A stretch of DNA of 49,920 nucleotides from Clostridia bacterium (GTDB lineage: Bacteria > Bacillota > Clostridia > Oscillospirales > Acutalibacteraceae): the NCBI GenBank assembly GCA_017625835.1, contig JAGAKF010000002.1, forward strand, positions 1-49,920, written 5' to 3'. Shown piece by piece: positions 1 to 49,920 of this stretch. Both the position numbers and the translations under genes were made by a program. The notes beneath the pieces are model-generated. The model made no database searches and had not been told where the DNA came from. It saw only the letters and a list, made by a program, of their open reading frames with translations. Numbering within the stretch: the first letter of the stretch is position 1; each line of letters opens with the position of its first letter.

Positions 1-615
1 GAGGTCACCCTTTCTGTGAGGACCGTCAAGGATCATCTGGTCACCTGTGTAAGCGTGAACAGTTGTCATGATACCGCTCTGAACCGGAGCATAGTCGTTG
101 AGAGCCTTAGCCATAGGAGCAAGGCAGTTTGTTGTACAAGAAGCAGCAGAGATGATTGTATCATCAGCTGTGAGTGTACCCTCGTTAACTGAGTAAACGA
201 TTGTCGGAAGGTCGTTACCAGCAGGAGCTGAAATAACAACTTTCTTAGCACCAGCATCGATGTGAGCCTGTGCCTTAGCCTTTGAGCAGTAGAAACCTGT
301 GCACTCAAGAACTACATCAACACCGATTTCGCCCCAAGGAAGCTCTGCAGCGTTAGCCATAGCATAGATCTTAAGAGTCTTGCCGTCAACTGTGATTGTA
401 CCAGCTTCGTCATCAGCTGAAACTGTGTGAAGGTTCTCACCGATTGTACCGCAGTAACCACCCTGTGCTGTGTCATACTTAAGAAGAGCAGCAAGCATTG
501 AGGGCTTTGTGAGGTCGTTGATAGCAACAACATCATAACCTTCTGCACCGAACATCTGGCGGAATGCAAGACGACCGATACGACCGAAACCGTTAATAGC
601 AACTTTAACTGACAT
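1..615 (-). CDS. gap: Glyceraldehyde-3-phosphate dehydrogenase, 5' part (cut by window edge)
   Basis: This glycolytic enzyme oxidises glyceraldehyde 3-phosphate with NAD+ and phosphate to 1,3-bisphosphoglycerate in the cytoplasm. The reading frame starts at the ATG at 615 and stays open to base 1, giving about 205 residues of a family usually near 335, so the C-terminal third or more lies outside the window. The N-terminus carries the Rossmann motif NGFGRIGR at residues 8-15. The catalytic cysteine is Cys160 in [16 protein letters not shown] ribosome binding site sits about 9 bases before the ATG. A possible promoter lies at 662-690. Identity is sure; the NAD versus NADP preference cannot be read without the rest of the protein. 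Confidence 0.97.
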
Positions 616-661
616 TTGAATTACCTCCAAAATAGTATTTTAATTTTTTATACCGTTAGTT

Positions 662-690
662 ATTTTATAACTTTTAAAGAATTAATTCAA
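662..690 (-). promoter_or_regulatory. Candidate sigma-A promoter of gap
   Basis: On the minus strand TTGAAT (685-690) and TAAAAT (662-667) are 17 bases apart. The 616-880 gap is very AT-rich, so chance matches are likely; confidence is moderate. Nothing else is recognisable in this gap. Confidence 0.45.
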
Positions 691-844
691 GTGGTTTGTT
701 ATATTTTTAACTCAATTTTTAAACTTTTGGTATTCTGTACAAAAAATGTAAAATCCTGACAAAAAAGCATATGAAATTAACAAAAGAAAGCGTAAATTTT
801 TTCACTGTATTTTTAGTTTTTCCAATAATTATTCATTGATTCGC

Positions 845-890
845 TTGAATTCAGTATATTTTATTGTATAATTATCAAAGAAACGAGGTG
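845..890 (+). promoter_or_regulatory. Promoter and ribosome binding site of the pseudouridine synthase
   Basis: TTGAAT (845-850) and TATAAT (867-872) are spaced by 16 bases. The ribosome binding site GAGGTG (885-890) follows, 5 bases before the ATG at 896. The leader would be very short. Confidence 0.7.
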
Positions 891-895
891 AAGCT

Positions 896-1765
896 ATGGG
901 CCGACTGATTTCGTACACCGTTGAGAAAGACTACGACGGAGAAAACGTATACAAGTTTTTAAGAGAAAAAGCAAAAATTTCATACCGCCTTCTGAAATCT
1001 TTAAAACAGATTCCGAAAGGTATTATGCTCAACGGCGAACACATACGCACCGTCGACATCATACACACAGGTGATATCCTTTCAGTTGACATCCCCTGCC
1101 CTGAGAGTGAAATCGAGCCCGTTGAAATGCCTCTCGAAATTCTTTACGAGGATAATGATTTACTCATAATCAACAAGGATCCGTTCATCGCCTGCCATCC
1201 GACACATAATCATCAGGGTGACACACTCGCAAACGCGGTTGCATATTACCTTAAGGAGAAAAACAAGAACTCGGTTTTCAGAGCCGTCGGCAGACTTGAC
1301 AAAGGCACATCGGGAATTGTTATCTGTGCACTTAACAAGCATTGCGCCGCAATGATTCCGGGAAACGTTGAAAAAGAATATCTTGCAATCATAAACGGTA
1401 AGCCTGAAAAAGAAGGTACGATTGACGCACCGATATACCGCCCTGATCCGATGAAAACAATACGTGCCGTGGGAAAAGGCGGAGATTATGCTATCACTCA
1501 TTGGTCGGTAATAAAGCAGAATGAGCAGATGGCTCTTGCGAGAATCAACCTGGAAACAGGCAGAACACATCAGATACGAGTACATTTTGCACATATAGGT
1601 ATGCCGCTTGTCGGTGACAGTCTTTACGGAACAGACGAGAATGATTATGGACATCAGATGCTTCATTGCCATCAGGTAATATTTATTCATCCCGTAACGG
1701 GCGAAAAAATCACAATCAATGCATCTATGCCTGAGGATATGCAGAAGATTGCGGATAAAATTTAA
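896..1765 (+). CDS. RluA-family 23S rRNA/tRNA pseudouridine synthase
   Basis: This enzyme isomerises specific uridines in structured RNA to pseudouridine. The 289-residue protein has an N-terminal S4-like RNA-binding segment (about residues 12-68, ending in GDILSVDIP) and then the catalytic domain. The catalytic aspartate is Asp135 in GRLDKGTSG, and the C-terminal signature LETGRTHQIRVHF is present. Length and layout fit the RluC/RluD group (COG0564). Which uridine is modified cannot be told from sequence because Firmicutes carry several paralogues. It is one of only two plus-strand genes here, with its own promoter and a strong terminator at 1771-1797, so it is probably monocistronic. Confidence 0.95.
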   Translation: MGRLISYTVEKDYDGENVYKFLREKAKISYRLLKSLKQIPKGIMLNGEHIRTVDIIHTGDILSVDIPCPESEIEPVEMPLEILYEDNDLLIINKDPFIACHPTHNHQGDTLANAVAYYLKEKNKNSVFRAVGRLDKGTSGIVICALNKHCAAMIPGNVEKEYLAIINGKPEKEGTIDAPIYRPDPMKTIRAVGKGGDYAITHWSVIKQNEQMALARINLETGRTHQIRVHFAHIGMPLVGDSLYGTDENDYGHQMLHCHQVIFIHPVTGEKITINASMPEDMQKIADKI

Positions 1766-1770
1766 GATAC

Positions 1771-1797
1771 AAAAAGCACCCATGTGGGTGCTTTTTC
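1771..1797. terminator. Bidirectional intrinsic terminator
   Basis: The stem AAAAAGCACCCA pairs with TGGGTGCTTTTT, leaving a very tight loop. T-tracts on both strands let it serve both the pseudouridine synthase and the convergent gene ending at 1819. Confidence 0.85.
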
Positions 1798-1818
1798 TTA
1801 TTTATAAGCGTACTTTGT

Positions 1819-2688
1819 TTACACCGTCCACTTATAATGCCTTAAATTAGAATCCATAAACAATGCACCGATATCAAGGGCGTGGATAAGTGTTCCGTCC
1901 TCCATAGGATAAACGGTGACGTCCTCGCCTTCTCCGCCGAAGTTGTCGATGAGCTTCCATTCATACATAATTCTGTCAAAGCATTTTACAACTTCTCCTG
2001 TAAATGGGTTGATTGTATAAACAGCTCTTGTTGCATCGTTGGTGCCGACGTAGATAAGTCCGTTATATACTTCTCCGCCCTGAATTCTACCGACTGTTTC
2101 AGAGAGTTCAACCTTCTTTACATAATCGAAAGTTTCGAGGTCGAAGCAGTAAATCTCCGTTGCTTCCTTACTGTGGGAAGAATAGATAAGTCCGTTTTCT
2201 TCATCGCAGGAAAGCCACGACATTCCACGCGTCATAATTTCATTTGAAAGCACTTCATACTCGCCCGTAAACTCAAGCGTCTGAGCATCATAAACCGCAA
2301 TTATCGGATACTCCCACACCTTACTGTCCTCAAGGGGTGCGTAAATATAACCGTCACAGTAGCTGATTCCGCCGATGTGCGCCGAACCGTAATTGTCGGC
2401 AAGTTCATCGGGTATCGCATTATAATTATAAGCAAGGACAGTCTGATTATCAAAAGCGATTTTAACAAGAGAATTCTTTCCGCTGAAATACCAGCCCTCT
2501 CCGTCGGTTGTAACGCCCTGAGCACGTTCAAGAGTTTCAAGACCAAACACCTTGGAGTTTGACTCGTACGGGTAAATATCCCCGTTGAACCCTGCATTAA
2601 TTGAGTTGCTCATTGTCATAAGCAAGGCAATTATACCCGCAAAGATTCTGTAAAAAGTACCTTTTACAATATTATAAAATACAAGCAT
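1819..2688 (-). CDS. Secreted or membrane-anchored beta-propeller-like protein of unknown function
   Basis: This protein has about 289 residues. I place the start at the ATG at 2688, which has AGAGGTAG just upstream; an in-frame ATG at 2727 would overlap the previous gene and lacks a comparable site. Residues 1-32 form a signal peptide or signal anchor (FAGIIALLMTMSNS core, then AGFNGD). The rest is built of repeats of 40-50 residues in which a hydrophobic strand with an ISYCDGYIYAP, EENGLIYSSH or VYNGLIYVGT pattern precedes a turn, as in SMP-30/NHL/YncE-like propellers. No catalytic residues are evident. It follows the hydrolase gene after an 11-base gap, so the two are probably co-transcribed. 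The fold is inferred from the strand periodicity only. Confidence 0.75.
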   Translation of the reverse strand: MLVFYNIVKGTFYRIFAGIIALLMTMSNSINAGFNGDIYPYESNSKVFGLETLERAQGVTTDGEGWYFSGKNSLVKIAFDNQTVLAYNYNAIPDELADNYGSAHIGGISYCDGYIYAPLEDSKVWEYPIIAVYDAQTLEFTGEYEVLSNEIMTRGMSWLSCDEENGLIYSSHSKEATEIYCFDLETFDYVKKVELSETVGRIQGGEVYNGLIYVGTNDATRAVYTINPFTGEVVKCFDRIMYEWKLIDNFGGEGEDVTVYPMEDGTLIHALDIGALFMDSNLRHYKWTV

Positions 2689-2699
2689 TTTTCTACCTC

Positions 2700-3638
2700 T
2701 TATTTGCCGATTACAGAATCGCACCATGCTGCGATATCTGCATACACGGTAAATCTCTCATCTTCGTTGTGTATCTCGTGTCTGAGGCCCTCGTAGAGCT
2801 TGATTGCAACGTTTGTGTGACCTGTCTCTTTAAACTTTTCATAAACTGTTCTGACGCCCTTGCCGTACATTCCGACCGGATCTTCCGTACCTGCGATAAG
2901 ATACATCGGCAAATCTTTCGGAGTAGCTTTGAAAGCATTTTCCGTGCTGATAAACTGAAGGACTTCGAAAAGATTCTTATAACCTGATAATGTAAAGAGG
3001 AAACCGCAGAAATCATCAGCGATATACTTGTCGATATTTTCCTTGTTCACAGAAAGCCAGTCAAAGGCAGTTCTCTTTTCGCAACGCTTGTTGTATGCAC
3101 CGAAAGCGAGTCCGTTGATAAATTCACTCTTGAATTTCGGGCCTTTGATTTTTTCGATAAGAGAAGCAACAAGTATGCCTGCGCCTGCTGCGGGGTTCGG
3201 TCCGCTTGTTCCACAGATAATTGCACCCTCAACGTCGTTCGGATACTTTGTAATATAATGACGTGTAACGAAAGATCCCATACTGTGACCCATAATTATA
3301 ACAGGCTTGCCAAATTCTTTCTTCGCAAGCTGAGTAAGTGTATAAGCATCCTCAACAAAGCCGATTCCGGCCTTGTTTTTGTCACCGTTAAAATAACCGA
3401 GATCATCTTTTGATTTAACAGAACGTCCGTGTCCTGCGTGGTCATTGATAATAAAAGCATAGCCCTGCTCGCAAAGATATCCCGCCATCTCTTCGTATCT
3501 TTCGCCGTGTTCAGCCATTCCGTGTACCAACTGAACAACAGCCTTGATCTCGCCATTTTCAGGAGCCCAACTTCTTGCAAAGATGTCCGCAACTCCTGTT
3601 GCAGACGGATATGTATATTCTTTTCTTACAACTTTCAT
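2700..3638 (-). CDS. Alpha/beta hydrolase, monoacylglycerol lipase/lysophospholipase-like
   Basis: This is a 312-residue serine hydrolase of the Hydrolase_4 (serine aminopeptidase S33) type. The start is the ATG at 3638, with ACCTCC (GGAGGT on the coding strand) at 3645-3650; an upstream TTG at 3671 has no such site. Visible elements are the oxyanion segment QLVHGMAEHGERY, the NDHAGHGRS loop typical of bacterial monoglyceride lipases, the nucleophile serine in GHSMGS, the acid in AGTEDPVG, and the histidine in GLRHEIHNE. No signal peptide is seen, so it should act in the cytoplasm on lipid-derived esters, but the substrate is an inference. It lies near a lipid-kinase-like gene, which fits a lipid turnover setting. 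Confidence 0.9.
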   Translation of the reverse strand: MKVVRKEYTYPSATGVADIFARSWAPENGEIKAVVQLVHGMAEHGERYEEMAGYLCEQGYAFIINDHAGHGRSVKSKDDLGYFNGDKNKAGIGFVEDAYTLTQLAKKEFGKPVIIMGHSMGSFVTRHYITKYPNDVEGAIICGTSGPNPAAGAGILVASLIEKIKGPKFKSEFINGLAFGAYNKRCEKRTAFDWLSVNKENIDKYIADDFCGFLFTLSGYKNLFEVLQFISTENAFKATPKDLPMYLIAGTEDPVGMYGKGVRTVYEKFKETGHTNVAIKLYEGLRHEIHNEDERFTVYADIAAWCDSVIGK

Positions 3639-3748
3639 AAGTAAACCTCCGTAGAAATTTATTCTTGGCAATATTATACCACTCGGTGGAATTTTTTTAT
3701 ATAAATAAATTTAACAAATAGAGTTTTTTCTCTTTGTGCAAAACAACA

Positions 3749-3772
3749 AAACGGCTGCCGAAGCAGCCGTTT
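3749..3772 (-). terminator. Intrinsic terminator after the lipid kinase gene
   Basis: A 10-bp stem (3749-3758 with 3763-3772) is closed by a UUCG tetraloop in the minus-strand RNA and followed by a loose T-rich stretch. It separates the lipid kinase gene from the hydrolase. Confidence 0.8.
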
Positions 3773-3776
3773 ATTA

Positions 3777-4706
3777 TTAATCGTTATTATCAAGGAACAG
3801 CTTATCGTTATCCGAATAGATATCGTATGCATTGTGAATTACGCTGATCTCGGCATCACCGTGATCTCCGCCGTATTCACCGTCAAGTGTCCAAGGAATC
3901 TTGTCTTCACACGTGATTTTAACGTGCTTTGTTTTCGTAAAGATGATGTGGTCACCGCTGTAATCTTTATGAATAACCTTATTGAGAATACCGAGAACGT
4001 CGATATTTCTCTTAAGACCGTGAACGATTAAAAGTTCAAAATATCCGTCGTTTAGTTTGATGTCATCATACTTGAAAACACCTGCAACAGAAGTTGTATT
4101 TGAAATCGCACCGAAATACACGTTACCTTCAACAACTCCGCCGTCATACTCAATTTTCATATTTGTAGGCTTGAATCCGAAAAGCATCGGGAAAAGTCTG
4201 ACACCGACACCGTAAAGCACATATGCTTCGTGACCGAAGAGATTCTTCCATTTCTGCGGAGTTGCATAAGAAAGATCTGTAGCGGCACCGAATGAAGCAA
4301 TGTAATTGAAATGTCTGTTCTGGAAAACACCGACATCGTATCCGTTTGTTTTTCCGTTGAGGATAAGATCAGTTGCAGGACCTACACCGACAGGAATACC
4401 GAGGGTGCTTGCAAGGTCGTTTGTAGAACCCGACGGAATATAACCGACAGGGATTCTTTTGTCAAGAGCAAGAAGACCGTTAACAGTCTCATTGAGTGTT
4501 CCGTCGCCGCCACAACAAAGAACGAGGTCAAAATCATTACCCTTTTCTTTTACTATAGCTGTTGCATCTTCAGGACCCTTCGTAGTTTCAACAACAAATT
4601 CAAAGTCCGCAGATGAAAGTTTATTTATAATATCGATTGCGCTGACACGCTTACGGTCAACACCTGCACGAGGATTAATTACAATCAAAACTTTTTTCTT
4701 AGCCAA
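3777..4706 (-). CDS. Diacylglycerol-kinase-family lipid kinase (DgkB/YegS-like)
   Basis: This protein is a DAGK_cat-type kinase that phosphorylates a lipid alcohol, classically diacylglycerol to phosphatidate, at the cytoplasmic membrane face. It has about 309 residues from a TTG start at 4706; AAGGAAG lies just upstream and the product then begins AKKKVLIVINPRAG, as is usual for the family. An in-frame TTG at 4730 is less likely. The nucleotide-binding signature GGDGTLNE is at residues 66-73, followed by PSGSTNDLA. The C-terminal DAGK domain ends with TLDGEYGGDHG. A sigma-A promoter lies at 4754-4782 and a UUCG terminator follows. Diacylglycerol, ceramide and undecaprenol are all possible substrates; sequence alone does not decide. 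Confidence 0.9.
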   Translation of the reverse strand: MAKKKVLIVINPRAGVDRKRVSAIDIINKLSSADFEFVVETTKGPEDATAIVKEKGNDFDLVLCCGGDGTLNETVNGLLALDKRIPVGYIPSGSTNDLASTLGIPVGVGPATDLILNGKTNGYDVGVFQNRHFNYIASFGAATDLSYATPQKWKNLFGHEAYVLYGVGVRLFPMLFGFKPTNMKIEYDGGVVEGNVYFGAISNTTSVAGVFKYDDIKLNDGYFELLIVHGLKRNIDVLGILNKVIHKDYSGDHIIFTKTKHVKITCEDKIPWTLDGEYGGDHGDAEISVIHNAYDIYSDNDKLFLDNND

Positions 4707-4753
4707 CTCTTCACTTCCTTTTTCAGTCAAATAATTATTCCAAGACCTTTAAA

Positions 4754-4782
4754 AGTATATCAAAACACAAAATCACAGTCAA
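4754..4782 (-). promoter_or_regulatory. Sigma-A promoter of the lipid kinase gene
   Basis: TTGACT (4777-4782) and TATACT (4754-4759) on the minus strand have a 17-base spacer. Confidence 0.75.
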
Positions 4783-4825
4783 TAGAATTGATATAAATAT
4801 TGTTAAAACAGAATTTACAACAAAA

Positions 4826-5482
4826 TTATCGAATCTTCAGGTCGAAAATTTGGTAGATTTCAGTGTAGTCTTTTACATAAAAATCGGCAACTTCCCTGAT
4901 ATGCTCGCGTTCTTCTTCTGCAGAATAGTCTTCAATCGCAACAATTTTATATCCTGCCTTTTTCGCAGTATCAATTGCATAAGCCGCATCCTCAAAAACA
5001 AAAGTGTTTTCATCCGCACCCATAAAATCACGCGCCATATTGAAAACATCCGGTTCGTGTTTGCTTATACCTATCTCGCGCGTTGAAAAAACTTTATCAA
5101 AGTATTCAAGCAGACCGTTTCTTTCAAGAGCCGGTTCCATAAGGTAACGGTCCGTAGCTGTTGCAACCACACAACGTACTCCGTTGTCTTTTAACGTCTG
5201 CAGAAATTCACGCACACCTTCTTTTGCTTTTGCTACGTTGTTATAATAATATTCTAGTATTTTCATTATATCTGCACGGATTTCTTCGGGTGTCATATCA
5301 AGCTCGTAATTTTCAAGGAAATACTTTATCGCATTGAAATAACCGTATTTTCTGAAAATCCTGCTCTCTTTGGGTTCGATTCCGCGCATCATAAGGAAGG
5401 CACTGTCCAACGTATCCCAGATATGCATTGAATCCAGAAGCGTACCGTCAGCATCAAAAATAGCATACTTTATCTTTTCCAT
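4826..5482 (-). CDS. HAD-superfamily phosphatase (beta-phosphoglucomutase/phosphoglycolate phosphatase-like)
   Basis: This protein has 218 residues from the ATG at 5482, preceded by AAAAGGT; the upstream in-frame extension would run through a terminator hairpin and is rejected. It is a class IA HAD hydrolase. Motif I is FDADGTLLDS with the nucleophile Asp10 and Asp12, a four-helix cap follows, motif II lies in VVATATD, motif III lysine in SKHEPDVF, and motif IV in FEDAAYAI. It acts in the cytoplasm on a small phosphorylated metabolite that cannot be named. The hairpin at 5509-5527 lies directly upstream with no clear promoter between, so expression may depend on read-through from the small secreted-protein gene. 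Confidence 0.9.
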   Translation of the reverse strand: MEKIKYAIFDADGTLLDSMHIWDTLDSAFLMMRGIEPKESRIFRKYGYFNAIKYFLENYELDMTPEEIRADIMKILEYYYNNVAKAKEGVREFLQTLKDNGVRCVVATATDRYLMEPALERNGLLEYFDKVFSTREIGISKHEPDVFNMARDFMGADENTFVFEDAAYAIDTAKKAGYKIVAIEDYSAEEEREHIREVADFYVKDYTEIYQIFDLKIR

Positions 5483-5500
5483 AAATAAATACCTTTTTAA

Positions 5501-5527
5501 AAAATTGAGGCGGAACTTCCGTCCGCC
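5501..5527 (-). terminator. Intrinsic terminator between secreted-protein gene and HAD gene
   Basis: On the minus strand GGCGGA pairs with TCCGCC (5522-5527 with 5509-5514) and is followed by TCAATTTTTT. It lies immediately upstream of the HAD gene. Confidence 0.7.
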
Positions 5528-5550
5528 CCGTAAAATCAAATTAAGTTAAA

Positions 5551-6129
5551 TCAGATGTAAAGGAACCATTCGAGGATACTTACGATAAAATCAATAAGAT
5601 CCAACCAGATACCTTCAGCGCCCCAAGTGTACATCCAGTCGATAAGCTTCTCGATCGGCTTTGTTGAAACGTGCTCAACATCAAGTGCTTCGATGATGTC
5701 ATTACCTGTTACGCTTACAGTAAGCTCAGCACTGTTCTTTCCGTCTTCAGAAACGAATGTACCCTCTGCAAAATAGAAGTTGTATGTTTCAGCGTGGTTA
5801 ATGTAATTATTGAAATCAATGATAATAACTGCACTTCCGCCGCCCGGAGTAAGAGCATAACCGATATCAGCAATTTTAGCTGTAAGAATGTTTGCTACTT
5901 CTGCACCTGTACCTACTGATACAACAGCACCCTCAGCAAAATTAGCGATCTCGCCCTTTACTTCAATTGCAATTGTCTGTGCATAGTCATCATTCCAGTC
6001 ACCTTCTACGCCGTAGAGAGAACCAGTAAGAGCAAATGTTGTTTCCTCAGCATTTGCCATAACCGGAACTGCAAAAAGAACAGCGAGCGAAAGGATTACA
6101 GCCAATACTTTTGAAAAAGTCTTTGTCAT
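5551..6129 (-). CDS. Small secreted protein of unknown function
   Basis: This protein has 192 residues from the ATG at 6129, which has GAGGTG six bases upstream. It begins with a clear Sec signal peptide (VLAVILSLAVLFAVPVMA) and a likely cleavage after ANA. The mature part is acidic, rich in beta-strand patterns (AVIIIDFNNYI, AELTVSVTGND) and looks like an immunoglobulin- or cohesin-like sandwich, but I do not recognise a family. It ends with an amphipathic, Trp-rich tail (WLDLIDFIVSILEWFLYI) that could associate with a membrane. It has its own promoter (6182-6209) and terminator. No function is proposed. Confidence 0.8.
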   Translation of the reverse strand: MTKTFSKVLAVILSLAVLFAVPVMANAEETTFALTGSLYGVEGDWNDDYAQTIAIEVKGEIANFAEGAVVSVGTGAEVANILTAKIADIGYALTPGGGSAVIIIDFNNYINHAETYNFYFAEGTFVSEDGKNSAELTVSVTGNDIIEALDVEHVSTKPIEKLIDWMYTWGAEGIWLDLIDFIVSILEWFLYI

Positions 6130-6181
6130 AAATAACACCTCATTTTTATTTTTTTACAGATCACAATCCGTATTTGATATA

Positions 6182-6209
6182 ATTTTACCACAAGATAGCA
6201 ATTTGTCAA
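6182..6209 (-). promoter_or_regulatory. Sigma-A promoter of the small secreted-protein gene
   Basis: TTGACA (6204-6209) and TAAAAT (6182-6187) on the minus strand have a 16-base spacer. Confidence 0.65.
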
Positions 6210-6229
6210 TAAACACTATGACTAAAATA

Positions 6230-8617
6230 TCAGGTGGTAAGTTTAGCATAGTTTGCCATAAGCTTCTTTGTACCCGATTTGTCAAAAGCAATTTCGAGCA
6301 ACGTGTCGTTGCCGACCGACTGTGCCGAAAGAACAACGCCTGTGCCGAAGACTTTGTGTTTAACTGTATCGCCGACCTTGAACGATGCCGAAGACTGTGC
6401 AGGCGCAGCAGGTTTTGAGAACGAAGACTGACCGGAGAAGCCTCTTTTGATCGGACGTCCGCTTGTAAAATCTTCGCCAAAATCCTTGTACGGTTCACTT
6501 TCAGCACTTCGTTTGAATGAGCTGTAAGATGTAACGCCTGTTTTCTCAGTTAAATCAGACGGTATTTCATTGATAAATCTTGACGGAGGGTTGTGGGAAG
6601 TGGAGCCAAAAATAAGCCTTGTTCGTGTATTAGTGAGGTAAAGCTTTTCTTTAGCTCTTGTGATACCGACGTATGCGAGACGTCTTTCCTCTTCCATATC
6701 CTCAGGATTGTAAATCGACTGTGAACCCGGGAAAACTCCGTCTTCCAGACCGATAATAAACACTACCGGGAATTCAAGACCCTTTGCTGAGTGCATTGTC
6801 ATCATAACAACAGCATCAACATCAGCATTGTAGTTGTCAATATCCGTCATCAGGGCAATTTCCTCAAGGAAGCCGTTAAGTGTCGGATCCTCAGACTCTT
6901 CCTCATAACGCATAAGGTTAGCCTTAAGCTCGTTAAGGTTTTCCTTTCTGTCCTGGGCTGTGTCCTTGTCCTCATTAAGAGAAACATAGTATCCTGTCTT
7001 ATTCAGAACGAGTTCAAGCAACTGCGAGGGTTTGAGTTCCTGAGCAGCTTCTGCAATCTCATCCATCATCGTTGTAAACGAATTAAGCTTCTGTGCAGCT
7101 CTGCTTAGTGCCGGATAACTGCTCGCATTTGAGATAACTTCATACATACTGACGCCGAGGCCTGCCGCGATCTCTGAAGCGTTATTAAGAGTTGTATCTC
7201 CTATTCCCCTCTTCGGCTCGTTGATTATACGACGAAGACGGACATTGTCCGAAGGATTGTTTACAACCGTCAGATAAGCGAGAGCGTCCTTGATTTCTTT
7301 ACGTTCGTAGAATCGCAGACCGCCGATAATACGGTACGGTACACCTGCTCTTACAAAAGCATTTTCAATAAGGCTCGACTGCGCATTCATTCTGTAAAGA
7401 ACAGCATGGTCGCTCATTTTTTTGCCGTTTGCGGCATTCTTCATAACGGTATCCGCAACAAAGCGTGCCTCTTCCCTTTCGTCGTAGGAGGTATTAACAA
7501 CAATTTTGTCGCCCATTCCGTTATCTGTCCAGAGATTTTTGCCCTTACGCTGCTGATTGTTGGAAATAACAGCATTAGCGGCATCAAGAATAGTCTGGGT
7601 TGAACGGTAATTCTGTTCAAGGCGGATAACCTTTGCATCGCGGTATCTTTCTTCAAAGCTGAGAATGTTCTCGATTGTAGCTCCGCGGAATTTATAGATA
7701 CTCTGGTCATCATCACCGACAACGCAGATGTTTCTGTACTTATCGGCAAGAATACTCGTCAGCACATACTGGGCGTGGTTCGTATCCTGATACTCGTCAA
7801 CAAGGATGTATTTGAATTTATTCTGGTAGTAATTTCTTACTTCCTCGTGATTTTCAAGAAGTTCAACTGTTTTGAAAATGATATCGTCGAAATCAAGCGC
7901 ATCAGCTGTCTTTAAAAGCTTCTGATAGCACTCGTAAGCACGTCCGATTGTTTTAAGTCTCACGTCCGAACCTGCCTGCTCGATAAACTCCTGCGGAGTA
8001 ATCAACCTGTCTTTCGCCTTGCTGATTTCTTTTAAAATCATTTTGTGAGAAAGCATTTTATCGTTGATTTCAAGAAGGCGTTGAACTTCCTTCATAACAC
8101 GTTTTGAATCATCCGTGTCGTAAATTGTAAAGTGATTTGAATATCCGAGCAGATCGGCATAACGACGAAGAATACGCGAACAAGCTGAGTGGAAAGTGCT
8201 TGCCCAAATATCAGTCGCAGCATCGCCGAGAAGCCTTGCGAGACGTTCCTTAAGCTCATTTGCTGCTTTATTGGTAAATGTAATTGCAAGAATTTCCCAC
8301 GGCTGAGGTGCATCGACCGAAAGAAGGTCGTACACGTCAAAAAGATCAACCGTAGGATCGTTGAGATACGCTCTCATTATGGCAACGTCAGTTTCAGTCG
8401 GTTCAAAGTCACATTTATCTGAATTATATGCGTTGCCGTATTTAATCATATTAGCAATACGGTTAACAAGAACCGTAGTTTTTCCGCTGCCTGCACCTGC
8501 AAGAAGCAGCAAGGGGCCTTTTACTGTATAAATAGCCTCTTGCTGCTTGTCGTTCATTTTTGAAAAATCTTTTGCAATTATACGGCGGCGAAGTTCAAAA
8601 AATTCGTCTCTAAGCAT
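6230..8617 (-). CDS. pcrA: ATP-dependent DNA helicase PcrA/UvrD
   Basis: This is a superfamily 1A 3'-5' DNA helicase used in nucleotide excision repair, plasmid and rolling-circle replication and removal of stalled complexes. The 795-residue length fits PcrA. Visible motifs are the Q-motif region MNDKQQEAIY, Walker A AGAGSGKT (residues 40-47), Ia TFTNKAANEL, II DEYQDTNHAQY, III GDDDQSIYKFRGA, IV EQNYRST, V MTMHSAKGLEFPVVF and VI YVGITRAKEKLY. The C-terminus keeps the PcrA-specific domain with VKHKVFGTGVVL, which contacts RNA polymerase in better studied relatives. The gene starts 13 bases after pfkA and shares its promoter. AAAGGA precedes the ATG at 8617. Confidence 0.97.
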   Translation of the reverse strand: MLRDEFFELRRRIIAKDFSKMNDKQQEAIYTVKGPLLLLAGAGSGKTTVLVNRIANMIKYGNAYNSDKCDFEPTETDVAIMRAYLNDPTVDLFDVYDLLSVDAPQPWEILAITFTNKAANELKERLARLLGDAATDIWASTFHSACSRILRRYADLLGYSNHFTIYDTDDSKRVMKEVQRLLEINDKMLSHKMILKEISKAKDRLITPQEFIEQAGSDVRLKTIGRAYECYQKLLKTADALDFDDIIFKTVELLENHEEVRNYYQNKFKYILVDEYQDTNHAQYVLTSILADKYRNICVVGDDDQSIYKFRGATIENILSFEERYRDAKVIRLEQNYRSTQTILDAANAVISNNQQRKGKNLWTDNGMGDKIVVNTSYDEREEARFVADTVMKNAANGKKMSDHAVLYRMNAQSSLIENAFVRAGVPYRIIGGLRFYERKEIKDALAYLTVVNNPSDNVRLRRIINEPKRGIGDTTLNNASEIAAGLGVSMYEVISNASSYPALSRAAQKLNSFTTMMDEIAEAAQELKPSQLLELVLNKTGYYVSLNEDKDTAQDRKENLNELKANLMRYEEESEDPTLNGFLEEIALMTDIDNYNADVDAVVMMTMHSAKGLEFPVVFIIGLEDGVFPGSQSIYNPEDMEEERRLAYVGITRAKEKLYLTNTRTRLIFGSTSHNPPSRFINEIPSDLTEKTGVTSYSSFKRSAESEPYKDFGEDFTSGRPIKRGFSGQSSFSKPAAPAQSSASFKVGDTVKHKVFGTGVVLSAQSVGNDTLLEIAFDKSGTKKLMANYAKLTT

Positions 8618-8630
8618 AATTTATGTCCTT

Positions 8631-9608
8631 TTAGATAGAGATAACCTTTGCCATCTCGTAGAGTTCCATATCTATGTGCTTCTTCATATTGAGAGCTTCG
8701 AAGATATCGATATCAACAACCTGATCCTTCTGCATAGCAACAACTCTGTTGCCAACTCCGTTCATAAGAAGCTTAACTGCGTGGTAACCCATGCGGCTTG
8801 CGTTTACACGGTCACGAACTGTCGGTGAACCGCCACGCTGAACGTGAGCAAGAACCATAGATCTTGATTCAACGCCTGTTTCTGCTTCGATAGCCTTTGC
8901 AAGCTCGTCGACTGAAATAATACCGTCAGCAGGGATACCTTCAGCAACGATTACAAGGAAATGAGTCTTTCCTGTCTTCTGTGTACGACGGATTCTGTCG
9001 AAAACGTCACGCTTGAGGTCAAACTCAACCTCAGGAATAAGGATAGCTGTTGCACCAACTGCGATACCTGCGTTAAGAGCAAGATAGCCTGCACGTCTGC
9101 CCATTACTTCGATAACTGAGCAACGGTCGTGAGAAGCAGATGTATCACGGATACGGTCAACCATTTCCATAATTGTATTCATACATGTATCGTAACCGAT
9201 TGTGTAGTCACAGCAAGCGATATCGTTATCGATTGTACCGGGAACGCCAACGCAGGGAATTCCTCTTTCAGAAAGGTCACGTGCGCCTCTGAATGAGCCG
9301 TCACCGCCGATAACAACGATGCCCTCGATGCCATAAGCATTACACATTTCGATAGCCTTGTTCATACCCTCTTCGGTTGCGAATTCCTTGCTTCTTGCAG
9401 AGCGAAGGAAAGTACCGCCCTTATGGATAATGTCACAGACTGAACGGATCTCCATAGGCTTGAGGTCACCCTCCATAAGGCCCTGGAAACCGCGGTTAAT
9501 TGCATAAACCTTAATATTATTTTCACAAGCTGTGCGGACAACTGCACGGACAGCAGCATTCATGCCCGGTGCGTCGCCACCGCTTGTCAATACGCCGATA
9601 GTCTTCAT
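8631..9608 (-). CDS. pfkA: ATP-dependent 6-phosphofructokinase
   Basis: This enzyme commits fructose 6-phosphate to glycolysis using ATP. The protein has 325 residues from the ATG at 9608, which has TTAGGAGGAAG upstream, and begins MKTIGVLTSGGDAPGMN. The in-frame TTG/ATG extension to 9662 runs through the promoter and is rejected. Active-site segments are GGD (10-12), VVIGGDGSFRGA, the catalytic loop GTIDNDI, and the substrate segments EVMGRRAGYLAL and HVQRGGSP. Length and the glycine in GGDGS point to the ATP-dependent prokaryotic type rather than the pyrophosphate type. A near-consensus promoter lies at 9654-9682. The linkage dnaE-pfkA is common in Clostridia. Confidence 0.97.
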   Translation of the reverse strand: MKTIGVLTSGGDAPGMNAAVRAVVRTACENNIKVYAINRGFQGLMEGDLKPMEIRSVCDIIHKGGTFLRSARSKEFATEEGMNKAIEMCNAYGIEGIVVIGGDGSFRGARDLSERGIPCVGVPGTIDNDIACCDYTIGYDTCMNTIMEMVDRIRDTSASHDRCSVIEVMGRRAGYLALNAGIAVGATAILIPEVEFDLKRDVFDRIRRTQKTGKTHFLVIVAEGIPADGIISVDELAKAIEAETGVESRSMVLAHVQRGGSPTVRDRVNASRMGYHAVKLLMNGVGNRVVAMQKDQVVDIDIFEALNMKKHIDMELYEMAKVISI

Positions 9609-9653
9609 TTCAAACTTCCTCCTAATAGTTAAATTAATAACATAACATTCCGT

Positions 9654-9682
9654 ATAATACACCAGAATGAAAAAAATGTCAA
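9654..9682 (-). promoter_or_regulatory. Sigma-A promoter of pfkA-pcrA
   Basis: TTGACA (9677-9682) and TATTAT (9654-9659) on the minus strand have a 17-base spacer. It lies directly after the dnaE stop. Confidence 0.85.
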
Positions 9683-9697
9683 ATAAATTAGTATTAT

Positions 9698-12600
9698 TTA
9701 CCTCAAAACAACATTTTCGTCGCCGAGAACCTTCTTAAGCTCTTCTATCAAAGGTTCATTGACGTCCACAAAACGGTCAAAAGGTAAATTTCTGTATTCT
9801 TTTTTATCCGCAAAGTAGTAGTAAAGCGGTGTTCTTCCGTCAAAGATAGAAAGCAGCTTTTCCGCCTGAATCTGCTCCGGACAGTTTTCTGAACCGAATC
9901 GCAGGAACAGTCCGCTTTTCTTCTTTTTCTCAGGCTGTTCTTTGCTGTCCGCCACCGGTTTATCGGCCAACTCTTTCTGTGCATTTTCGGGAGTTGATAT
10001 AAACTCACAGATAAGCTTTGGCGGTTCATCGTCGCGGATATCAAGACGTCCTTTGATAACAACAACATTACCCTCTGCAATAAGCGGTGAATTTTGGATA
10101 AGAGTTTTCGGGAAAACGATAACTTCGATTGCACCCGTTATGTCCTCAAGATCCACAAAAGCCATCGTTGTATCACTCTTTGTGACCTTTTTCTTGACAT
10201 GGGTTATTATTCCCATTGCCTTAACTCTTTCACCGTCTTTATACGTCGAAGTATCCGAATCCGAAACATTGAGCTCAGATACCTTTGCACAACGGAGTTT
10301 CGCTGCCATATCAGTATATTCAGACATAGGATGTCCTGACAGATAAAGTCCCGTTGTTTCCTTTTCCATGCTCAGAAGATCGTAAAGCGGGAATTCATCG
10401 TAATATCTGAGCTGCGGTTCACTCTGCTGAGCAAGATCGCTGCCCATATCGAAAAGACCGATCTGACCTTCGATATTGCGCTTTTTCTTGTTATCCAACT
10501 CGTCAATAATCTCGTTCATTCCCATCATCATCTGACGGCGGTTTGCACCGAGTCCGTCAAGCGCACCGCAACGGATAAGACTTTCAACTGCACGTTTATT
10601 AAAATCAGCACCGTGCATTCTTGAACAGAAATCGTAGAATGAAGTAAATTTACCTACACGTCTTTCCGCAATGATATTCTTGATGAAGTTTCTGCCGAGA
10701 TTTTTGATCGCAAGCAGACCGAAACGTATATTCCCGTCGCTTACCGCAAAGCCTTCCATACTCTCGTTTACGTGAGGAGGAAGAACCTTGATTCCTAGGT
10801 TACTGCACTCGTTTGTGTACTCTGATACCTTGGCTGAGTTGTCAAGCACACTGGAAAGAAGCGCCGCCATAAACTCGCACGGATAATGGCATTTGAGGTA
10901 TGCTGTCTGGTACGAAACATAAGCATAAGCCGCAGCGTGTGACTTGTTGAACGCATATGATGCAAATGATGACATATCGTCAAAAATATCGTTTGCAACC
11001 TCTGCAGGGATTCCTCTTTTCACGCATCCTTCACATTCAACCGTACCGTCTTCACGAACCATACCGTAAATGAAGTTTTTACGTTCACGCTCCATTACAT
11101 CGTGTTTTTTCTTGGACATCGCACGGCGTACGATATCGGCTCGTCCGTACGAATATCCTGCAAGAGAACGGAAGATCTGCATTACCTGCTCCTGGTAGAC
11201 CATACATCCATTTGTAACTTCAAGGATATCACGAAGCTTTTCTGTTTTATAAACCGTATCCTCGGGGTGATGACGGTTATTGATATAAGTGTCAATAGAA
11301 TCCATCGGTCCCGGTCGGTAAAGCGAGATAACCGCGATAAGATCTTCAATATTAACAGGCTTCAGTCCGACAAGAACCGATTTCATTCCTGCGGATTCGA
11401 ACTGGAACACACCCTCGGTCTGTCCTTTAGACATCATCTTAAAGGTTTCTTCGTCGGATGTGCTGACTTTATAAATATCAAAGTTCTTATCCTTGCGACG
11501 TATCATCTTTTCAGCATCGCTGATAACCGTCAGCGTACGCAAACCCAGGAAGTCCATCTTGAGAAGTCCGAGTTCTTCAAGAGTTGTCATTGTGTACTGC
11601 GTAACGGGTGAATTATCGTTGAGCGCCAATGGAACATAGCTTGCAACAGGATCACGTGTAATAACAACACCCGCCGCATGAGTCGATGAATGTCGCGGCA
11701 TACCCTCAACCTTCATCGAAGTATCGATAAGCTCCTTTATCTGATCGTCAGAATCATAGAGTTCTTTGAATTCAGGAGATTTTTTCAGAGCTTTCTGAAT
11801 TGTTATATTCAGCTCCCTGGGCACCTGTTTGGATACATTATCCACAACATTGTACGCTATACCCATCGCACGGCCGACATCACGGATAGCAGCACGCGCC
11901 GCAAGCGTTCCGAAAGTAACAATCTGCGCAACATGATCAGCACCGTATTTATTGACAACATAATCAATAACTTCTTCTCTTCGTTCGTAGCAGAAGTCTA
12001 CGTCGAAGTCGGGCATACTGACTCTCTCAGGGTTAAGGAAACGTTCAAAAAGTAAATTATATTTCATCGGGTCAATTCCCGTAATTCCGATACAGTAAGC
12101 CGCAAGACTTCCTGCACCCGAGCCTCTGCCCGGACCGACGGGAATACCCTTGGATTTTGCATATCTTATAAAATCGTGGACTATAAGGAAGTAGTCAACA
12201 TAGCCCATTTTATTGATTACGTCAAGTTCATAATCAAGCCGTTCAAAATACTCTGACGGAGGATTCTCACCGTAATTACGGTACATTCCTTCGTAACACT
12301 GTTCTTTAAACCATTCAAAATGGTCTTTTCCGTCAGGTACTTCAAAGTGCGGCAATTTAGTATTGCCGAATTCGAAGTCAAAATTGCACATATCTGCAAT
12401 TTTCTGTGTGTTTTCAATCGCCTGAGGAACGTGGGAGAAAAGTTCCGTCATTTCTTCCTCAGATTTCAGATAAAACTCGTCTGTCTGGAATTCAAGTGAG
12501 TTTTCCTGACCGATAGTAGTATTGGTTGCAACACAGATAAGCACCTGCTGAGTTTTGCTGTCCTCTCGGTTGACATAGTGCGTATCGTTGGTTGCGACAA

Positions 12601-13201
12601 GCGGGATGCCTGTTTCATTTGAAAGTCTTATAAGCATCGGTTCAATCTGCTTCTGCTCGGAAATACCGTGATTCTGAAGCTCGAGGTAATAGTTACCTTC
12701 TCCGAAGACTGACTTGTACCAGAGCGCAGTTTCCTTTGCTTTTTCGTAATTGCCTGCAGTCAAAGCTCTCGGAATTTCACCTGCGAGGCAGGCTGAAAGA
12801 GCTATAAGACCTTCACTGTGTTTTTCAAGCAATTCTCTGTCTATCCTTGGCTTGGTGTAAAAGCCTTCTGTCCATGCCTGCGAAACCATCGCGATAAGAT
12901 TCTGATATCCCGTTGCATTTTTACAAAGAAGTACAAGGTGATAGCGTTCGCTGTCGAGTGCGTGAACCTTATCGAAACGTGAACGTGCCGCAACATAACA
13001 CTCGCAACCGATAATCGGCTTAATGCCCTTTGCTTTTGCTTTTTTATAAAAATCCACAGCGCCATACATAACGCCGTGGTCCGTAATCGCTATTGAAGTC
13101 TGACCGAGCTCAATCGCACGGTCAAGAACATTATCAAGGCGGCACGCACCGTCAAGCAAACTGTATTCCGTATGAAGATGTAAATGGGTAAAACCGGACA
13201 T
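9698..13201 (-). CDS. dnaE: DNA polymerase III alpha subunit (DnaE1 type)
   Basis: This is the replicative C-family DNA polymerase catalytic subunit. The 1167-residue protein has an N-terminal PHP domain (HLHLHTEYSLLDG, AITDHGVMYGAV, GCECYV), the palm with the catalytic motif PDFDVDF at residues 397-403, the fingers with GPGRGSGAGSLAAYC nearby, the thumb/helix-hairpin region (RCGALDGLGANRRQ) and an OB fold (MGIITHVKKKVTKSD). Firmicutes use DnaE beside PolC; the absence of an internal exonuclease domain shows this is not PolC. AAAGGAGG lies upstream of the ATG at 13201. It follows whiA after 15 bases in the hprK-murB-rapZ-whiA cluster and has no separate promoter that I can see. Confidence 0.97.
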   Translation of the reverse strand: MSGFTHLHLHTEYSLLDGACRLDNVLDRAIELGQTSIAITDHGVMYGAVDFYKKAKAKGIKPIIGCECYVAARSRFDKVHALDSERYHLVLLCKNATGYQNLIAMVSQAWTEGFYTKPRIDRELLEKHSEGLIALSACLAGEIPRALTAGNYEKAKETALWYKSVFGEGNYYLELQNHGISEQKQIEPMLIRLSNETGIPLVATNDTHYVNREDSKTQQVLICVATNTTIGQENSLEFQTDEFYLKSEEEMTELFSHVPQAIENTQKIADMCNFDFEFGNTKLPHFEVPDGKDHFEWFKEQCYEGMYRNYGENPPSEYFERLDYELDVINKMGYVDYFLIVHDFIRYAKSKGIPVGPGRGSGAGSLAAYCIGITGIDPMKYNLLFERFLNPERVSMPDFDVDFCYERREEVIDYVVNKYGADHVAQIVTFGTLAARAAIRDVGRAMGIAYNVVDNVSKQVPRELNITIQKALKKSPEFKELYDSDDQIKELIDTSMKVEGMPRHSSTHAAGVVITRDPVASYVPLALNDNSPVTQYTMTTLEELGLLKMDFLGLRTLTVISDAEKMIRRKDKNFDIYKVSTSDEETFKMMSKGQTEGVFQFESAGMKSVLVGLKPVNIEDLIAVISLYRPGPMDSIDTYINNRHHPEDTVYKTEKLRDILEVTNGCMVYQEQVMQIFRSLAGYSYGRADIVRRAMSKKKHDVMERERKNFIYGMVREDGTVECEGCVKRGIPAEVANDIFDDMSSFASYAFNKSHAAAYAYVSYQTAYLKCHYPCEFMAALLSSVLDNSAKVSEYTNECSNLGIKVLPPHVNESMEGFAVSDGNIRFGLLAIKNLGRNFIKNIIAERRVGKFTSFYDFCSRMHGADFNKRAVESLIRCGALDGLGANRRQMMMGMNEIIDELDNKKKRNIEGQIGLFDMGSDLAQQSEPQLRYYDEFPLYDLLSMEKETTGLYLSGHPMSEYTDMAAKLRCAKVSELNVSDSDTSTYKDGERVKAMGIITHVKKKVTKSDTTMAFVDLEDITGAIEVIVFPKTLIQNSPLIAEGNVVVIKGRLDIRDDEPPKLICEFISTPENAQKELADKPVADSKEQPEKKKKSGLFLRFGSENCPEQIQAEKLLSIFDGRTPLYYYFADKKEYRNLPFDRFVDVNEPLIEELKKVLGDENVVLR

Positions 13202-13216
13202 TGCGCCGCCTCCTTT

Positions 13217-14110
13217 TTATCTGTATTTTTCTGCTATGCTCACTAACTTTGCAAGCCTGTGATTAACACCTGACCTTGAAATCGGAACGCTCAATGCGGC
13301 TCCCAATTCCTTGAGTGACATATCAGGATTTTCTTTTCTTAAAATCGCAAGTTCTTTCAATTCATCCGTAAGAGAGTCAAGACCCTGCTTTCTTTCGATT
13401 ATCTCGATTGCTTCAACCTGGGCAAGTCCTGCCTCGATCGCCCTGCTCATATTGGCAGATTCAAAGTTCATCTTGCGGTTAATTTTATTACGCACGTCCT
13501 TTTGTACTTTTATACCCATAAGATGAAGACTTGAATTCGGGGCACCCATCATGGTAAGCAGATCTTCGATATTTTCACTGCCTTTTATATAAATAACGTG
13601 GGAATATTTTCTTAATATGTACTTTGCGCTGAGATCCAGATCGGTAAGAACTTTAAGCAGATCACCGCTGAGCTTATTATGCTGAACTACGAATTCGAGA
13701 TGATAGCCCTTATTCGGGTCAGAAAGCGAACCGCAGGACATAAACACACCGCGAAGAAACGCATAATAACACTCGTCATCCTCAAAATTCCCGTGATTGA
13801 TTCGCAAAGAAATCTCGTTCGGTGAATGGTCAAAAAACTCGAGCAGTCTTTTTCTCTCTGCTGCTATCGGAATCTTCAACACACATTTTCCGCTTTTAAG
13901 GCTTGTAACCGACGGGTTGATTCCCATAAGTTCATTGAGCGTTGAAGCGAAAGAATCAATAACACATTTATAGTCAGATGCGCAGGAAACTGAACGTGTG
14001 TTAAAGCTCTTACCAAAAAGCAAAAAGCCGTAAGCATAAGCCCGTTTCTGCTCCTGAGTAAGAAAACTTGTTTCCGATAATTCAGTTTTTACATCTGCTG
14101 TAAAGGACAT
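13217..14110 (-). CDS. whiA: DNA-binding protein WhiA
   Basis: WhiA is a conserved Gram-positive regulator, needed for sporulation septation in Streptomyces and linked to cell division and envelope homeostasis in Bacillus. The 297-residue protein has the N-terminal WhiA/LAGLIDADG-like domain (FLRGVFMSCGSLSDPNKGYHL region) and a C-terminal helix-turn-helix (LKELGAALSVPISRSGVNHR). It is directly after rapZ with an 11-base gap; in many Firmicutes yvcK lies between these genes, and here it does not. The start at 14110 has GGGTGA upstream. Direct targets cannot be read from the sequence. Confidence 0.95.
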   Translation of the reverse strand: MSFTADVKTELSETSFLTQEQKRAYAYGFLLFGKSFNTRSVSCASDYKCVIDSFASTLNELMGINPSVTSLKSGKCVLKIPIAAERKRLLEFFDHSPNEISLRINHGNFEDDECYYAFLRGVFMSCGSLSDPNKGYHLEFVVQHNKLSGDLLKVLTDLDLSAKYILRKYSHVIYIKGSENIEDLLTMMGAPNSSLHLMGIKVQKDVRNKINRKMNFESANMSRAIEAGLAQVEAIEIIERKQGLDSLTDELKELAILRKENPDMSLKELGAALSVPISRSGVNHRLAKLVSIAEKYR

Positions 14111-14121
14111 ATTTTCACCCG

Positions 14122-14982
14122 TTATTTTTCGATATCTCTGTGTTTTACCGAAACAGAATTTCCGAGGGCTACAAGGCCGTCTTTAATCTGTTCAGCGAAG
14201 CAGACTGAACGGTGTCTGCCACCCGTGCAGCCTATTGCAATTATAAGCTGACTTTTGCCCTCCTGCCTGTAGAGAGGAACAGAATAATGGATAAGATCGT
14301 TAATCTTTTTGAGCAACATATTTGACTGTTCAAATTTCATTACGAAATCGTGTACTTCTTTTTCGAGACCCGTATGACATTTAAGTTCGGGAATGTAGAA
14401 AGGATTCGGCAGACAGCGGACATCAAAAACGAGATCCGCATCCGTCGGAATACCGTACTTGAAGCCGAATGACATACAGGATATTTTCAAAGCTGATTCA
14501 GGGTTATCGAGGAACAGATCAATTACTCTGTGCTTACACTCTGAAACAGTTGACTTTGAAGTATCAATTGTATAATCCGCAATCGCACGGATATCCCTGA
14601 GTATCTCCCTTTCGTACGACAGACACGCAGACAATGAACCGCCGCATTTTTCAAGCATAGGATGCTTTCTTCTGGTCTGATTGTAACGGTTGATGATTAC
14701 GTCGTCTGCCGCATCGACAAAGAGAATTTTATATTTATAATTCATTTTTTCGAGAGTCTCAAAAGTCTTTTTGAAATCCTTGAGATAGCTCTCACCGACA
14801 CGGATATCCGTAACCGTGGCAACTTTACGGTTGAGGTCCTGTGATGTGTTTATAAACTGCGCAATTGTGGGAATAAGCGAAGGCGGCATATTATCTGCAC
14901 AAAAATATCCCAGATCCTCCAAAGCATCGGTAACCGCGGACTTTCCTGAGCCCGACATTCCAGTAACAATTAACAATTCCAT
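14122..14982 (-). CDS. rapZ: RNase adapter protein RapZ / YvcJ-type nucleotide-binding protein
   Basis: This is a 286-residue P-loop protein. Walker A GMSGSGKS lies at residues 8-15, the second conserved block is YFCADNMPP, and the C-terminal domain has DVRCLPNPFYIPELK and the nearly invariant CTGGRHRSV. In E. coli RapZ senses glucosamine 6-phosphate and guides RNase E to the sRNA GlmZ. Firmicutes lack that sRNA system; the orthologue YvcJ binds and hydrolyses nucleotides and affects competence. The function here is therefore inferred only as a nucleotide-dependent regulator. It lies between murB and whiA, the usual location. AAGGGG precedes the ATG at 14982. Confidence 0.95.
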   Translation of the reverse strand: MELLIVTGMSGSGKSAVTDALEDLGYFCADNMPPSLIPTIAQFINTSQDLNRKVATVTDIRVGESYLKDFKKTFETLEKMNYKYKILFVDAADDVIINRYNQTRRKHPMLEKCGGSLSACLSYEREILRDIRAIADYTIDTSKSTVSECKHRVIDLFLDNPESALKISCMSFGFKYGIPTDADLVFDVRCLPNPFYIPELKCHTGLEKEVHDFVMKFEQSNMLLKKINDLIHYSVPLYRQEGKSQLIIAIGCTGGRHRSVCFAEQIKDGLVALGNSVSVKHRDIEK

Positions 14983-15003
14983 TTTTCTCTATCCCCTTTT
15001 GCT

Positions 15004-15915
15004 TCAGATTTCTTCAATAAGCCTTACTTCAGGCTCGATTACTACACCTTTTTTCTCGAGTACGGTTTTCTGCACGAGGTCAATAAGCTTCATAACATCG
15101 TCCGAAGTTGCTCCGCCTTTGTTAATAATAAATCCTGCATGCTTTTCGCTTACCTGAGCTCCACCGACAGATGCTCCTTTGAGCCCGCACTCGTCGATAA
15201 GTGCAGCAGCAAAGTAACCAACAGGTCTTTTAAAGGTACTGCCTGCGCTCGGATACTCAAGCGGTTGTTTGTCTTTTCTGCGCTGAAGAAGCTCCATCAT
15301 CCTGGCTTTAATTGCCGCTTTATCGCCTTTTTCAAGCTTTAAAAGAAGCTTTGTTATGATAAATCCGTTATTCTCATAAGCACTCGTACGGTAAGAGAGA
15401 CCGAGCTCCTCACCGCTGAGTTTTCCGAAATTACCTTCTTTATCAATGTGCGTACAGGAAACGAGCACATCTTTCATTTCGCCGTCATATGCTCCTGCAT
15501 TCATATATGCCGCACCGCCTGCACTGCCCGGAATTCCGAAAGCGAATTCAAGACCCGTAAGCTCATGTTCAAGCGCAAAATTGCAGACTTTTGAAAGCGT
15601 TACGCCTGCATCACATTCAAGCATCCCGTCACCGAGATAACGGATTCCCGCATCGCTTCGGCACATATTGATTACGACTGTATTAAGGCCTTTGTCGGAA
15701 ATAAGCATATTGCTTCCGTTGCCAATAATCATCGGACTGATTCCTTCATTTTTGCAAGCTTTGATAATCTCAGCAAGGCTTTCGTCCGAGGACGGAGTTA
15801 TCATAACACGTGCATTACCGCCAATTTTAAACGTCGTATAATCACACATCGGAACTTCCCTTTCGGCTTTACAGCCGAGGGAAGTTGCCAATGAAAAAAT
15901 TGATTCGAAATTCAT
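15004..15915 (-). CDS. murB: UDP-N-acetylenolpyruvoylglucosamine reductase
   Basis: MurB is the FAD-dependent enzyme that reduces UDP-GlcNAc-enolpyruvate to UDP-MurNAc with NADPH, the second committed step of peptidoglycan precursor synthesis. The 303-residue protein has the FAD-binding segments TTFKIGGNARVMI and IGNGSNMLISDKG, GIPGSAGGAAYMNAGAYDGE, the catalytic serine in SAGSTFKRP, and the catalytic glutamate in EPEVRLIEE. The short SYRTS stretch and lack of the extra domain fit the type IIb MurB of Gram-positives. The ATG at 15915 has only a modest GGGG site upstream. It sits 17 bases after the glucokinase gene in the hprK operon. Confidence 0.96.
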   Translation of the reverse strand: MNFESIFSLATSLGCKAEREVPMCDYTTFKIGGNARVMITPSSDESLAEIIKACKNEGISPMIIGNGSNMLISDKGLNTVVINMCRSDAGIRYLGDGMLECDAGVTLSKVCNFALEHELTGLEFAFGIPGSAGGAAYMNAGAYDGEMKDVLVSCTHIDKEGNFGKLSGEELGLSYRTSAYENNGFIITKLLLKLEKGDKAAIKARMMELLQRRKDKQPLEYPSAGSTFKRPVGYFAAALIDECGLKGASVGGAQVSEKHAGFIINKGGATSDDVMKLIDLVQKTVLEKKGVVIEPEVRLIEEI

Positions 15916-15932
15916 AAAATGACCCCGTAAAA

Positions 15933-16877
15933 TTATTCTGCGAGAGCTGCGCCTATGATACCTGCATCGTTACCGAGAACAGCCTTGCAGATCTTTGTCT
16001 GCTTCTTTGCATACTTTGTATAGCGTTCTTTGTTAACAAAATCTCTGATCGGATTGAGAAGGTTGTCGCCTTCGTTGCTGATACCGCCGCCGATGCAGAC
16101 TACATCAGGCTGGAAGATATTTATAATATTTGTAACACCGATTGCAACGTACTTAATGTACTGGTCAACAACCTGCTTACCTGCCTCATCGCCTGCATAC
16201 ATAGCGTTGAAAGCAGTTCTTCCGCTTGCGTTTTCAATCTTACCGTCGCAAAGCTCCCACATCTTGCTGTCCGGACACTCAAGCATCTTTTCCTTAGTCT
16301 GTGAAATAAGAGCTGTTGCAGATGCATAACGCTCCCAGCAACCCTTTCTTCCGCAGTTGCACTGCTCACCGTCAACAACAATTGTTGTGTGGCCCATTTC
16401 GCCTGCTGCATCGTTTGCTCCGCCAAGCACCTTACCTCCGACGATGATACCGCTGCCGACACCTGTACCGAGAGTAACCGCTACAAGGTTCTTTACTCCG
16501 TTGCCTGCGCCTGCATATGCCTCACCGAGAGCTGCAGCGTTTGCATCGTTTTCAAACACACAAGCTTTGCCGATTCTTTCCTCGAGAAGCTTGTTGGCAG
16601 GAACATTATTGAAATCAAGGTTGTTTGAGAACTCAATAAGACCTTCTTCCTTATTTACTGAACCCGGTGTACCTACACCAACAAAAGAAATGTCATCCAT
16701 TGTAAGGCCTGCGTCCTCAACAGCCATATGGATTGCCTTTGCAATATCGTCAAAAATCTCTTCAGCAGGACGGGGCGCATTTGTTTTAACCTTGCCTCTG
16801 CCAATGATTTTGTAATTTTCATCAACAACACCGACAGCGATATTTGTACCGCCGAGATCAACACCAATTCTGTACAT
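15933..16877 (-). CDS. ROK-family glucokinase
   Basis: This enzyme probably phosphorylates cytosolic glucose with ATP to glucose 6-phosphate. The 314-residue protein starts at the ATG at 16877, with GGAGGAATT upstream; an extension to 16892 would include the ribosome binding site itself. Visible are the phosphate-binding GVDLGGTNIAVGVVD, the substrate block ENDANAAALGEAYAGAG, VTLGTGVGSGII, and the ROK zinc signature CNCGRKGCWERYAS. The lack of a DNA-binding N-terminal domain makes it a kinase rather than a NagC-type repressor. It stands between hprK and murB, tying sugar phosphorylation to carbon catabolite control. Other hexoses or N-acetylmannosamine are possible substrates. Confidence 0.93.
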   Translation of the reverse strand: MYRIGVDLGGTNIAVGVVDENYKIIGRGKVKTNAPRPAEEIFDDIAKAIHMAVEDAGLTMDDISFVGVGTPGSVNKEEGLIEFSNNLDFNNVPANKLLEERIGKACVFENDANAAALGEAYAGAGNGVKNLVAVTLGTGVGSGIIVGGKVLGGANDAAGEMGHTTIVVDGEQCNCGRKGCWERYASATALISQTKEKMLECPDSKMWELCDGKIENASGRTAFNAMYAGDEAGKQVVDQYIKYVAIGVTNIINIFQPDVVCIGGGISNEGDNLLNPIRDFVNKERYTKYAKKQTKICKAVLGNDAGIIGAALAE

Positions 16878-16894
16878 TATAAATTCCTCCAAAA

Positions 16895-17863
16895 TTAAAA
16901 ATTATGCCATATTTCAAGTTCGTCTTCTTCAGGTACTATATCGTCTGTCATACCGAGATTGTGAAGAAGCTGTCTTGCTGCGTTATAACCCATCTTCTTC
17001 TGGCGGTTGTTCATTGCAGCCGCTTCGATGATGATGGAAATGTTTCGTCCCGGAGTAACCGGAACAACAGAAATCGGAACACTGACACCGAGAATGTCCA
17101 TTGTTTCATTGTCGAGGCCTAGTCTGTCGTAGCTCTTTTCGGGATCCCACTGTTCAAGCTGAACAACCATATCGATTTTATCGGAAACCTTAACCGAACC
17201 GACACCAAAAAGTCGTCTTGCGTTTACGACACCGACACCTCTGAGTTCAATAAAATGTCGGATATTTTCGGGAGCAGAGCCAACAAGCGTTTTATGCGAC
17301 ACCTGTCTGATTTCAACGGCATCGTCAGCAATAAGACGATGTCCTCTTTTGATAAGCTCTAGTGCAATTTCACTCTTACCGACACCGCTGTCACCGAGAA
17401 TGAGAACACCTTCGCCGTAAACCTCAACAAATACACCGTGACGGGTAATTCGGGGAGCAAGCTCAGCGCTGAGAGTTGAAATGAGCATCGACATACAGCT
17501 TGACGTACCATCAGCCGTCCTTAAAAGCGGAACCTCATACTTTTCAGCCAGTTCAAGAAATTCCGGTGCAAATTCCAGGTTTCGTGTAATAACAACAGCA
17601 ACAGGTTTTTTAGATAAGAGTCTTTTTATCTTTCTGGCTCTTTCGTCATCCTTACTGCTGTTAAGGTATTCAACCTCCGTAATACCGAGGAATTGGATTC
17701 TTTCAGGAGCAAAGTATTTGCTGAACCCGGAAAGAAGCAATCCCGGTCTGTTTACGTCAGGTGAAGTAACCATAATTTCCGAAAGGTCTTTTGGCGCATA
17801 CACAGTTTCAAGACCGTGTATTTTCGCGATTTTAGAAAGAGAAATTGAATATTTTGCTGACAA
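16895..17863 (-). CDS. hprK: HPr kinase/phosphorylase
   Basis: HprK phosphorylates HPr on Ser46 with ATP or pyrophosphate and removes the phosphate again. It is the sensor of carbon catabolite repression in Firmicutes. The best start is TTG at 17863, because GGAGGGG lies seven bases upstream; the in-frame ATG at 17881 would place that Shine-Dalgarno inside the coding region. This gives 322 residues. Walker A GDSGVGKS lies at 157-164 and is followed by HRLIADDAVEI. The HPr-K/P signature appears as IELRGVGVVNARRLFG. The preceding RHGVFVEVYGEGVLI is also typical. It heads the operon, with a promoter at 17914-17942. The gene for HPr (ptsH) is not in this window. Confidence 0.96.
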   Translation of the reverse strand: MSAKYSISLSKIAKIHGLETVYAPKDLSEIMVTSPDVNRPGLLLSGFSKYFAPERIQFLGITEVEYLNSSKDDERARKIKRLLSKKPVAVVITRNLEFAPEFLELAEKYEVPLLRTADGTSSCMSMLISTLSAELAPRITRHGVFVEVYGEGVLILGDSGVGKSEIALELIKRGHRLIADDAVEIRQVSHKTLVGSAPENIRHFIELRGVGVVNARRLFGVGSVKVSDKIDMVVQLEQWDPEKSYDRLGLDNETMDILGVSVPISVVPVTPGRNISIIIEAAAMNNRQKKMGYNAARQLLHNLGMTDDIVPEEDELEIWHNF

Positions 17864-17913
17864 GCTCTCCCCTCCAGACATACAAAGGCATTATAGTTTA
17901 TACATTCTGTATT

Positions 17914-17942
17914 ATTATACAATAATTCTCTTTCAGTTCCAA
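17914..17942 (-). promoter_or_regulatory. Sigma-A promoter of the hprK-glucokinase-murB-rapZ-whiA-dnaE cluster
   Basis: TTGGAA (17937-17942) and TATAAT (17914-17919) on the minus strand have a 17-base spacer. A second TATAAT lies closer to the gene but has no good -35. Confidence 0.65.
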
Positions 17943-17972
17943 TAGTTTTTTAAAAAAAATAAGAAAATTTTA

Positions 17973-18003
17973 GAAAAAAAACAGCCCGTTTTCACGGACT
18001 GTT
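17973..18003 (-). terminator. Intrinsic terminator of the metallophosphoesterase gene
   Basis: A 9-bp stem with one G-U pair (17995-18003 with 17980-17988) is followed on the minus strand by a run of eight T. It isolates the phosphoesterase gene from the hprK operon. Confidence 0.9.
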
Positions 18004-18017
18004 ATATTATACCGTTA

Positions 18018-19484
18018 TTATGCTACCAATGACAATGCATCCAAGGCAGTCATAAGCACTTTAACAAGAACTTCAATAATTACGTAATACTCACCCATAA
18101 AGTGTTTGAGCACTCTGCCGACCGCATTTGTGCCGCTGAGGATATTTTCACTCTCGTCAATTTCCTCGTATGTTGTATCAGTTTTGGTGATGGTATACTC
18201 ATCAATAAGCTTGTCGCCTTCAACCGTGTATGTTTCAAGTCTGAACGTTGTATCGGTAAACTCAACCGTTGAATAAATAAGCTCCTGGCTCATATATTCG
18301 AAGTTAAGCCACGGGTGATCAAACGGTTCATCGTAGATACGGTTTCTGCCTGATGCCGAAGCTGTGGTGATATAAAGAGTACCGTCAGGATCAACAACCG
18401 AATTCTTCGTATAATCGAGCGGAACAATCTCATTGTCCTTCATATTATATGAACGGCCGTAATAATGCTCGTGACCCGTAAAGGCAAGGTCAAAATCAAA
18501 CTTATCAAGAATTGAAGAGAAAATACCCTGAAGAAGATAATTGTCGTCATCTGCCGCGTGGTGGCCTGTTCCGTAAACATCGTGGTGGAAAATTGCAACT
18601 CTCCATTTTGCATCAGGATTTTCTTTTATCGCCTTTTCAGCAACATTGTATGCTGCAAAGATATTGAATGAAGTTGAGTTGAAATTAACAAAAAGAACAT
18701 CGCCGTATCTGTAATAATACTGGTTACCGAAAACATTCGGGATAATGCTCTGATACTCGTTCGGGTTGTTTACATAATGTCTGTAAAGATAACCCTTTTT
18801 GTCGTGGTTACCGATGCAGGTAGACATAGGCATATTACGAAGAGCTTCAGGCAAAAGAACTGATGCCCATTCTTCCGTCGACTCACCGCTGTTGATCTGG
18901 TCACCGCAGGAAATGATGAAGCTTGTGTCGTCGTTATTCCTGAGTGCAGTATTCAGCAATGTGTTCCAGGCTGTCGCATTCGCATAGCCGTAGCCGTCAT
19001 CGTCAGCGCCAATCTGAATATCACTGATAAGGAGTGCTTTGAATGCATCGTCGGAGAGAGTTCTGTAAAACTCAGGATCGCTCCAGTTGTCCTTATCGAG
19101 CGAATAAGTATAGTAATACTTGGTATTTTCCTCAAGTCCCGTTACCGTTACACGGTTTGTCTGGAAGCCTGATTCAGCAAGCGTTGCATAACCCTTGAAC
19201 TCAGTACAATCCGACATATCAGCATTTTTCGAAATTCTGACTTTGGGAATTTCAAGCTTAACTTCAGAATGCCAGTTGAAATTAAGTTCAGTTATATCTG
19301 CACCGGGAGTAAGTGCGATTTTAGTGTTGTCGCCCTTTTCAGCTTCCCAGTAAGCATCCCATTCTGCCTGTGTCATAGTGTAATCAGGCAGAGTGTTACC
19401 TGATGCCGTGGCAGCAAAAACAAGCGAGCTGCAAACGATAGTAACTGTAAGAATAACAGCTAAAAATCTTTTTAAAAGTTTCAT
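18018..19484 (-). CDS. Secreted metallophosphoesterase with N-terminal fibronectin-like domain (purple acid phosphatase-like)
   Basis: This is a 488-residue exported calcineurin-like phosphoesterase. A signal peptide covers residues 1-28 (FLAVILTVTIVCSSLVFAATA). Residues about 60-143 form a fibronectin/purple-acid-phosphatase N-domain (VTVTGLEENTKYYYTYSLD). The dinuclear metal motifs follow in order: Asp155 in ISDIQIG, GDQ at 194-196, GNHD at 225-228, FHHD at 299-302 and GHEH at 337-340. It probably hydrolyses phosphomonoesters or diesters outside the membrane; the substrate is unknown. The last 30 residues are hydrophobic (YYVIIEVLVKVLMTALDAL) and could hold the protein at the membrane. It has its own promoter (19511-19539) and terminator. 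Confidence 0.92.
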   Translation of the reverse strand: MKLLKRFLAVILTVTIVCSSLVFAATASGNTLPDYTMTQAEWDAYWEAEKGDNTKIALTPGADITELNFNWHSEVKLEIPKVRISKNADMSDCTEFKGYATLAESGFQTNRVTVTGLEENTKYYYTYSLDKDNWSDPEFYRTLSDDAFKALLISDIQIGADDDGYGYANATAWNTLLNTALRNNDDTSFIISCGDQINSGESTEEWASVLLPEALRNMPMSTCIGNHDKKGYLYRHYVNNPNEYQSIIPNVFGNQYYYRYGDVLFVNFNSTSFNIFAAYNVAEKAIKENPDAKWRVAIFHHDVYGTGHHAADDDNYLLQGIFSSILDKFDFDLAFTGHEHYYGRSYNMKDNEIVPLDYTKNSVVDPDGTLYITTASASGRNRIYDEPFDHPWLNFEYMSQELIYSTVEFTDTTFRLETYTVEGDKLIDEYTITKTDTTYEEIDESENILSGTNAVGRVLKHFMGEYYVIIEVLVKVLMTALDALSLVA

Positions 19485-19510
19485 ATAACCACCCTTTCTT
19501 TTGTGAGAAA

Positions 19511-19539
19511 ATTATATCAAACGAAAATCTTAAAGTCAA
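19511..19539 (-). promoter_or_regulatory. Sigma-A promoter of the metallophosphoesterase gene
   Basis: TTGACT (19534-19539) and TATAAT (19511-19516) on the minus strand have a 17-base spacer. Confidence 0.85.
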
Positions 19540-19550
19540 TTTAGAAAAAC

Positions 19551-19576
19551 AAAAAATCCCTTTTCAGGGATTTTTT
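19551..19576 (-). terminator. Intrinsic terminator of the radical SAM operon
   Basis: The 10-bp stem AAAAAATCCC with GGGATTTTTT closes a 6-base loop just after the stop at 19578. It ends the five-gene operon. Confidence 0.88.
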
Positions 19577-19577
19577 A

Positions 19578-21392
19578 TCAAAGCTTGCGCTTATATTCGA
19601 GTCTGTAATTCTTGACATAATCCCTTCCGTACTTAGCAAGATACATAAGAAGGAAATCACTTTCGGTAAAAGTATGTGCCCACAGACGGTCTGCAGTATC
19701 CTCAAGAAACTTCTTCTCAAACGAATTTCTCTTGAATTTAACTTCTTCCATTGTCTGTGTGTCGGACTGATACTTATACGAAATATGCAACTGTCCGTTT
19801 TCGGTAAAATCATTGATTCCGACAGTCGATGCTTCATCCTTAAGAATTGCGTTTTTCTTAAGAGCAAAGTTAGACGGTGTGCAGGTATTTACAAGATCGT
19901 GGTCATAAATAACATCAATCGTAGACTGAAGCTCTTCGGGAGTTTCAGTCGGATAACACAAAAGGAATGTGCAAAGATTCCAGAGACCAGCACCTCTTGC
20001 GTCCGCAAGAATCTTCTTTCTGAAGTTAAGATCTACCCCTTTGTTTATGAGCTTCATAATACGTTCAGATTCCGCTTCATATCCCCACATAAAGAACCTC
20101 GCGCCTGAGTCGTAGAGATTTTTAAGAACCTCAGGAGTAAAAGCTTTTTCAAGCCTTGCAAAAGAATAATAATAAATTTCAAGTCCTCTTTTTATAACCT
20201 CTTTTGCAAATTCGTTGTAGAACTTCGGGGGTACAGCTTCATCAACAAAGGTAAACAGTTTACTGTTATATTTCTTTGAAAGGTACTCGACCTCGTCAAC
20301 GGCTCGTACAACCGACTTCATATCAAACTTCTGCTGTCCTGTATAAAAATCGCAGAATGTGCACTTTCCCCAGTAACAGCCTTTACCGAGCTGAACGGGA
20401 ATTACCGTTTCGGGAGAAAGATATTTAGAAAAATCGTATGAATCAAAATCGGGATACGAAACCTTATCAAGATTAAGAAGCGGTGCCTTTTCTGTCGCAT
20501 GCACAACACCGTTCTCATCGGCATAAACAAGCGAATGCACCTGATCAATTTCACGCTTACCGGCGATATATTCCGCAAGCTCAACGGTTGCTGTTTCGCC
20601 GTCACCTACCGAAAGATAGTCACAGTATTCAGAAAAAATCTGCGGTATTTTTCTCAGATCAGGCTCAACTTTGAAAATATAGTTGCCGCCGATGCCGATT
20701 TTGGCATTAGTATATTTTTTAAGCAGTCTCGCAAGTGTAAGACCCGGTACGAGCTGGCTTAAATCCGTTATTGAAAGACCGATAAAATCATAGGACGAAA
20801 AATCGGTCGTTTTCAGCTTTTCTTCAAAATACGGTAAGAACATATTGACATCGGCATTCTTGCACTGATAGTCAACATCCTTGAAATCATACGTAAACAC
20901 AGAGTTTGCAATGAAATTATCAAGCATTATTCTTGACGGAGCGAACGGAAGAGATGCTATATCAAGAGCTGAAAAAATTACGTCTTTAGCTTTAAAAAGC
21001 TTCTCGGCATCGTAGAAAAGCTCCTTGGTTTTAAGGACTTTCATTGAATACTCAAGCTCATCAACCGTCTTGCGGATATTGCCGCCGTCAAATTTAAAAT
21101 AATCCTCGATTATCTTTTTCCTTACCTGCGCGGTTTTGGTTCTTTTGGCATTTATATCGTCGCTGAAATCATCAGACTGAAGCATAACCTTTTCGTCTTC
21201 AGCAAACTTCTTTGCAGCATCAAGGCATTTTTCCATATATTCTTTTGTAAGGATATCGTTGAAAAACTCAACATTAAAATCATATGTTTCTGCCTGAAAA
21301 CCTGCGTTTTTAAGCTGACCTGCAAGTAAAGCACCCGCCAGATAAGGGCTGACAGGATACCACTGAGGTACTGAAGCAAAAAGAAATTTCAT
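19578..21392 (-). CDS. B12-binding-domain radical SAM protein A1 (CX4CX2C type)
   Basis: This is a 604-residue protein of the cobalamin-type radical SAM class. The N-terminal 250 residues start with VPQWYPVSPYLAGALLAG and end with GIGGNYIF and YLSVGDGE, which match the Rossmann-like cobalamin-binding region. The radical SAM cluster motif is GKGCYWGKCTFC with Cys339, Cys344 and Cys347: four residues, not three, separate the first two cysteines. A GWGYE-like SAM-binding stretch (FFMWGYEAESERI) and a long C-terminal region follow. It is the last gene of the operon, six bases after the glycosyltransferase, with AAGGAG upstream of the ATG. It is about the same length as A2 (613 residues) and clearly paralogous. 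Such proteins often methylate unactivated carbons, but the substrate here is unknown. Confidence 0.88.
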   Translation of the reverse strand: MKFLFASVPQWYPVSPYLAGALLAGQLKNAGFQAETYDFNVEFFNDILTKEYMEKCLDAAKKFAEDEKVMLQSDDFSDDINAKRTKTAQVRKKIIEDYFKFDGGNIRKTVDELEYSMKVLKTKELFYDAEKLFKAKDVIFSALDIASLPFAPSRIMLDNFIANSVFTYDFKDVDYQCKNADVNMFLPYFEEKLKTTDFSSYDFIGLSITDLSQLVPGLTLARLLKKYTNAKIGIGGNYIFKVEPDLRKIPQIFSEYCDYLSVGDGETATVELAEYIAGKREIDQVHSLVYADENGVVHATEKAPLLNLDKVSYPDFDSYDFSKYLSPETVIPVQLGKGCYWGKCTFCDFYTGQQKFDMKSVVRAVDEVEYLSKKYNSKLFTFVDEAVPPKFYNEFAKEVIKRGLEIYYYSFARLEKAFTPEVLKNLYDSGARFFMWGYEAESERIMKLINKGVDLNFRKKILADARGAGLWNLCTFLLCYPTETPEELQSTIDVIYDHDLVNTCTPSNFALKKNAILKDEASTVGINDFTENGQLHISYKYQSDTQTMEEVKFKRNSFEKKFLEDTADRLWAHTFTESDFLLMYLAKYGRDYVKNYRLEYKRKL

Positions 21393-21397
21393 TTTAC

Positions 21398-22126
21398 TTA
21401 CTCCTTTGTAAGTTTTGATTTTGGTGTAAAACGAACTCTGAGTGCAGTTTTAAGATAAAGAGCCGTCTGCTTTGCCGAATTTTTGGACTTACCCTGCTCT
21501 CTGCCAAAGCACTCAACGGCAAACTCTTCGAATTTATAGCCGCGGCGCAAAGGCACAACAACCATTTCAAGAAGGAACGGGAAATTAAGCTCCTGCCAGT
21601 CAGATTCTGAATACGCTTCTGACGGAGCAGTCTGCACGGGACTTGTAAAATCAGTAAGGTCTGACGAATAAAGAAACCGCAAAAACACCTGCGAAAGTTT
21701 ATTGATTATCTTCCTTATGCCGTTGTAGCCGTGAAAGCTGTCTTTTTTCAGCCATCTTGAAGTTTTGGATATTACGTCGGGTTTTTGTTTTACCCGTCGT
21801 ATCATTTCGGGTATACATTCAAGGCTTATCGCAAGGTCGCCCGGTAAGAGCATAATATGTGAAGATTCCGCGGCATCAAAACCATCACGTATAGCACCGC
21901 CGATATACGGCCGCGTCTGTTCCATTCCGCGAACTTTCAGAGGATACTTCGCTTCCAGCCCGCTGATTGTACGGTTGCAACCGTCGGATGCATTCTTCGG
22001 CTTTACCATAAGCACTTGTCCGATATCTTCGTTTTCACAGTTTTCCATGATAAAATCAACGGTTTTTCTTAAAGAATCCGTCTCATCGGTAGTGCCTATT
22101 ATAATTGTAACTGAAGTAAATTCCAT
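21398..22126 (-). CDS. Family-2-like glycosyltransferase within the radical SAM operon
   Basis: This is a 242-residue GT-A fold protein. The N-terminus SVTIIIGTTDETDSLRKTV matches the nucleotide-sugar binding start of GT2 enzymes. The next conserved block is GGAIRDGFDAAESSHIMLLPGDLAIS, in which LLPGD takes the place of the usual DAD/DXD metal motif. The C-terminus is basic (RVRFTPKSKLTKE) and there is no long hydrophobic helix. It would transfer a sugar to a lipid or small molecule at the cytoplasmic face; donor and acceptor are unknown. It lies between the two A-type radical SAM genes with short gaps, so it very likely belongs to the same pathway. The altered metal motif leaves room for a non-catalytic or nucleotidyltransferase-like role. 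Confidence 0.75.
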   Translation of the reverse strand: MEFTSVTIIIGTTDETDSLRKTVDFIMENCENEDIGQVLMVKPKNASDGCNRTISGLEAKYPLKVRGMEQTRPYIGGAIRDGFDAAESSHIMLLPGDLAISLECIPEMIRRVKQKPDVISKTSRWLKKDSFHGYNGIRKIINKLSQVFLRFLYSSDLTDFTSPVQTAPSEAYSESDWQELNFPFLLEMVVVPLRRGYKFEEFAVECFGREQGKSKNSAKQTALYLKTALRVRFTPKSKLTKE

Positions 22127-22136
22127 TAATTATCGC

Positions 22137-23978
22137 CTACCTGAATTCGGGACAAATCCGTTTTTCTGAACGGTATGATGAAACATAGTCACAGCCGTAT
22201 TTTGAAAGATATAAAAGCAAGTGGTCAAAATCTGAAAATACAACTGCCCAGAGCGAATTTGCATTTTCGTCAAGGAAAGAAAACTGGAAATCGCGTCTGA
22301 GTGTTCGTCTGTCCGCCTGAGAAACACCATCAATAACATCCTTGAAAACAGTGTAAAACTCACCGTTTGAAGAGTAATCAACAATTCCGTTTTCGCCAAG
22401 TGTCTCTTTGAGCAAAGAATGCTTTTTAAGGGCGAAATTTGAAAGCGTACAGCTTGGAATTATGTCTCTGTTGTTGCGGATAACTGCCATCGTTTCTTTT
22501 ATTTCATCGATAGTTTCAGTCGGATAGCCGAAAATAAACAAACCGTTATTCCAGATTCCCGCTTTTCTTGCATCACTGAGGATATCCAGACGTTTTTCAA
22601 CGTCGATTCCCTTATTCATCATCTCCATAATTCGGGGTGATTCACACTCATATCCCCAGAGGAAAAGACGGGCACCTGCACGGTAAAGATTTTCAAGAAC
22701 TTCGGGAGTATAGCCCGTTTCAAGACGGGCAAAGGAATAGAAATTGATTTTAAGCCCTGCTTCAATTATTGCCGTTGCAAGCAGATTGTAGAATTTGGGC
22801 GGTATCGCTTCATCAACAAACATAAATTTTGTTGCATGATATGTTTTAACGTAATGCTTGATTTCTTTAATGATTCTGCCGATGTGCTTCGGGCTGTAAC
22901 CCTGCTGACCGTATGCATAATCACAGAAATTGCACTTACCCCAGTAGCAGCCCTTTGACAGCTGAATCGTAAGCGTCGGGTCGGGAGAAAAATACTTTGA
23001 CATATCATAATCGGAAAAATCGGGATATGCCAAGTCGTCCATATCAATTTTCTCGCACGAAAATCCTGTTGTAACTACGCACCCTGCTTCATCCATATAC
23101 ACAATATTCGGAACTTCGGAAAACTCCGTAAGACCTTTGATATATGAACAAAGCTTCGGTAAAGCAATTTCACCGTCACCGATTACGAGATAATCAAAAT
23201 AAGAAATAAAAATCTCGTCAAACTTCATCATATCCTCGTAAATCTGAGTCGCATAATTACCGCCGAGGATAATCTTTGCTTCCGTTTTTTCTTTAAGCAT
23301 TGAGGCGAGAGTAAACACAGGGATAAGCTGACTCAGATCCGTCATCGCGATCGTAATGATACTGTATCCCTCTGCCTTGATTTTGTCTGTATACTCATCA
23401 AAATAGTCATAGAACATATTGACGTTCTTGTCCTGGGACTGAATTTTGATATTATTCCAGTCAAGATTGAGAAGAGGATTTGCAAAGTAGTTATCAAAAT
23501 CGATCTCGTTCGGCGCATACGGCATTGAAACAAGCCTTAATGCGAGACGTATTATATGCTTGGCTTCGCTTAACTTTTCAGGGATATAAAATTCTTCTTT
23601 ATCCCTGGTTACGTTGACTGCGTTTTCAATATTTTCGATAATATAAGGAACTTCTTTGCCGTAATCCTCATAAAACTTTTTAATGGTCAAGAATTTAAGA
23701 CAACGTGTTTTTTCGTCATAGCTTCCGTTTTTCTCAATTTCGGTAAAATCAGCATTTTCGAACTCGACAGAAAGCTTTTCGAGAATCTTTCTTGCTTCGC
23801 TGTCACAACGCGTTGCCATTTCTTTAGTAAGCAGGTAGTTAAAGAACTCTACGTTAAGATCGTATGATTTAACATCGAAACCTTCTTTTTTAAGCTGACC
23901 TGCCAACAGCGGCACTGCAAGATACGGTGAAACCGGGTACCATTGCGGCGGCTGTATCAGGAGTATGTCTGACATCAT
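22137..23978 (-). CDS. B12-binding-domain radical SAM protein A2 (CX4CX2C type)
   Basis: This is a 613-residue paralogue of A1. It begins DILLIQPPQWYPVSPYLAVP, followed by the same spaced elements: ITIAMTDLSQLIPVFTLAS, IILGGNYATQ, YLVIGDGEIALPKL. The cluster motif SKGCYWGKCNFC has Cys344, Cys349 and Cys352, again with four residues between the first two. FVDEAIPPKFYN and RLFLWGYECESPRIM match A1 closely. GGAGGAAT precedes two adjacent ATG codons (23978 and 23975); either may be used. The stop codon of B1 and this start touch, so the genes are translationally coupled. It probably shares a reaction type with A1 but acts at another position or step, an inference from the duplication. Confidence 0.88.
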   Translation of the reverse strand: MMSDILLIQPPQWYPVSPYLAVPLLAGQLKKEGFDVKSYDLNVEFFNYLLTKEMATRCDSEARKILEKLSVEFENADFTEIEKNGSYDEKTRCLKFLTIKKFYEDYGKEVPYIIENIENAVNVTRDKEEFYIPEKLSEAKHIIRLALRLVSMPYAPNEIDFDNYFANPLLNLDWNNIKIQSQDKNVNMFYDYFDEYTDKIKAEGYSIITIAMTDLSQLIPVFTLASMLKEKTEAKIILGGNYATQIYEDMMKFDEIFISYFDYLVIGDGEIALPKLCSYIKGLTEFSEVPNIVYMDEAGCVVTTGFSCEKIDMDDLAYPDFSDYDMSKYFSPDPTLTIQLSKGCYWGKCNFCDYAYGQQGYSPKHIGRIIKEIKHYVKTYHATKFMFVDEAIPPKFYNLLATAIIEAGLKINFYSFARLETGYTPEVLENLYRAGARLFLWGYECESPRIMEMMNKGIDVEKRLDILSDARKAGIWNNGLFIFGYPTETIDEIKETMAVIRNNRDIIPSCTLSNFALKKHSLLKETLGENGIVDYSSNGEFYTVFKDVIDGVSQADRRTLRRDFQFSFLDENANSLWAVVFSDFDHLLLYLSKYGCDYVSSYRSEKRICPEFR

Positions 23979-25898
23979 TTATTCCTCCGAGTACGTGATA
24001 ACCTCACGCGGGTTTACAAGAAGTGTTGCACTGTAACGTTTGCCGAACCATATAATCTCGCGGGCATACTCCGCCCAGGAAGAAATTTCCTTATGCGCTT
24101 TTATATGAAGCCTGCACTTTTTCCTGAGAAGCTCAGCATCAGCGTTTTCATTTACTGCTTCAAAATACTTGTAAAAATTATATTCTGATCTTATATCGAC
24201 TTCGCTCACATCGGGAAGCCGTACAAGTGTTTTCTGATAGTTAAATAATTCTTCAAAAAGATCTTTTTCTATTTCAAACTTTTCAAGGAAAGGTCTGATT
24301 TCGTCCCAGAATGTTTCACTGTGATAAACCATTTCAAGGAACGCGCCCTCTTCAAAATACCAGCCTGTTGTTCCGAAAAGATCGCGGTTGTACGTCCAGT
24401 CAGCAGTTTCTGTGTCCGCCTTTCTGTCGTAAAGAGATCTGAAGAAATCATTCAGGAAACCTTTATTTTCTTTGTATATAAACTCAAAAAGCTTGTTGTA
24501 GAAATCAAAATACGAAATATCTTTTTCCTTGTGAAGATAGATTGCGAAATATCTGACAAGGCCGAGATGATGGAAAGTCTGAAGTATAACAGAGAACATA
24601 CAGGCTCTGACCCAATCCGATTTCGGCATAGTTGCCGTTTCAGTAATAATATCAAAATATTCCGGCACTCCGTTAAACTCGGGATTATAGTGAATTCCCA
24701 GAAGCGGAATTCTTGAAGTTTTAATTCCGAATTTCTTCTGATATTCCGGGTTACCCATCGGCGCATTCGGATATACCTGGCACTCATACACGGTCATCGA
24801 ATTGTTCTGCCCCGAATCTAGAAGACGGCACATACCCTTGCAGAAACTGTCATAAGTTTCGCCGGGAAGACCGAGAATCAGCTCCGTATAAGTCGGAATA
24901 CCTGCTTCATCATATCTAGCATCGAGGTCAGAAAAATGTTCAAGTGTAAGATTCTTTCTGCCGATATTTTCAAGAGTTTTTTCATCGAGCGACTGATAAG
25001 CAAGTGTAACGCCCTTATCAGCGTGGTTTTTATTAAGAAGATATCCTGCTTTGAAAACCGTTTCATCACTTTCTTTTGCGTAACACGGTTTAAACACATC
25101 GGGATATCCATACTTTTTCTTCTGCTCAATTACATACTCGGCAATCTCAACATCCCTGTCCATTATGCCGAAGTTAGCATCTGCGCAATAACAGTACTTT
25201 ATCTTATTCTTTGCTATCCATTCAATCTCCTGTTTGATTTTCTCCATCGGGAACGGACGCAATTTTTTTGTAAAGCACCATTCACAATACGTGCAGCCGT
25301 ACGGACAGCCTCGGTTTGTTTCGAGTGTTGCGTGGAATTCCTTGTCAGGATTTTCTTTCATTATGTTATCAAAAATTCCGTCAATATAAGGAGACGGATA
25401 GGAAGAAAGATCACAAGGATTCTGCTGTTGTGTTGTAACGTTTCCGTCAGGGGTTCTGAATGATAAATTCGGAACATTTTCCAGACTTTCGTTATCAGCT
25501 AAAGCTTTTAAAAACTTAGCAGTTGTTTCCTCTCCTTCGTTGTGCATAAGGTAATCAACGAACGGGTACTCTTCAAGAAAACTGCTGTCGTGAGGCACAC
25601 TGTGTCCGCCGAAAATAATTCTGACGTTTGGAAACTTTTTCTTCAATTCAACTGCAAGAGTTTTGTTGTATTCAAGGTTCCAGGTAAAGCAGGAAAAAGC
25701 GACAAATGACGGATTTTCAAAACGTTTCAATACATCGTCAATTTTTTCGCGCATTACGATTATATCGGGAATATCATAGTGCTTCATAATCTCTTCGTCG
25801 CGTTTGAGATATGCCGCGATACAACCGACAGAATAAGGCAGGAATACCGGTGATGAATATGATACACCGATCTGCACAAGATAGAACTTTTCTTTCAC
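23979..25898 (-). CDS. B12-binding-domain radical SAM protein B1 (CX3CX2C type)
   Basis: This protein has 639 residues from a GTG at 25898, which has AAGGGGAG seven bases upstream. An in-frame ATG at 25940 overlaps B2 and gives a longer, less family-like start. The N-terminal cobalamin-type domain shows LVQIGVSYSSPVFLPYSVG and RIIFGGHSVPHD, with LMHNEGEET. The radical SAM motif NRGCPYGCTYCEW has Cys198, Cys202 and Cys205. After it come CYCADANFGIMDRDVEIA, AYQSLDEKTLENIGRKN and TELILGLPGETYDSF, typical of B12-radical SAM proteins. The C-terminal 200 residues are unassigned. It is a tandem paralogue of B2 with the same length. The substrate is unknown. Confidence 0.88.
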   Translation of the reverse strand: MKEKFYLVQIGVSYSSPVFLPYSVGCIAAYLKRDEEIMKHYDIPDIIVMREKIDDVLKRFENPSFVAFSCFTWNLEYNKTLAVELKKKFPNVRIIFGGHSVPHDSSFLEEYPFVDYLMHNEGEETTAKFLKALADNESLENVPNLSFRTPDGNVTTQQQNPCDLSSYPSPYIDGIFDNIMKENPDKEFHATLETNRGCPYGCTYCEWCFTKKLRPFPMEKIKQEIEWIAKNKIKYCYCADANFGIMDRDVEIAEYVIEQKKKYGYPDVFKPCYAKESDETVFKAGYLLNKNHADKGVTLAYQSLDEKTLENIGRKNLTLEHFSDLDARYDEAGIPTYTELILGLPGETYDSFCKGMCRLLDSGQNNSMTVYECQVYPNAPMGNPEYQKKFGIKTSRIPLLGIHYNPEFNGVPEYFDIITETATMPKSDWVRACMFSVILQTFHHLGLVRYFAIYLHKEKDISYFDFYNKLFEFIYKENKGFLNDFFRSLYDRKADTETADWTYNRDLFGTTGWYFEEGAFLEMVYHSETFWDEIRPFLEKFEIEKDLFEELFNYQKTLVRLPDVSEVDIRSEYNFYKYFEAVNENADAELLRKKCRLHIKAHKEISSWAEYAREIIWFGKRYSATLLVNPREVITYSEE

Positions 25899-25920
25899 AC
25901 CGCTACTCCCCTTTCTTAGG

Positions 25921-27840
25921 CTAAACTTCTTTGATATCATCCTTGTAAGATGACCAGCCCATTCTTCCGTACCAGATTACAAACTTTCCGAATTCAGGCC
26001 AGTTCGTAACAGGATTGCTGTCACACATTACAAGAGTGTGTTCTTTTTTCTCAAGCGGATGAATGTTATTTACATAAACATCTTTGAGATAGTTATGAAT
26101 ATCATACTTAAGGCTTACCGTTTTTTCTTTGTCAAACGGTGTGCGGATGATATTCTTCTGATACTTCAACAAATCCACGAAGATATCTTCGGGTATCTTA
26201 TAGCTTTCAAGATACGGCACAATCTCTTCGTAAAACCTGTCAAGCTGAGATATTGCATTAAGAACAACATACTCGTGGTCATCCCAGACAATTTCACCGC
26301 AGGGATCAAACAGAAGCTTTCTGTTTGTTATGCCAAGCGAAAGCTCATCTGCGTGACGCTTAATATCAAAATACAGCTTTGAAATGAATAAATCGGGATT
26401 CTTTTCGAAATAATCAAGTGCACCGTCATAGAATTTTTCATAGGGAACTCCCATCTCGTTATGAAGGTAAATTCCGAATGCACGGATTAGTCCGTTTCCG
26501 TGAAGTGCCTTTGCCATATAGTAAAACGTCGTTGCTCTGACCCACATTTCACGGCTCATTGAATTTGTTTCAACAACAATGTTGTTGTATTCGGGAACAC
26601 TGAAAGCTTCGTTATTGAAATGCGGACGGATGATTTCCGAGCGTACGGTTCTGATTCCGAACTTTTCCACATAGTCCTTCTGGCCCATAGTTGCATTCGG
26701 AAGAAGAATACATCCGTAAACTTCGAAAACAAAGTGCTGCCCGATTTCAAAAAGCTTACCTACACCTTCGATAAAGCTTTCGTAAGTCTCACCCGGAAGA
26801 CCGAGAATAAGTTCCGAATATGTCTTCATATTCGCCTTGTTGTAGGTTGTAAGAAGATTCTTATAAAAATCGAGCGAAGTATTTTTTCTGCCGATGTTTT
26901 TAAGAACTTCGGGAGACATACTCTGGAAAGAAAGCGTTGCACCGATTCTGTCGAATTCGCAACGTTTGAACACTTTGACAATTTCAAAAACATTTTCGAA
27001 ATTGTTCTTGGCGTAGTTCATTCGCATTCTTTCGGGATATCCTGTTTCTTCCTTGACTCTTGCAAGCTCATTTGCAATTTCAAGGTCGCGTTTGAACATT
27101 CCGAAGTTTGCATCGGCTCCCCACACGAATGCTATTTTATGATCAGACATCCAGCGGATTTCAGCCCTTACTCTTTCGATCGGGAAAAGGCGCGTCTTTG
27201 CTTTAAGCAAACCCCAGTCGCAGTACGCACACTGATTCGGGCAACCGCGGCTCGTTTCAAGAATTGCATTGAATGTTATCTCGGGATGCGCTTCAACTAT
27301 TGGATCAAACCAGCCTTCAAGATACGGTGAAGGATAATCGAGAGTTGACTGAAGTTTTGTTTGTGTTCTTGTAAAACCGCTATCAGGATTTCTGAAAGAA
27401 ATGTTACATACACCGTCAAACGGCTTGTCCTGTGAATATGCTTCCAGCAGTTCACGAACAGTATCCTCTCCTTCGCCGTGACACAGTACATCTATAAAAT
27501 CATATTCTTCGAGAAATGAAAAATTATCGGGTATATCGTGGCCGCCGAAAACCGTAAGGCAATCGGGATATTTTTCCTTTACTTTTTTCGCAAGAAGCTT
27601 GTTATATTCGGTGCTCCAACAATAATTCGAAAAACCGATAAAAGACGGATTGTCAAGTCTTTCAACAACCTCATTCACATCTTCACGCAAAAAGACAAAG
27701 TCCTTGAACTGACAGTTCGACTTTACAATATCGCTTGTAAATGCAGACGCTGCAAGGATACCTGCCGTATACGGCAAGTACGCATTCTGTGTTCCTGAGC
27801 TGGCCGAAACATCAACCTGGACAAAGTATACATTCTTCAT
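25921..27840 (-). CDS. B12-binding-domain radical SAM protein B2 (CX3CX2C type), first gene of operon
   Basis: This protein has 639 residues from the ATG at 27840, with GGAGGTAGTGCAG upstream; the longer in-frame start at 27873 would overlap the promoter. It begins YFVQVDVSASSGTQNAYLPY and contains TVFGGHDIPDN and VLCHGEGEDTVREL in the cobalamin-type domain. The cluster motif SRGCPNQCAYCDW has Cys200, Cys204 and Cys207. WGADANFGMFKRDLEIAN, LSFQSMSPEVLKNIGRKN and SELILGLPGETYESF follow, as in B1. It lies directly behind a consensus promoter with an embedded palindrome and its stop lies 22 bases before the B1 start. Its product is probably a methyltransferase or another B12-dependent radical enzyme; nothing in the sequence names the substrate. 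Confidence 0.88.
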   Translation of the reverse strand: MKNVYFVQVDVSASSGTQNAYLPYTAGILAASAFTSDIVKSNCQFKDFVFLREDVNEVVERLDNPSFIGFSNYCWSTEYNKLLAKKVKEKYPDCLTVFGGHDIPDNFSFLEEYDFIDVLCHGEGEDTVRELLEAYSQDKPFDGVCNISFRNPDSGFTRTQTKLQSTLDYPSPYLEGWFDPIVEAHPEITFNAILETSRGCPNQCAYCDWGLLKAKTRLFPIERVRAEIRWMSDHKIAFVWGADANFGMFKRDLEIANELARVKEETGYPERMRMNYAKNNFENVFEIVKVFKRCEFDRIGATLSFQSMSPEVLKNIGRKNTSLDFYKNLLTTYNKANMKTYSELILGLPGETYESFIEGVGKLFEIGQHFVFEVYGCILLPNATMGQKDYVEKFGIRTVRSEIIRPHFNNEAFSVPEYNNIVVETNSMSREMWVRATTFYYMAKALHGNGLIRAFGIYLHNEMGVPYEKFYDGALDYFEKNPDLFISKLYFDIKRHADELSLGITNRKLLFDPCGEIVWDDHEYVVLNAISQLDRFYEEIVPYLESYKIPEDIFVDLLKYQKNIIRTPFDKEKTVSLKYDIHNYLKDVYVNNIHPLEKKEHTLVMCDSNPVTNWPEFGKFVIWYGRMGWSSYKDDIKEV

Positions 27841-27876
27841 CTGCACTACCTCCAAACCTGCATAATAAATCAACCT

Positions 27877-27905
27877 ATTATATCACCGCGGTATATTGTT
27901 GTCAA
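27877..27905 (-). promoter_or_regulatory. Consensus sigma-A promoter of the radical SAM operon with palindrome in the spacer
   Basis: TTGACA (27900-27905) and TATAAT (27877-27882) on the minus strand have a 17-base spacer, all consensus. The 8-bp perfect palindrome ACCGCGGT (27885-27892) sits between them and is a possible operator. Confidence 0.88.
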
Positions 27906-27946
27906 GGAAGCCAAGAGGTCTACTTGTCATACAAAAATCGCAAAAA

Positions 27947-27966
27947 GAAGGTTCCGAAGAACCTTC
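27947..27966 (-). terminator. Intrinsic terminator of the ion transporter gene
   Basis: An 8-bp stem GAAGGTTC/GAACCTTC with a UUCG loop is followed on the minus strand by TTTTTG. It separates the transporter from the radical SAM operon promoter. Confidence 0.9.
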
Positions 27967-27979
27967 CTTTTCTTTAAAA

Positions 27980-29362
27980 TTATTTCCAGATAAACCAAAT
28001 AAGAAGATATCCTGTTGTGACTGCCGCAAGCGTGAACGGCACACCGTATTTCATAAACGTTGTAGCCTTGACTTCATAACCCTCTTTACGAAGGATGCCG
28101 ATGCCCGTAATGTTTGCACTTGCTCCGATCGGAGTAAGGTTTCCGCCGAGAGTTGCACCGCAAAGAAGACCGTAGTAAAGAAGTTTAAGGCCTTCGCCTT
28201 CAAGACCGATTCCTGCACCGATAGCAGGAACAACAGCAAGCATAGTTGCCGTATACGGAATATTGTCGATAAAAGCTGAAAGAAAAACAGACATCCATAC
28301 AATGATTGTATAAATAATAAACGGATTACCCGAGCCGATGCTTGCGATCGCATCCCCGATTACCTGAACAACTCCTGCTGCTTCAATACCGCCGATTACA
28401 ACAAAAAGACCTGTAAGAAGAACGATTGTGTAATAGTCGATTTCTTTAAAAGCGTTTTTAACAATTTCCTTGTTTTTCTTGATGAAGAGCTCTCTGAGCA
28501 AACCAAGAACAAAGAATGCGATACAGATAATGCCGTTTGTTATGTCAGGTTTTGTAAGCTGACCCGGCTTCGCATTATCTGCATAAGGAATGAACGAAAC
28601 AGCAATAAGAGCAACGATTGTACCGACAAGAAGGAAGGTCGGGAATTTATCCTCAACAACTGTTCTGGATTCAAACGAAATCTTGCCCTTTTCCTTGCGG
28701 AACATAAAGAGGATTATAAGTGCACTTACAACTGCACCTGCTTCAACAACCCAGAACATACCGGGTTTTCCGTTATCAACAAAGAACGAAGAGAAATCAA
28801 GATTTGCAGCCTTGCCGAGAAGTATTGACGTCGTGTCACCAACAAGTGTTGCCGCTCCCTGAAGGTTTGAAGAAACTGCGATACAGATAATCGCAGGAAC
28901 AGGAGATGTGTTAACCTTCTTGCAGAAAGCAAGCGCAACGGGGGCTATCATAAGAACGGTTGCAACATTATCAACAAAAGCCGATACTATACCTGCAAAA
29001 AGCGAAAGCGTAACTATTGCCCACTGCATATTCGGCATTTTTGAAATCAGAACATCGGACATTAATTGCGGCATTTTGGATTCTATGAACAGATAAACCG
29101 TACCCATTGTGCCCGCAATCATCATAATTACGTTCCAGTCGATAGCCTTGAGCATATCACCTATACCGTAAGCGTATGTACCGTTTGCTGTTGTAAAAAA
29201 TCCTTCACCAAAAAGCGTCGGATTAATCGATGCAATCGTACCGAGGGCAACGAAAATTATTGCCGAGGTAACAACAATGTGCGGTCTTATTTTCTGGAAT
29301 ACCAGCATAAGGACGTAGGTTATCGCAAAGAGAATCAATGCGACAATTGTGATTTGGCTCAT
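27980..29362 (-). CDS. ArsB/NhaD-type (SLC13/CitMHS superfamily) ion transporter
   Basis: This is a 460-residue polytopic membrane protein with about eleven to twelve hydrophobic segments. The start is the ATG at 29362, which has CGGAGT upstream; an in-frame start at 29404 lies within the terminator tract. The two-fold repeat characteristic of the ion-transporter superfamily is visible as SAFVDNVATVLMIAPV in the first half and SAFIDNIPYTATMLAVVP in the second, each containing a membrane-embedded Asp-Asn pair, plus AATLVGDTTSILLG and GATLGGNLTPIGASANI. This is the pattern of ArsB, NhaD and P-protein transporters. The substrate may be Na+/H+, arsenite or a dicarboxylate; I cannot choose. Its regulation is special: a leader RNA at 29402-29550 can form terminator or antiterminator structures. 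Confidence 0.9.
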   Translation of the reverse strand: MSQITIVALILFAITYVLMLVFQKIRPHIVVTSAIIFVALGTIASINPTLFGEGFFTTANGTYAYGIGDMLKAIDWNVIMMIAGTMGTVYLFIESKMPQLMSDVLISKMPNMQWAIVTLSLFAGIVSAFVDNVATVLMIAPVALAFCKKVNTSPVPAIICIAVSSNLQGAATLVGDTTSILLGKAANLDFSSFFVDNGKPGMFWVVEAGAVVSALIILFMFRKEKGKISFESRTVVEDKFPTFLLVGTIVALIAVSFIPYADNAKPGQLTKPDITNGIICIAFFVLGLLRELFIKKNKEIVKNAFKEIDYYTIVLLTGLFVVIGGIEAAGVVQVIGDAIASIGSGNPFIIYTIIVWMSVFLSAFIDNIPYTATMLAVVPAIGAGIGLEGEGLKLLYYGLLCGATLGGNLTPIGASANITGIGILRKEGYEVKATTFMKYGVPFTLAAVTTGYLLIWFIWK

Positions 29363-29401
29363 TTTAAAATACTCCGTTTCTGTGGTCACATTTTGTCTGC
29401 A

Positions 29402-29440
29402 CAAAAAAAAGAATCCGCCTTAAAATATAAAGCGGATTCT
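29402..29440 (-). terminator. Conditional terminator inside the transporter leader
   Basis: A 9-bp stem with a 13-base loop is followed by eight U in the minus-strand RNA, 40 bases before the ATG at 29362. Because it lies upstream of the gene it must be regulated for the gene to be expressed. Confidence 0.85.
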
Positions 29441-29550
29441 GTCAGATTCAGAAAATTAAGGACAAAAGCCCAAAACTACCAAAACGCAGCTCATAACAAA
29501 TAGAACAAAAAGTTCTATGACAGACTCCACCACTTATTCTGAGCTACGGG
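29402..29550 (-). ncRNA. Candidate riboswitch or attenuator leader of the ion transporter gene
   Basis: The predicted RNA starts near 29549 and ends upstream of the transporter. Structures visible on the minus strand are a 9-bp stem joining 29540-29548 with 29485-29493 (one G-U pair), an inner 7-bp hairpin at 29500-29518 with a U5 loop, and an intrinsic terminator at 29402-29440 (stem AGAAUCCGC/GCGGAUUCU, then U8). GUGGAGUCUGUCA (29530 to 29518) can pair with UGACAGAAUCCGC (29444 to 29432) at 12 of 13 positions, which would take up the 5' arm of the terminator. This is a mutually exclusive switch. I do not recognise the aptamer class. Confidence 0.75.
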
Positions 29551-29554
29551 ATAC

Positions 29555-29583
29555 AGTATAACTCAAACTACCGTTCAAGTCAA
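29555..29583 (-). promoter_or_regulatory. Sigma-A promoter of the transporter leader RNA
   Basis: TTGACT (29578-29583) and TATACT (29555-29560) on the minus strand have a 17-base spacer. The start of transcription would fall exactly at the first stem of the leader. Confidence 0.85.
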
Positions 29584-29600
29584 CACTTTAACGCAATAAA

Positions 29601-31127
29601 TTATTCTGCATCAAAAACAGGATACATTCTCCTGTAAGTTGAATTGATTTTAAGGAAATACTGCACATCAATTGAATTAATTGTCTCTGACGTTGTTCTG
29701 AAACGCCAGTTCTTTTCAGGTACACTCGGTATGTTCATTCGTGCATCACTGCCGAAGCCACACATATCCTGAAAAGCTATAACTGCTGTGTTTGACGATG
29801 ATTTCCACACCGCTTCAATAACCTTGCGACAGCTCTTTGAATAATATCCGCCGTCGCCCCAATTGTCACCTTCAAAGCCAATATAATCAAGTGCGAACCT
29901 GCGCTGACGCTCATCAGCTTCCCAGAGCCAACCGAGAATTGTGTTATTGTCGTGCGTTCCGACATAGTTTACGGAATTTCTGTCCGCATTGTGCGGAAGA
30001 TGAGAAGAATCTCCGTCGGGATCAAAGCCAAACTGAACAACTTTCATTCCAGGGAAAGATGTATCCTCAAGAAGTTTGACAACATCTTCACCAAAGATTC
30101 CGAGATCTTCTGCGATAATCGGTGCATCGGGATATTTTTCAAAAACTTTATTAAAGAAATCCATACGCGGACCTGTTGCCCAGCTTCCGTTTTTAGCAGT
30201 ATCGCTTTCAGCCGGTACTTCCCAATAGCTGGCAAAGGCTCTGAAATGGTCAATACGCACAACGTCATAAGTTTTCAATGCGGAGCCAAGACGCGAAAGC
30301 CACCATTCATAACCGTCTTTTTTCATCTTTTCCCAGTCATAAAGTGGATTGCCCCAGAGCTGACCGTCAGCCGAAAAATAATCGGGCGGTACACCTGCAA
30401 CCTTGCTTGGTTTAAGAGTTTCTTCGTCAATTTTAAACTGACCGAGATGTGCCCATACGTCGACGCTGTCCATCGCTACATAAATCGGCATATCACCGAT
30501 AACTGCGATTCCTTTTTCATTTGCATAAGCCTTTACTTCGTTCCACTGAGTAAAGAAAACGTACTGAACAAAGCGCCAGAAAGCTGATTGTTCTTCAAAA
30601 TCATATCTGTGCTTTTCAACAAACACATTATAACGAGCGTACTCCTCATCCCATTCCCACCACGGCTTTTTGTCGTTGGCTTCTTTTATTGCCATAAATA
30701 GTGAGAAATCAACTACCCACGGATTTTCTTTTTCAAATTCTTTTACTGCTGAAGCTGTTTCGGCAGTAATCTTTGAAAAAGCTTTCTTAAGCAAATCCAT
30801 TCTTTTTCTTCCTGCAAACTCGTAGTCCGCAGTATACGGTGTTCCGCGGTAAAAATTATCCTCGACGTCTTCTTTGCTGACCAATCCGTCCTGCATCAGC
30901 TTCACAGGATCTATAAACATAAAGTTGCCTGCAAAAGCTGAGGATGAACAGTAAGGTGAATTTGCGTCATCAACTGGATTGAACGGCAGAACCTGCCAGT
31001 AGCCAAATCCCATTTCTTTTATCTTGTCGATAAAAGAAATACAGTTTTTATCGAGAACACCGATTCCGTAATCCGAAGGTATTGATGAGACGTGCATAAG
31101 CACACCTGCACCGCGCTTGTTTAACAT
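29601..31127 (-). CDS. malQ: 4-alpha-glucanotransferase (amylomaltase, GH77)
   Basis: MalQ moves 1,4-alpha-glucan segments between maltodextrins and frees glucose, in the cytoplasm. The 508-residue protein shows the GH77 blocks RGAGVLMHVSSIPSDYGIG, PYCSSSAFAGN, GDMPIYVAMDSVDVW, the nucleophile Asp293 in RIDHFRAF, the acid/base Glu340 in IIAEDLG, and YVGTHDNNTILGW. AAAGGAATG precedes the ATG at 31127. The upstream terminator hairpin ends about 18 bases before this start, leaving no room for a promoter of its own, so it probably relies on read-through. Glucose set free would be phosphorylated by the ROK glucokinase encoded at 15933. The leader promoter of the ion transporter begins right after its stop. 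Confidence 0.96.
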   Translation of the reverse strand: MLNKRGAGVLMHVSSIPSDYGIGVLDKNCISFIDKIKEMGFGYWQVLPFNPVDDANSPYCSSSAFAGNFMFIDPVKLMQDGLVSKEDVEDNFYRGTPYTADYEFAGRKRMDLLKKAFSKITAETASAVKEFEKENPWVVDFSLFMAIKEANDKKPWWEWDEEYARYNVFVEKHRYDFEEQSAFWRFVQYVFFTQWNEVKAYANEKGIAVIGDMPIYVAMDSVDVWAHLGQFKIDEETLKPSKVAGVPPDYFSADGQLWGNPLYDWEKMKKDGYEWWLSRLGSALKTYDVVRIDHFRAFASYWEVPAESDTAKNGSWATGPRMDFFNKVFEKYPDAPIIAEDLGIFGEDVVKLLEDTSFPGMKVVQFGFDPDGDSSHLPHNADRNSVNYVGTHDNNTILGWLWEADERQRRFALDYIGFEGDNWGDGGYYSKSCRKVIEAVWKSSSNTAVIAFQDMCGFGSDARMNIPSVPEKNWRFRTTSETINSIDVQYFLKINSTYRRMYPVFDAE

Positions 31128-31145
31128 AAAATCATTCCTTTAAGT

Positions 31146-31175
31146 AAAAACACTCCGGGTTAACGGAGTGTTTTT
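31146..31175 (-). terminator. Terminator hairpin between surface-protein gene and malQ
   Basis: A 12-bp stem (AAAAACACTCCG with CGGAGTGTTTTT) with a 6-base loop is followed by a T-run on the minus strand. It lies directly upstream of malQ. Confidence 0.85.
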
Positions 31176-31192
31176 ATTATTAAGCATTAAGA

Positions 31193-32200
31193 TTAATACT
31201 TGAAGTTCTTGTATGTAACGTGTGAAATACCTGAAGCTGTTGCTGACATACCTGCAAGCTTAGAAAGTGTAACTTCCTGGTTCCACTCAACAACAAGGCT
31301 TACAAGGTTGCCTGTCTTAGCATTAACTGTTGCAACAACTGTTGCCTTTGAATACTTTTCGTTGATTTCAGCGCCTGCATATGTACCTGCGATTGCATCA
31401 TAGATAACAGAAGCTGTCTTGTGGTCGAAGTAGCCCTTATCTTCGCTACCTACACAGATACCTGTCTTATCAAGAGCTGTTGTCGGAGCAGTTGTCGGGT
31501 TTGACTTGCCTGCTGAGCTCTTACCGTCCTTAAGAGTAAGAGTGATGACGTAGTTGTCACCAGCAGCCTTACAAGTTGCTGAAGTAACATCTGAAGCAGC
31601 GAGCTTGCTTGATGTAAGGAAAGCAACGTCGCCCCACTTGCCTTTTTCAACTTTTTCGTTGTACTTGTTTTCAGCGCCGATACCCATGAACTGGTAAACG
31701 AGGCTCTTCATAGCCTGGAGAGCAACAGAACCATCCATTTTTTCGTTGTCTGTCATTCTTTCCTTGTCGTAACCAACCTTAGCATTAACAGCCTGAGCAA
31801 TTACCTTATTGTAGTAATTAAGTGTGTCAATACCGTCTTTCGGCTGAGTTGAACCGCTGTTCTGAGCTGTATCGCCCGGCTTTGCTGTGCTGCCTGCGTT
31901 GCCTGCTGCATCTGTTGTTGCCTCGCCTGCTGAGCCGTCTGTTGAAGCATCGCCTGTTGAACCGTCTGACGGTGTCTGAGTGTCATCAGTTGTTGAACCG
32001 CCCATTGATGTATCGTCCATAAGACCTGCCTGCTCATCAAGACCAAGTCCGCCATCTGAACCTGTATCAGCTGAACCTGCGTTTTCAGCAATTTCGATCT
32101 TTGCATCTGCGAATGTTGCTACGCTCTTTGAAATTGTGCTTGTAATGAGGAACGCACAAAGAACAACAGCAATTGCCGCAACAAGAGTTTTCTTAACCAT
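31193..32200 (-). CDS. Exported protein with Ser/Thr/Gly/Asp-rich linker, unknown function
   Basis: This protein has about 335 residues from an ATG near 32200 preceded by AGGAGC; the in-frame ATG at 32224 lies upstream of that site. It starts with VKKTLVAAIAVVLCAFLITS, an uncleaved anchor or signal peptide. Residues roughly 40-120 form a low-complexity, acidic linker rich in Gly, Ser, Thr, Asp and Ala (DGSTGDASTDGSAGEATTD). The C-terminal 210 residues are compact, with strand-like stretches (NYVITLTLKDGK, ATVVATVNAKTGNLVSLVVEW), and may be a ligand-binding domain held away from the membrane. I do not recognise the family. It has its own promoter and terminator. Confidence 0.8.
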   Translation of the reverse strand: MVKKTLVAAIAVVLCAFLITSTISKSVATFADAKIEIAENAGSADTGSDGGLGLDEQAGLMDDTSMGGSTTDDTQTPSDGSTGDASTDGSAGEATTDAAGNAGSTAKPGDTAQNSGSTQPKDGIDTLNYYNKVIAQAVNAKVGYDKERMTDNEKMDGSVALQAMKSLVYQFMGIGAENKYNEKVEKGKWGDVAFLTSSKLAASDVTSATCKAAGDNYVITLTLKDGKSSAGKSNPTTAPTTALDKTGICVGSEDKGYFDHKTASVIYDAIAGTYAGAEINEKYSKATVVATVNAKTGNLVSLVVEWNQEVTLSKLAGMSATASGISHVTYKNFKY

Positions 32201-32238
32201 ATTAATTGCTCCTTTCAAAAGCATATCATAGTAACTTG

Positions 32239-32267
32239 ATTATACCTTTATTTACAATAAAAGTAAA
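32239..32267 (-). promoter_or_regulatory. Sigma-A promoter of the exported linker protein gene
   Basis: TTTACT (about 32262-32267) and TATAAT (about 32239-32244) on the minus strand have a 17-base spacer. Confidence 0.7.
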
Positions 32268-32300
32268 TAGTATAAATTAAAAAATTTGCACAAAACGACA

Positions 32301-33116
32301 TTATATAAGAACTTTTGAGAGGAAATCCTTACTTCTTTCCGTTTGGGGATTAACAAAGAATTCCTCAGGTTTACCTTCTTCAAGTATTCTGCCTTCATCC
32401 ATAAAGAGGATTCTCGTTCCAACCTCTTTAGCAAATCCCATTTCGTGAGTTACGACAACCATTGTCATTCCCTGATCGGCAAGATCTTTCATAAGTTCAA
32501 GAACCTCGCCTACCATTTCCGGGTCAAGAGCCGAAGTCGGTTCATCGAAGAGGATAACATCGGGATCCATTGCAAGAGATCGGATGATTGCAACTCTCTG
32601 CTTCTGACCGCCTGAAAGGCTTGACGGATACGAGTCCGCCTTATCCTCAAGTCCGATTCTTTTAAGAAGCTCAATAGCCTTATCGCGTGCCTGAGCCTTG
32701 ATTTCGTGCACACTGCCGTTTACTGAAACAGGAGTACCCTTTTTAAGGTGAAGTTTTATGAGAAGATTGTCTCTCTTCTGCTTTTTAAGCTTCTTTGTTG
32801 CCACGTAAACGGGTGCCATCATAATGTTTTCAAGAACTGTCTTGTTATTGAAAAGATTGAAATGCTGGAATACCATTCCCATTTTCTGACGGTGGACATT
32901 AATGTTAACCTTAGGATCGGCAATGTTCTCACCGCCAAAGATAATAGAACCGCTTGTAGGATCTTCCATACAGTTAAGGCAGCGAAGGAAAGTACTTTTA
33001 CCTGAGCCCGAGGGTCCGATAATAACGACCTTTTCACCTTTTTTGATTGTGGTGGTGATATTCTTAAGTACGTGGTTATCACCGAAAGATTTACATAAGT
33101 TAACGACCTCTATCAC
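32301..33116 (-). CDS. Polar amino-acid ABC transporter, ATP-binding protein
   Basis: This is the 271-residue ATPase of a PAAT-family importer, acting at the cytoplasmic side. Walker A is [15 protein letters not shown] (around residues 35-49), the Q-loop is MVFQHFNLF, the signature is [12 protein letters not shown], and Walker B is [15 protein letters not shown], followed by the D-loop and the switch histidine in [12 protein letters not shown]. Between the Q-loop helix and the signature there is an extra, basic stretch of about 25-30 residues ([20 protein letters not shown] onward) that GlnQ-type proteins normally lack. Its start overlaps the permease stop by 17 bases. No terminator is evident downstream. 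Confidence 0.93.
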
Positions 33117-33810
33117 TCTTCGCCAGCCTCCTTTCCATAACCCTGATAAGCAGTGTAATAAGACAAACTATTACGATATAGATAATTGCCATTGCAAGAT
33201 ACGGTACCATAAATTCGTATGTACCCGAACCGATGCTCTGGAAAGCAAGGTACAGATCCTTTGCACCGACGAAAGAAACAACCGAAGTTTCCTTAACAAG
33301 GGCAATAAACTCGTTACCCATTGTCGGCAGGATGTTTTTAACAGCCTGAGGGATAACTATTTTAAGCATTGTCGTACCATAGCTGAGACCGACGCTGCGG
33401 CCGCCCTCCATCTGTCCGGGGTCAACACTGAGGATACCGCCACGCATAATTTCTGAAATATATGCACCACTGTTGAGACCGAAAACCGTAATCGCTACGA
33501 GTACCGAAGACATTTTGATGTCGAGAAGCGGAAGCATAACATAATAGAAAACAAGAAGCTGAACCACCATCGGTGTGCCTCTGAAAAGTCCGACATAGAA
33601 GCTGCAGAATTTATCCAAAACTCTGACTGCGGCTTTATACTTAGGCATAACGCGAACCGTTGCGATAAGTGTACCGATAACGATACCAATGAGAAGACCG
33701 ACAACGGCTATGATCATTGTATTCTGGAGGCCTTCAATAACCTCTTTATAGCCACCCTTGTTCAAGAGAATGTCGAAAAACTTCTCAACTTTAAACATAA
33801 ATCCGTTCAT
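33100..33810 (-). CDS. Polar amino-acid ABC transporter, permease
   Basis: This is a 236-residue HisM/GlnP-type permease. An N-terminal segment of about 28 residues is followed by about five hydrophobic helices. The EAA loop contacting the ATPase is visible as [35 protein letters not shown] and [17 protein letters not shown] are also standard for the family. The gene is preceded by AAAGGA and lies 76 bases after the binding-protein gene; a stable hairpin at 33837-33863 sits in that gap. Only one permease is present, so the complex would use a homodimer. The amino acid transported is not determinable. Confidence 0.94.
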
Positions 33811-33836
33811 ATAAAAAAATCCTTTAACATCAACAA

Positions 33837-33863
33837 TGCCTTACATCGTACAGAAGTAAGGCA
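33837..33863 (-). other. Intra-operon hairpin between binding-protein and permease genes
   Basis: An 8-bp stem (TGCCTTAC with GTAAGGCA) closes an 11-base loop on the minus strand and is not followed by a T-run. Such hairpins often protect the binding-protein mRNA from 3' decay and give it higher expression; this is an inference. Confidence 0.6.
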
Positions 33864-33886
33864 CTGTATTATCAATTTAAATTTTA

Positions 33887-34756
33887 TCAGCCGACAGCGT
33901 TGAAGTTTTCAACAATACGTACTGCGGGGTCAGCGTCGATCATAACATAATCGATGTTGCCGTTGAGAAGGTCCTGAACAGCAAGAGCGCCGTTATCATA
34001 GCCCTTAGGCTGAACCTTAAGTCCGTCAAAGCCCCAGTCAGCATCGCCGACTACGTAGAAGTTACCTGTTGTACCGTTTTGGTAACCAACTTTCTTAGAA
34101 CCATCGCCTGCATTGATGAGAGCATCAACGTCTGCTGCAGTCTTACAGTTATCAAACGTTGTGTCATCAGCTTTAACGATAAGCTTCTGGTAAGCATTGT
34201 AGTAAGAATCTGAGAAGTTTACAGATTCCTTTCTCTTCTCGTTGATTGTGAGACCTGCCATAGCGATGTCACACTTATGTTCACCAACTGAAAGACAAAC
34301 TGAATCAAACTTCATATTGTCGATAACAAGTTCCTGACCAAGCTCTTCTGCAAGAAGTGCTGCGATTTCCATATCAATACCATAGTATGAATCGCCTTCC
34401 ATATACTCAAAGGGAGCGAAAGCTGCGTTTGTAGCAACAACAAGCTGATCCTTTGAAGTATCCTTCTTAGCTGACTTTACGGGTGTAGGTGTGCCGTCAC
34501 CGAAATACTTGTTACAGATTTCGTCAAACGTGCCGTCTTCCATGATCTTTGCGATGAAAGCGTTAACTTTCTCGAGAAGCTCCGGCTGAGCCTTATCAAC
34601 ACCGAAAGCATACTGTTCTTCAGTAAGGTTGATGTCAACAATTTTTACTTTTGCTGCTGTCTCTTCAGGCTTTTCTGAATCACCTGAATTGCCGCCACAA
34701 GCTGCAAGGGAGAAAACCATAAGAGCAGCAAGGAATAATGCTAAAATCTTTTTCAT
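33887..34756 (-). CDS. Amino-acid ABC transporter substrate-binding lipoprotein, apparently circularly permuted
   Basis: This protein has 289 residues from the ATG at 34756, which follows GGAGGAGTT. A lipoprotein signal peptide ends at the lipobox LAAC with Cys20. The SBP_bac_3 elements are present but in changed order. Residues about 37-88 (IVDINLTEEQYAFGVDKAQP and DGTFDEICNKYFGDG) are what normally closes the C-terminus. They precede residues about 104-285, which begin with the usual mature N-terminus LVVATNAAFAPFEYMEG, continue through KRKESVNFSDSYY and VGYQNGTTGNFYV, and stop at YVMIDADPAVRIVENFNAVG. The linker between the parts is TPTPVKSAKKDTSKDQ. No continuation in other frames exists after the stop. 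A consensus promoter lies at 34790-34818. It feeds the permease and ATPase that follow. Confidence 0.92.
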   Translation of the reverse strand: MKKILALFLAALMVFSLAACGGNSGDSEKPEETAAKVKIVDINLTEEQYAFGVDKAQPELLEKVNAFIAKIMEDGTFDEICNKYFGDGTPTPVKSAKKDTSKDQLVVATNAAFAPFEYMEGDSYYGIDMEIAALLAEELGQELVIDNMKFDSVCLSVGEHKCDIAMAGLTINEKRKESVNFSDSYYNAYQKLIVKADDTTFDNCKTAADVDALINAGDGSKKVGYQNGTTGNFYVVGDADWGFDGLKVQPKGYDNGALAVQDLLNGNIDYVMIDADPAVRIVENFNAVG

Positions 34757-34789
34757 AATAAACTCCTCCAAAAATTTTGTTGCAGTTAA

Positions 34790-34818
34790 AATATATCACC
34801 AAAAATGATTTGTGTCAA
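34790..34818 (-). promoter_or_regulatory. Sigma-A promoter of the amino-acid ABC operon
   Basis: TTGACA (34813-34818) and TATATT (34790-34795) on the minus strand have a 17-base spacer. Confidence 0.88.
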
Positions 34819-34832
34819 CAAAAAATGAATAT

Positions 34833-35294
34833 TTATTCACCTGCTTTGATCTTGAAAACAATTTTCAGAACATTTTCGCTTTTTTCGTGAAGAACGTTAG
34901 GCATATGAGCATCTTCTTCAAAAAGAATTGCACACTGCTCGCCGCCGAGAAGGATGTATCCCATTGACTCGCCTGTGTAAAAAGCGATATCTCCGCCCTT
35001 TGAGTATTCTTCGGAAACCATTGTCAGAGTCTTGGTGTCCGCCCAGTGAATCTCTTCTTTACCGCCGAAGACGATCTGCAGGTCAATGTACTTTCTGTGA
35101 TTTTCAAACTTTCTTTCACCGTTGTTCGGTTCAGTGTCATAACGGCTCACCGCTGCAAAAAGGTCATCACCGTGAATATCGTATCTGCCCGGTACCATTT
35201 CGGTTTTTCTGAACGCATCAAGGAAGTCGACGATATCCTGTGCGTAAGGAATTTCAGAATATTTTGTAAGCTTATCAATTGTTGTAACTATCAT
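34833..35294 (-). CDS. YhcH/YjgK/YiaL family protein (cupin-like, DUF386)
   Basis: This is a 153-residue double-stranded beta-helix protein. Conserved segments are FENHRKYIDLQIVFGGKEEIHW and YDTEPNNGERKFE, with the metal-binding His/Glu positions near the HRKYID and HMPNVLHEK stretches. In E. coli the relative NanQ speeds sialic acid anomer conversion, and EbgC/TabA act in related sugar or biofilm contexts; the role here is inferred only as a sugar anomerase or related. GAGGTA precedes the ATG at 35294, three bases after the ABC exporter stop. Nothing else in the window suggests sialic acid catabolism. Confidence 0.92.
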   Translation of the reverse strand: MIVTTIDKLTKYSEIPYAQDIVDFLDAFRKTEMVPGRYDIHGDDLFAAVSRYDTEPNNGERKFENHRKYIDLQIVFGGKEEIHWADTKTLTMVSEEYSKGGDIAFYTGESMGYILLGGEQCAILFEEDAHMPNVLHEKSENVLKIVFKIKAGE

Positions 35295-35297
35295 AAC

Positions 35298-37037
35298 TTA
35301 TACCTCAGTTCTTAATTGATTTGTATTGACATTGCAAAGTCTTGCATAAAGTCCGTTATTACCGAGAAGCTCTTCGTGGCTTCCCTGCTCAGTTATTTTT
35401 CCTTCTTCGAGAACAATAATTTTATCAGCTTTCATAACCGTTGAAAGCCTGTGTGCTATTACCACAACCGTTCTTGTTTTTGAAAGCTCGTCTATCGCCT
35501 GCTGGATAAGAGCTTCCGTTTCATTATCTACCGCTGAAGTTGCTTCGTCAAGGATCAATACAGGTGAATCCTTAAGAATTGCTCTGGCAATGGCAATTCG
35601 CTGTTTCTGTCCGCCTGAAAGACGTACACCGCGTTCGCCGATGAGCGTATCGTATCCGTCAGGCATAAGCTTTATGAAATCGTCAGCTCTTGCAATTCTT
35701 GCCGCTTCAAGCACCTGTTCATCTGTTGCCGAAGTATTGCCGTAGGCAATGTTTTCAAAAATCGTTCCGTTAAAGAGGAAAACATCCTGCAGAACAATTG
35801 AAAGATTCTCACGAAGCGACTTAATTGTGATATCCTTTATATCTTTTCCGTCAAGTAAAATACTCCCTTTTATAGGATCATAGAAGCGTTCGAGAAGCGA
35901 AACTATCGTCGACTTTCCGACACCTGTTGCACCGACAAAAGCAATCATCTGTCCCGCATCAACCTTAAACGAAACATCATTGATAACAGGTTCTTTTTCG
36001 TTATAGTAGAAGGTCACGTTTTTAAACTCTATGTTACCCTCAGCTCTGCCGACAGAAACTGCATTTTCATTGTCCTTTACTTCAGACTCCATATCAAGGA
36101 TTTCAAGCACTCGCAGACCGCCTGCATATGAATTCTGAGCATCTTCGACAATTCTCGCAAGCACTGCAAGCGGAGAATAGAACAGCGAAAGATACATAAA
36201 GAAACCGACAACATCAGAAATTTCGAGATGTCCTCTCAGGGCAAAGCAACCGCCGATACCCATAACCAGCACGGAGCCGATTGAGGTAAAGAATTCAACC
36301 GAGGGATGAAAAATCGCCGCAGAAAAATTGGCATTGATATTGACTTGACTGTATTTCTTGCAGAAGTCTTTCATTCTTCTGTACTCAGACTCTTCCTTGC
36401 CGAATGCCTGGATCTCTTTGATTCCCGATATATTGTCCTGAACGACACTGTTGAGTTCTGCAAGCACCTGCTGGTTTTTCTTGAATTTCGGAAGCACTTT
36501 CTTAGAAAATTTTGTGCTTACAAGAATAAGACACGGAACGGGAATAAGTGATATTGCCGCAAGGAGCGGATTGATTGAAAATATCATCACAGCTACAAGC
36601 AGGATGATAAGAATATTTGACAGAAGATCAGGCAGTGCATGAGCAATAAGCGTTTCCATATTGCGCGAGTCGTTTATAATGCGGCTCATCATTTCGCCTG
36701 TCTGCTTATCGGTAAAATAGCTCATTGAAAGGGACTGCAGCTTTGAATAAACCTTAAGCGTAAGCTCACCCACAAAATTCCAGGCGGCGATGTGTGCCTG
36801 CCATTTTGCAAGAAACGAAAGCAACGATCTGATTACGTAAGCAATCAAAAGGATAACGGCATATGTTACCATTATTCTTACGGTAGCGGTTCCGTCAGAC
36901 AGCGCACCTGTCATTCTGCGCACCATTTCGGGAGTTACAAGGCTCATTGCCGAAACTCCGAGCAAGGACAGAACCGTAATCACGATTGAACGCGTGAACG
37001 GTTTTGCCATTATTAAAAAACGTTTTAATTCTTTCAT
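35298..37037 (-). CDS. ABC-type exporter, fused permease/ATPase (MdlB/MsbA-like)
   Basis: This is a 579-residue half-transporter with six predicted membrane helices in the first 300 residues (TVLSLLGVSAMSLV onward) and an ATPase behind. Walker A is GATGVGKSTIVSLLERF, the signature is [15 protein letters not shown], Walker B is VLILDEATSAVDNET, and the switch histidine is in VIAHRLSTVM. It probably works as a homodimer, because no second half-transporter lies beside it. Candidate substrates are lipids, drugs or peptides. It starts after the potD hairpin with a poor ribosome binding site and is followed by the YhcH gene. It may be read through from the pot operon. Confidence 0.93.
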   Translation of the reverse strand: MKELKRFLIMAKPFTRSIVITVLSLLGVSAMSLVTPEMVRRMTGALSDGTATVRIMVTYAVILLIAYVIRSLLSFLAKWQAHIAAWNFVGELTLKVYSKLQSLSMSYFTDKQTGEMMSRIINDSRNMETLIAHALPDLLSNILIILLVAVMIFSINPLLAAISLIPVPCLILVSTKFSKKVLPKFKKNQQVLAELNSVVQDNISGIKEIQAFGKEESEYRRMKDFCKKYSQVNINANFSAAIFHPSVEFFTSIGSVLVMGIGGCFALRGHLEISDVVGFFMYLSLFYSPLAVLARIVEDAQNSYAGGLRVLEILDMESEVKDNENAVSVGRAEGNIEFKNVTFYYNEKEPVINDVSFKVDAGQMIAFVGATGVGKSTIVSLLERFYDPIKGSILLDGKDIKDITIKSLRENLSIVLQDVFLFNGTIFENIAYGNTSATDEQVLEAARIARADDFIKLMPDGYDTLIGERGVRLSGGQKQRIAIARAILKDSPVLILDEATSAVDNETEALIQQAIDELSKTRTVVVIAHRLSTVMKADKIIVLEEGKITEQGSHEELLGNNGLYARLCNVNTNQLRTEV

Positions 37038-37057
37038 ACTATTATTCCATTAGGATA

Positions 37058-37090
37058 ATAATCACCCACGTTTGACCCGTGAGTGATTAT
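37058..37090 (-). other. Hairpin after potD (weak terminator or processing stem)
   Basis: A 13-bp stem with one G-U pair (37078-37090 with 37058-37070) and a 7-base loop lies between potD and the exporter gene. The minus-strand sequence after it is not T-rich, so termination would be weak. Confidence 0.65.
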
Positions 37091-37093
37091 AGA

Positions 37094-38287
37094 TTAATAC
37101 ATTCTTTCTCTTCTTTTTTTACGGATAGTTCTGTAAACAGCGTATCCGACAGCTATCACGGTGAAGGATATAAGTCCGACATAAATTGATGTGTCGTCGT
37201 TACCTTCGATCTTGAGGTTATCCCAGAGAGAAGTCATAAGCATAAGCAACTCCGGTGGGAGGTTGTGATAGTACTGTGTTTTCGGCATATCCCCGGGAGC
37301 AGGATAAAGAATTTCTTCATCCTTCAGGGAATATTCGTCATTGTTGACAACCGCCTTGTTCGGTGAAGCGTAGCAGATATATTCAGCATTGGCAAGCGCA
37401 ACATCTTCTCTCAAAAGGAAATTGATGTAAAGCTCTGCGCCCTCTTTGTTCTGGCAGCCTACCGGAATACAAACCGAGTCAACAAAGATATTTGTTCCTT
37501 CCTTAGGATAGACAAAGCTGAGATCAGGATTATTTTCCTTCATGCTAAGGTAATCGCCTGCATAATAGGCGCACATTGCAGCCTCTCCGCTTTCCATTTT
37601 ATTGAAAACGTCGTCCATTACGTAAGAGCTTACAAGAGGCTTCTGCTCTTTGAGCTTATCGTACGCTCTGTGCCAATCGTTGGAATCGCTCGTGTTGAGG
37701 TCGATTCCGAGATAACACTGCGTTATACCAAAGGCATCACGAGGGTTATTGAACATAAGAATCTGGCCCGAATATTTTTCGTCCCACATAACACCCCAGC
37801 TGTCAGGAGTTTCCGTAACAAGCTTTGTGTTATAGATAAGACCTACCATTCCTACATTGTAAGGAACGGAATATTCGTTCGTCGGATCAAAGTAAAGATC
37901 CTTGTATTCGTCCATTATGTTAGAATAATTCGGGATATTGTCGAAGTTGATTTTTTCAAGCATCTCTTCTTCAAGCATTCTCTGAATCATATAATCGGAC
38001 GGAATAATTATATCGTAATTTGCACCGCCACCCTTGATTTTGTTGTACATATTCTCGTTTGTATCGTAGGTGGTGTAATTGACTTTAATTCCGGTTTCTT
38101 CTTCGAATTTCTTATTGACATCCATTGTGCCTTCGGCACCGTCAGAAATATATTCACCCCAGTTGTAAACGTTGATCTCGGTTCCCCTGAGGTGGCTGTA
38201 GTCCTTAGCGGATGCCACAGCAGTAAGAGGTGCCACAGTAAGAAAAACGATTGCAAGCGCACAAAGGCAGGAAATCAGTTTTTTCAT
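37094..38287 (-). CDS. potD: Spermidine/putrescine-binding protein PotD with C-terminal membrane anchor
   Basis: This 397-residue protein captures polyamines outside the membrane for PotABC. It begins with a Sec signal peptide (ISCLCALAIVFLTVAPLTAV) without a well placed lipobox. The mature part starts with INVYNWGEYISDG, the hallmark of PotD, and includes DIIIPSDYMIQRML and VPYNVGMVGLIYN. Unlike typical lipoprotein PotDs it ends with a hydrophobic helix at residues about 368-385 followed by the basic tail RTIRKKRRERMY, so it is probably tail-anchored with the cytoplasmic end positive. Its start overlaps the potC stop by four bases (ATGA), coupling translation. It is the last pot gene. Confidence 0.95.
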   Translation of the reverse strand: MKKLISCLCALAIVFLTVAPLTAVASAKDYSHLRGTEINVYNWGEYISDGAEGTMDVNKKFEEETGIKVNYTTYDTNENMYNKIKGGGANYDIIIPSDYMIQRMLEEEMLEKINFDNIPNYSNIMDEYKDLYFDPTNEYSVPYNVGMVGLIYNTKLVTETPDSWGVMWDEKYSGQILMFNNPRDAFGITQCYLGIDLNTSDSNDWHRAYDKLKEQKPLVSSYVMDDVFNKMESGEAAMCAYYAGDYLSMKENNPDLSFVYPKEGTNIFVDSVCIPVGCQNKEGAELYINFLLREDVALANAEYICYASPNKAVVNNDEYSLKDEEILYPAPGDMPKTQYYHNLPPELLMLMTSLWDNLKIEGNDDTSIYVGLISFTVIAVGYAVYRTIRKKRRERMY

Positions 38288-39117
38288 TTTTTCGCTGCCC
38301 CCTTTTTATGTGCATTTTTATTTTCCTCATCCTTTGCCTGGAAAATATTTACAAGCACAAGGAGAATAAGAATTACAATAAAAATGATTGTGGACAGCGC
38401 GTACATATCCGGAGTAACTCTTTTCTTTGTCATTGAAAAGATCCTGATAGGTAATGTCTGAAATTTAGGACCGCTTACAAAATAGCTGATGATGAAATCG
38501 TCAAGCGAAAGAGTAAACGCCATAATGAAACCTGCAACAATACCCGGACGTATCGACGGCAGAACGACCTTAAGGAACGCCTGGAGTTTGGTGCATCCGA
38601 GGTCCTGTGCAGCTTCGGAAATATGAGCATCCGTCTGCTTGAGCTTAGGCATTATATTAAGAATAACGTAAGGCAGACTGAATGTGACGTGTGCAATAAA
38701 GAGAGTCCAGAAACCGAGGATTCCGTTGATTTTAAGAGCTGTGCCGATGAAAACAAAAAGAAGCATCATCGAAACACCCGTTACGATTTCGGGGTTCATC
38801 ATCGGAATATTGGTAACTGAAAGGACACTTGTTTTCACAAAGCCTTTTTTCATTTTGTTGATTCCCACTGCCGCAAGTGTTCCGATGAAGGTTGAGGTAA
38901 TTGCAGTAAGGACAGCAAGAATAATTGTGTTGTAGCAAGCTTTGATTGTCTCTTCGTCTCTGAAAAGCTCAACGTACCATTTCGTTGAAAAACCGCTCAT
39001 CACACTTGTACTGTTTGAAGCGTTGAAGGAAAGCACAACAAGCATAATTATCGGCAGGTAGAGAAAGAGCATAACCATAGCAAGGTATAACTTTGAGGAA
39101 ATTGACATTTTCTTCAT
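38284..39117 (-). CDS. potC: Spermidine/putrescine ABC transporter permease PotC
   Basis: This 277-residue permease has about six membrane helices and the EAA motif EAAQDLGCTKLQAFLKVVLP, which docks to PotA. The last 15 residues are basic and cytoplasmic (KDEENKNAHKKGAAKK). TLSLDDFIISYFVSGP is the family stretch near the substrate path. Its start overlaps the potB stop by four bases and its stop overlaps potD, so all pot genes are coupled. It works as a heterodimer with PotB. Confidence 0.96.
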   Translation of the reverse strand: MKKMSISSKLYLAMVMLFLYLPIIMLVVLSFNASNSTSVMSGFSTKWYVELFRDEETIKACYNTIILAVLTAITSTFIGTLAAVGINKMKKGFVKTSVLSVTNIPMMNPEIVTGVSMMLLFVFIGTALKINGILGFWTLFIAHVTFSLPYVILNIMPKLKQTDAHISEAAQDLGCTKLQAFLKVVLPSIRPGIVAGFIMAFTLSLDDFIISYFVSGPKFQTLPIRIFSMTKKRVTPDMYALSTIIFIVILILLVLVNIFQAKDEENKNAHKKGAAKK

Positions 39118-39950
39118 ATCATCATACCTCCTCTTGCGCTTTCGTCATCATCGCCGAACTTGTTCATAACTGCCATACAGATGAGGATCAGCACCATAAG
39201 AACAAGTGAAAGAGCAGCACCGAAGTTGAAGTTGTTAGAAACCTGGAACTGCATTTCGATGATATCGCCGATGAGGGCAAAGCTGCCGCCACCAAGTTTT
39301 TGTGAAATATAGAAAGTACTGACTGACGGAACAAAAACCATTGTTATGCCCGAAACGACACCTGAAAGCGTAGACGGGAAAATAACGTCTTTGAGAACCC
39401 TGATCTTATTCGCACCGAGGTCCTGTGCAGCTTCAACGAGGCTTCTGTCTAGCTTCGTCATTACCGTATAAATCGGAAGAATCATATACGGCAGGAAATT
39501 GTAAACCATACCGAGTATGACTGCACCCGAAGTATTGATCATATGAAACGGTCCTAAGCCGATTTTTTCAAGAATACCGTTGATTACGCCATTGTCTTCA
39601 AGCAAAGTCATCCACGAATATGTTCTGAGCAGGAAGTTCATCCACATCGGAATCATAACGAGCATAACCATTGTGCTCTGCACCTTTGCCTTGGACTGGG
39701 CAATAATGTAAGCCAGAGGATATGCGATTATAAGGCAGATGATTGTTGCTACAATACCGTACCAGATTGAACGCAGGAAAGTTGTTGTATAGTCACCGAG
39801 TCTTGTTATATTGTCGAAAGTAAATGCTCCGTTTGCGTCCGTAAAAGCATAATAGACAACCATAATCAGCGGAACGACAATAAAGATCGCTGACCAGACA
39901 ATATGAGGTGATGTACAAAGCTTCTGAGCAAGAGTTGACTTCTTTTTCAT
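39114..39950 (-). CDS. potB: Spermidine/putrescine ABC transporter permease PotB
   Basis: This 278-residue permease has six predicted helices. The EAA-type loop is EAAQDLGANKIRVLKDVIFP and the N-terminal KLCTSPHIVWSAIFIVVPL is usual for PotB. It lies three bases after potA and overlaps potC by four bases. With PotC it forms the channel for polyamines energised by PotA. Membership is clear from pairing with PotC and from the neighbouring potA and potD. Confidence 0.96.
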   Translation of the reverse strand: MKKKSTLAQKLCTSPHIVWSAIFIVVPLIMVVYYAFTDANGAFTFDNITRLGDYTTTFLRSIWYGIVATIICLIIAYPLAYIIAQSKAKVQSTMVMLVMIPMWMNFLLRTYSWMTLLEDNGVINGILEKIGLGPFHMINTSGAVILGMVYNFLPYMILPIYTVMTKLDRSLVEAAQDLGANKIRVLKDVIFPSTLSGVVSGITMVFVPSVSTFYISQKLGGGSFALIGDIIEMQFQVSNNFNFGAALSLVLMVLILICMAVMNKFGDDDESARGGMMI

Positions 39951-39953
39951 CGA

Positions 39954-41072
39954 TTACTCCTCCTCAACAATATCTGAAAGATGCTCCAATTCGTCACTGA
40001 ATGAGCTGTAATCGCCGTACATACCCGAATACTTTGATTTCTTCATGATATGAATTGCATCAGGCTCAATATCAAGACCGATTTTTTTGCCGACGGGCTC
40101 ATAATCCGTCGTCTGAATCATCCATTTGAAACCGCCGATATCAACGATAATTTCAAAATGAACGCCCTTGAAGGTAACAGATGTAACTTCGCCTGTAAGA
40201 ACACCCTTCTCGACAGGAACAATGTCAACATCTTCAGGTCTTACAACAACGTCGACAGACTCGCCGATACCGAAGCCCTTGTCGAGGCACTGGAACTGTG
40301 CACCCGAGAAAGAACATCTGAAGTCTTCAAGCATCTTACCGTCAAGGATATTACTTTCGCCGATGAAATCTGCAACAAAGGCATTCTTCGGCTCATTGTA
40401 AACGTCCTGCGGAGTACCGATCTGCTGGATGACACCGCCGTCCATAACAACAACCGTATCGGACATTGAAAGTGCTTCTTCCTGGTCGTGGGTAACGTAT
40501 ATGAAAGTGATGCCGAGGCGCTGCTGAATGTTCTTAAGCTCGACCTGCATATCCTTACGGAGCTTAAGGTCAAGCGCACCCAAAGGCTCGTCAAGAAGAA
40601 GAACTCTGGGCTTTACGGCAAGAGCACGTGCAATTGCAACACGCTGCTGCTGACCGCCTGAAAGAGAATTTATGTTTCTTCTTTCAAAACCGCTTAAGTT
40701 GACGAGTTTGAGCATCTCGGTTACTGTGTCTTTTATTTCCTGTTCCTTCATCTTTTTGATTCGCAGACCGAATGCAATGTTTTCATAAACATTAAGATGA
40801 GGGAAAAGCGCATAACGCTGAAAAATGGTGTTCACCTGTCTCTTATGAGGCGGCACACCATTGATTACCTTATCTTCGAATATTACTTCTCCGCTGTCAG
40901 GCTCAAGGAAACCGGCAATAATGCGCAAGGTTGTGGTTTTACCGCAACCTGAAGGACCCAGAAGTGTTATAAACTCCTTGTCACGGATATACATATTGAG
41001 GTTTTCAAGAATCTGAGCCTCACCGAGCTTGATTGAAATGTTTTTAAGATCAATAATTACGTTCTTTTCCAA
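39954..41072 (-). CDS. potA: Spermidine/putrescine ABC transporter ATP-binding protein PotA
   Basis: This is a 372-residue ATPase. The start is TTG at 41072 with GAGGGG eight bases upstream; no better ATG is near. Walker A is [17 protein letters not shown], the signature is [16 protein letters not shown], Walker B is [16 protein letters not shown], and the switch histidine is in [14 protein letters not shown]. The C-terminal part from about 240 is a TOBE-type regulatory domain ([16 protein letters not shown]). It is the first gene of potABCD, driven by a consensus promoter at 41164-41192 and a leader of about 90 bases that can fold into a hairpin. Polyamine specificity comes from PotD. Confidence 0.96.
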
Positions 41073-41163
41073 TTATGCAACCCCTCTCTCACAGAAAGAT
41101 TATTTTGTACTCTGAAACAGTTGCTCACTTTAGCATAGTAAAACAACTATCATATTAATCTAT

Positions 41164-41192
41164 AATATAGTGCAATATTTCGCAAATGTCAA
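41164..41192 (-). promoter_or_regulatory. Sigma-A promoter of potABCD
   Basis: TTGACA (41187-41192) and TATATT (41164-41169) on the minus strand have a 17-base spacer. The stretch 41193-41325 upstream of it shows no gene. Confidence 0.85.
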
Positions 41193-41319
41193 CATTTTTT
41201 TACAAAAAACAGGTGCAAATCCAATAAATTTCCGAGCCTTTTCAACGTATACTCTTTATATCTCCGTTTTGCTCGTATTTTCTCGTTTTTACTCATTTTT
41301 CGTGAGCAGTATTTTTATA

Positions 41320-41351
41320 AAAAACAGCGACACCGGATTTTCCGATGTCGC
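41320..41351 (-). terminator. Intrinsic terminator of the condensation-domain gene
   Basis: A 10-bp stem (GCGACATCGG with CCGGTGTCGC) with an AAAAT-type loop is followed by TGTTTTTTAT on the minus strand. Confidence 0.9.
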
Positions 41352-41361
41352 CTGATTCTGA

Positions 41362-42651
41362 TTATTTACTCCAGCCTGCAATAAGCTCATTAAGACACTC
41401 ATCATAGATTGAATAAAATTTATTTACAATTTCCTTATCCTTCTCGTTACCTCTTACACCCATAGCAAGAATACAGTCTTCTTTATAAGTGATAGCAGAA
41501 AGAAGAACAAACGGCTTGTACTTTACGGCACCGCTCATAAAGCCGTAAATCGGCTCGTGTCCGCAGATTGATGTTCCGACGGGATCAATAAAACCGATAT
41601 TACTCATTGCAAGATGCGGGTTTGCATAACCGATTTTAACTGCAAGCTCACCGATAACATGCGGAAGAGTATAGCCGAAGTTAAGAAGCGGAAGACCGTA
41701 CATACCCATAAACTTGTCCTGCTTGAACTTATTTGTACTTTCAGCAACAAGTCTGAGTGTTTCAAAAATATCCTTACCGAGGTGAGGAATGTTGCACTGC
41801 ATCCAGGCTGTGTGGTTCGTAAGTCCTACACCTTCCATATTCTTGATGTATCTTCTCAGGTCAATCGCACCTGCAATTGTGAGACTGTCGTTCTTATCAA
41901 AATTTGCAAGGCGGTATACGCTTTCATAATATGCCGCCATAAGGATGTCGTTGAGCGTAAATCCGTTTTTCTTGCCGAGTGCTTTTACCGTTTTGAAAGC
42001 ATCTCTGTCAAGATTATGCTTAGCCATAAATGATTTATCCTCGGGCTTGCTTTCAGTCAACGGGAACTTGTGCGGATCCTTGACAGACGGGTTTCTGATA
42101 AGCTTCTTTGCAGCCTTTCTGTCCTCTTCCGTAAGATCACGATAAATCATCTTATGTGATCTTGAACCGACACGGATATCATTAGGCATCTTGCCTGTTT
42201 CAACAAAAGTCGTATAATCTCTGCAAAACTTTGTTGTAATATACTTTGTATCGCCGCCATCAAAACACATATGGTTTGAAACGAAGCAGAATGCTGTCTT
42301 ACCATCAAAGTAGAATAAACCTACACGGAACTGGATTTTATCCTCCGGGTTAATTTCCTGCATAAGGAACTTTTCAATTTCAGCCTCTTTTTCAGCCTCT
42401 GCAATATGTTTGATTGTGACCGCATCATCGACATTATACGGATTTACTCTCCAGTACGGTCTTATGTAATTATTCACAAAAGATGAATGAAGAACAGGTG
42501 CTTTTTCAAAAAGATTTGAAACAAATTTCTTGACTATTTCAGCATCAAGCTCAAAATCATAATGCAATTCAACATGGATAACTCTGTCATTATATGTCCT
42601 GAAAAGATAATGCAGTTTATCCCACATTTCAGCTTTTACTCTGGGTGCCAT
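41362..42651 (-). CDS. Stand-alone condensation-domain-like acyltransferase
   Basis: This is a 429-residue protein of the condensation/alcohol acetyltransferase superfamily (COG4908-like). The catalytic HxxxDG motif appears as HMCFDGG with His127 and Asp131. Further family features are the start VHYDFELD-like block near residue 30, TIAGAIDLRRYI, GLTNHTAWMQ, and the late AMSNIGFIDPVG that matches the conserved region near the second active-site half. There is no carrier protein or adenylation domain beside it, so it is not an NRPS module. It probably transfers an acyl group between coenzyme A or a carrier and an alcohol or amine, perhaps a lipid. AGGAGGT precedes the ATG at 42651, and it has its own promoter and terminator. 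Confidence 0.85.
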   Translation of the reverse strand: MAPRVKAEMWDKLHYLFRTYNDRVIHVELHYDFELDAEIVKKFVSNLFEKAPVLHSSFVNNYIRPYWRVNPYNVDDAVTIKHIAEAEKEAEIEKFLMQEINPEDKIQFRVGLFYFDGKTAFCFVSNHMCFDGGDTKYITTKFCRDYTTFVETGKMPNDIRVGSRSHKMIYRDLTEEDRKAAKKLIRNPSVKDPHKFPLTESKPEDKSFMAKHNLDRDAFKTVKALGKKNGFTLNDILMAAYYESVYRLANFDKNDSLTIAGAIDLRRYIKNMEGVGLTNHTAWMQCNIPHLGKDIFETLRLVAESTNKFKQDKFMGMYGLPLLNFGYTLPHVIGELAVKIGYANPHLAMSNIGFIDPVGTSICGHEPIYGFMSGAVKYKPFVLLSAITYKEDCILAMGVRGNEKDKEIVNKFYSIYDECLNELIAGWSK

Positions 42652-42690
42652 ACGGCTATACCTCCTGAAAAATTTTATACATACTTGATT

Positions 42691-42719
42691 ATTATATCAC
42701 ACTTTTTAAAAACGTACAA
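42691..42719 (-). promoter_or_regulatory. Sigma-A promoter of the condensation-domain gene
   Basis: TTGTAC (42714-42719) and TATAAT (42691-42696) on the minus strand have a 17-base spacer. Confidence 0.78.
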
Positions 42720-42737
42720 GACATTTTTGAAGAAATG

Positions 42738-42764
42738 TAAAAGAGCCCTTGCGAGGCTCTTTTA
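42738..42764 (-). terminator. Intrinsic terminator of the copper operon
   Basis: The stem TAAAAGAGCC with GGCTCTTTTA and a 7-base loop follows the copA stop at 42768. Confidence 0.85.
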
Positions 42765-42767
42765 TCT

Positions 42768-42971
42768 TTATCCTATATATTTGTAGCCCTGTGCTTCAAT
42801 TACAGACTTGATTTTATCGTCTGAGAGGTCTGCGTTAAGTGTGAGAACTGCTGTTCCGCTTTCGTGGCTGGTAACCGCTGAATCAACTTCCGCAAGTTCT
42901 TCAAGGATTGTCTTAACCCTTGCTTCGCAATGAGGACACATCATACCTTCAATTTTTACTGTTTTTTCCAT
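42768..42971 (-). CDS. Possible internally initiated CopZ-like copper chaperone
   Basis: The last 67 residues of CopA (from Met765) begin MEKTVKIEGMMCPHC and have exactly the size and fold pattern of a stand-alone CopZ/HMA chaperone. AAAAAGGAG lies at 42981-42989, nine bases before the ATG at 42969-42971, inside a Lys-rich linker (KFKNKKETKT). Internal initiation would supply a free chaperone besides the fused domain. This is inferred; the Shine-Dalgarno could be a relic of a recent gene fusion. Confidence 0.45.
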   Translation of the reverse strand: MEKTVKIEGMMCPHCEARVKTILEELAEVDSAVTSHESGTAVLTLNADLSDDKIKSVIEAQGYKYIG

Positions 42972-45263
42972 AGTCTTTGTCTCCTTTTTATTTTTAAATT
43001 TAATTTTTTTATCGTGCTTAGGGTTGTGAATTTTAATAAGATTCAACCTTAGCGCATTCATAACAACGCAGAAGCTGGACAAGCTCATTGCCGCCGCACC
43101 GAACATAGGATTAAGCTCCCAACCGAAAATCGGGAACCAGACACCTGCCGCAAGAGGAATGCCAATAATATTATAAATAAATGCCCAGAAAAGGTTTTCT
43201 TTGATATTTCTGAACGCAGATCTGCTGAGTCGTATAGAGGCAGGAACATCTGACAGACTGCTCTTCATAAGGACAACATCTGCCGCATCAATCGCAACGT
43301 CCGTTCCCGCACCGATTGCTATTCCTATATCGGCACGTGTAAGCGCAGGAGAATCGTTAATTCCGTCACCCACCATTGCAACCTTACCTTTTTTCTGAAG
43401 CTGACGGACAACCTTTTCCTTTCCGTCGGGCAGTACGCCTGCGATAACCTCGTCAACGCCCGCCTGCTTTCCGATCGCTTTTGCCGTATTCTCGTTGTCA
43501 CCCGTAAGCATCACAACGTGAATTCCCATATTTCTGAGTTCTTCTATTGCCTGAGGACTTTCCGGCTTGATTACATCGGCAACGGCAATTATACCTATAA
43601 GCGAACCGTTTCTTACGAACCACAACGGTGTTTTTCCTTCTTTTGAAAGGCGTTCTGATGCGTTTTTCATTTCAGCTGAAACTTCACAGAATTTTTCAAT
43701 AAACTTAAGATTGCCGGCCGCTGAAAGTTCACCATCTATTACGCCTTCAACTCCGCTTCCCGTGCTTGATCTGAATGAATCAATTACGTACGGAGAAATT
43801 TTATTTTCTTCCCCTTTGAGCATTATTGCTTTTGCCAAGGGATGCTCACTTTTTGCTTCAAGCGACACTGCAGTTCTGAGAAGCTCGTCTTCACTTGTAC
43901 CGTTTGCGGGCAGAATATCCGTAACTTCAGGTCTGCCGAGAGTTATAGTTCCTGTTTTATCAAGCACTACTGTACTTACTTTTCCCGTTTCTTCTATTGA
44001 AACCGCTGTTTTGAACAGGATTCCGTTTCTTGCACCGACACCGTTGGCTACCATAATCGCAACAGGTGTTGCAAGACCGAGAGCGCACGGACAGCTTATA
44101 ACGAGCACAGAAACCGCACGTGCAACCGCGAATCCTACGGATTGTCCTGCGACCATCCATACGATAAATGTTATTACTGCGATCGAAATAACGACAGGTA
44201 CAAAAACGCCTGACACCTTATCCGCAATCTTTGCTATCGGTGCTTTGGTTGCTGCCGCGTCGCTTACCATTTTTATTATCTTAGAAAGGGTTGTATCCTC
44301 CCCTACCTGAGAAGCTTCACAAAGAAGATAACCCGACTGATTGAAGGTTCCTGCTGAAACAGCTTGACCCGGTTCTTTATCAACAGATATGCTTTCTCCC
44401 GTAAGTGCAGATTCATCAACAGCACTTGTTCCTTCAATTACAACACCGTCAACAGGAACCGAACTTCCGGGACGAAGAACGAATACATCGCCTTTTTTGA
44501 CCTGAGAAAGCTTTACCTGAATCTCTTTTCCGTCTTTCATCAGAATTGCAGTTTCAGGCGCAAGATTCATCAGACTTTTAAGCGCATCGGTTGTTCTGCC
44601 CTTTGAACGGGATTCGAGCATCTTGCCAACAGTTATGAGTGCAAGTATCATTGCAGCCGACTCGAAATAAAACCCATGCATATACGACATCACTGCATCG
44701 TGATTGCCTTCAAGCTGAGCCTGAGTCATAGCAAACAAAGCATAGAGGCTGTATGCAAAAGAGGCCGCAGAACCGAGAGCTACAAGAGTATCCATATTCG
44801 GAGAACGGTGCAAAAGACCTTTTATTCCCGAAATAAAAAACTTCTGATTGATTACCATAACAGCAAGGGCAAGAAGCATCTGGACTATACCGACGGCAAT
44901 ATGATTTTTTTCAAGGCCGAACGGTAAAGGCAGATCAAACATCGTGTGTCCCATCGAAACATACATCAGCACTGCCAGGAAACCGAGCGAAGCAATCAGT
45001 CTTCGCACAAGCTTCGGTGTTTCGGTATCTTCCAATGAATTCTTTTTATTCTGTTTTTCTTCCTCACCTTCAACGGATGCTTTATACCCTGCTTTTTCGA
45101 CAGCTTCAATTATTATCTCAGCCGATGCAGTTCCCTCGACACCCATCGAATTTGTAAGCAGGCTTACCGAGCACGTTGTAACACCTTCAACAGCCAGTAC
45201 AGCCTTTTCAACCCGTGCACTGCAGGCGGCACAGGTCATTCCCGTTACATTGAATTTCTGCAT
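42768..45263 (-). CDS. copA: Copper-exporting P1B-type ATPase CopA with C-terminal CopZ-like domain
   Basis: This 831-residue ATPase pumps Cu(I) out of the cytoplasm. Residues 1-70 form one N-terminal metal-binding domain (GMTCAACSARV, Cys11/Cys14). Eight membrane helices follow, with the actuator TGES in DESALTGES, the intramembrane CPC at 391-393 in VLVISCPCALGLATP, the phosphorylated Asp435 in DKTGT, SEHPLAKAI, MLTGDN and GDGINDSPAL (Asp633). A second metal-binding domain is attached at the end, residues 765-831, with GMMCPHC (Cys776/Cys779). It resembles a free CopZ chaperone, and its own ATG and Shine-Dalgarno are kept in frame. It follows csoR by nine bases and is controlled by it. Confidence 0.97.
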   Translation of the reverse strand: MQKFNVTGMTCAACSARVEKAVLAVEGVTTCSVSLLTNSMGVEGTASAEIIIEAVEKAGYKASVEGEEEKQNKKNSLEDTETPKLVRRLIASLGFLAVLMYVSMGHTMFDLPLPFGLEKNHIAVGIVQMLLALAVMVINQKFFISGIKGLLHRSPNMDTLVALGSAASFAYSLYALFAMTQAQLEGNHDAVMSYMHGFYFESAAMILALITVGKMLESRSKGRTTDALKSLMNLAPETAILMKDGKEIQVKLSQVKKGDVFVLRPGSSVPVDGVVIEGTSAVDESALTGESISVDKEPGQAVSAGTFNQSGYLLCEASQVGEDTTLSKIIKMVSDAAATKAPIAKIADKVSGVFVPVVISIAVITFIVWMVAGQSVGFAVARAVSVLVISCPCALGLATPVAIMVANGVGARNGILFKTAVSIEETGKVSTVVLDKTGTITLGRPEVTDILPANGTSEDELLRTAVSLEAKSEHPLAKAIMLKGEENKISPYVIDSFRSSTGSGVEGVIDGELSAAGNLKFIEKFCEVSAEMKNASERLSKEGKTPLWFVRNGSLIGIIAVADVIKPESPQAIEELRNMGIHVVMLTGDNENTAKAIGKQAGVDEVIAGVLPDGKEKVVRQLQKKGKVAMVGDGINDSPALTRADIGIAIGAGTDVAIDAADVVLMKSSLSDVPASIRLSRSAFRNIKENLFWAFIYNIIGIPLAAGVWFPIFGWELNPMFGAAAMSLSSFCVVMNALRLNLIKIHNPKHDKKIKFKNKKETKTMEKTVKIEGMMCPHCEARVKTILEELAEVDSAVTSHESGTAVLTLNADLSDDKIKSVIEAQGYKYIG

Positions 45264-45272
45264 AAGTACACC

Positions 45273-45572
45273 TTATTTCATAAGTTTCTGTAAAGTTGCA
45301 ACGAGCTCGTCAACCGTTTCGTCTTTTCCGTTTCGGATATCGTCTGCAACGCAGGTTTTTATATGATTCGAAAGAAGCTCTTTATTAAAAGCGTTGAGTG
45401 CAGCATTGACAGCAGAAACCTGTACGAGGATATCCGTGCAATATGCACTTTTTTCAACCATTCCTTTTATTCCGCGGATCTGCCCTTCAATACGGTTAAG
45501 ACGGTTTATCAGGCTTTTATATTCAGTATCGTCTCGTTCTTTTGTTTTATGTGAACAGCACATTTTCTCCAT
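45273..45572 (-). CDS. csoR: Copper-sensing transcriptional repressor CsoR
   Basis: This 99-residue, all-helical repressor binds Cu(I) and releases its operator. The start is the ATG at 45572 with AGAGGAAG upstream; the longer frame to 45644 would run through the promoter. The copper ligands of the family are all present: Cys45 in AYCTDILVQ, His70 and Cys74 in NHIKTC. RLNRIEGQIRGIKGMVE is the family N-terminal helix. An additional CCSH cluster stands at residues 5-8. It is the first gene of csoR-copA and sits behind a promoter whose spacer contains an inverted repeat matching a CsoR operator, so it should control itself and copA. Confidence 0.95.
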   Translation of the reverse strand: MEKMCCSHKTKERDDTEYKSLINRLNRIEGQIRGIKGMVEKSAYCTDILVQVSAVNAALNAFNKELLSNHIKTCVADDIRNGKDETVDELVATLQKLMK

Positions 45573-45597
45573 AAGCGCATCTTCCTCTCTAAACCGT

Positions 45598-45626
45598 ATT
45601 ATATACCCCCTAAGGGTATATGTCAA
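45598..45626 (-). promoter_or_regulatory. Promoter of csoR-copA with CsoR-type operator in the spacer
   Basis: TTGACA (45621-45626) and TATAAT (45598-45603) on the minus strand have a 17-base spacer. The inverted repeat TATACCC-5-GGGTATA (45602-45620) lies within it, a G/C-tract palindrome as bound by CsoR proteins, so repressor and polymerase would exclude each other. Confidence 0.88.
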
Positions 45627-45634
45627 GATAAAAC

Positions 45635-45660
45635 TAAGGCGCACCTTACGGCACGCCTTA
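45635..45660 (-). terminator. Hairpin terminator after the GH3 gene
   Basis: An 11-bp stem with two G-U pairs and a GUAA tetraloop (45650-45660 with 45635-45645) is followed by GTTTTATC. The T-tract is short, and the csoR promoter begins directly behind it. Confidence 0.75.
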
Positions 45661-45665
45661 AAAAA

Positions 45666-48023
45666 TTAAGCAAGTTTTGTAAACATTGTGAGAATTCTCT
45701 TCACGCAGAGTTCAAGGTCTGCTCTTGTAATTCTGCCGTCCTCGATACCCTTCTTAAGGTCTTCGGGGTAACCGCAGTGCATCTTCATATCGTTACCTGC
45801 TTTGACTTCCTTGACAGGGTCATTCTTTACGCCCCAGTCAGTTGTTACCATACCCTTGAAGCCCCACTCGTTACGAAGAATTTCCGTAAGAAGCTCATAG
45901 CTTTCGGAAGTATGTTGACCGTTGATAAGGTTGTAAGAAGACATAACTGTCCAGGGATCACCTTCCTTGACGCAGATTTCAAAGCCCTTGAGGTAAATTT
46001 CACGCAAAGCTCTTTCTGAAATTCTTGAATCGCATCCCATACGGTTTGCTTCCTTATTGTTACAAGCAAAATGCTTTACGGAAACAGCTACTTTCTGAGA
46101 CTGGATTCCACGTGTTGCTGCAGCAGCATTCTTACCTGCTACAAGCGGATCTTCCGAATAATATTCAAAGTTTCTGCCGCAAAGAGGATCGCGGTGGATG
46201 TTCAATGCCGGTGTGAGCCAGATGCCGAGGTTGTTTTCTCTTACCTCTGCACCGCCTGCTGCACCAACCTCATAAACAAGATCCGGGTTCCAGCAACAAG
46301 CAAGTAATGTTGCGCAAGGCCAAGCGGTTGTCGGGATACCTGTCTCAACGTCAAGACGAAGACCTGCAGGACCGTCTGCAGTTGCAACTGCCGGAACATT
46401 GAGTCTCTTAAGTCCGCCGAAACAGCCTGTGTTTGCGACGCCTGTCGGTGCCTGACCGCCTACAAACTCCATCAGCTCCTCGAGAGTGAACTGGGCTACG
46501 AACTCGTCCATTGAGATTTCTTCACCAACAAGATCAAAATTAACCTCTTTTTCGGGAGCTGTGGCACCTGTCGGTTTATTTATACCGTAGTGGTATTTTT
46601 CCTCGCCCATCGGTAATTTTTCAAATGTTCCGTCAGCGAGCATACGTTTTTCAAGCTTGAACGGTTTGCACCAGCTGTCAAGCTGATCTGTAATATATGA
46701 ATCTTCAACAACGTAAACGTAATCTGCCTTGTTTGCATCTCTTACGGATGTACCGATGTAGAATTCATATTCACCCTCTTCGAGGACATATGCGGAAACG
46801 CCAACCTTGCCGAGGTCGTCGAAGCTTGCCATATCTTCAACATCGAAGCTGAGCATAACCATTTCTGATTCGCCCGGCTGAAGAAGCTTTGTCTTTTTGA
46901 AAGCTCCAAGCTCTTTTGCTGGCTTGCCAAGCTCGCCCTGCGGTGCGCTGTAATAAAGCTGAATTACTTCTTTACCTGCAACATTACCCTCATTCTTTAC
47001 CTCTACAGCAGCAATGATTTTATCATCATTCTCACAGACAACCGGATTTCCTATAACAAAATCCGAATAAGAAAGTCCGAAACCGAAAGGATATCTTACA
47101 CAGCCCTGAGCCATTGTTTCGAAATAACGGTAGCCGACATAAATATCGTCCGAATAATCGAGGTGGTCAAAGCACTCCCAGAAATCATCCTTACAGGGGT
47201 AGCAGTCATATGACTTTGCGATAGTGTCAACAAGCTTACCTGAGGGATTTACGTCACCGCAGATAATGTCTGCAACAGCCATACCGCCTTCCATACCGCC
47301 CTGCCATCCGAAGAGAACAGCCTGAACGTCGTCGTTTTCAGCAAAGTATTCACAGTCGATTACTGCGCCTGAGTTAATTACGATAATAACTTTTGAGAAA
47401 AGCTCTCCTGCTTTGTCAATGAGGTCTTTTTCAATATCAGAAAGGTAGTAGTCACCGGGAATCGGTCTGCGGTCAACACCTTCAGCAGAGAAACGGCTTA
47501 ATGTGATAATAGCAGTGTCTGCATTCTCCGCAGCTGATTTAATAAGCTCATCGGGAACCGCAGGTTCTTTAACGTGCATACTTGCAAATGTATCGTAAGT
47601 CATATCGTCACGCTTTGTGCAGAATTCCATTGCATTAACAATATCCCAGGTAGCATTGATCTGATCCTGAGTCGGGATATTTACGCTTTCCTTTTTAACA
47701 TAATCTCTGTAAAAATCCACAAGCGGCATATAAACAGAAACGTCTTTTGAAGAAAAGCCGTCATAAATATTATGAATGTACGGACAGTTGACGTCGCCGC
47801 TTCCGCCGCCGCCTTTTATGTATTCGATAGTAGCCTTACCGAAAAGAGCAATTTTTTCACCCTTAGCAAGAGGCAAAGCATTATTTTCATTCTTTAAAAG
47901 TACCATACCCTCTGTTGCAGCTTTTCTTGAAAGCTCAGTGTGCTTTTGGGAAGCCGTAACACATCTGCCGTCTTCGCCGAGAGGAATGCAGGGCTGGTAT
48001 CTGAATCTTGCATATTTTTCCAT
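45666..48023 (-). CDS. GH3 beta-glucosidase with reversed domain order
   Basis: This 785-residue glycoside hydrolase removes terminal beta-linked sugars, probably glucose, from oligosaccharides. The usual C-terminal (alpha/beta)6 domain comes first (residues about 30-330: EGMVLLKNENNALPL, GKATIEYIKGGGGSGDV). A fibronectin-III-like domain follows (VKNEGNVAGKEVIQLY, KELGAFKKTKLLQPGE). The TIM-barrel comes last: TADGPAGLRLD, HRDPLCGRNFEYYSEDP, VKHFACNNKEANR and the nucleophile Asp729 in TTDWGVKND. This order is known from Ruminococcus albus and Butyrivibrio enzymes. No signal peptide is seen, so it works on imported oligosaccharides. It has a promoter at 48056-48085 and lies divergent to the GH30 gene. 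Xylosidase activity is an alternative. Confidence 0.94.
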   Translation of the reverse strand: MEKYARFRYQPCIPLGEDGRCVTASQKHTELSRKAATEGMVLLKNENNALPLAKGEKIALFGKATIEYIKGGGGSGDVNCPYIHNIYDGFSSKDVSVYMPLVDFYRDYVKKESVNIPTQDQINATWDIVNAMEFCTKRDDMTYDTFASMHVKEPAVPDELIKSAAENADTAIITLSRFSAEGVDRRPIPGDYYLSDIEKDLIDKAGELFSKVIIVINSGAVIDCEYFAENDDVQAVLFGWQGGMEGGMAVADIICGDVNPSGKLVDTIAKSYDCYPCKDDFWECFDHLDYSDDIYVGYRYFETMAQGCVRYPFGFGLSYSDFVIGNPVVCENDDKIIAAVEVKNEGNVAGKEVIQLYYSAPQGELGKPAKELGAFKKTKLLQPGESEMVMLSFDVEDMASFDDLGKVGVSAYVLEEGEYEFYIGTSVRDANKADYVYVVEDSYITDQLDSWCKPFKLEKRMLADGTFEKLPMGEEKYHYGINKPTGATAPEKEVNFDLVGEEISMDEFVAQFTLEELMEFVGGQAPTGVANTGCFGGLKRLNVPAVATADGPAGLRLDVETGIPTTAWPCATLLACCWNPDLVYEVGAAGGAEVRENNLGIWLTPALNIHRDPLCGRNFEYYSEDPLVAGKNAAAATRGIQSQKVAVSVKHFACNNKEANRMGCDSRISERALREIYLKGFEICVKEGDPWTVMSSYNLINGQHTSESYELLTEILRNEWGFKGMVTTDWGVKNDPVKEVKAGNDMKMHCGYPEDLKKGIEDGRITRADLELCVKRILTMFTKLA

Positions 48024-48055
48024 AACAAATCCGTCCTTATTTAACAGTTTAAAGT

Positions 48056-48085
48056 ATTATATACCTTAAACGAAAGCATCGTCAA
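48056..48085 (-). promoter_or_regulatory. Sigma-A promoter of the GH3 gene
   Basis: TTGACG (48080-48085) and TATAAT (48056-48061) on the minus strand have an 18-base spacer. It shares the 149-base divergent gap with the GH30 promoter. Confidence 0.75.
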
Positions 48086-48142
48086 GCAATAGAAGAATAT
48101 TTGCAATAAAAATTTTATATTTATTTTTCTGAACTATGATGT

Positions 48143-48169
48143 TATAATGGTAAAAAGTGAGGGTGATAA
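48143..48169 (+). promoter_or_regulatory. -10 element and ribosome binding site of the GH30 gene
   Basis: TATAAT (48143-48148) is preceded by no good -35, suggesting an activator or weak promoter. GAGGGTGAT precedes the ATG at 48173. Confidence 0.5.
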
Positions 48170-48172
48170 AAT

Positions 48173-49594
48173 ATGTTTACAAAAATTATAGCAATTCTTC
48201 TTGCGATAATCCAGTTCTGTATAATGCCGTTCGGCTGGCTTTTAGGAAAGCATCATATCGTAATTGACAAAACGACAAAATATCAGACGTTTGAGGAATT
48301 CGGAACCAGCTCCTGCTGGTGGGCGCAAACAATTGAAGACGATGAAATGGCACGCGAAATTGCCAAAAAACTTTACAGTGAAGACGAAGGTCTCGGACTG
48401 AAGATTTTCCGTTACAACATCGGCGGCGGTGAAGCCGATAATCCTGATTGCAGAATCTGGGATACGGCAAGACGTACCGAAAGCTTTTATGTCCTCAACG
48501 AAGAGACGGGAGAATATGAATACGACTTCACACGCGATGCAAATGCAAGACGAATCCTCGATTATGCAGTTGAGTACGGAGCCGAAAAAATCATCCTCTT
48601 CTGCAACAGTCCGCACTTCTCAATGACAAAAAGCGGACACGCATCGGGCGGACTTGAAGAGTACTCCTCAAACCTGCCGAGAGAAAACTATCAGGCTTTT
48701 GTTGATTATCTTCTGACGATTGCCGACTGGTTTGTTGCGCAGGGTTATCCCGTTTACGCCATATCCCCTATCAATGAACCGCAGTGGTCCTGGGGAAGCC
48801 CCGATTGGGTCGGACAGGAAGGTTGCCATTATGAGCCTGACGAAGCGATCGAGCTTCTTGAACTTTTTGCAACAGAAATGCAGAAGCGCAACTCCCCGTA
48901 CAAGCTCAGCGGCCCTGAAAACGGACAGATGAGCTGGGGCTATTACGCATATGTTGAAAAGTTTTTTGAAAGCGATATTCTCAACGAGTTCTGCGACACA
49001 TACAGCGGACACTCCTACTGGATGGACAACCCTGATGCACTTGAAGAAAAAACCGCAGTAGGCAAGAAATTCAAAGAAGAATATCCCGATAAGAAATATG
49101 AAATGAGCGAATGGTGCGAGCTTCCTTTGCAGATAGACAGCACTACGATTGACAGCGGACTGAGAATGGCAAAAGTCATTGTTGATGACCTTAACCTTAT
49201 GAATGCTGTTTCCTGGCAAAGCTGGACAGCCGTTAACGGTGACGGACTTCTCGACAGAAATGCCGACGGAGAACTGATTGAATACAACAGATACTACGCT
49301 TTCAAGCAGTTCACTTCGTTTATCAAACCCGGTATGACGAGAGTGCGGATTTTCGATATTCTCGAAGACAAAACCAATATAAAAACCGTTGCTTTCATCG
49401 GTGAAGAAAATGAAACGGTTATTGTAATCGTAAACCCTGACGGTGAGGAAGAAATCAAAATCGGCGGTATACTCGGTGAGGCTGAAATTCACCTCACAGA
49501 TGCTACACACAACTGCGAAATGGTTTACGAGGGAAGATTTGAAAAGAGAATCACAATACCCGAAAAGAGTATAATGACGATTTGTGTAAAGTAA
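48173..49594 (+). CDS. GH30-family glycoside hydrolase, exported or membrane-anchored
   Basis: This 473-residue protein begins with a hydrophobic stretch (IIAILLAIIQFCIMPFGWLL) that acts as signal peptide or anchor. The catalytic TIM barrel follows, with FEEFGTSSCWW, FRYNIGGGEADNP and ILFCNSPHFSMT. The acid/base is Glu202 in SPINEPQW and the nucleophile is Glu313 in EMSEWCEL. The last 80 residues form the side beta-domain (VIVIVNPDGEEEIKIGG). GH30 includes endo-beta-1,6-galactanases, glucosylceramidases and xylanases; the NSPHFSMT and SGHASGG stretches favour the beta-1,6-galactanase-like group, but this is not certain. It is divergent to the GH3 gene and may prepare oligosaccharides for it. 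A terminator follows at 49603-49631. Confidence 0.9.
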   Translation: MFTKIIAILLAIIQFCIMPFGWLLGKHHIVIDKTTKYQTFEEFGTSSCWWAQTIEDDEMAREIAKKLYSEDEGLGLKIFRYNIGGGEADNPDCRIWDTARRTESFYVLNEETGEYEYDFTRDANARRILDYAVEYGAEKIILFCNSPHFSMTKSGHASGGLEEYSSNLPRENYQAFVDYLLTIADWFVAQGYPVYAISPINEPQWSWGSPDWVGQEGCHYEPDEAIELLELFATEMQKRNSPYKLSGPENGQMSWGYYAYVEKFFESDILNEFCDTYSGHSYWMDNPDALEEKTAVGKKFKEEYPDKKYEMSEWCELPLQIDSTTIDSGLRMAKVIVDDLNLMNAVSWQSWTAVNGDGLLDRNADGELIEYNRYYAFKQFTSFIKPGMTRVRIFDILEDKTNIKTVAFIGEENETVIVIVNPDGEEEIKIGGILGEAEIHLTDATHNCEMVYEGRFEKRITIPEKSIMTICVK

Positions 49595-49602
49595 ATATCG
49601 AA

Positions 49603-49631
49603 AAAGGGGCTGTAAAAAAAACAGCTCCTTT
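49603..49631 (+). terminator. Intrinsic terminator of the GH30 gene
   Basis: The 11-bp stem AAAGGGGCTGT with ACAGCTCCTTT (one G-U pair) encloses an A7 loop, then a T-rich tail. A weak T-tract lowers the confidence. Confidence 0.8.
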
Positions 49632-49699
49632 AATATTACATAATAAAGAAAATATCACGACAAATTCGGGTTTGTCGGGATGATTTAATGAAAGTCTAT

Positions 49700-49920
49700 A
49701 AATTCTGTCGGCGGCAGCAAGCCACCGCCCTACGCTGTTTATTCAGTTTGGTACGTAGGGGACGGGTTTCCCGTCCCGTCAGATACGGTGCAATTTTGCG
49801 GGAGGCGAAACGCCTCCCCTACAGGCACTATCAAAGTCGAGGTGTTATATTTTAGCGTCGCAGACCCTTAATGTTTGCAATGCAAACACATCATTCGCGT
49901 AGCGAACATCATTCATCATA
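49700..49920. repeat. Cluster of palindromic intergenic repeat units (REP-like)
   Basis: This 220-base stretch without a gene holds five hairpins: GGCGG/CCGCC (49710-49729), GGACGGG/CCCGTCC (49760-49776), GGGAGGCG/CGCCTCCC (49800-49818), TGTTTGC/GCAAACA (49872-49888) and TTCGC/GCGAA (49894-49906). GTAGGGG follows or precedes several units, and CATCATTC recurs at the right edge. Composition is far more GC-rich than neighbouring gaps. This looks like a mosaic of dispersed palindromic repeats common in gut Clostridia; it runs to the window edge. Confidence 0.75.

Follow-up and report, generated by a model that had tools for sequence, protein, structure and literature searches.

Two pairs of cobalamin-type radical SAM proteins and a glycosyltransferase-like protein in one Clostridia operon: a possible route to an unusual surface sugar or glycan

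A five-gene operon in a Clostridia bacterium of the family Acutalibacteraceae encodes two paralogous pairs of cobalamin-type radical SAM proteins, here called A and B, together with one glycosyltransferase-like protein (GT). What might such a set of proteins make? Our best explanation, to which we give slightly less than an even chance, is that the operon supplies the radical chemistry for building an uncommon sugar or glycan of the cell surface. The enzyme classes are well supported; the substrate and the product we infer.

The window, by which we mean the whole stretch of DNA analysed (49,920 bases), contains the operon as five open reading frames on the minus strand, in the order B_up–B_dn–A_up–GT–A_dn, at 19578–27840. 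B_up (25921..27840) encodes 639 residues from an ATG at 27840 that is preceded by GGAGGT. B_dn (23979..25940) encodes 653 residues from its first ATG and 639 from a GTG at codon 15, so that the length of 639 assigned to it in a preliminary description of this DNA holds only for the GTG start; the lengths given there for B_up and for the A pair stand. A_up (22137..23978; 613 residues), GT (21398..22126; 242 residues) and A_dn (19578..21392; 604 residues) follow, the intergenic gaps from promoter-proximal to distal being −20, 0, 10 and 5 bases. The end-to-end operon behind one consensus promoter that had been described is thereby borne out. This promoter, sigma-70-type TTGACA-N17-TATAAT with an extended TG, lies at 27877..27905 on the minus strand. 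It is the sole site to match the consensus at 12 of 12 positions among the 41 listed in the scan, where shuffled sequence averages 27.4 sites, and it is retained in the related genome G004. At the distal end a terminator-like stem-loop with a T run (19551..19576, minus strand) can be read from the sequence, as described earlier, though it is absent from the 16 terminators listed by the scan. No Rfam RNA, cobalamin riboswitch included, reached the gathering score in the window or in loci L048, L207, L051 and L056. Purifying selection acts on all five genes (dN/dS 0.040–0.066, window versus G004), and the neighbouring genes malQ and hprK give similar values of 0.043 and 0.032; these values are rough because dS is near saturation. 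Elsewhere in the window, at 41362–42651, lies a lone condensation-domain protein of 429 residues, about 13.5 kb from the operon.

The preliminary description had recognised four cobalamin-type radical SAM proteins in two paralogous pairs. We confirm the five-gene operon and both pairs: A_up and A_dn are 45% identical, B_up and B_dn 39%. In trees, the split within each pair predates the genus, and neither B_up nor B_dn has the other as its nearest relative. Several B lineages, as well as A_up and A_dn, are old paralogues kept side by side. The earlier expectation that the pathway makes several similar modifications is supported.

How do the B proteins relate to characterized enzymes? B_up matches TokK at E 2.7e-100 over TokK residues 20–593 of 681, and B_dn matches it at E 1.7e-87 over residues 19–591. 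The match to TokK and CysS spans the radical SAM domain and much of the C-terminal part, and that to TokK takes in the cobalamin domain as well. The iron–sulphur motif CX3CX2C is found by pattern in 171 of 175 distinct B relatives and is present in both window copies; the Trp that lies under the cobalt (Trp76 of TokK, Trp75 of CysS) is kept in 173 of the 175, the window copies included. Because they are near-full-length relatives of TokK and CysS bearing both features, B_up and B_dn are most likely methylcobalamin radical C-methylases. On sequence grounds there is a strong case that the pair would transfer a methyl group from methylcobalamin to unactivated carbons. They fall short of the 700-bit cutoff of the KedN5 subfamily model NF033712 (B_up 242.4, B_dn 238.6), and three of the four radical SAM proteins of the operon miss the B12-binding Pfam cutoff. 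The B proteins thus share their TokK and CysS matches, their CX3CX2C motif and their sub-cobalt Trp with the TokK, ThnK, CysS and KedN5 type. Unlike the systems in which those enzymes operate, the present clusters hold several B copies and a GT2-like gene, and no carbapenem, cystobactamid or enediyne genes were recognized among the neighbour proteins scanned. To judge by the titles of their structure entries, the substrates of TokK and CysS are pantetheinylated small molecules, not sugars. That a radical SAM enzyme can C-methylate a sugar has a precedent in GenK, of gentamicin biosynthesis.

GenK belongs to an antibiotic pathway of actinomycetes. A role in anti-phage defence was also considered for the B proteins and set aside: their matches to the candidate model PDC-M51A are weak (78 and 84 bits) and were taken as generic radical SAM similarity.

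The A proteins are of a different kind. According to PMC12846815, the CX3CX2C spacing is overwhelmingly common in radical SAM enzymes without strictly defining them. The A family does not show this usual spacing: CX4CX2C is found by pattern in 101 of 104 A proteins, and the three cysteines, once aligned, are invariant in all 104. The model of A_dn (pLDDT 93) combines an N-terminal Rossmann cobalamin domain with a radical SAM barrel. As we read the model's secondary structure, the N-terminal domain is broken up by an insertion-like run of some 150 mostly helical residues. At the position corresponding to the TokK Trp, 37 of 41 A relatives from such clusters have Leu. The modelled A_dn thus has the class-1 cobalamin radical SAM fold, A_up being assigned to it by its identity to A_dn, and cobalamin binding is predicted for both. 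This fold is shared with OxsB, AprD4, TsrM and MgmA at 14–17% identity, from all of which the A pair differs in its CX4CX2C motif, its helical interruption and its Leu. The A pair may catalyse either methylation or a carbon rearrangement or dehydration like those of AprD4 and OxsB. The earlier suggestion that these proteins are methylases therefore fits the B pair, which is of the TokK/CysS type, and need not extend to the A pair.

Outside Ruminococcaceae-type metagenome-assembled genomes (MAGs), in Gastranaerophilales, Nitrospinae, Planctomycetes and others, the A family has different neighbours, which do not reveal its reaction. In Nitrospinae-type MAGs the A gene is followed, in the same order, by proteins of about 356–377 and 460 residues and often by another of about 340–370; this was seen from sequences at L095, L098 and L121 and from ORF length only at L099, L103, L107, L117, L118 and L125. 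At six Gastranaerophilales loci (L079, L080, L083, L084, L086 and L130) a protein of 113–129 residues with a shared LIGTNIN stretch comes right after the A gene; it could be a partner or a substrate of the A protein. Another recurring pair joins a weakly A-like radical SAM protein of about 497 residues to a neighbour of about 375–393 residues (L165:7595-10269 and L076:1796-4427). It occurs in the window's own genome, on contig C36, and near the core cluster in L076, the two proteins being 62% and 67% identical.

Does GT transfer a sugar? It scores 25.1 bits against PF00535 (cutoff 23.3), its model (pLDDT 90) matches the fold of dolichyl-phosphate mannose synthase (DPMS) at TMq 0.80 and that of ArnC at TMq up to 0.74, and its profile finds 5mlz at E 2.1e-14. 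GT and the polyprenyl-phosphate GT2 enzymes DPMS and ArnC have the GT-A fold in common. GT is shorter than the DPMS structure, at 242 residues versus 355 in the 5mlz chain, lacks the DXD motif of those enzymes and does not keep the Asp-rich nucleotide loop of DPMS. Of 50 distinct GT relatives, 49 lack the first Asp of the DXD, and all 50 keep the other Asp. The glycosylation proposed in the preliminary description accords with the polyprenyl-phosphate sugar transferase fold but is not secure, because the canonical DXD is absent. Some GT-A enzymes function without a DXD, and GT may either transfer sugars independently of metal or serve as a binding protein. As a non-enzymatic binding or delivery partner, GT would hand the radical SAM proteins a sugar linked to a lipid or a nucleotide, an arrangement that is compatible with our best explanation and that we consider somewhat unlikely. 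It would account for the consistent loss of one Asp and retention of the other, for a dN/dS of 0.066 (window versus G004), which indicates constraint, and for a tie to B that is stricter than that to A or to the sugar cassette described below. Yet His90, Asp97 and Glu187 occur in 50 of 50 GT relatives, and Ser123, Arg124, Asp159 and Arg209 in 42–48 of the 50, a conservation like that of an active site. A search for plasmid carriage of GT gave no match.

How constant is the operon among relatives? Within the genus (18 genomes, the window's included), close A matches with E below 1e-200 are found in five genomes; at a threshold of 0.001 the number rises to 11 of 18. In a sample of 300 genomes of the family, A was detected in 11 (threshold 1e-40), GT in 28 (1e-12), B in 33 (1e-60) and an HddA-like kinase in 22 (1e-40). 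All 28 genomes with GT also have B (Fisher p 1e-34, a value that ignores kinship). At the 48 loci with a GT called by the ORF picker, B is present in 46 and lies within 300 bases in 32. A is present in 22 of these loci, namely the 22 that had been fetched because of A, a further 25 having been fetched through GT hits and one (L200) through B hits. The count leaves out L055, L185, L191 and L198, although GT was placed there; including them (B is called at the first three, not at L198) gives B in 49 of 52 GT loci. L050 and L066 represent a single contig region, many loci stop at contig ends, and several GT places were left out. Since GT loci nearly all hold B, we take GT and B to be the stable unit and A to be an addition.

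The complete order B_up–B_dn–A_up–GT–A_dn recurs in G013, G004, G010, G012 and G199, in the roe-deer MAG locus L067 and, once a GT search was added, in G103; a gene-order search at 1e-60 returned only the window's own genome (1 of 394). A number of the relatives named here are gut MAGs of cattle, goat, roe deer and water buffalo. In other relatives, members of the operon have been lost, swapped or added. That the five genes travel together thus holds for GT with B, and frequent separation is found in part, because many relatives contain GT and B without A, or carry extra genes. The number of radical SAM genes can be large: L067 has five B, two A and three of a third type, L071 has six B, two A and one of the third type, and the Ruminococcaceae MAG locus L078 surrounds its one GT with up to seven B, two A and two more radical SAM ORFs of cobalamin type, counts that are upper limits since some ORFs may be pieces of one gene.

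What other genes might serve the same pathway? A further operon in the window's own genome, on contig C96, consists of three B genes. In G199 and G089, B genes related to this trio adjoin the core cluster, for which reason the second operon may cooperate with the first. Of the trio, one gene clusters with its counterparts at support 100/98, the others only in wider clades (94/92 and 99/98). Sugar genes recur as well. One is present in 17 of the 48 GT loci, as a short-chain dehydrogenase (SDR), HddA-like kinase, GmhA-like isomerase or cupin in 12 and as an FKP-like kinase in five; none was seen in the other 31. The cassette found at relatives' loci and on the own-genome contig C65 comprises an HddA-like kinase and a fused protein whose parts match sugar nucleotidyltransferases and GmhB; G199 and G089 have a GmhA-like isomerase in addition. 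These genes resemble those of the GDP-D-glycero-D-manno-heptose pathway (HddA, HddC, GmhA, GmhB), from which the cassette differs in its sub-cutoff scores (kinase 132 bits versus 600, isomerase 152 versus 209) and in being separable from the operon. HddA, HddC and GmhB genes are not in the window's operon; the own genome has them on C65. The kinase shares a locus with B in other genera and, within the genus, in G001, where GT and A are uncalled. G003 and G005 have the cassette while close A and B matches are absent, and in the 300-genome sample four of the 22 kinase genomes lack B and 15 of the 33 B genomes lack the kinase. Absences in the window's own genome are weak evidence because that genome is 77% complete.

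F5, a polytopic-looking membrane protein of about 400 residues, is likewise found in 17 of the 48 GT loci. In the own genome one F5 accompanies the cassette on C65 and another lies on C69. Examples are L191:12913-17953, L146:3869-11610, L201:8481-9629, L207:7099-8415 and L163:9369-10568; there are sometimes three or four copies close together, often with a second membrane protein next to them. F5 had no match in Pfam (two members searched) or NCBIfam (one member); 18 members gave only stray matches, all above E 0.02, a profile search of the PDB found nothing convincing, and the second membrane proteins matched no Pfam family. At L181:297-2075 (genome G205) a UbiA-family prenyltransferase stands two genes from F5, and an SDR and four B genes are also there, a hint of a polyprenyl-linked sugar. 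A carotenoid-desaturase-like oxidoreductase occurs at five of the 48 loci, four of which also have a 2Fe–2S protein and one an SDR.

How could these parts act in a surface-sugar pathway? GT would bind or make a polyprenyl-phosphate-linked sugar, and the radical SAM proteins would act successively on it or on its nucleotide precursor. Several radical C-methylations by B, together with the A steps, would have a surface-glycan sugar or lipid-linked sugar as their target. The three B genes of C96 and the heptose-type sugar-nucleotide cassette of C65, with F5, would take part, and export would make the product a component of the cell envelope or of the envelope's glycans. Our confidence is moderate that a sugar or lipid-linked sugar is the substrate, moderate to weak that C96, C65 and F5 take part, and weak that the product is displayed at the surface. 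A more specific version, rather unlikely as a whole and amounting to a so far undescribed type of pathway in gut Clostridia, has the DXD-less DPMS-like protein presenting a heptose-type sugar, linked to polyprenyl phosphate or to a nucleotide, to a relay of four to about ten radical SAM proteins, whose stepwise C-methylation and rearrangement would yield branched-carbon surface sugars. Several observations weigh against the surface-sugar reading: the cassette and the operon lie on separate contigs in the own genus, the cassette occurs in G003 and G005, kinase and B are found apart in part of the family sample, most GT loci show no sugar gene, TokK and CysS act on pantetheinylated substrates, GT lacks the DXD and the Asp-rich loop, a desaturase-like gene is present at five loci, F5 matches no recognized family, and three of the four radical SAM proteins miss the B12-binding cutoff.

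In view of the pantetheinylated small molecules on which TokK and CysS act, a diffusible natural product is the chief rival: a pantetheine- or carrier-bound scaffold made elsewhere would be methylated iteratively by radical chemistry and glycosylated by GT. The match of B to those enzymes, whose solved substrates are pantetheinylated according to the entry titles, speaks for this, as do the patchy spread (A in 11 and GT in 28 of 300 genomes) and variable gene content typical of such clusters, and the condensation-domain protein of the window. That gene, however, is separated from the operon by others, no NRPS, PKS or carrier gene was recognized in 48 neighbour proteins scanned (a selection of those present), and it is sugar-nucleotide genes that recur beside the clusters. 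We judge a natural product unlikely, though by no means negligible. As to the small-molecule or lipid pathway of the preliminary description, the nameable neighbours tend towards sugar-nucleotide genes over lipid genes. A modified membrane lipid or polyprenol, whose chains the radical SAM proteins would methylate, desaturate or cross-link and to which GT would add a head group, is quite improbable in our estimate. It would suit the polyprenyl-phosphate transferase fold of GT and the desaturase-like proteins, but the latter are absent from the window's operon and were not found at 43 of the 48 loci; all four radical SAM proteins find the hopanoid models HpnR and HpnJ, but at 26–68 bits against cutoffs of 650 and 578.

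Could the A pair instead modify a peptide, as TIGR03975 proteins do? TIGR03975 is the top NCBIfam match of A_up and A_dn, and the conserved small protein after A at the six Gastranaerophilales loci would fit a RiPP maturation role. The scores, at 137.8 and 123.9 bits, lie below the cutoff of 281.85. The free stretches flanking the operon measure 136 and 93 bases. The short ORFs of at least 20 residues that extend into them on the operon's strand comprise, upstream and aside from the B_up start, ones of 53 and 23 residues overlapping the end of the CitMHS gene and, downstream, ones of 47 and 108 residues overlapping the next gene and A_dn. By eye, none of those reaching the flanks is a precursor candidate, nor was one found within the operon, in agreement with the preliminary description, which had seen no evident RiPP precursor. 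On these sub-cutoff scores and the lack of a candidate by eye we reject RiPP maturation, whose probability we put very low.

What is new here? The preliminary description knew of no system with such a layout, and we recognized no description of the cluster in the literature searched, which includes few subscription journals. The superfamily of each named protein is known; what is new is how the genes are combined, how many copies there are and that the GT partner has no DXD. The structurally solved cobalamin radical SAM methylases mentioned here (TokK, CysS, TsrM, MgmA) serve antibiotic pathways or protein modification, whereas in the present case one bacterial family keeps several radical SAM copies next to a single GT2-like gene. 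Were the substrate a sugar or lipid-linked sugar, gut bacteria would have in this operon a way to carbon-branched glycans through radical chemistry, with its own demand for vitamin B12, and a role open to testing could be assigned to the KedN5/TokK-like proteins of these Clostridia.
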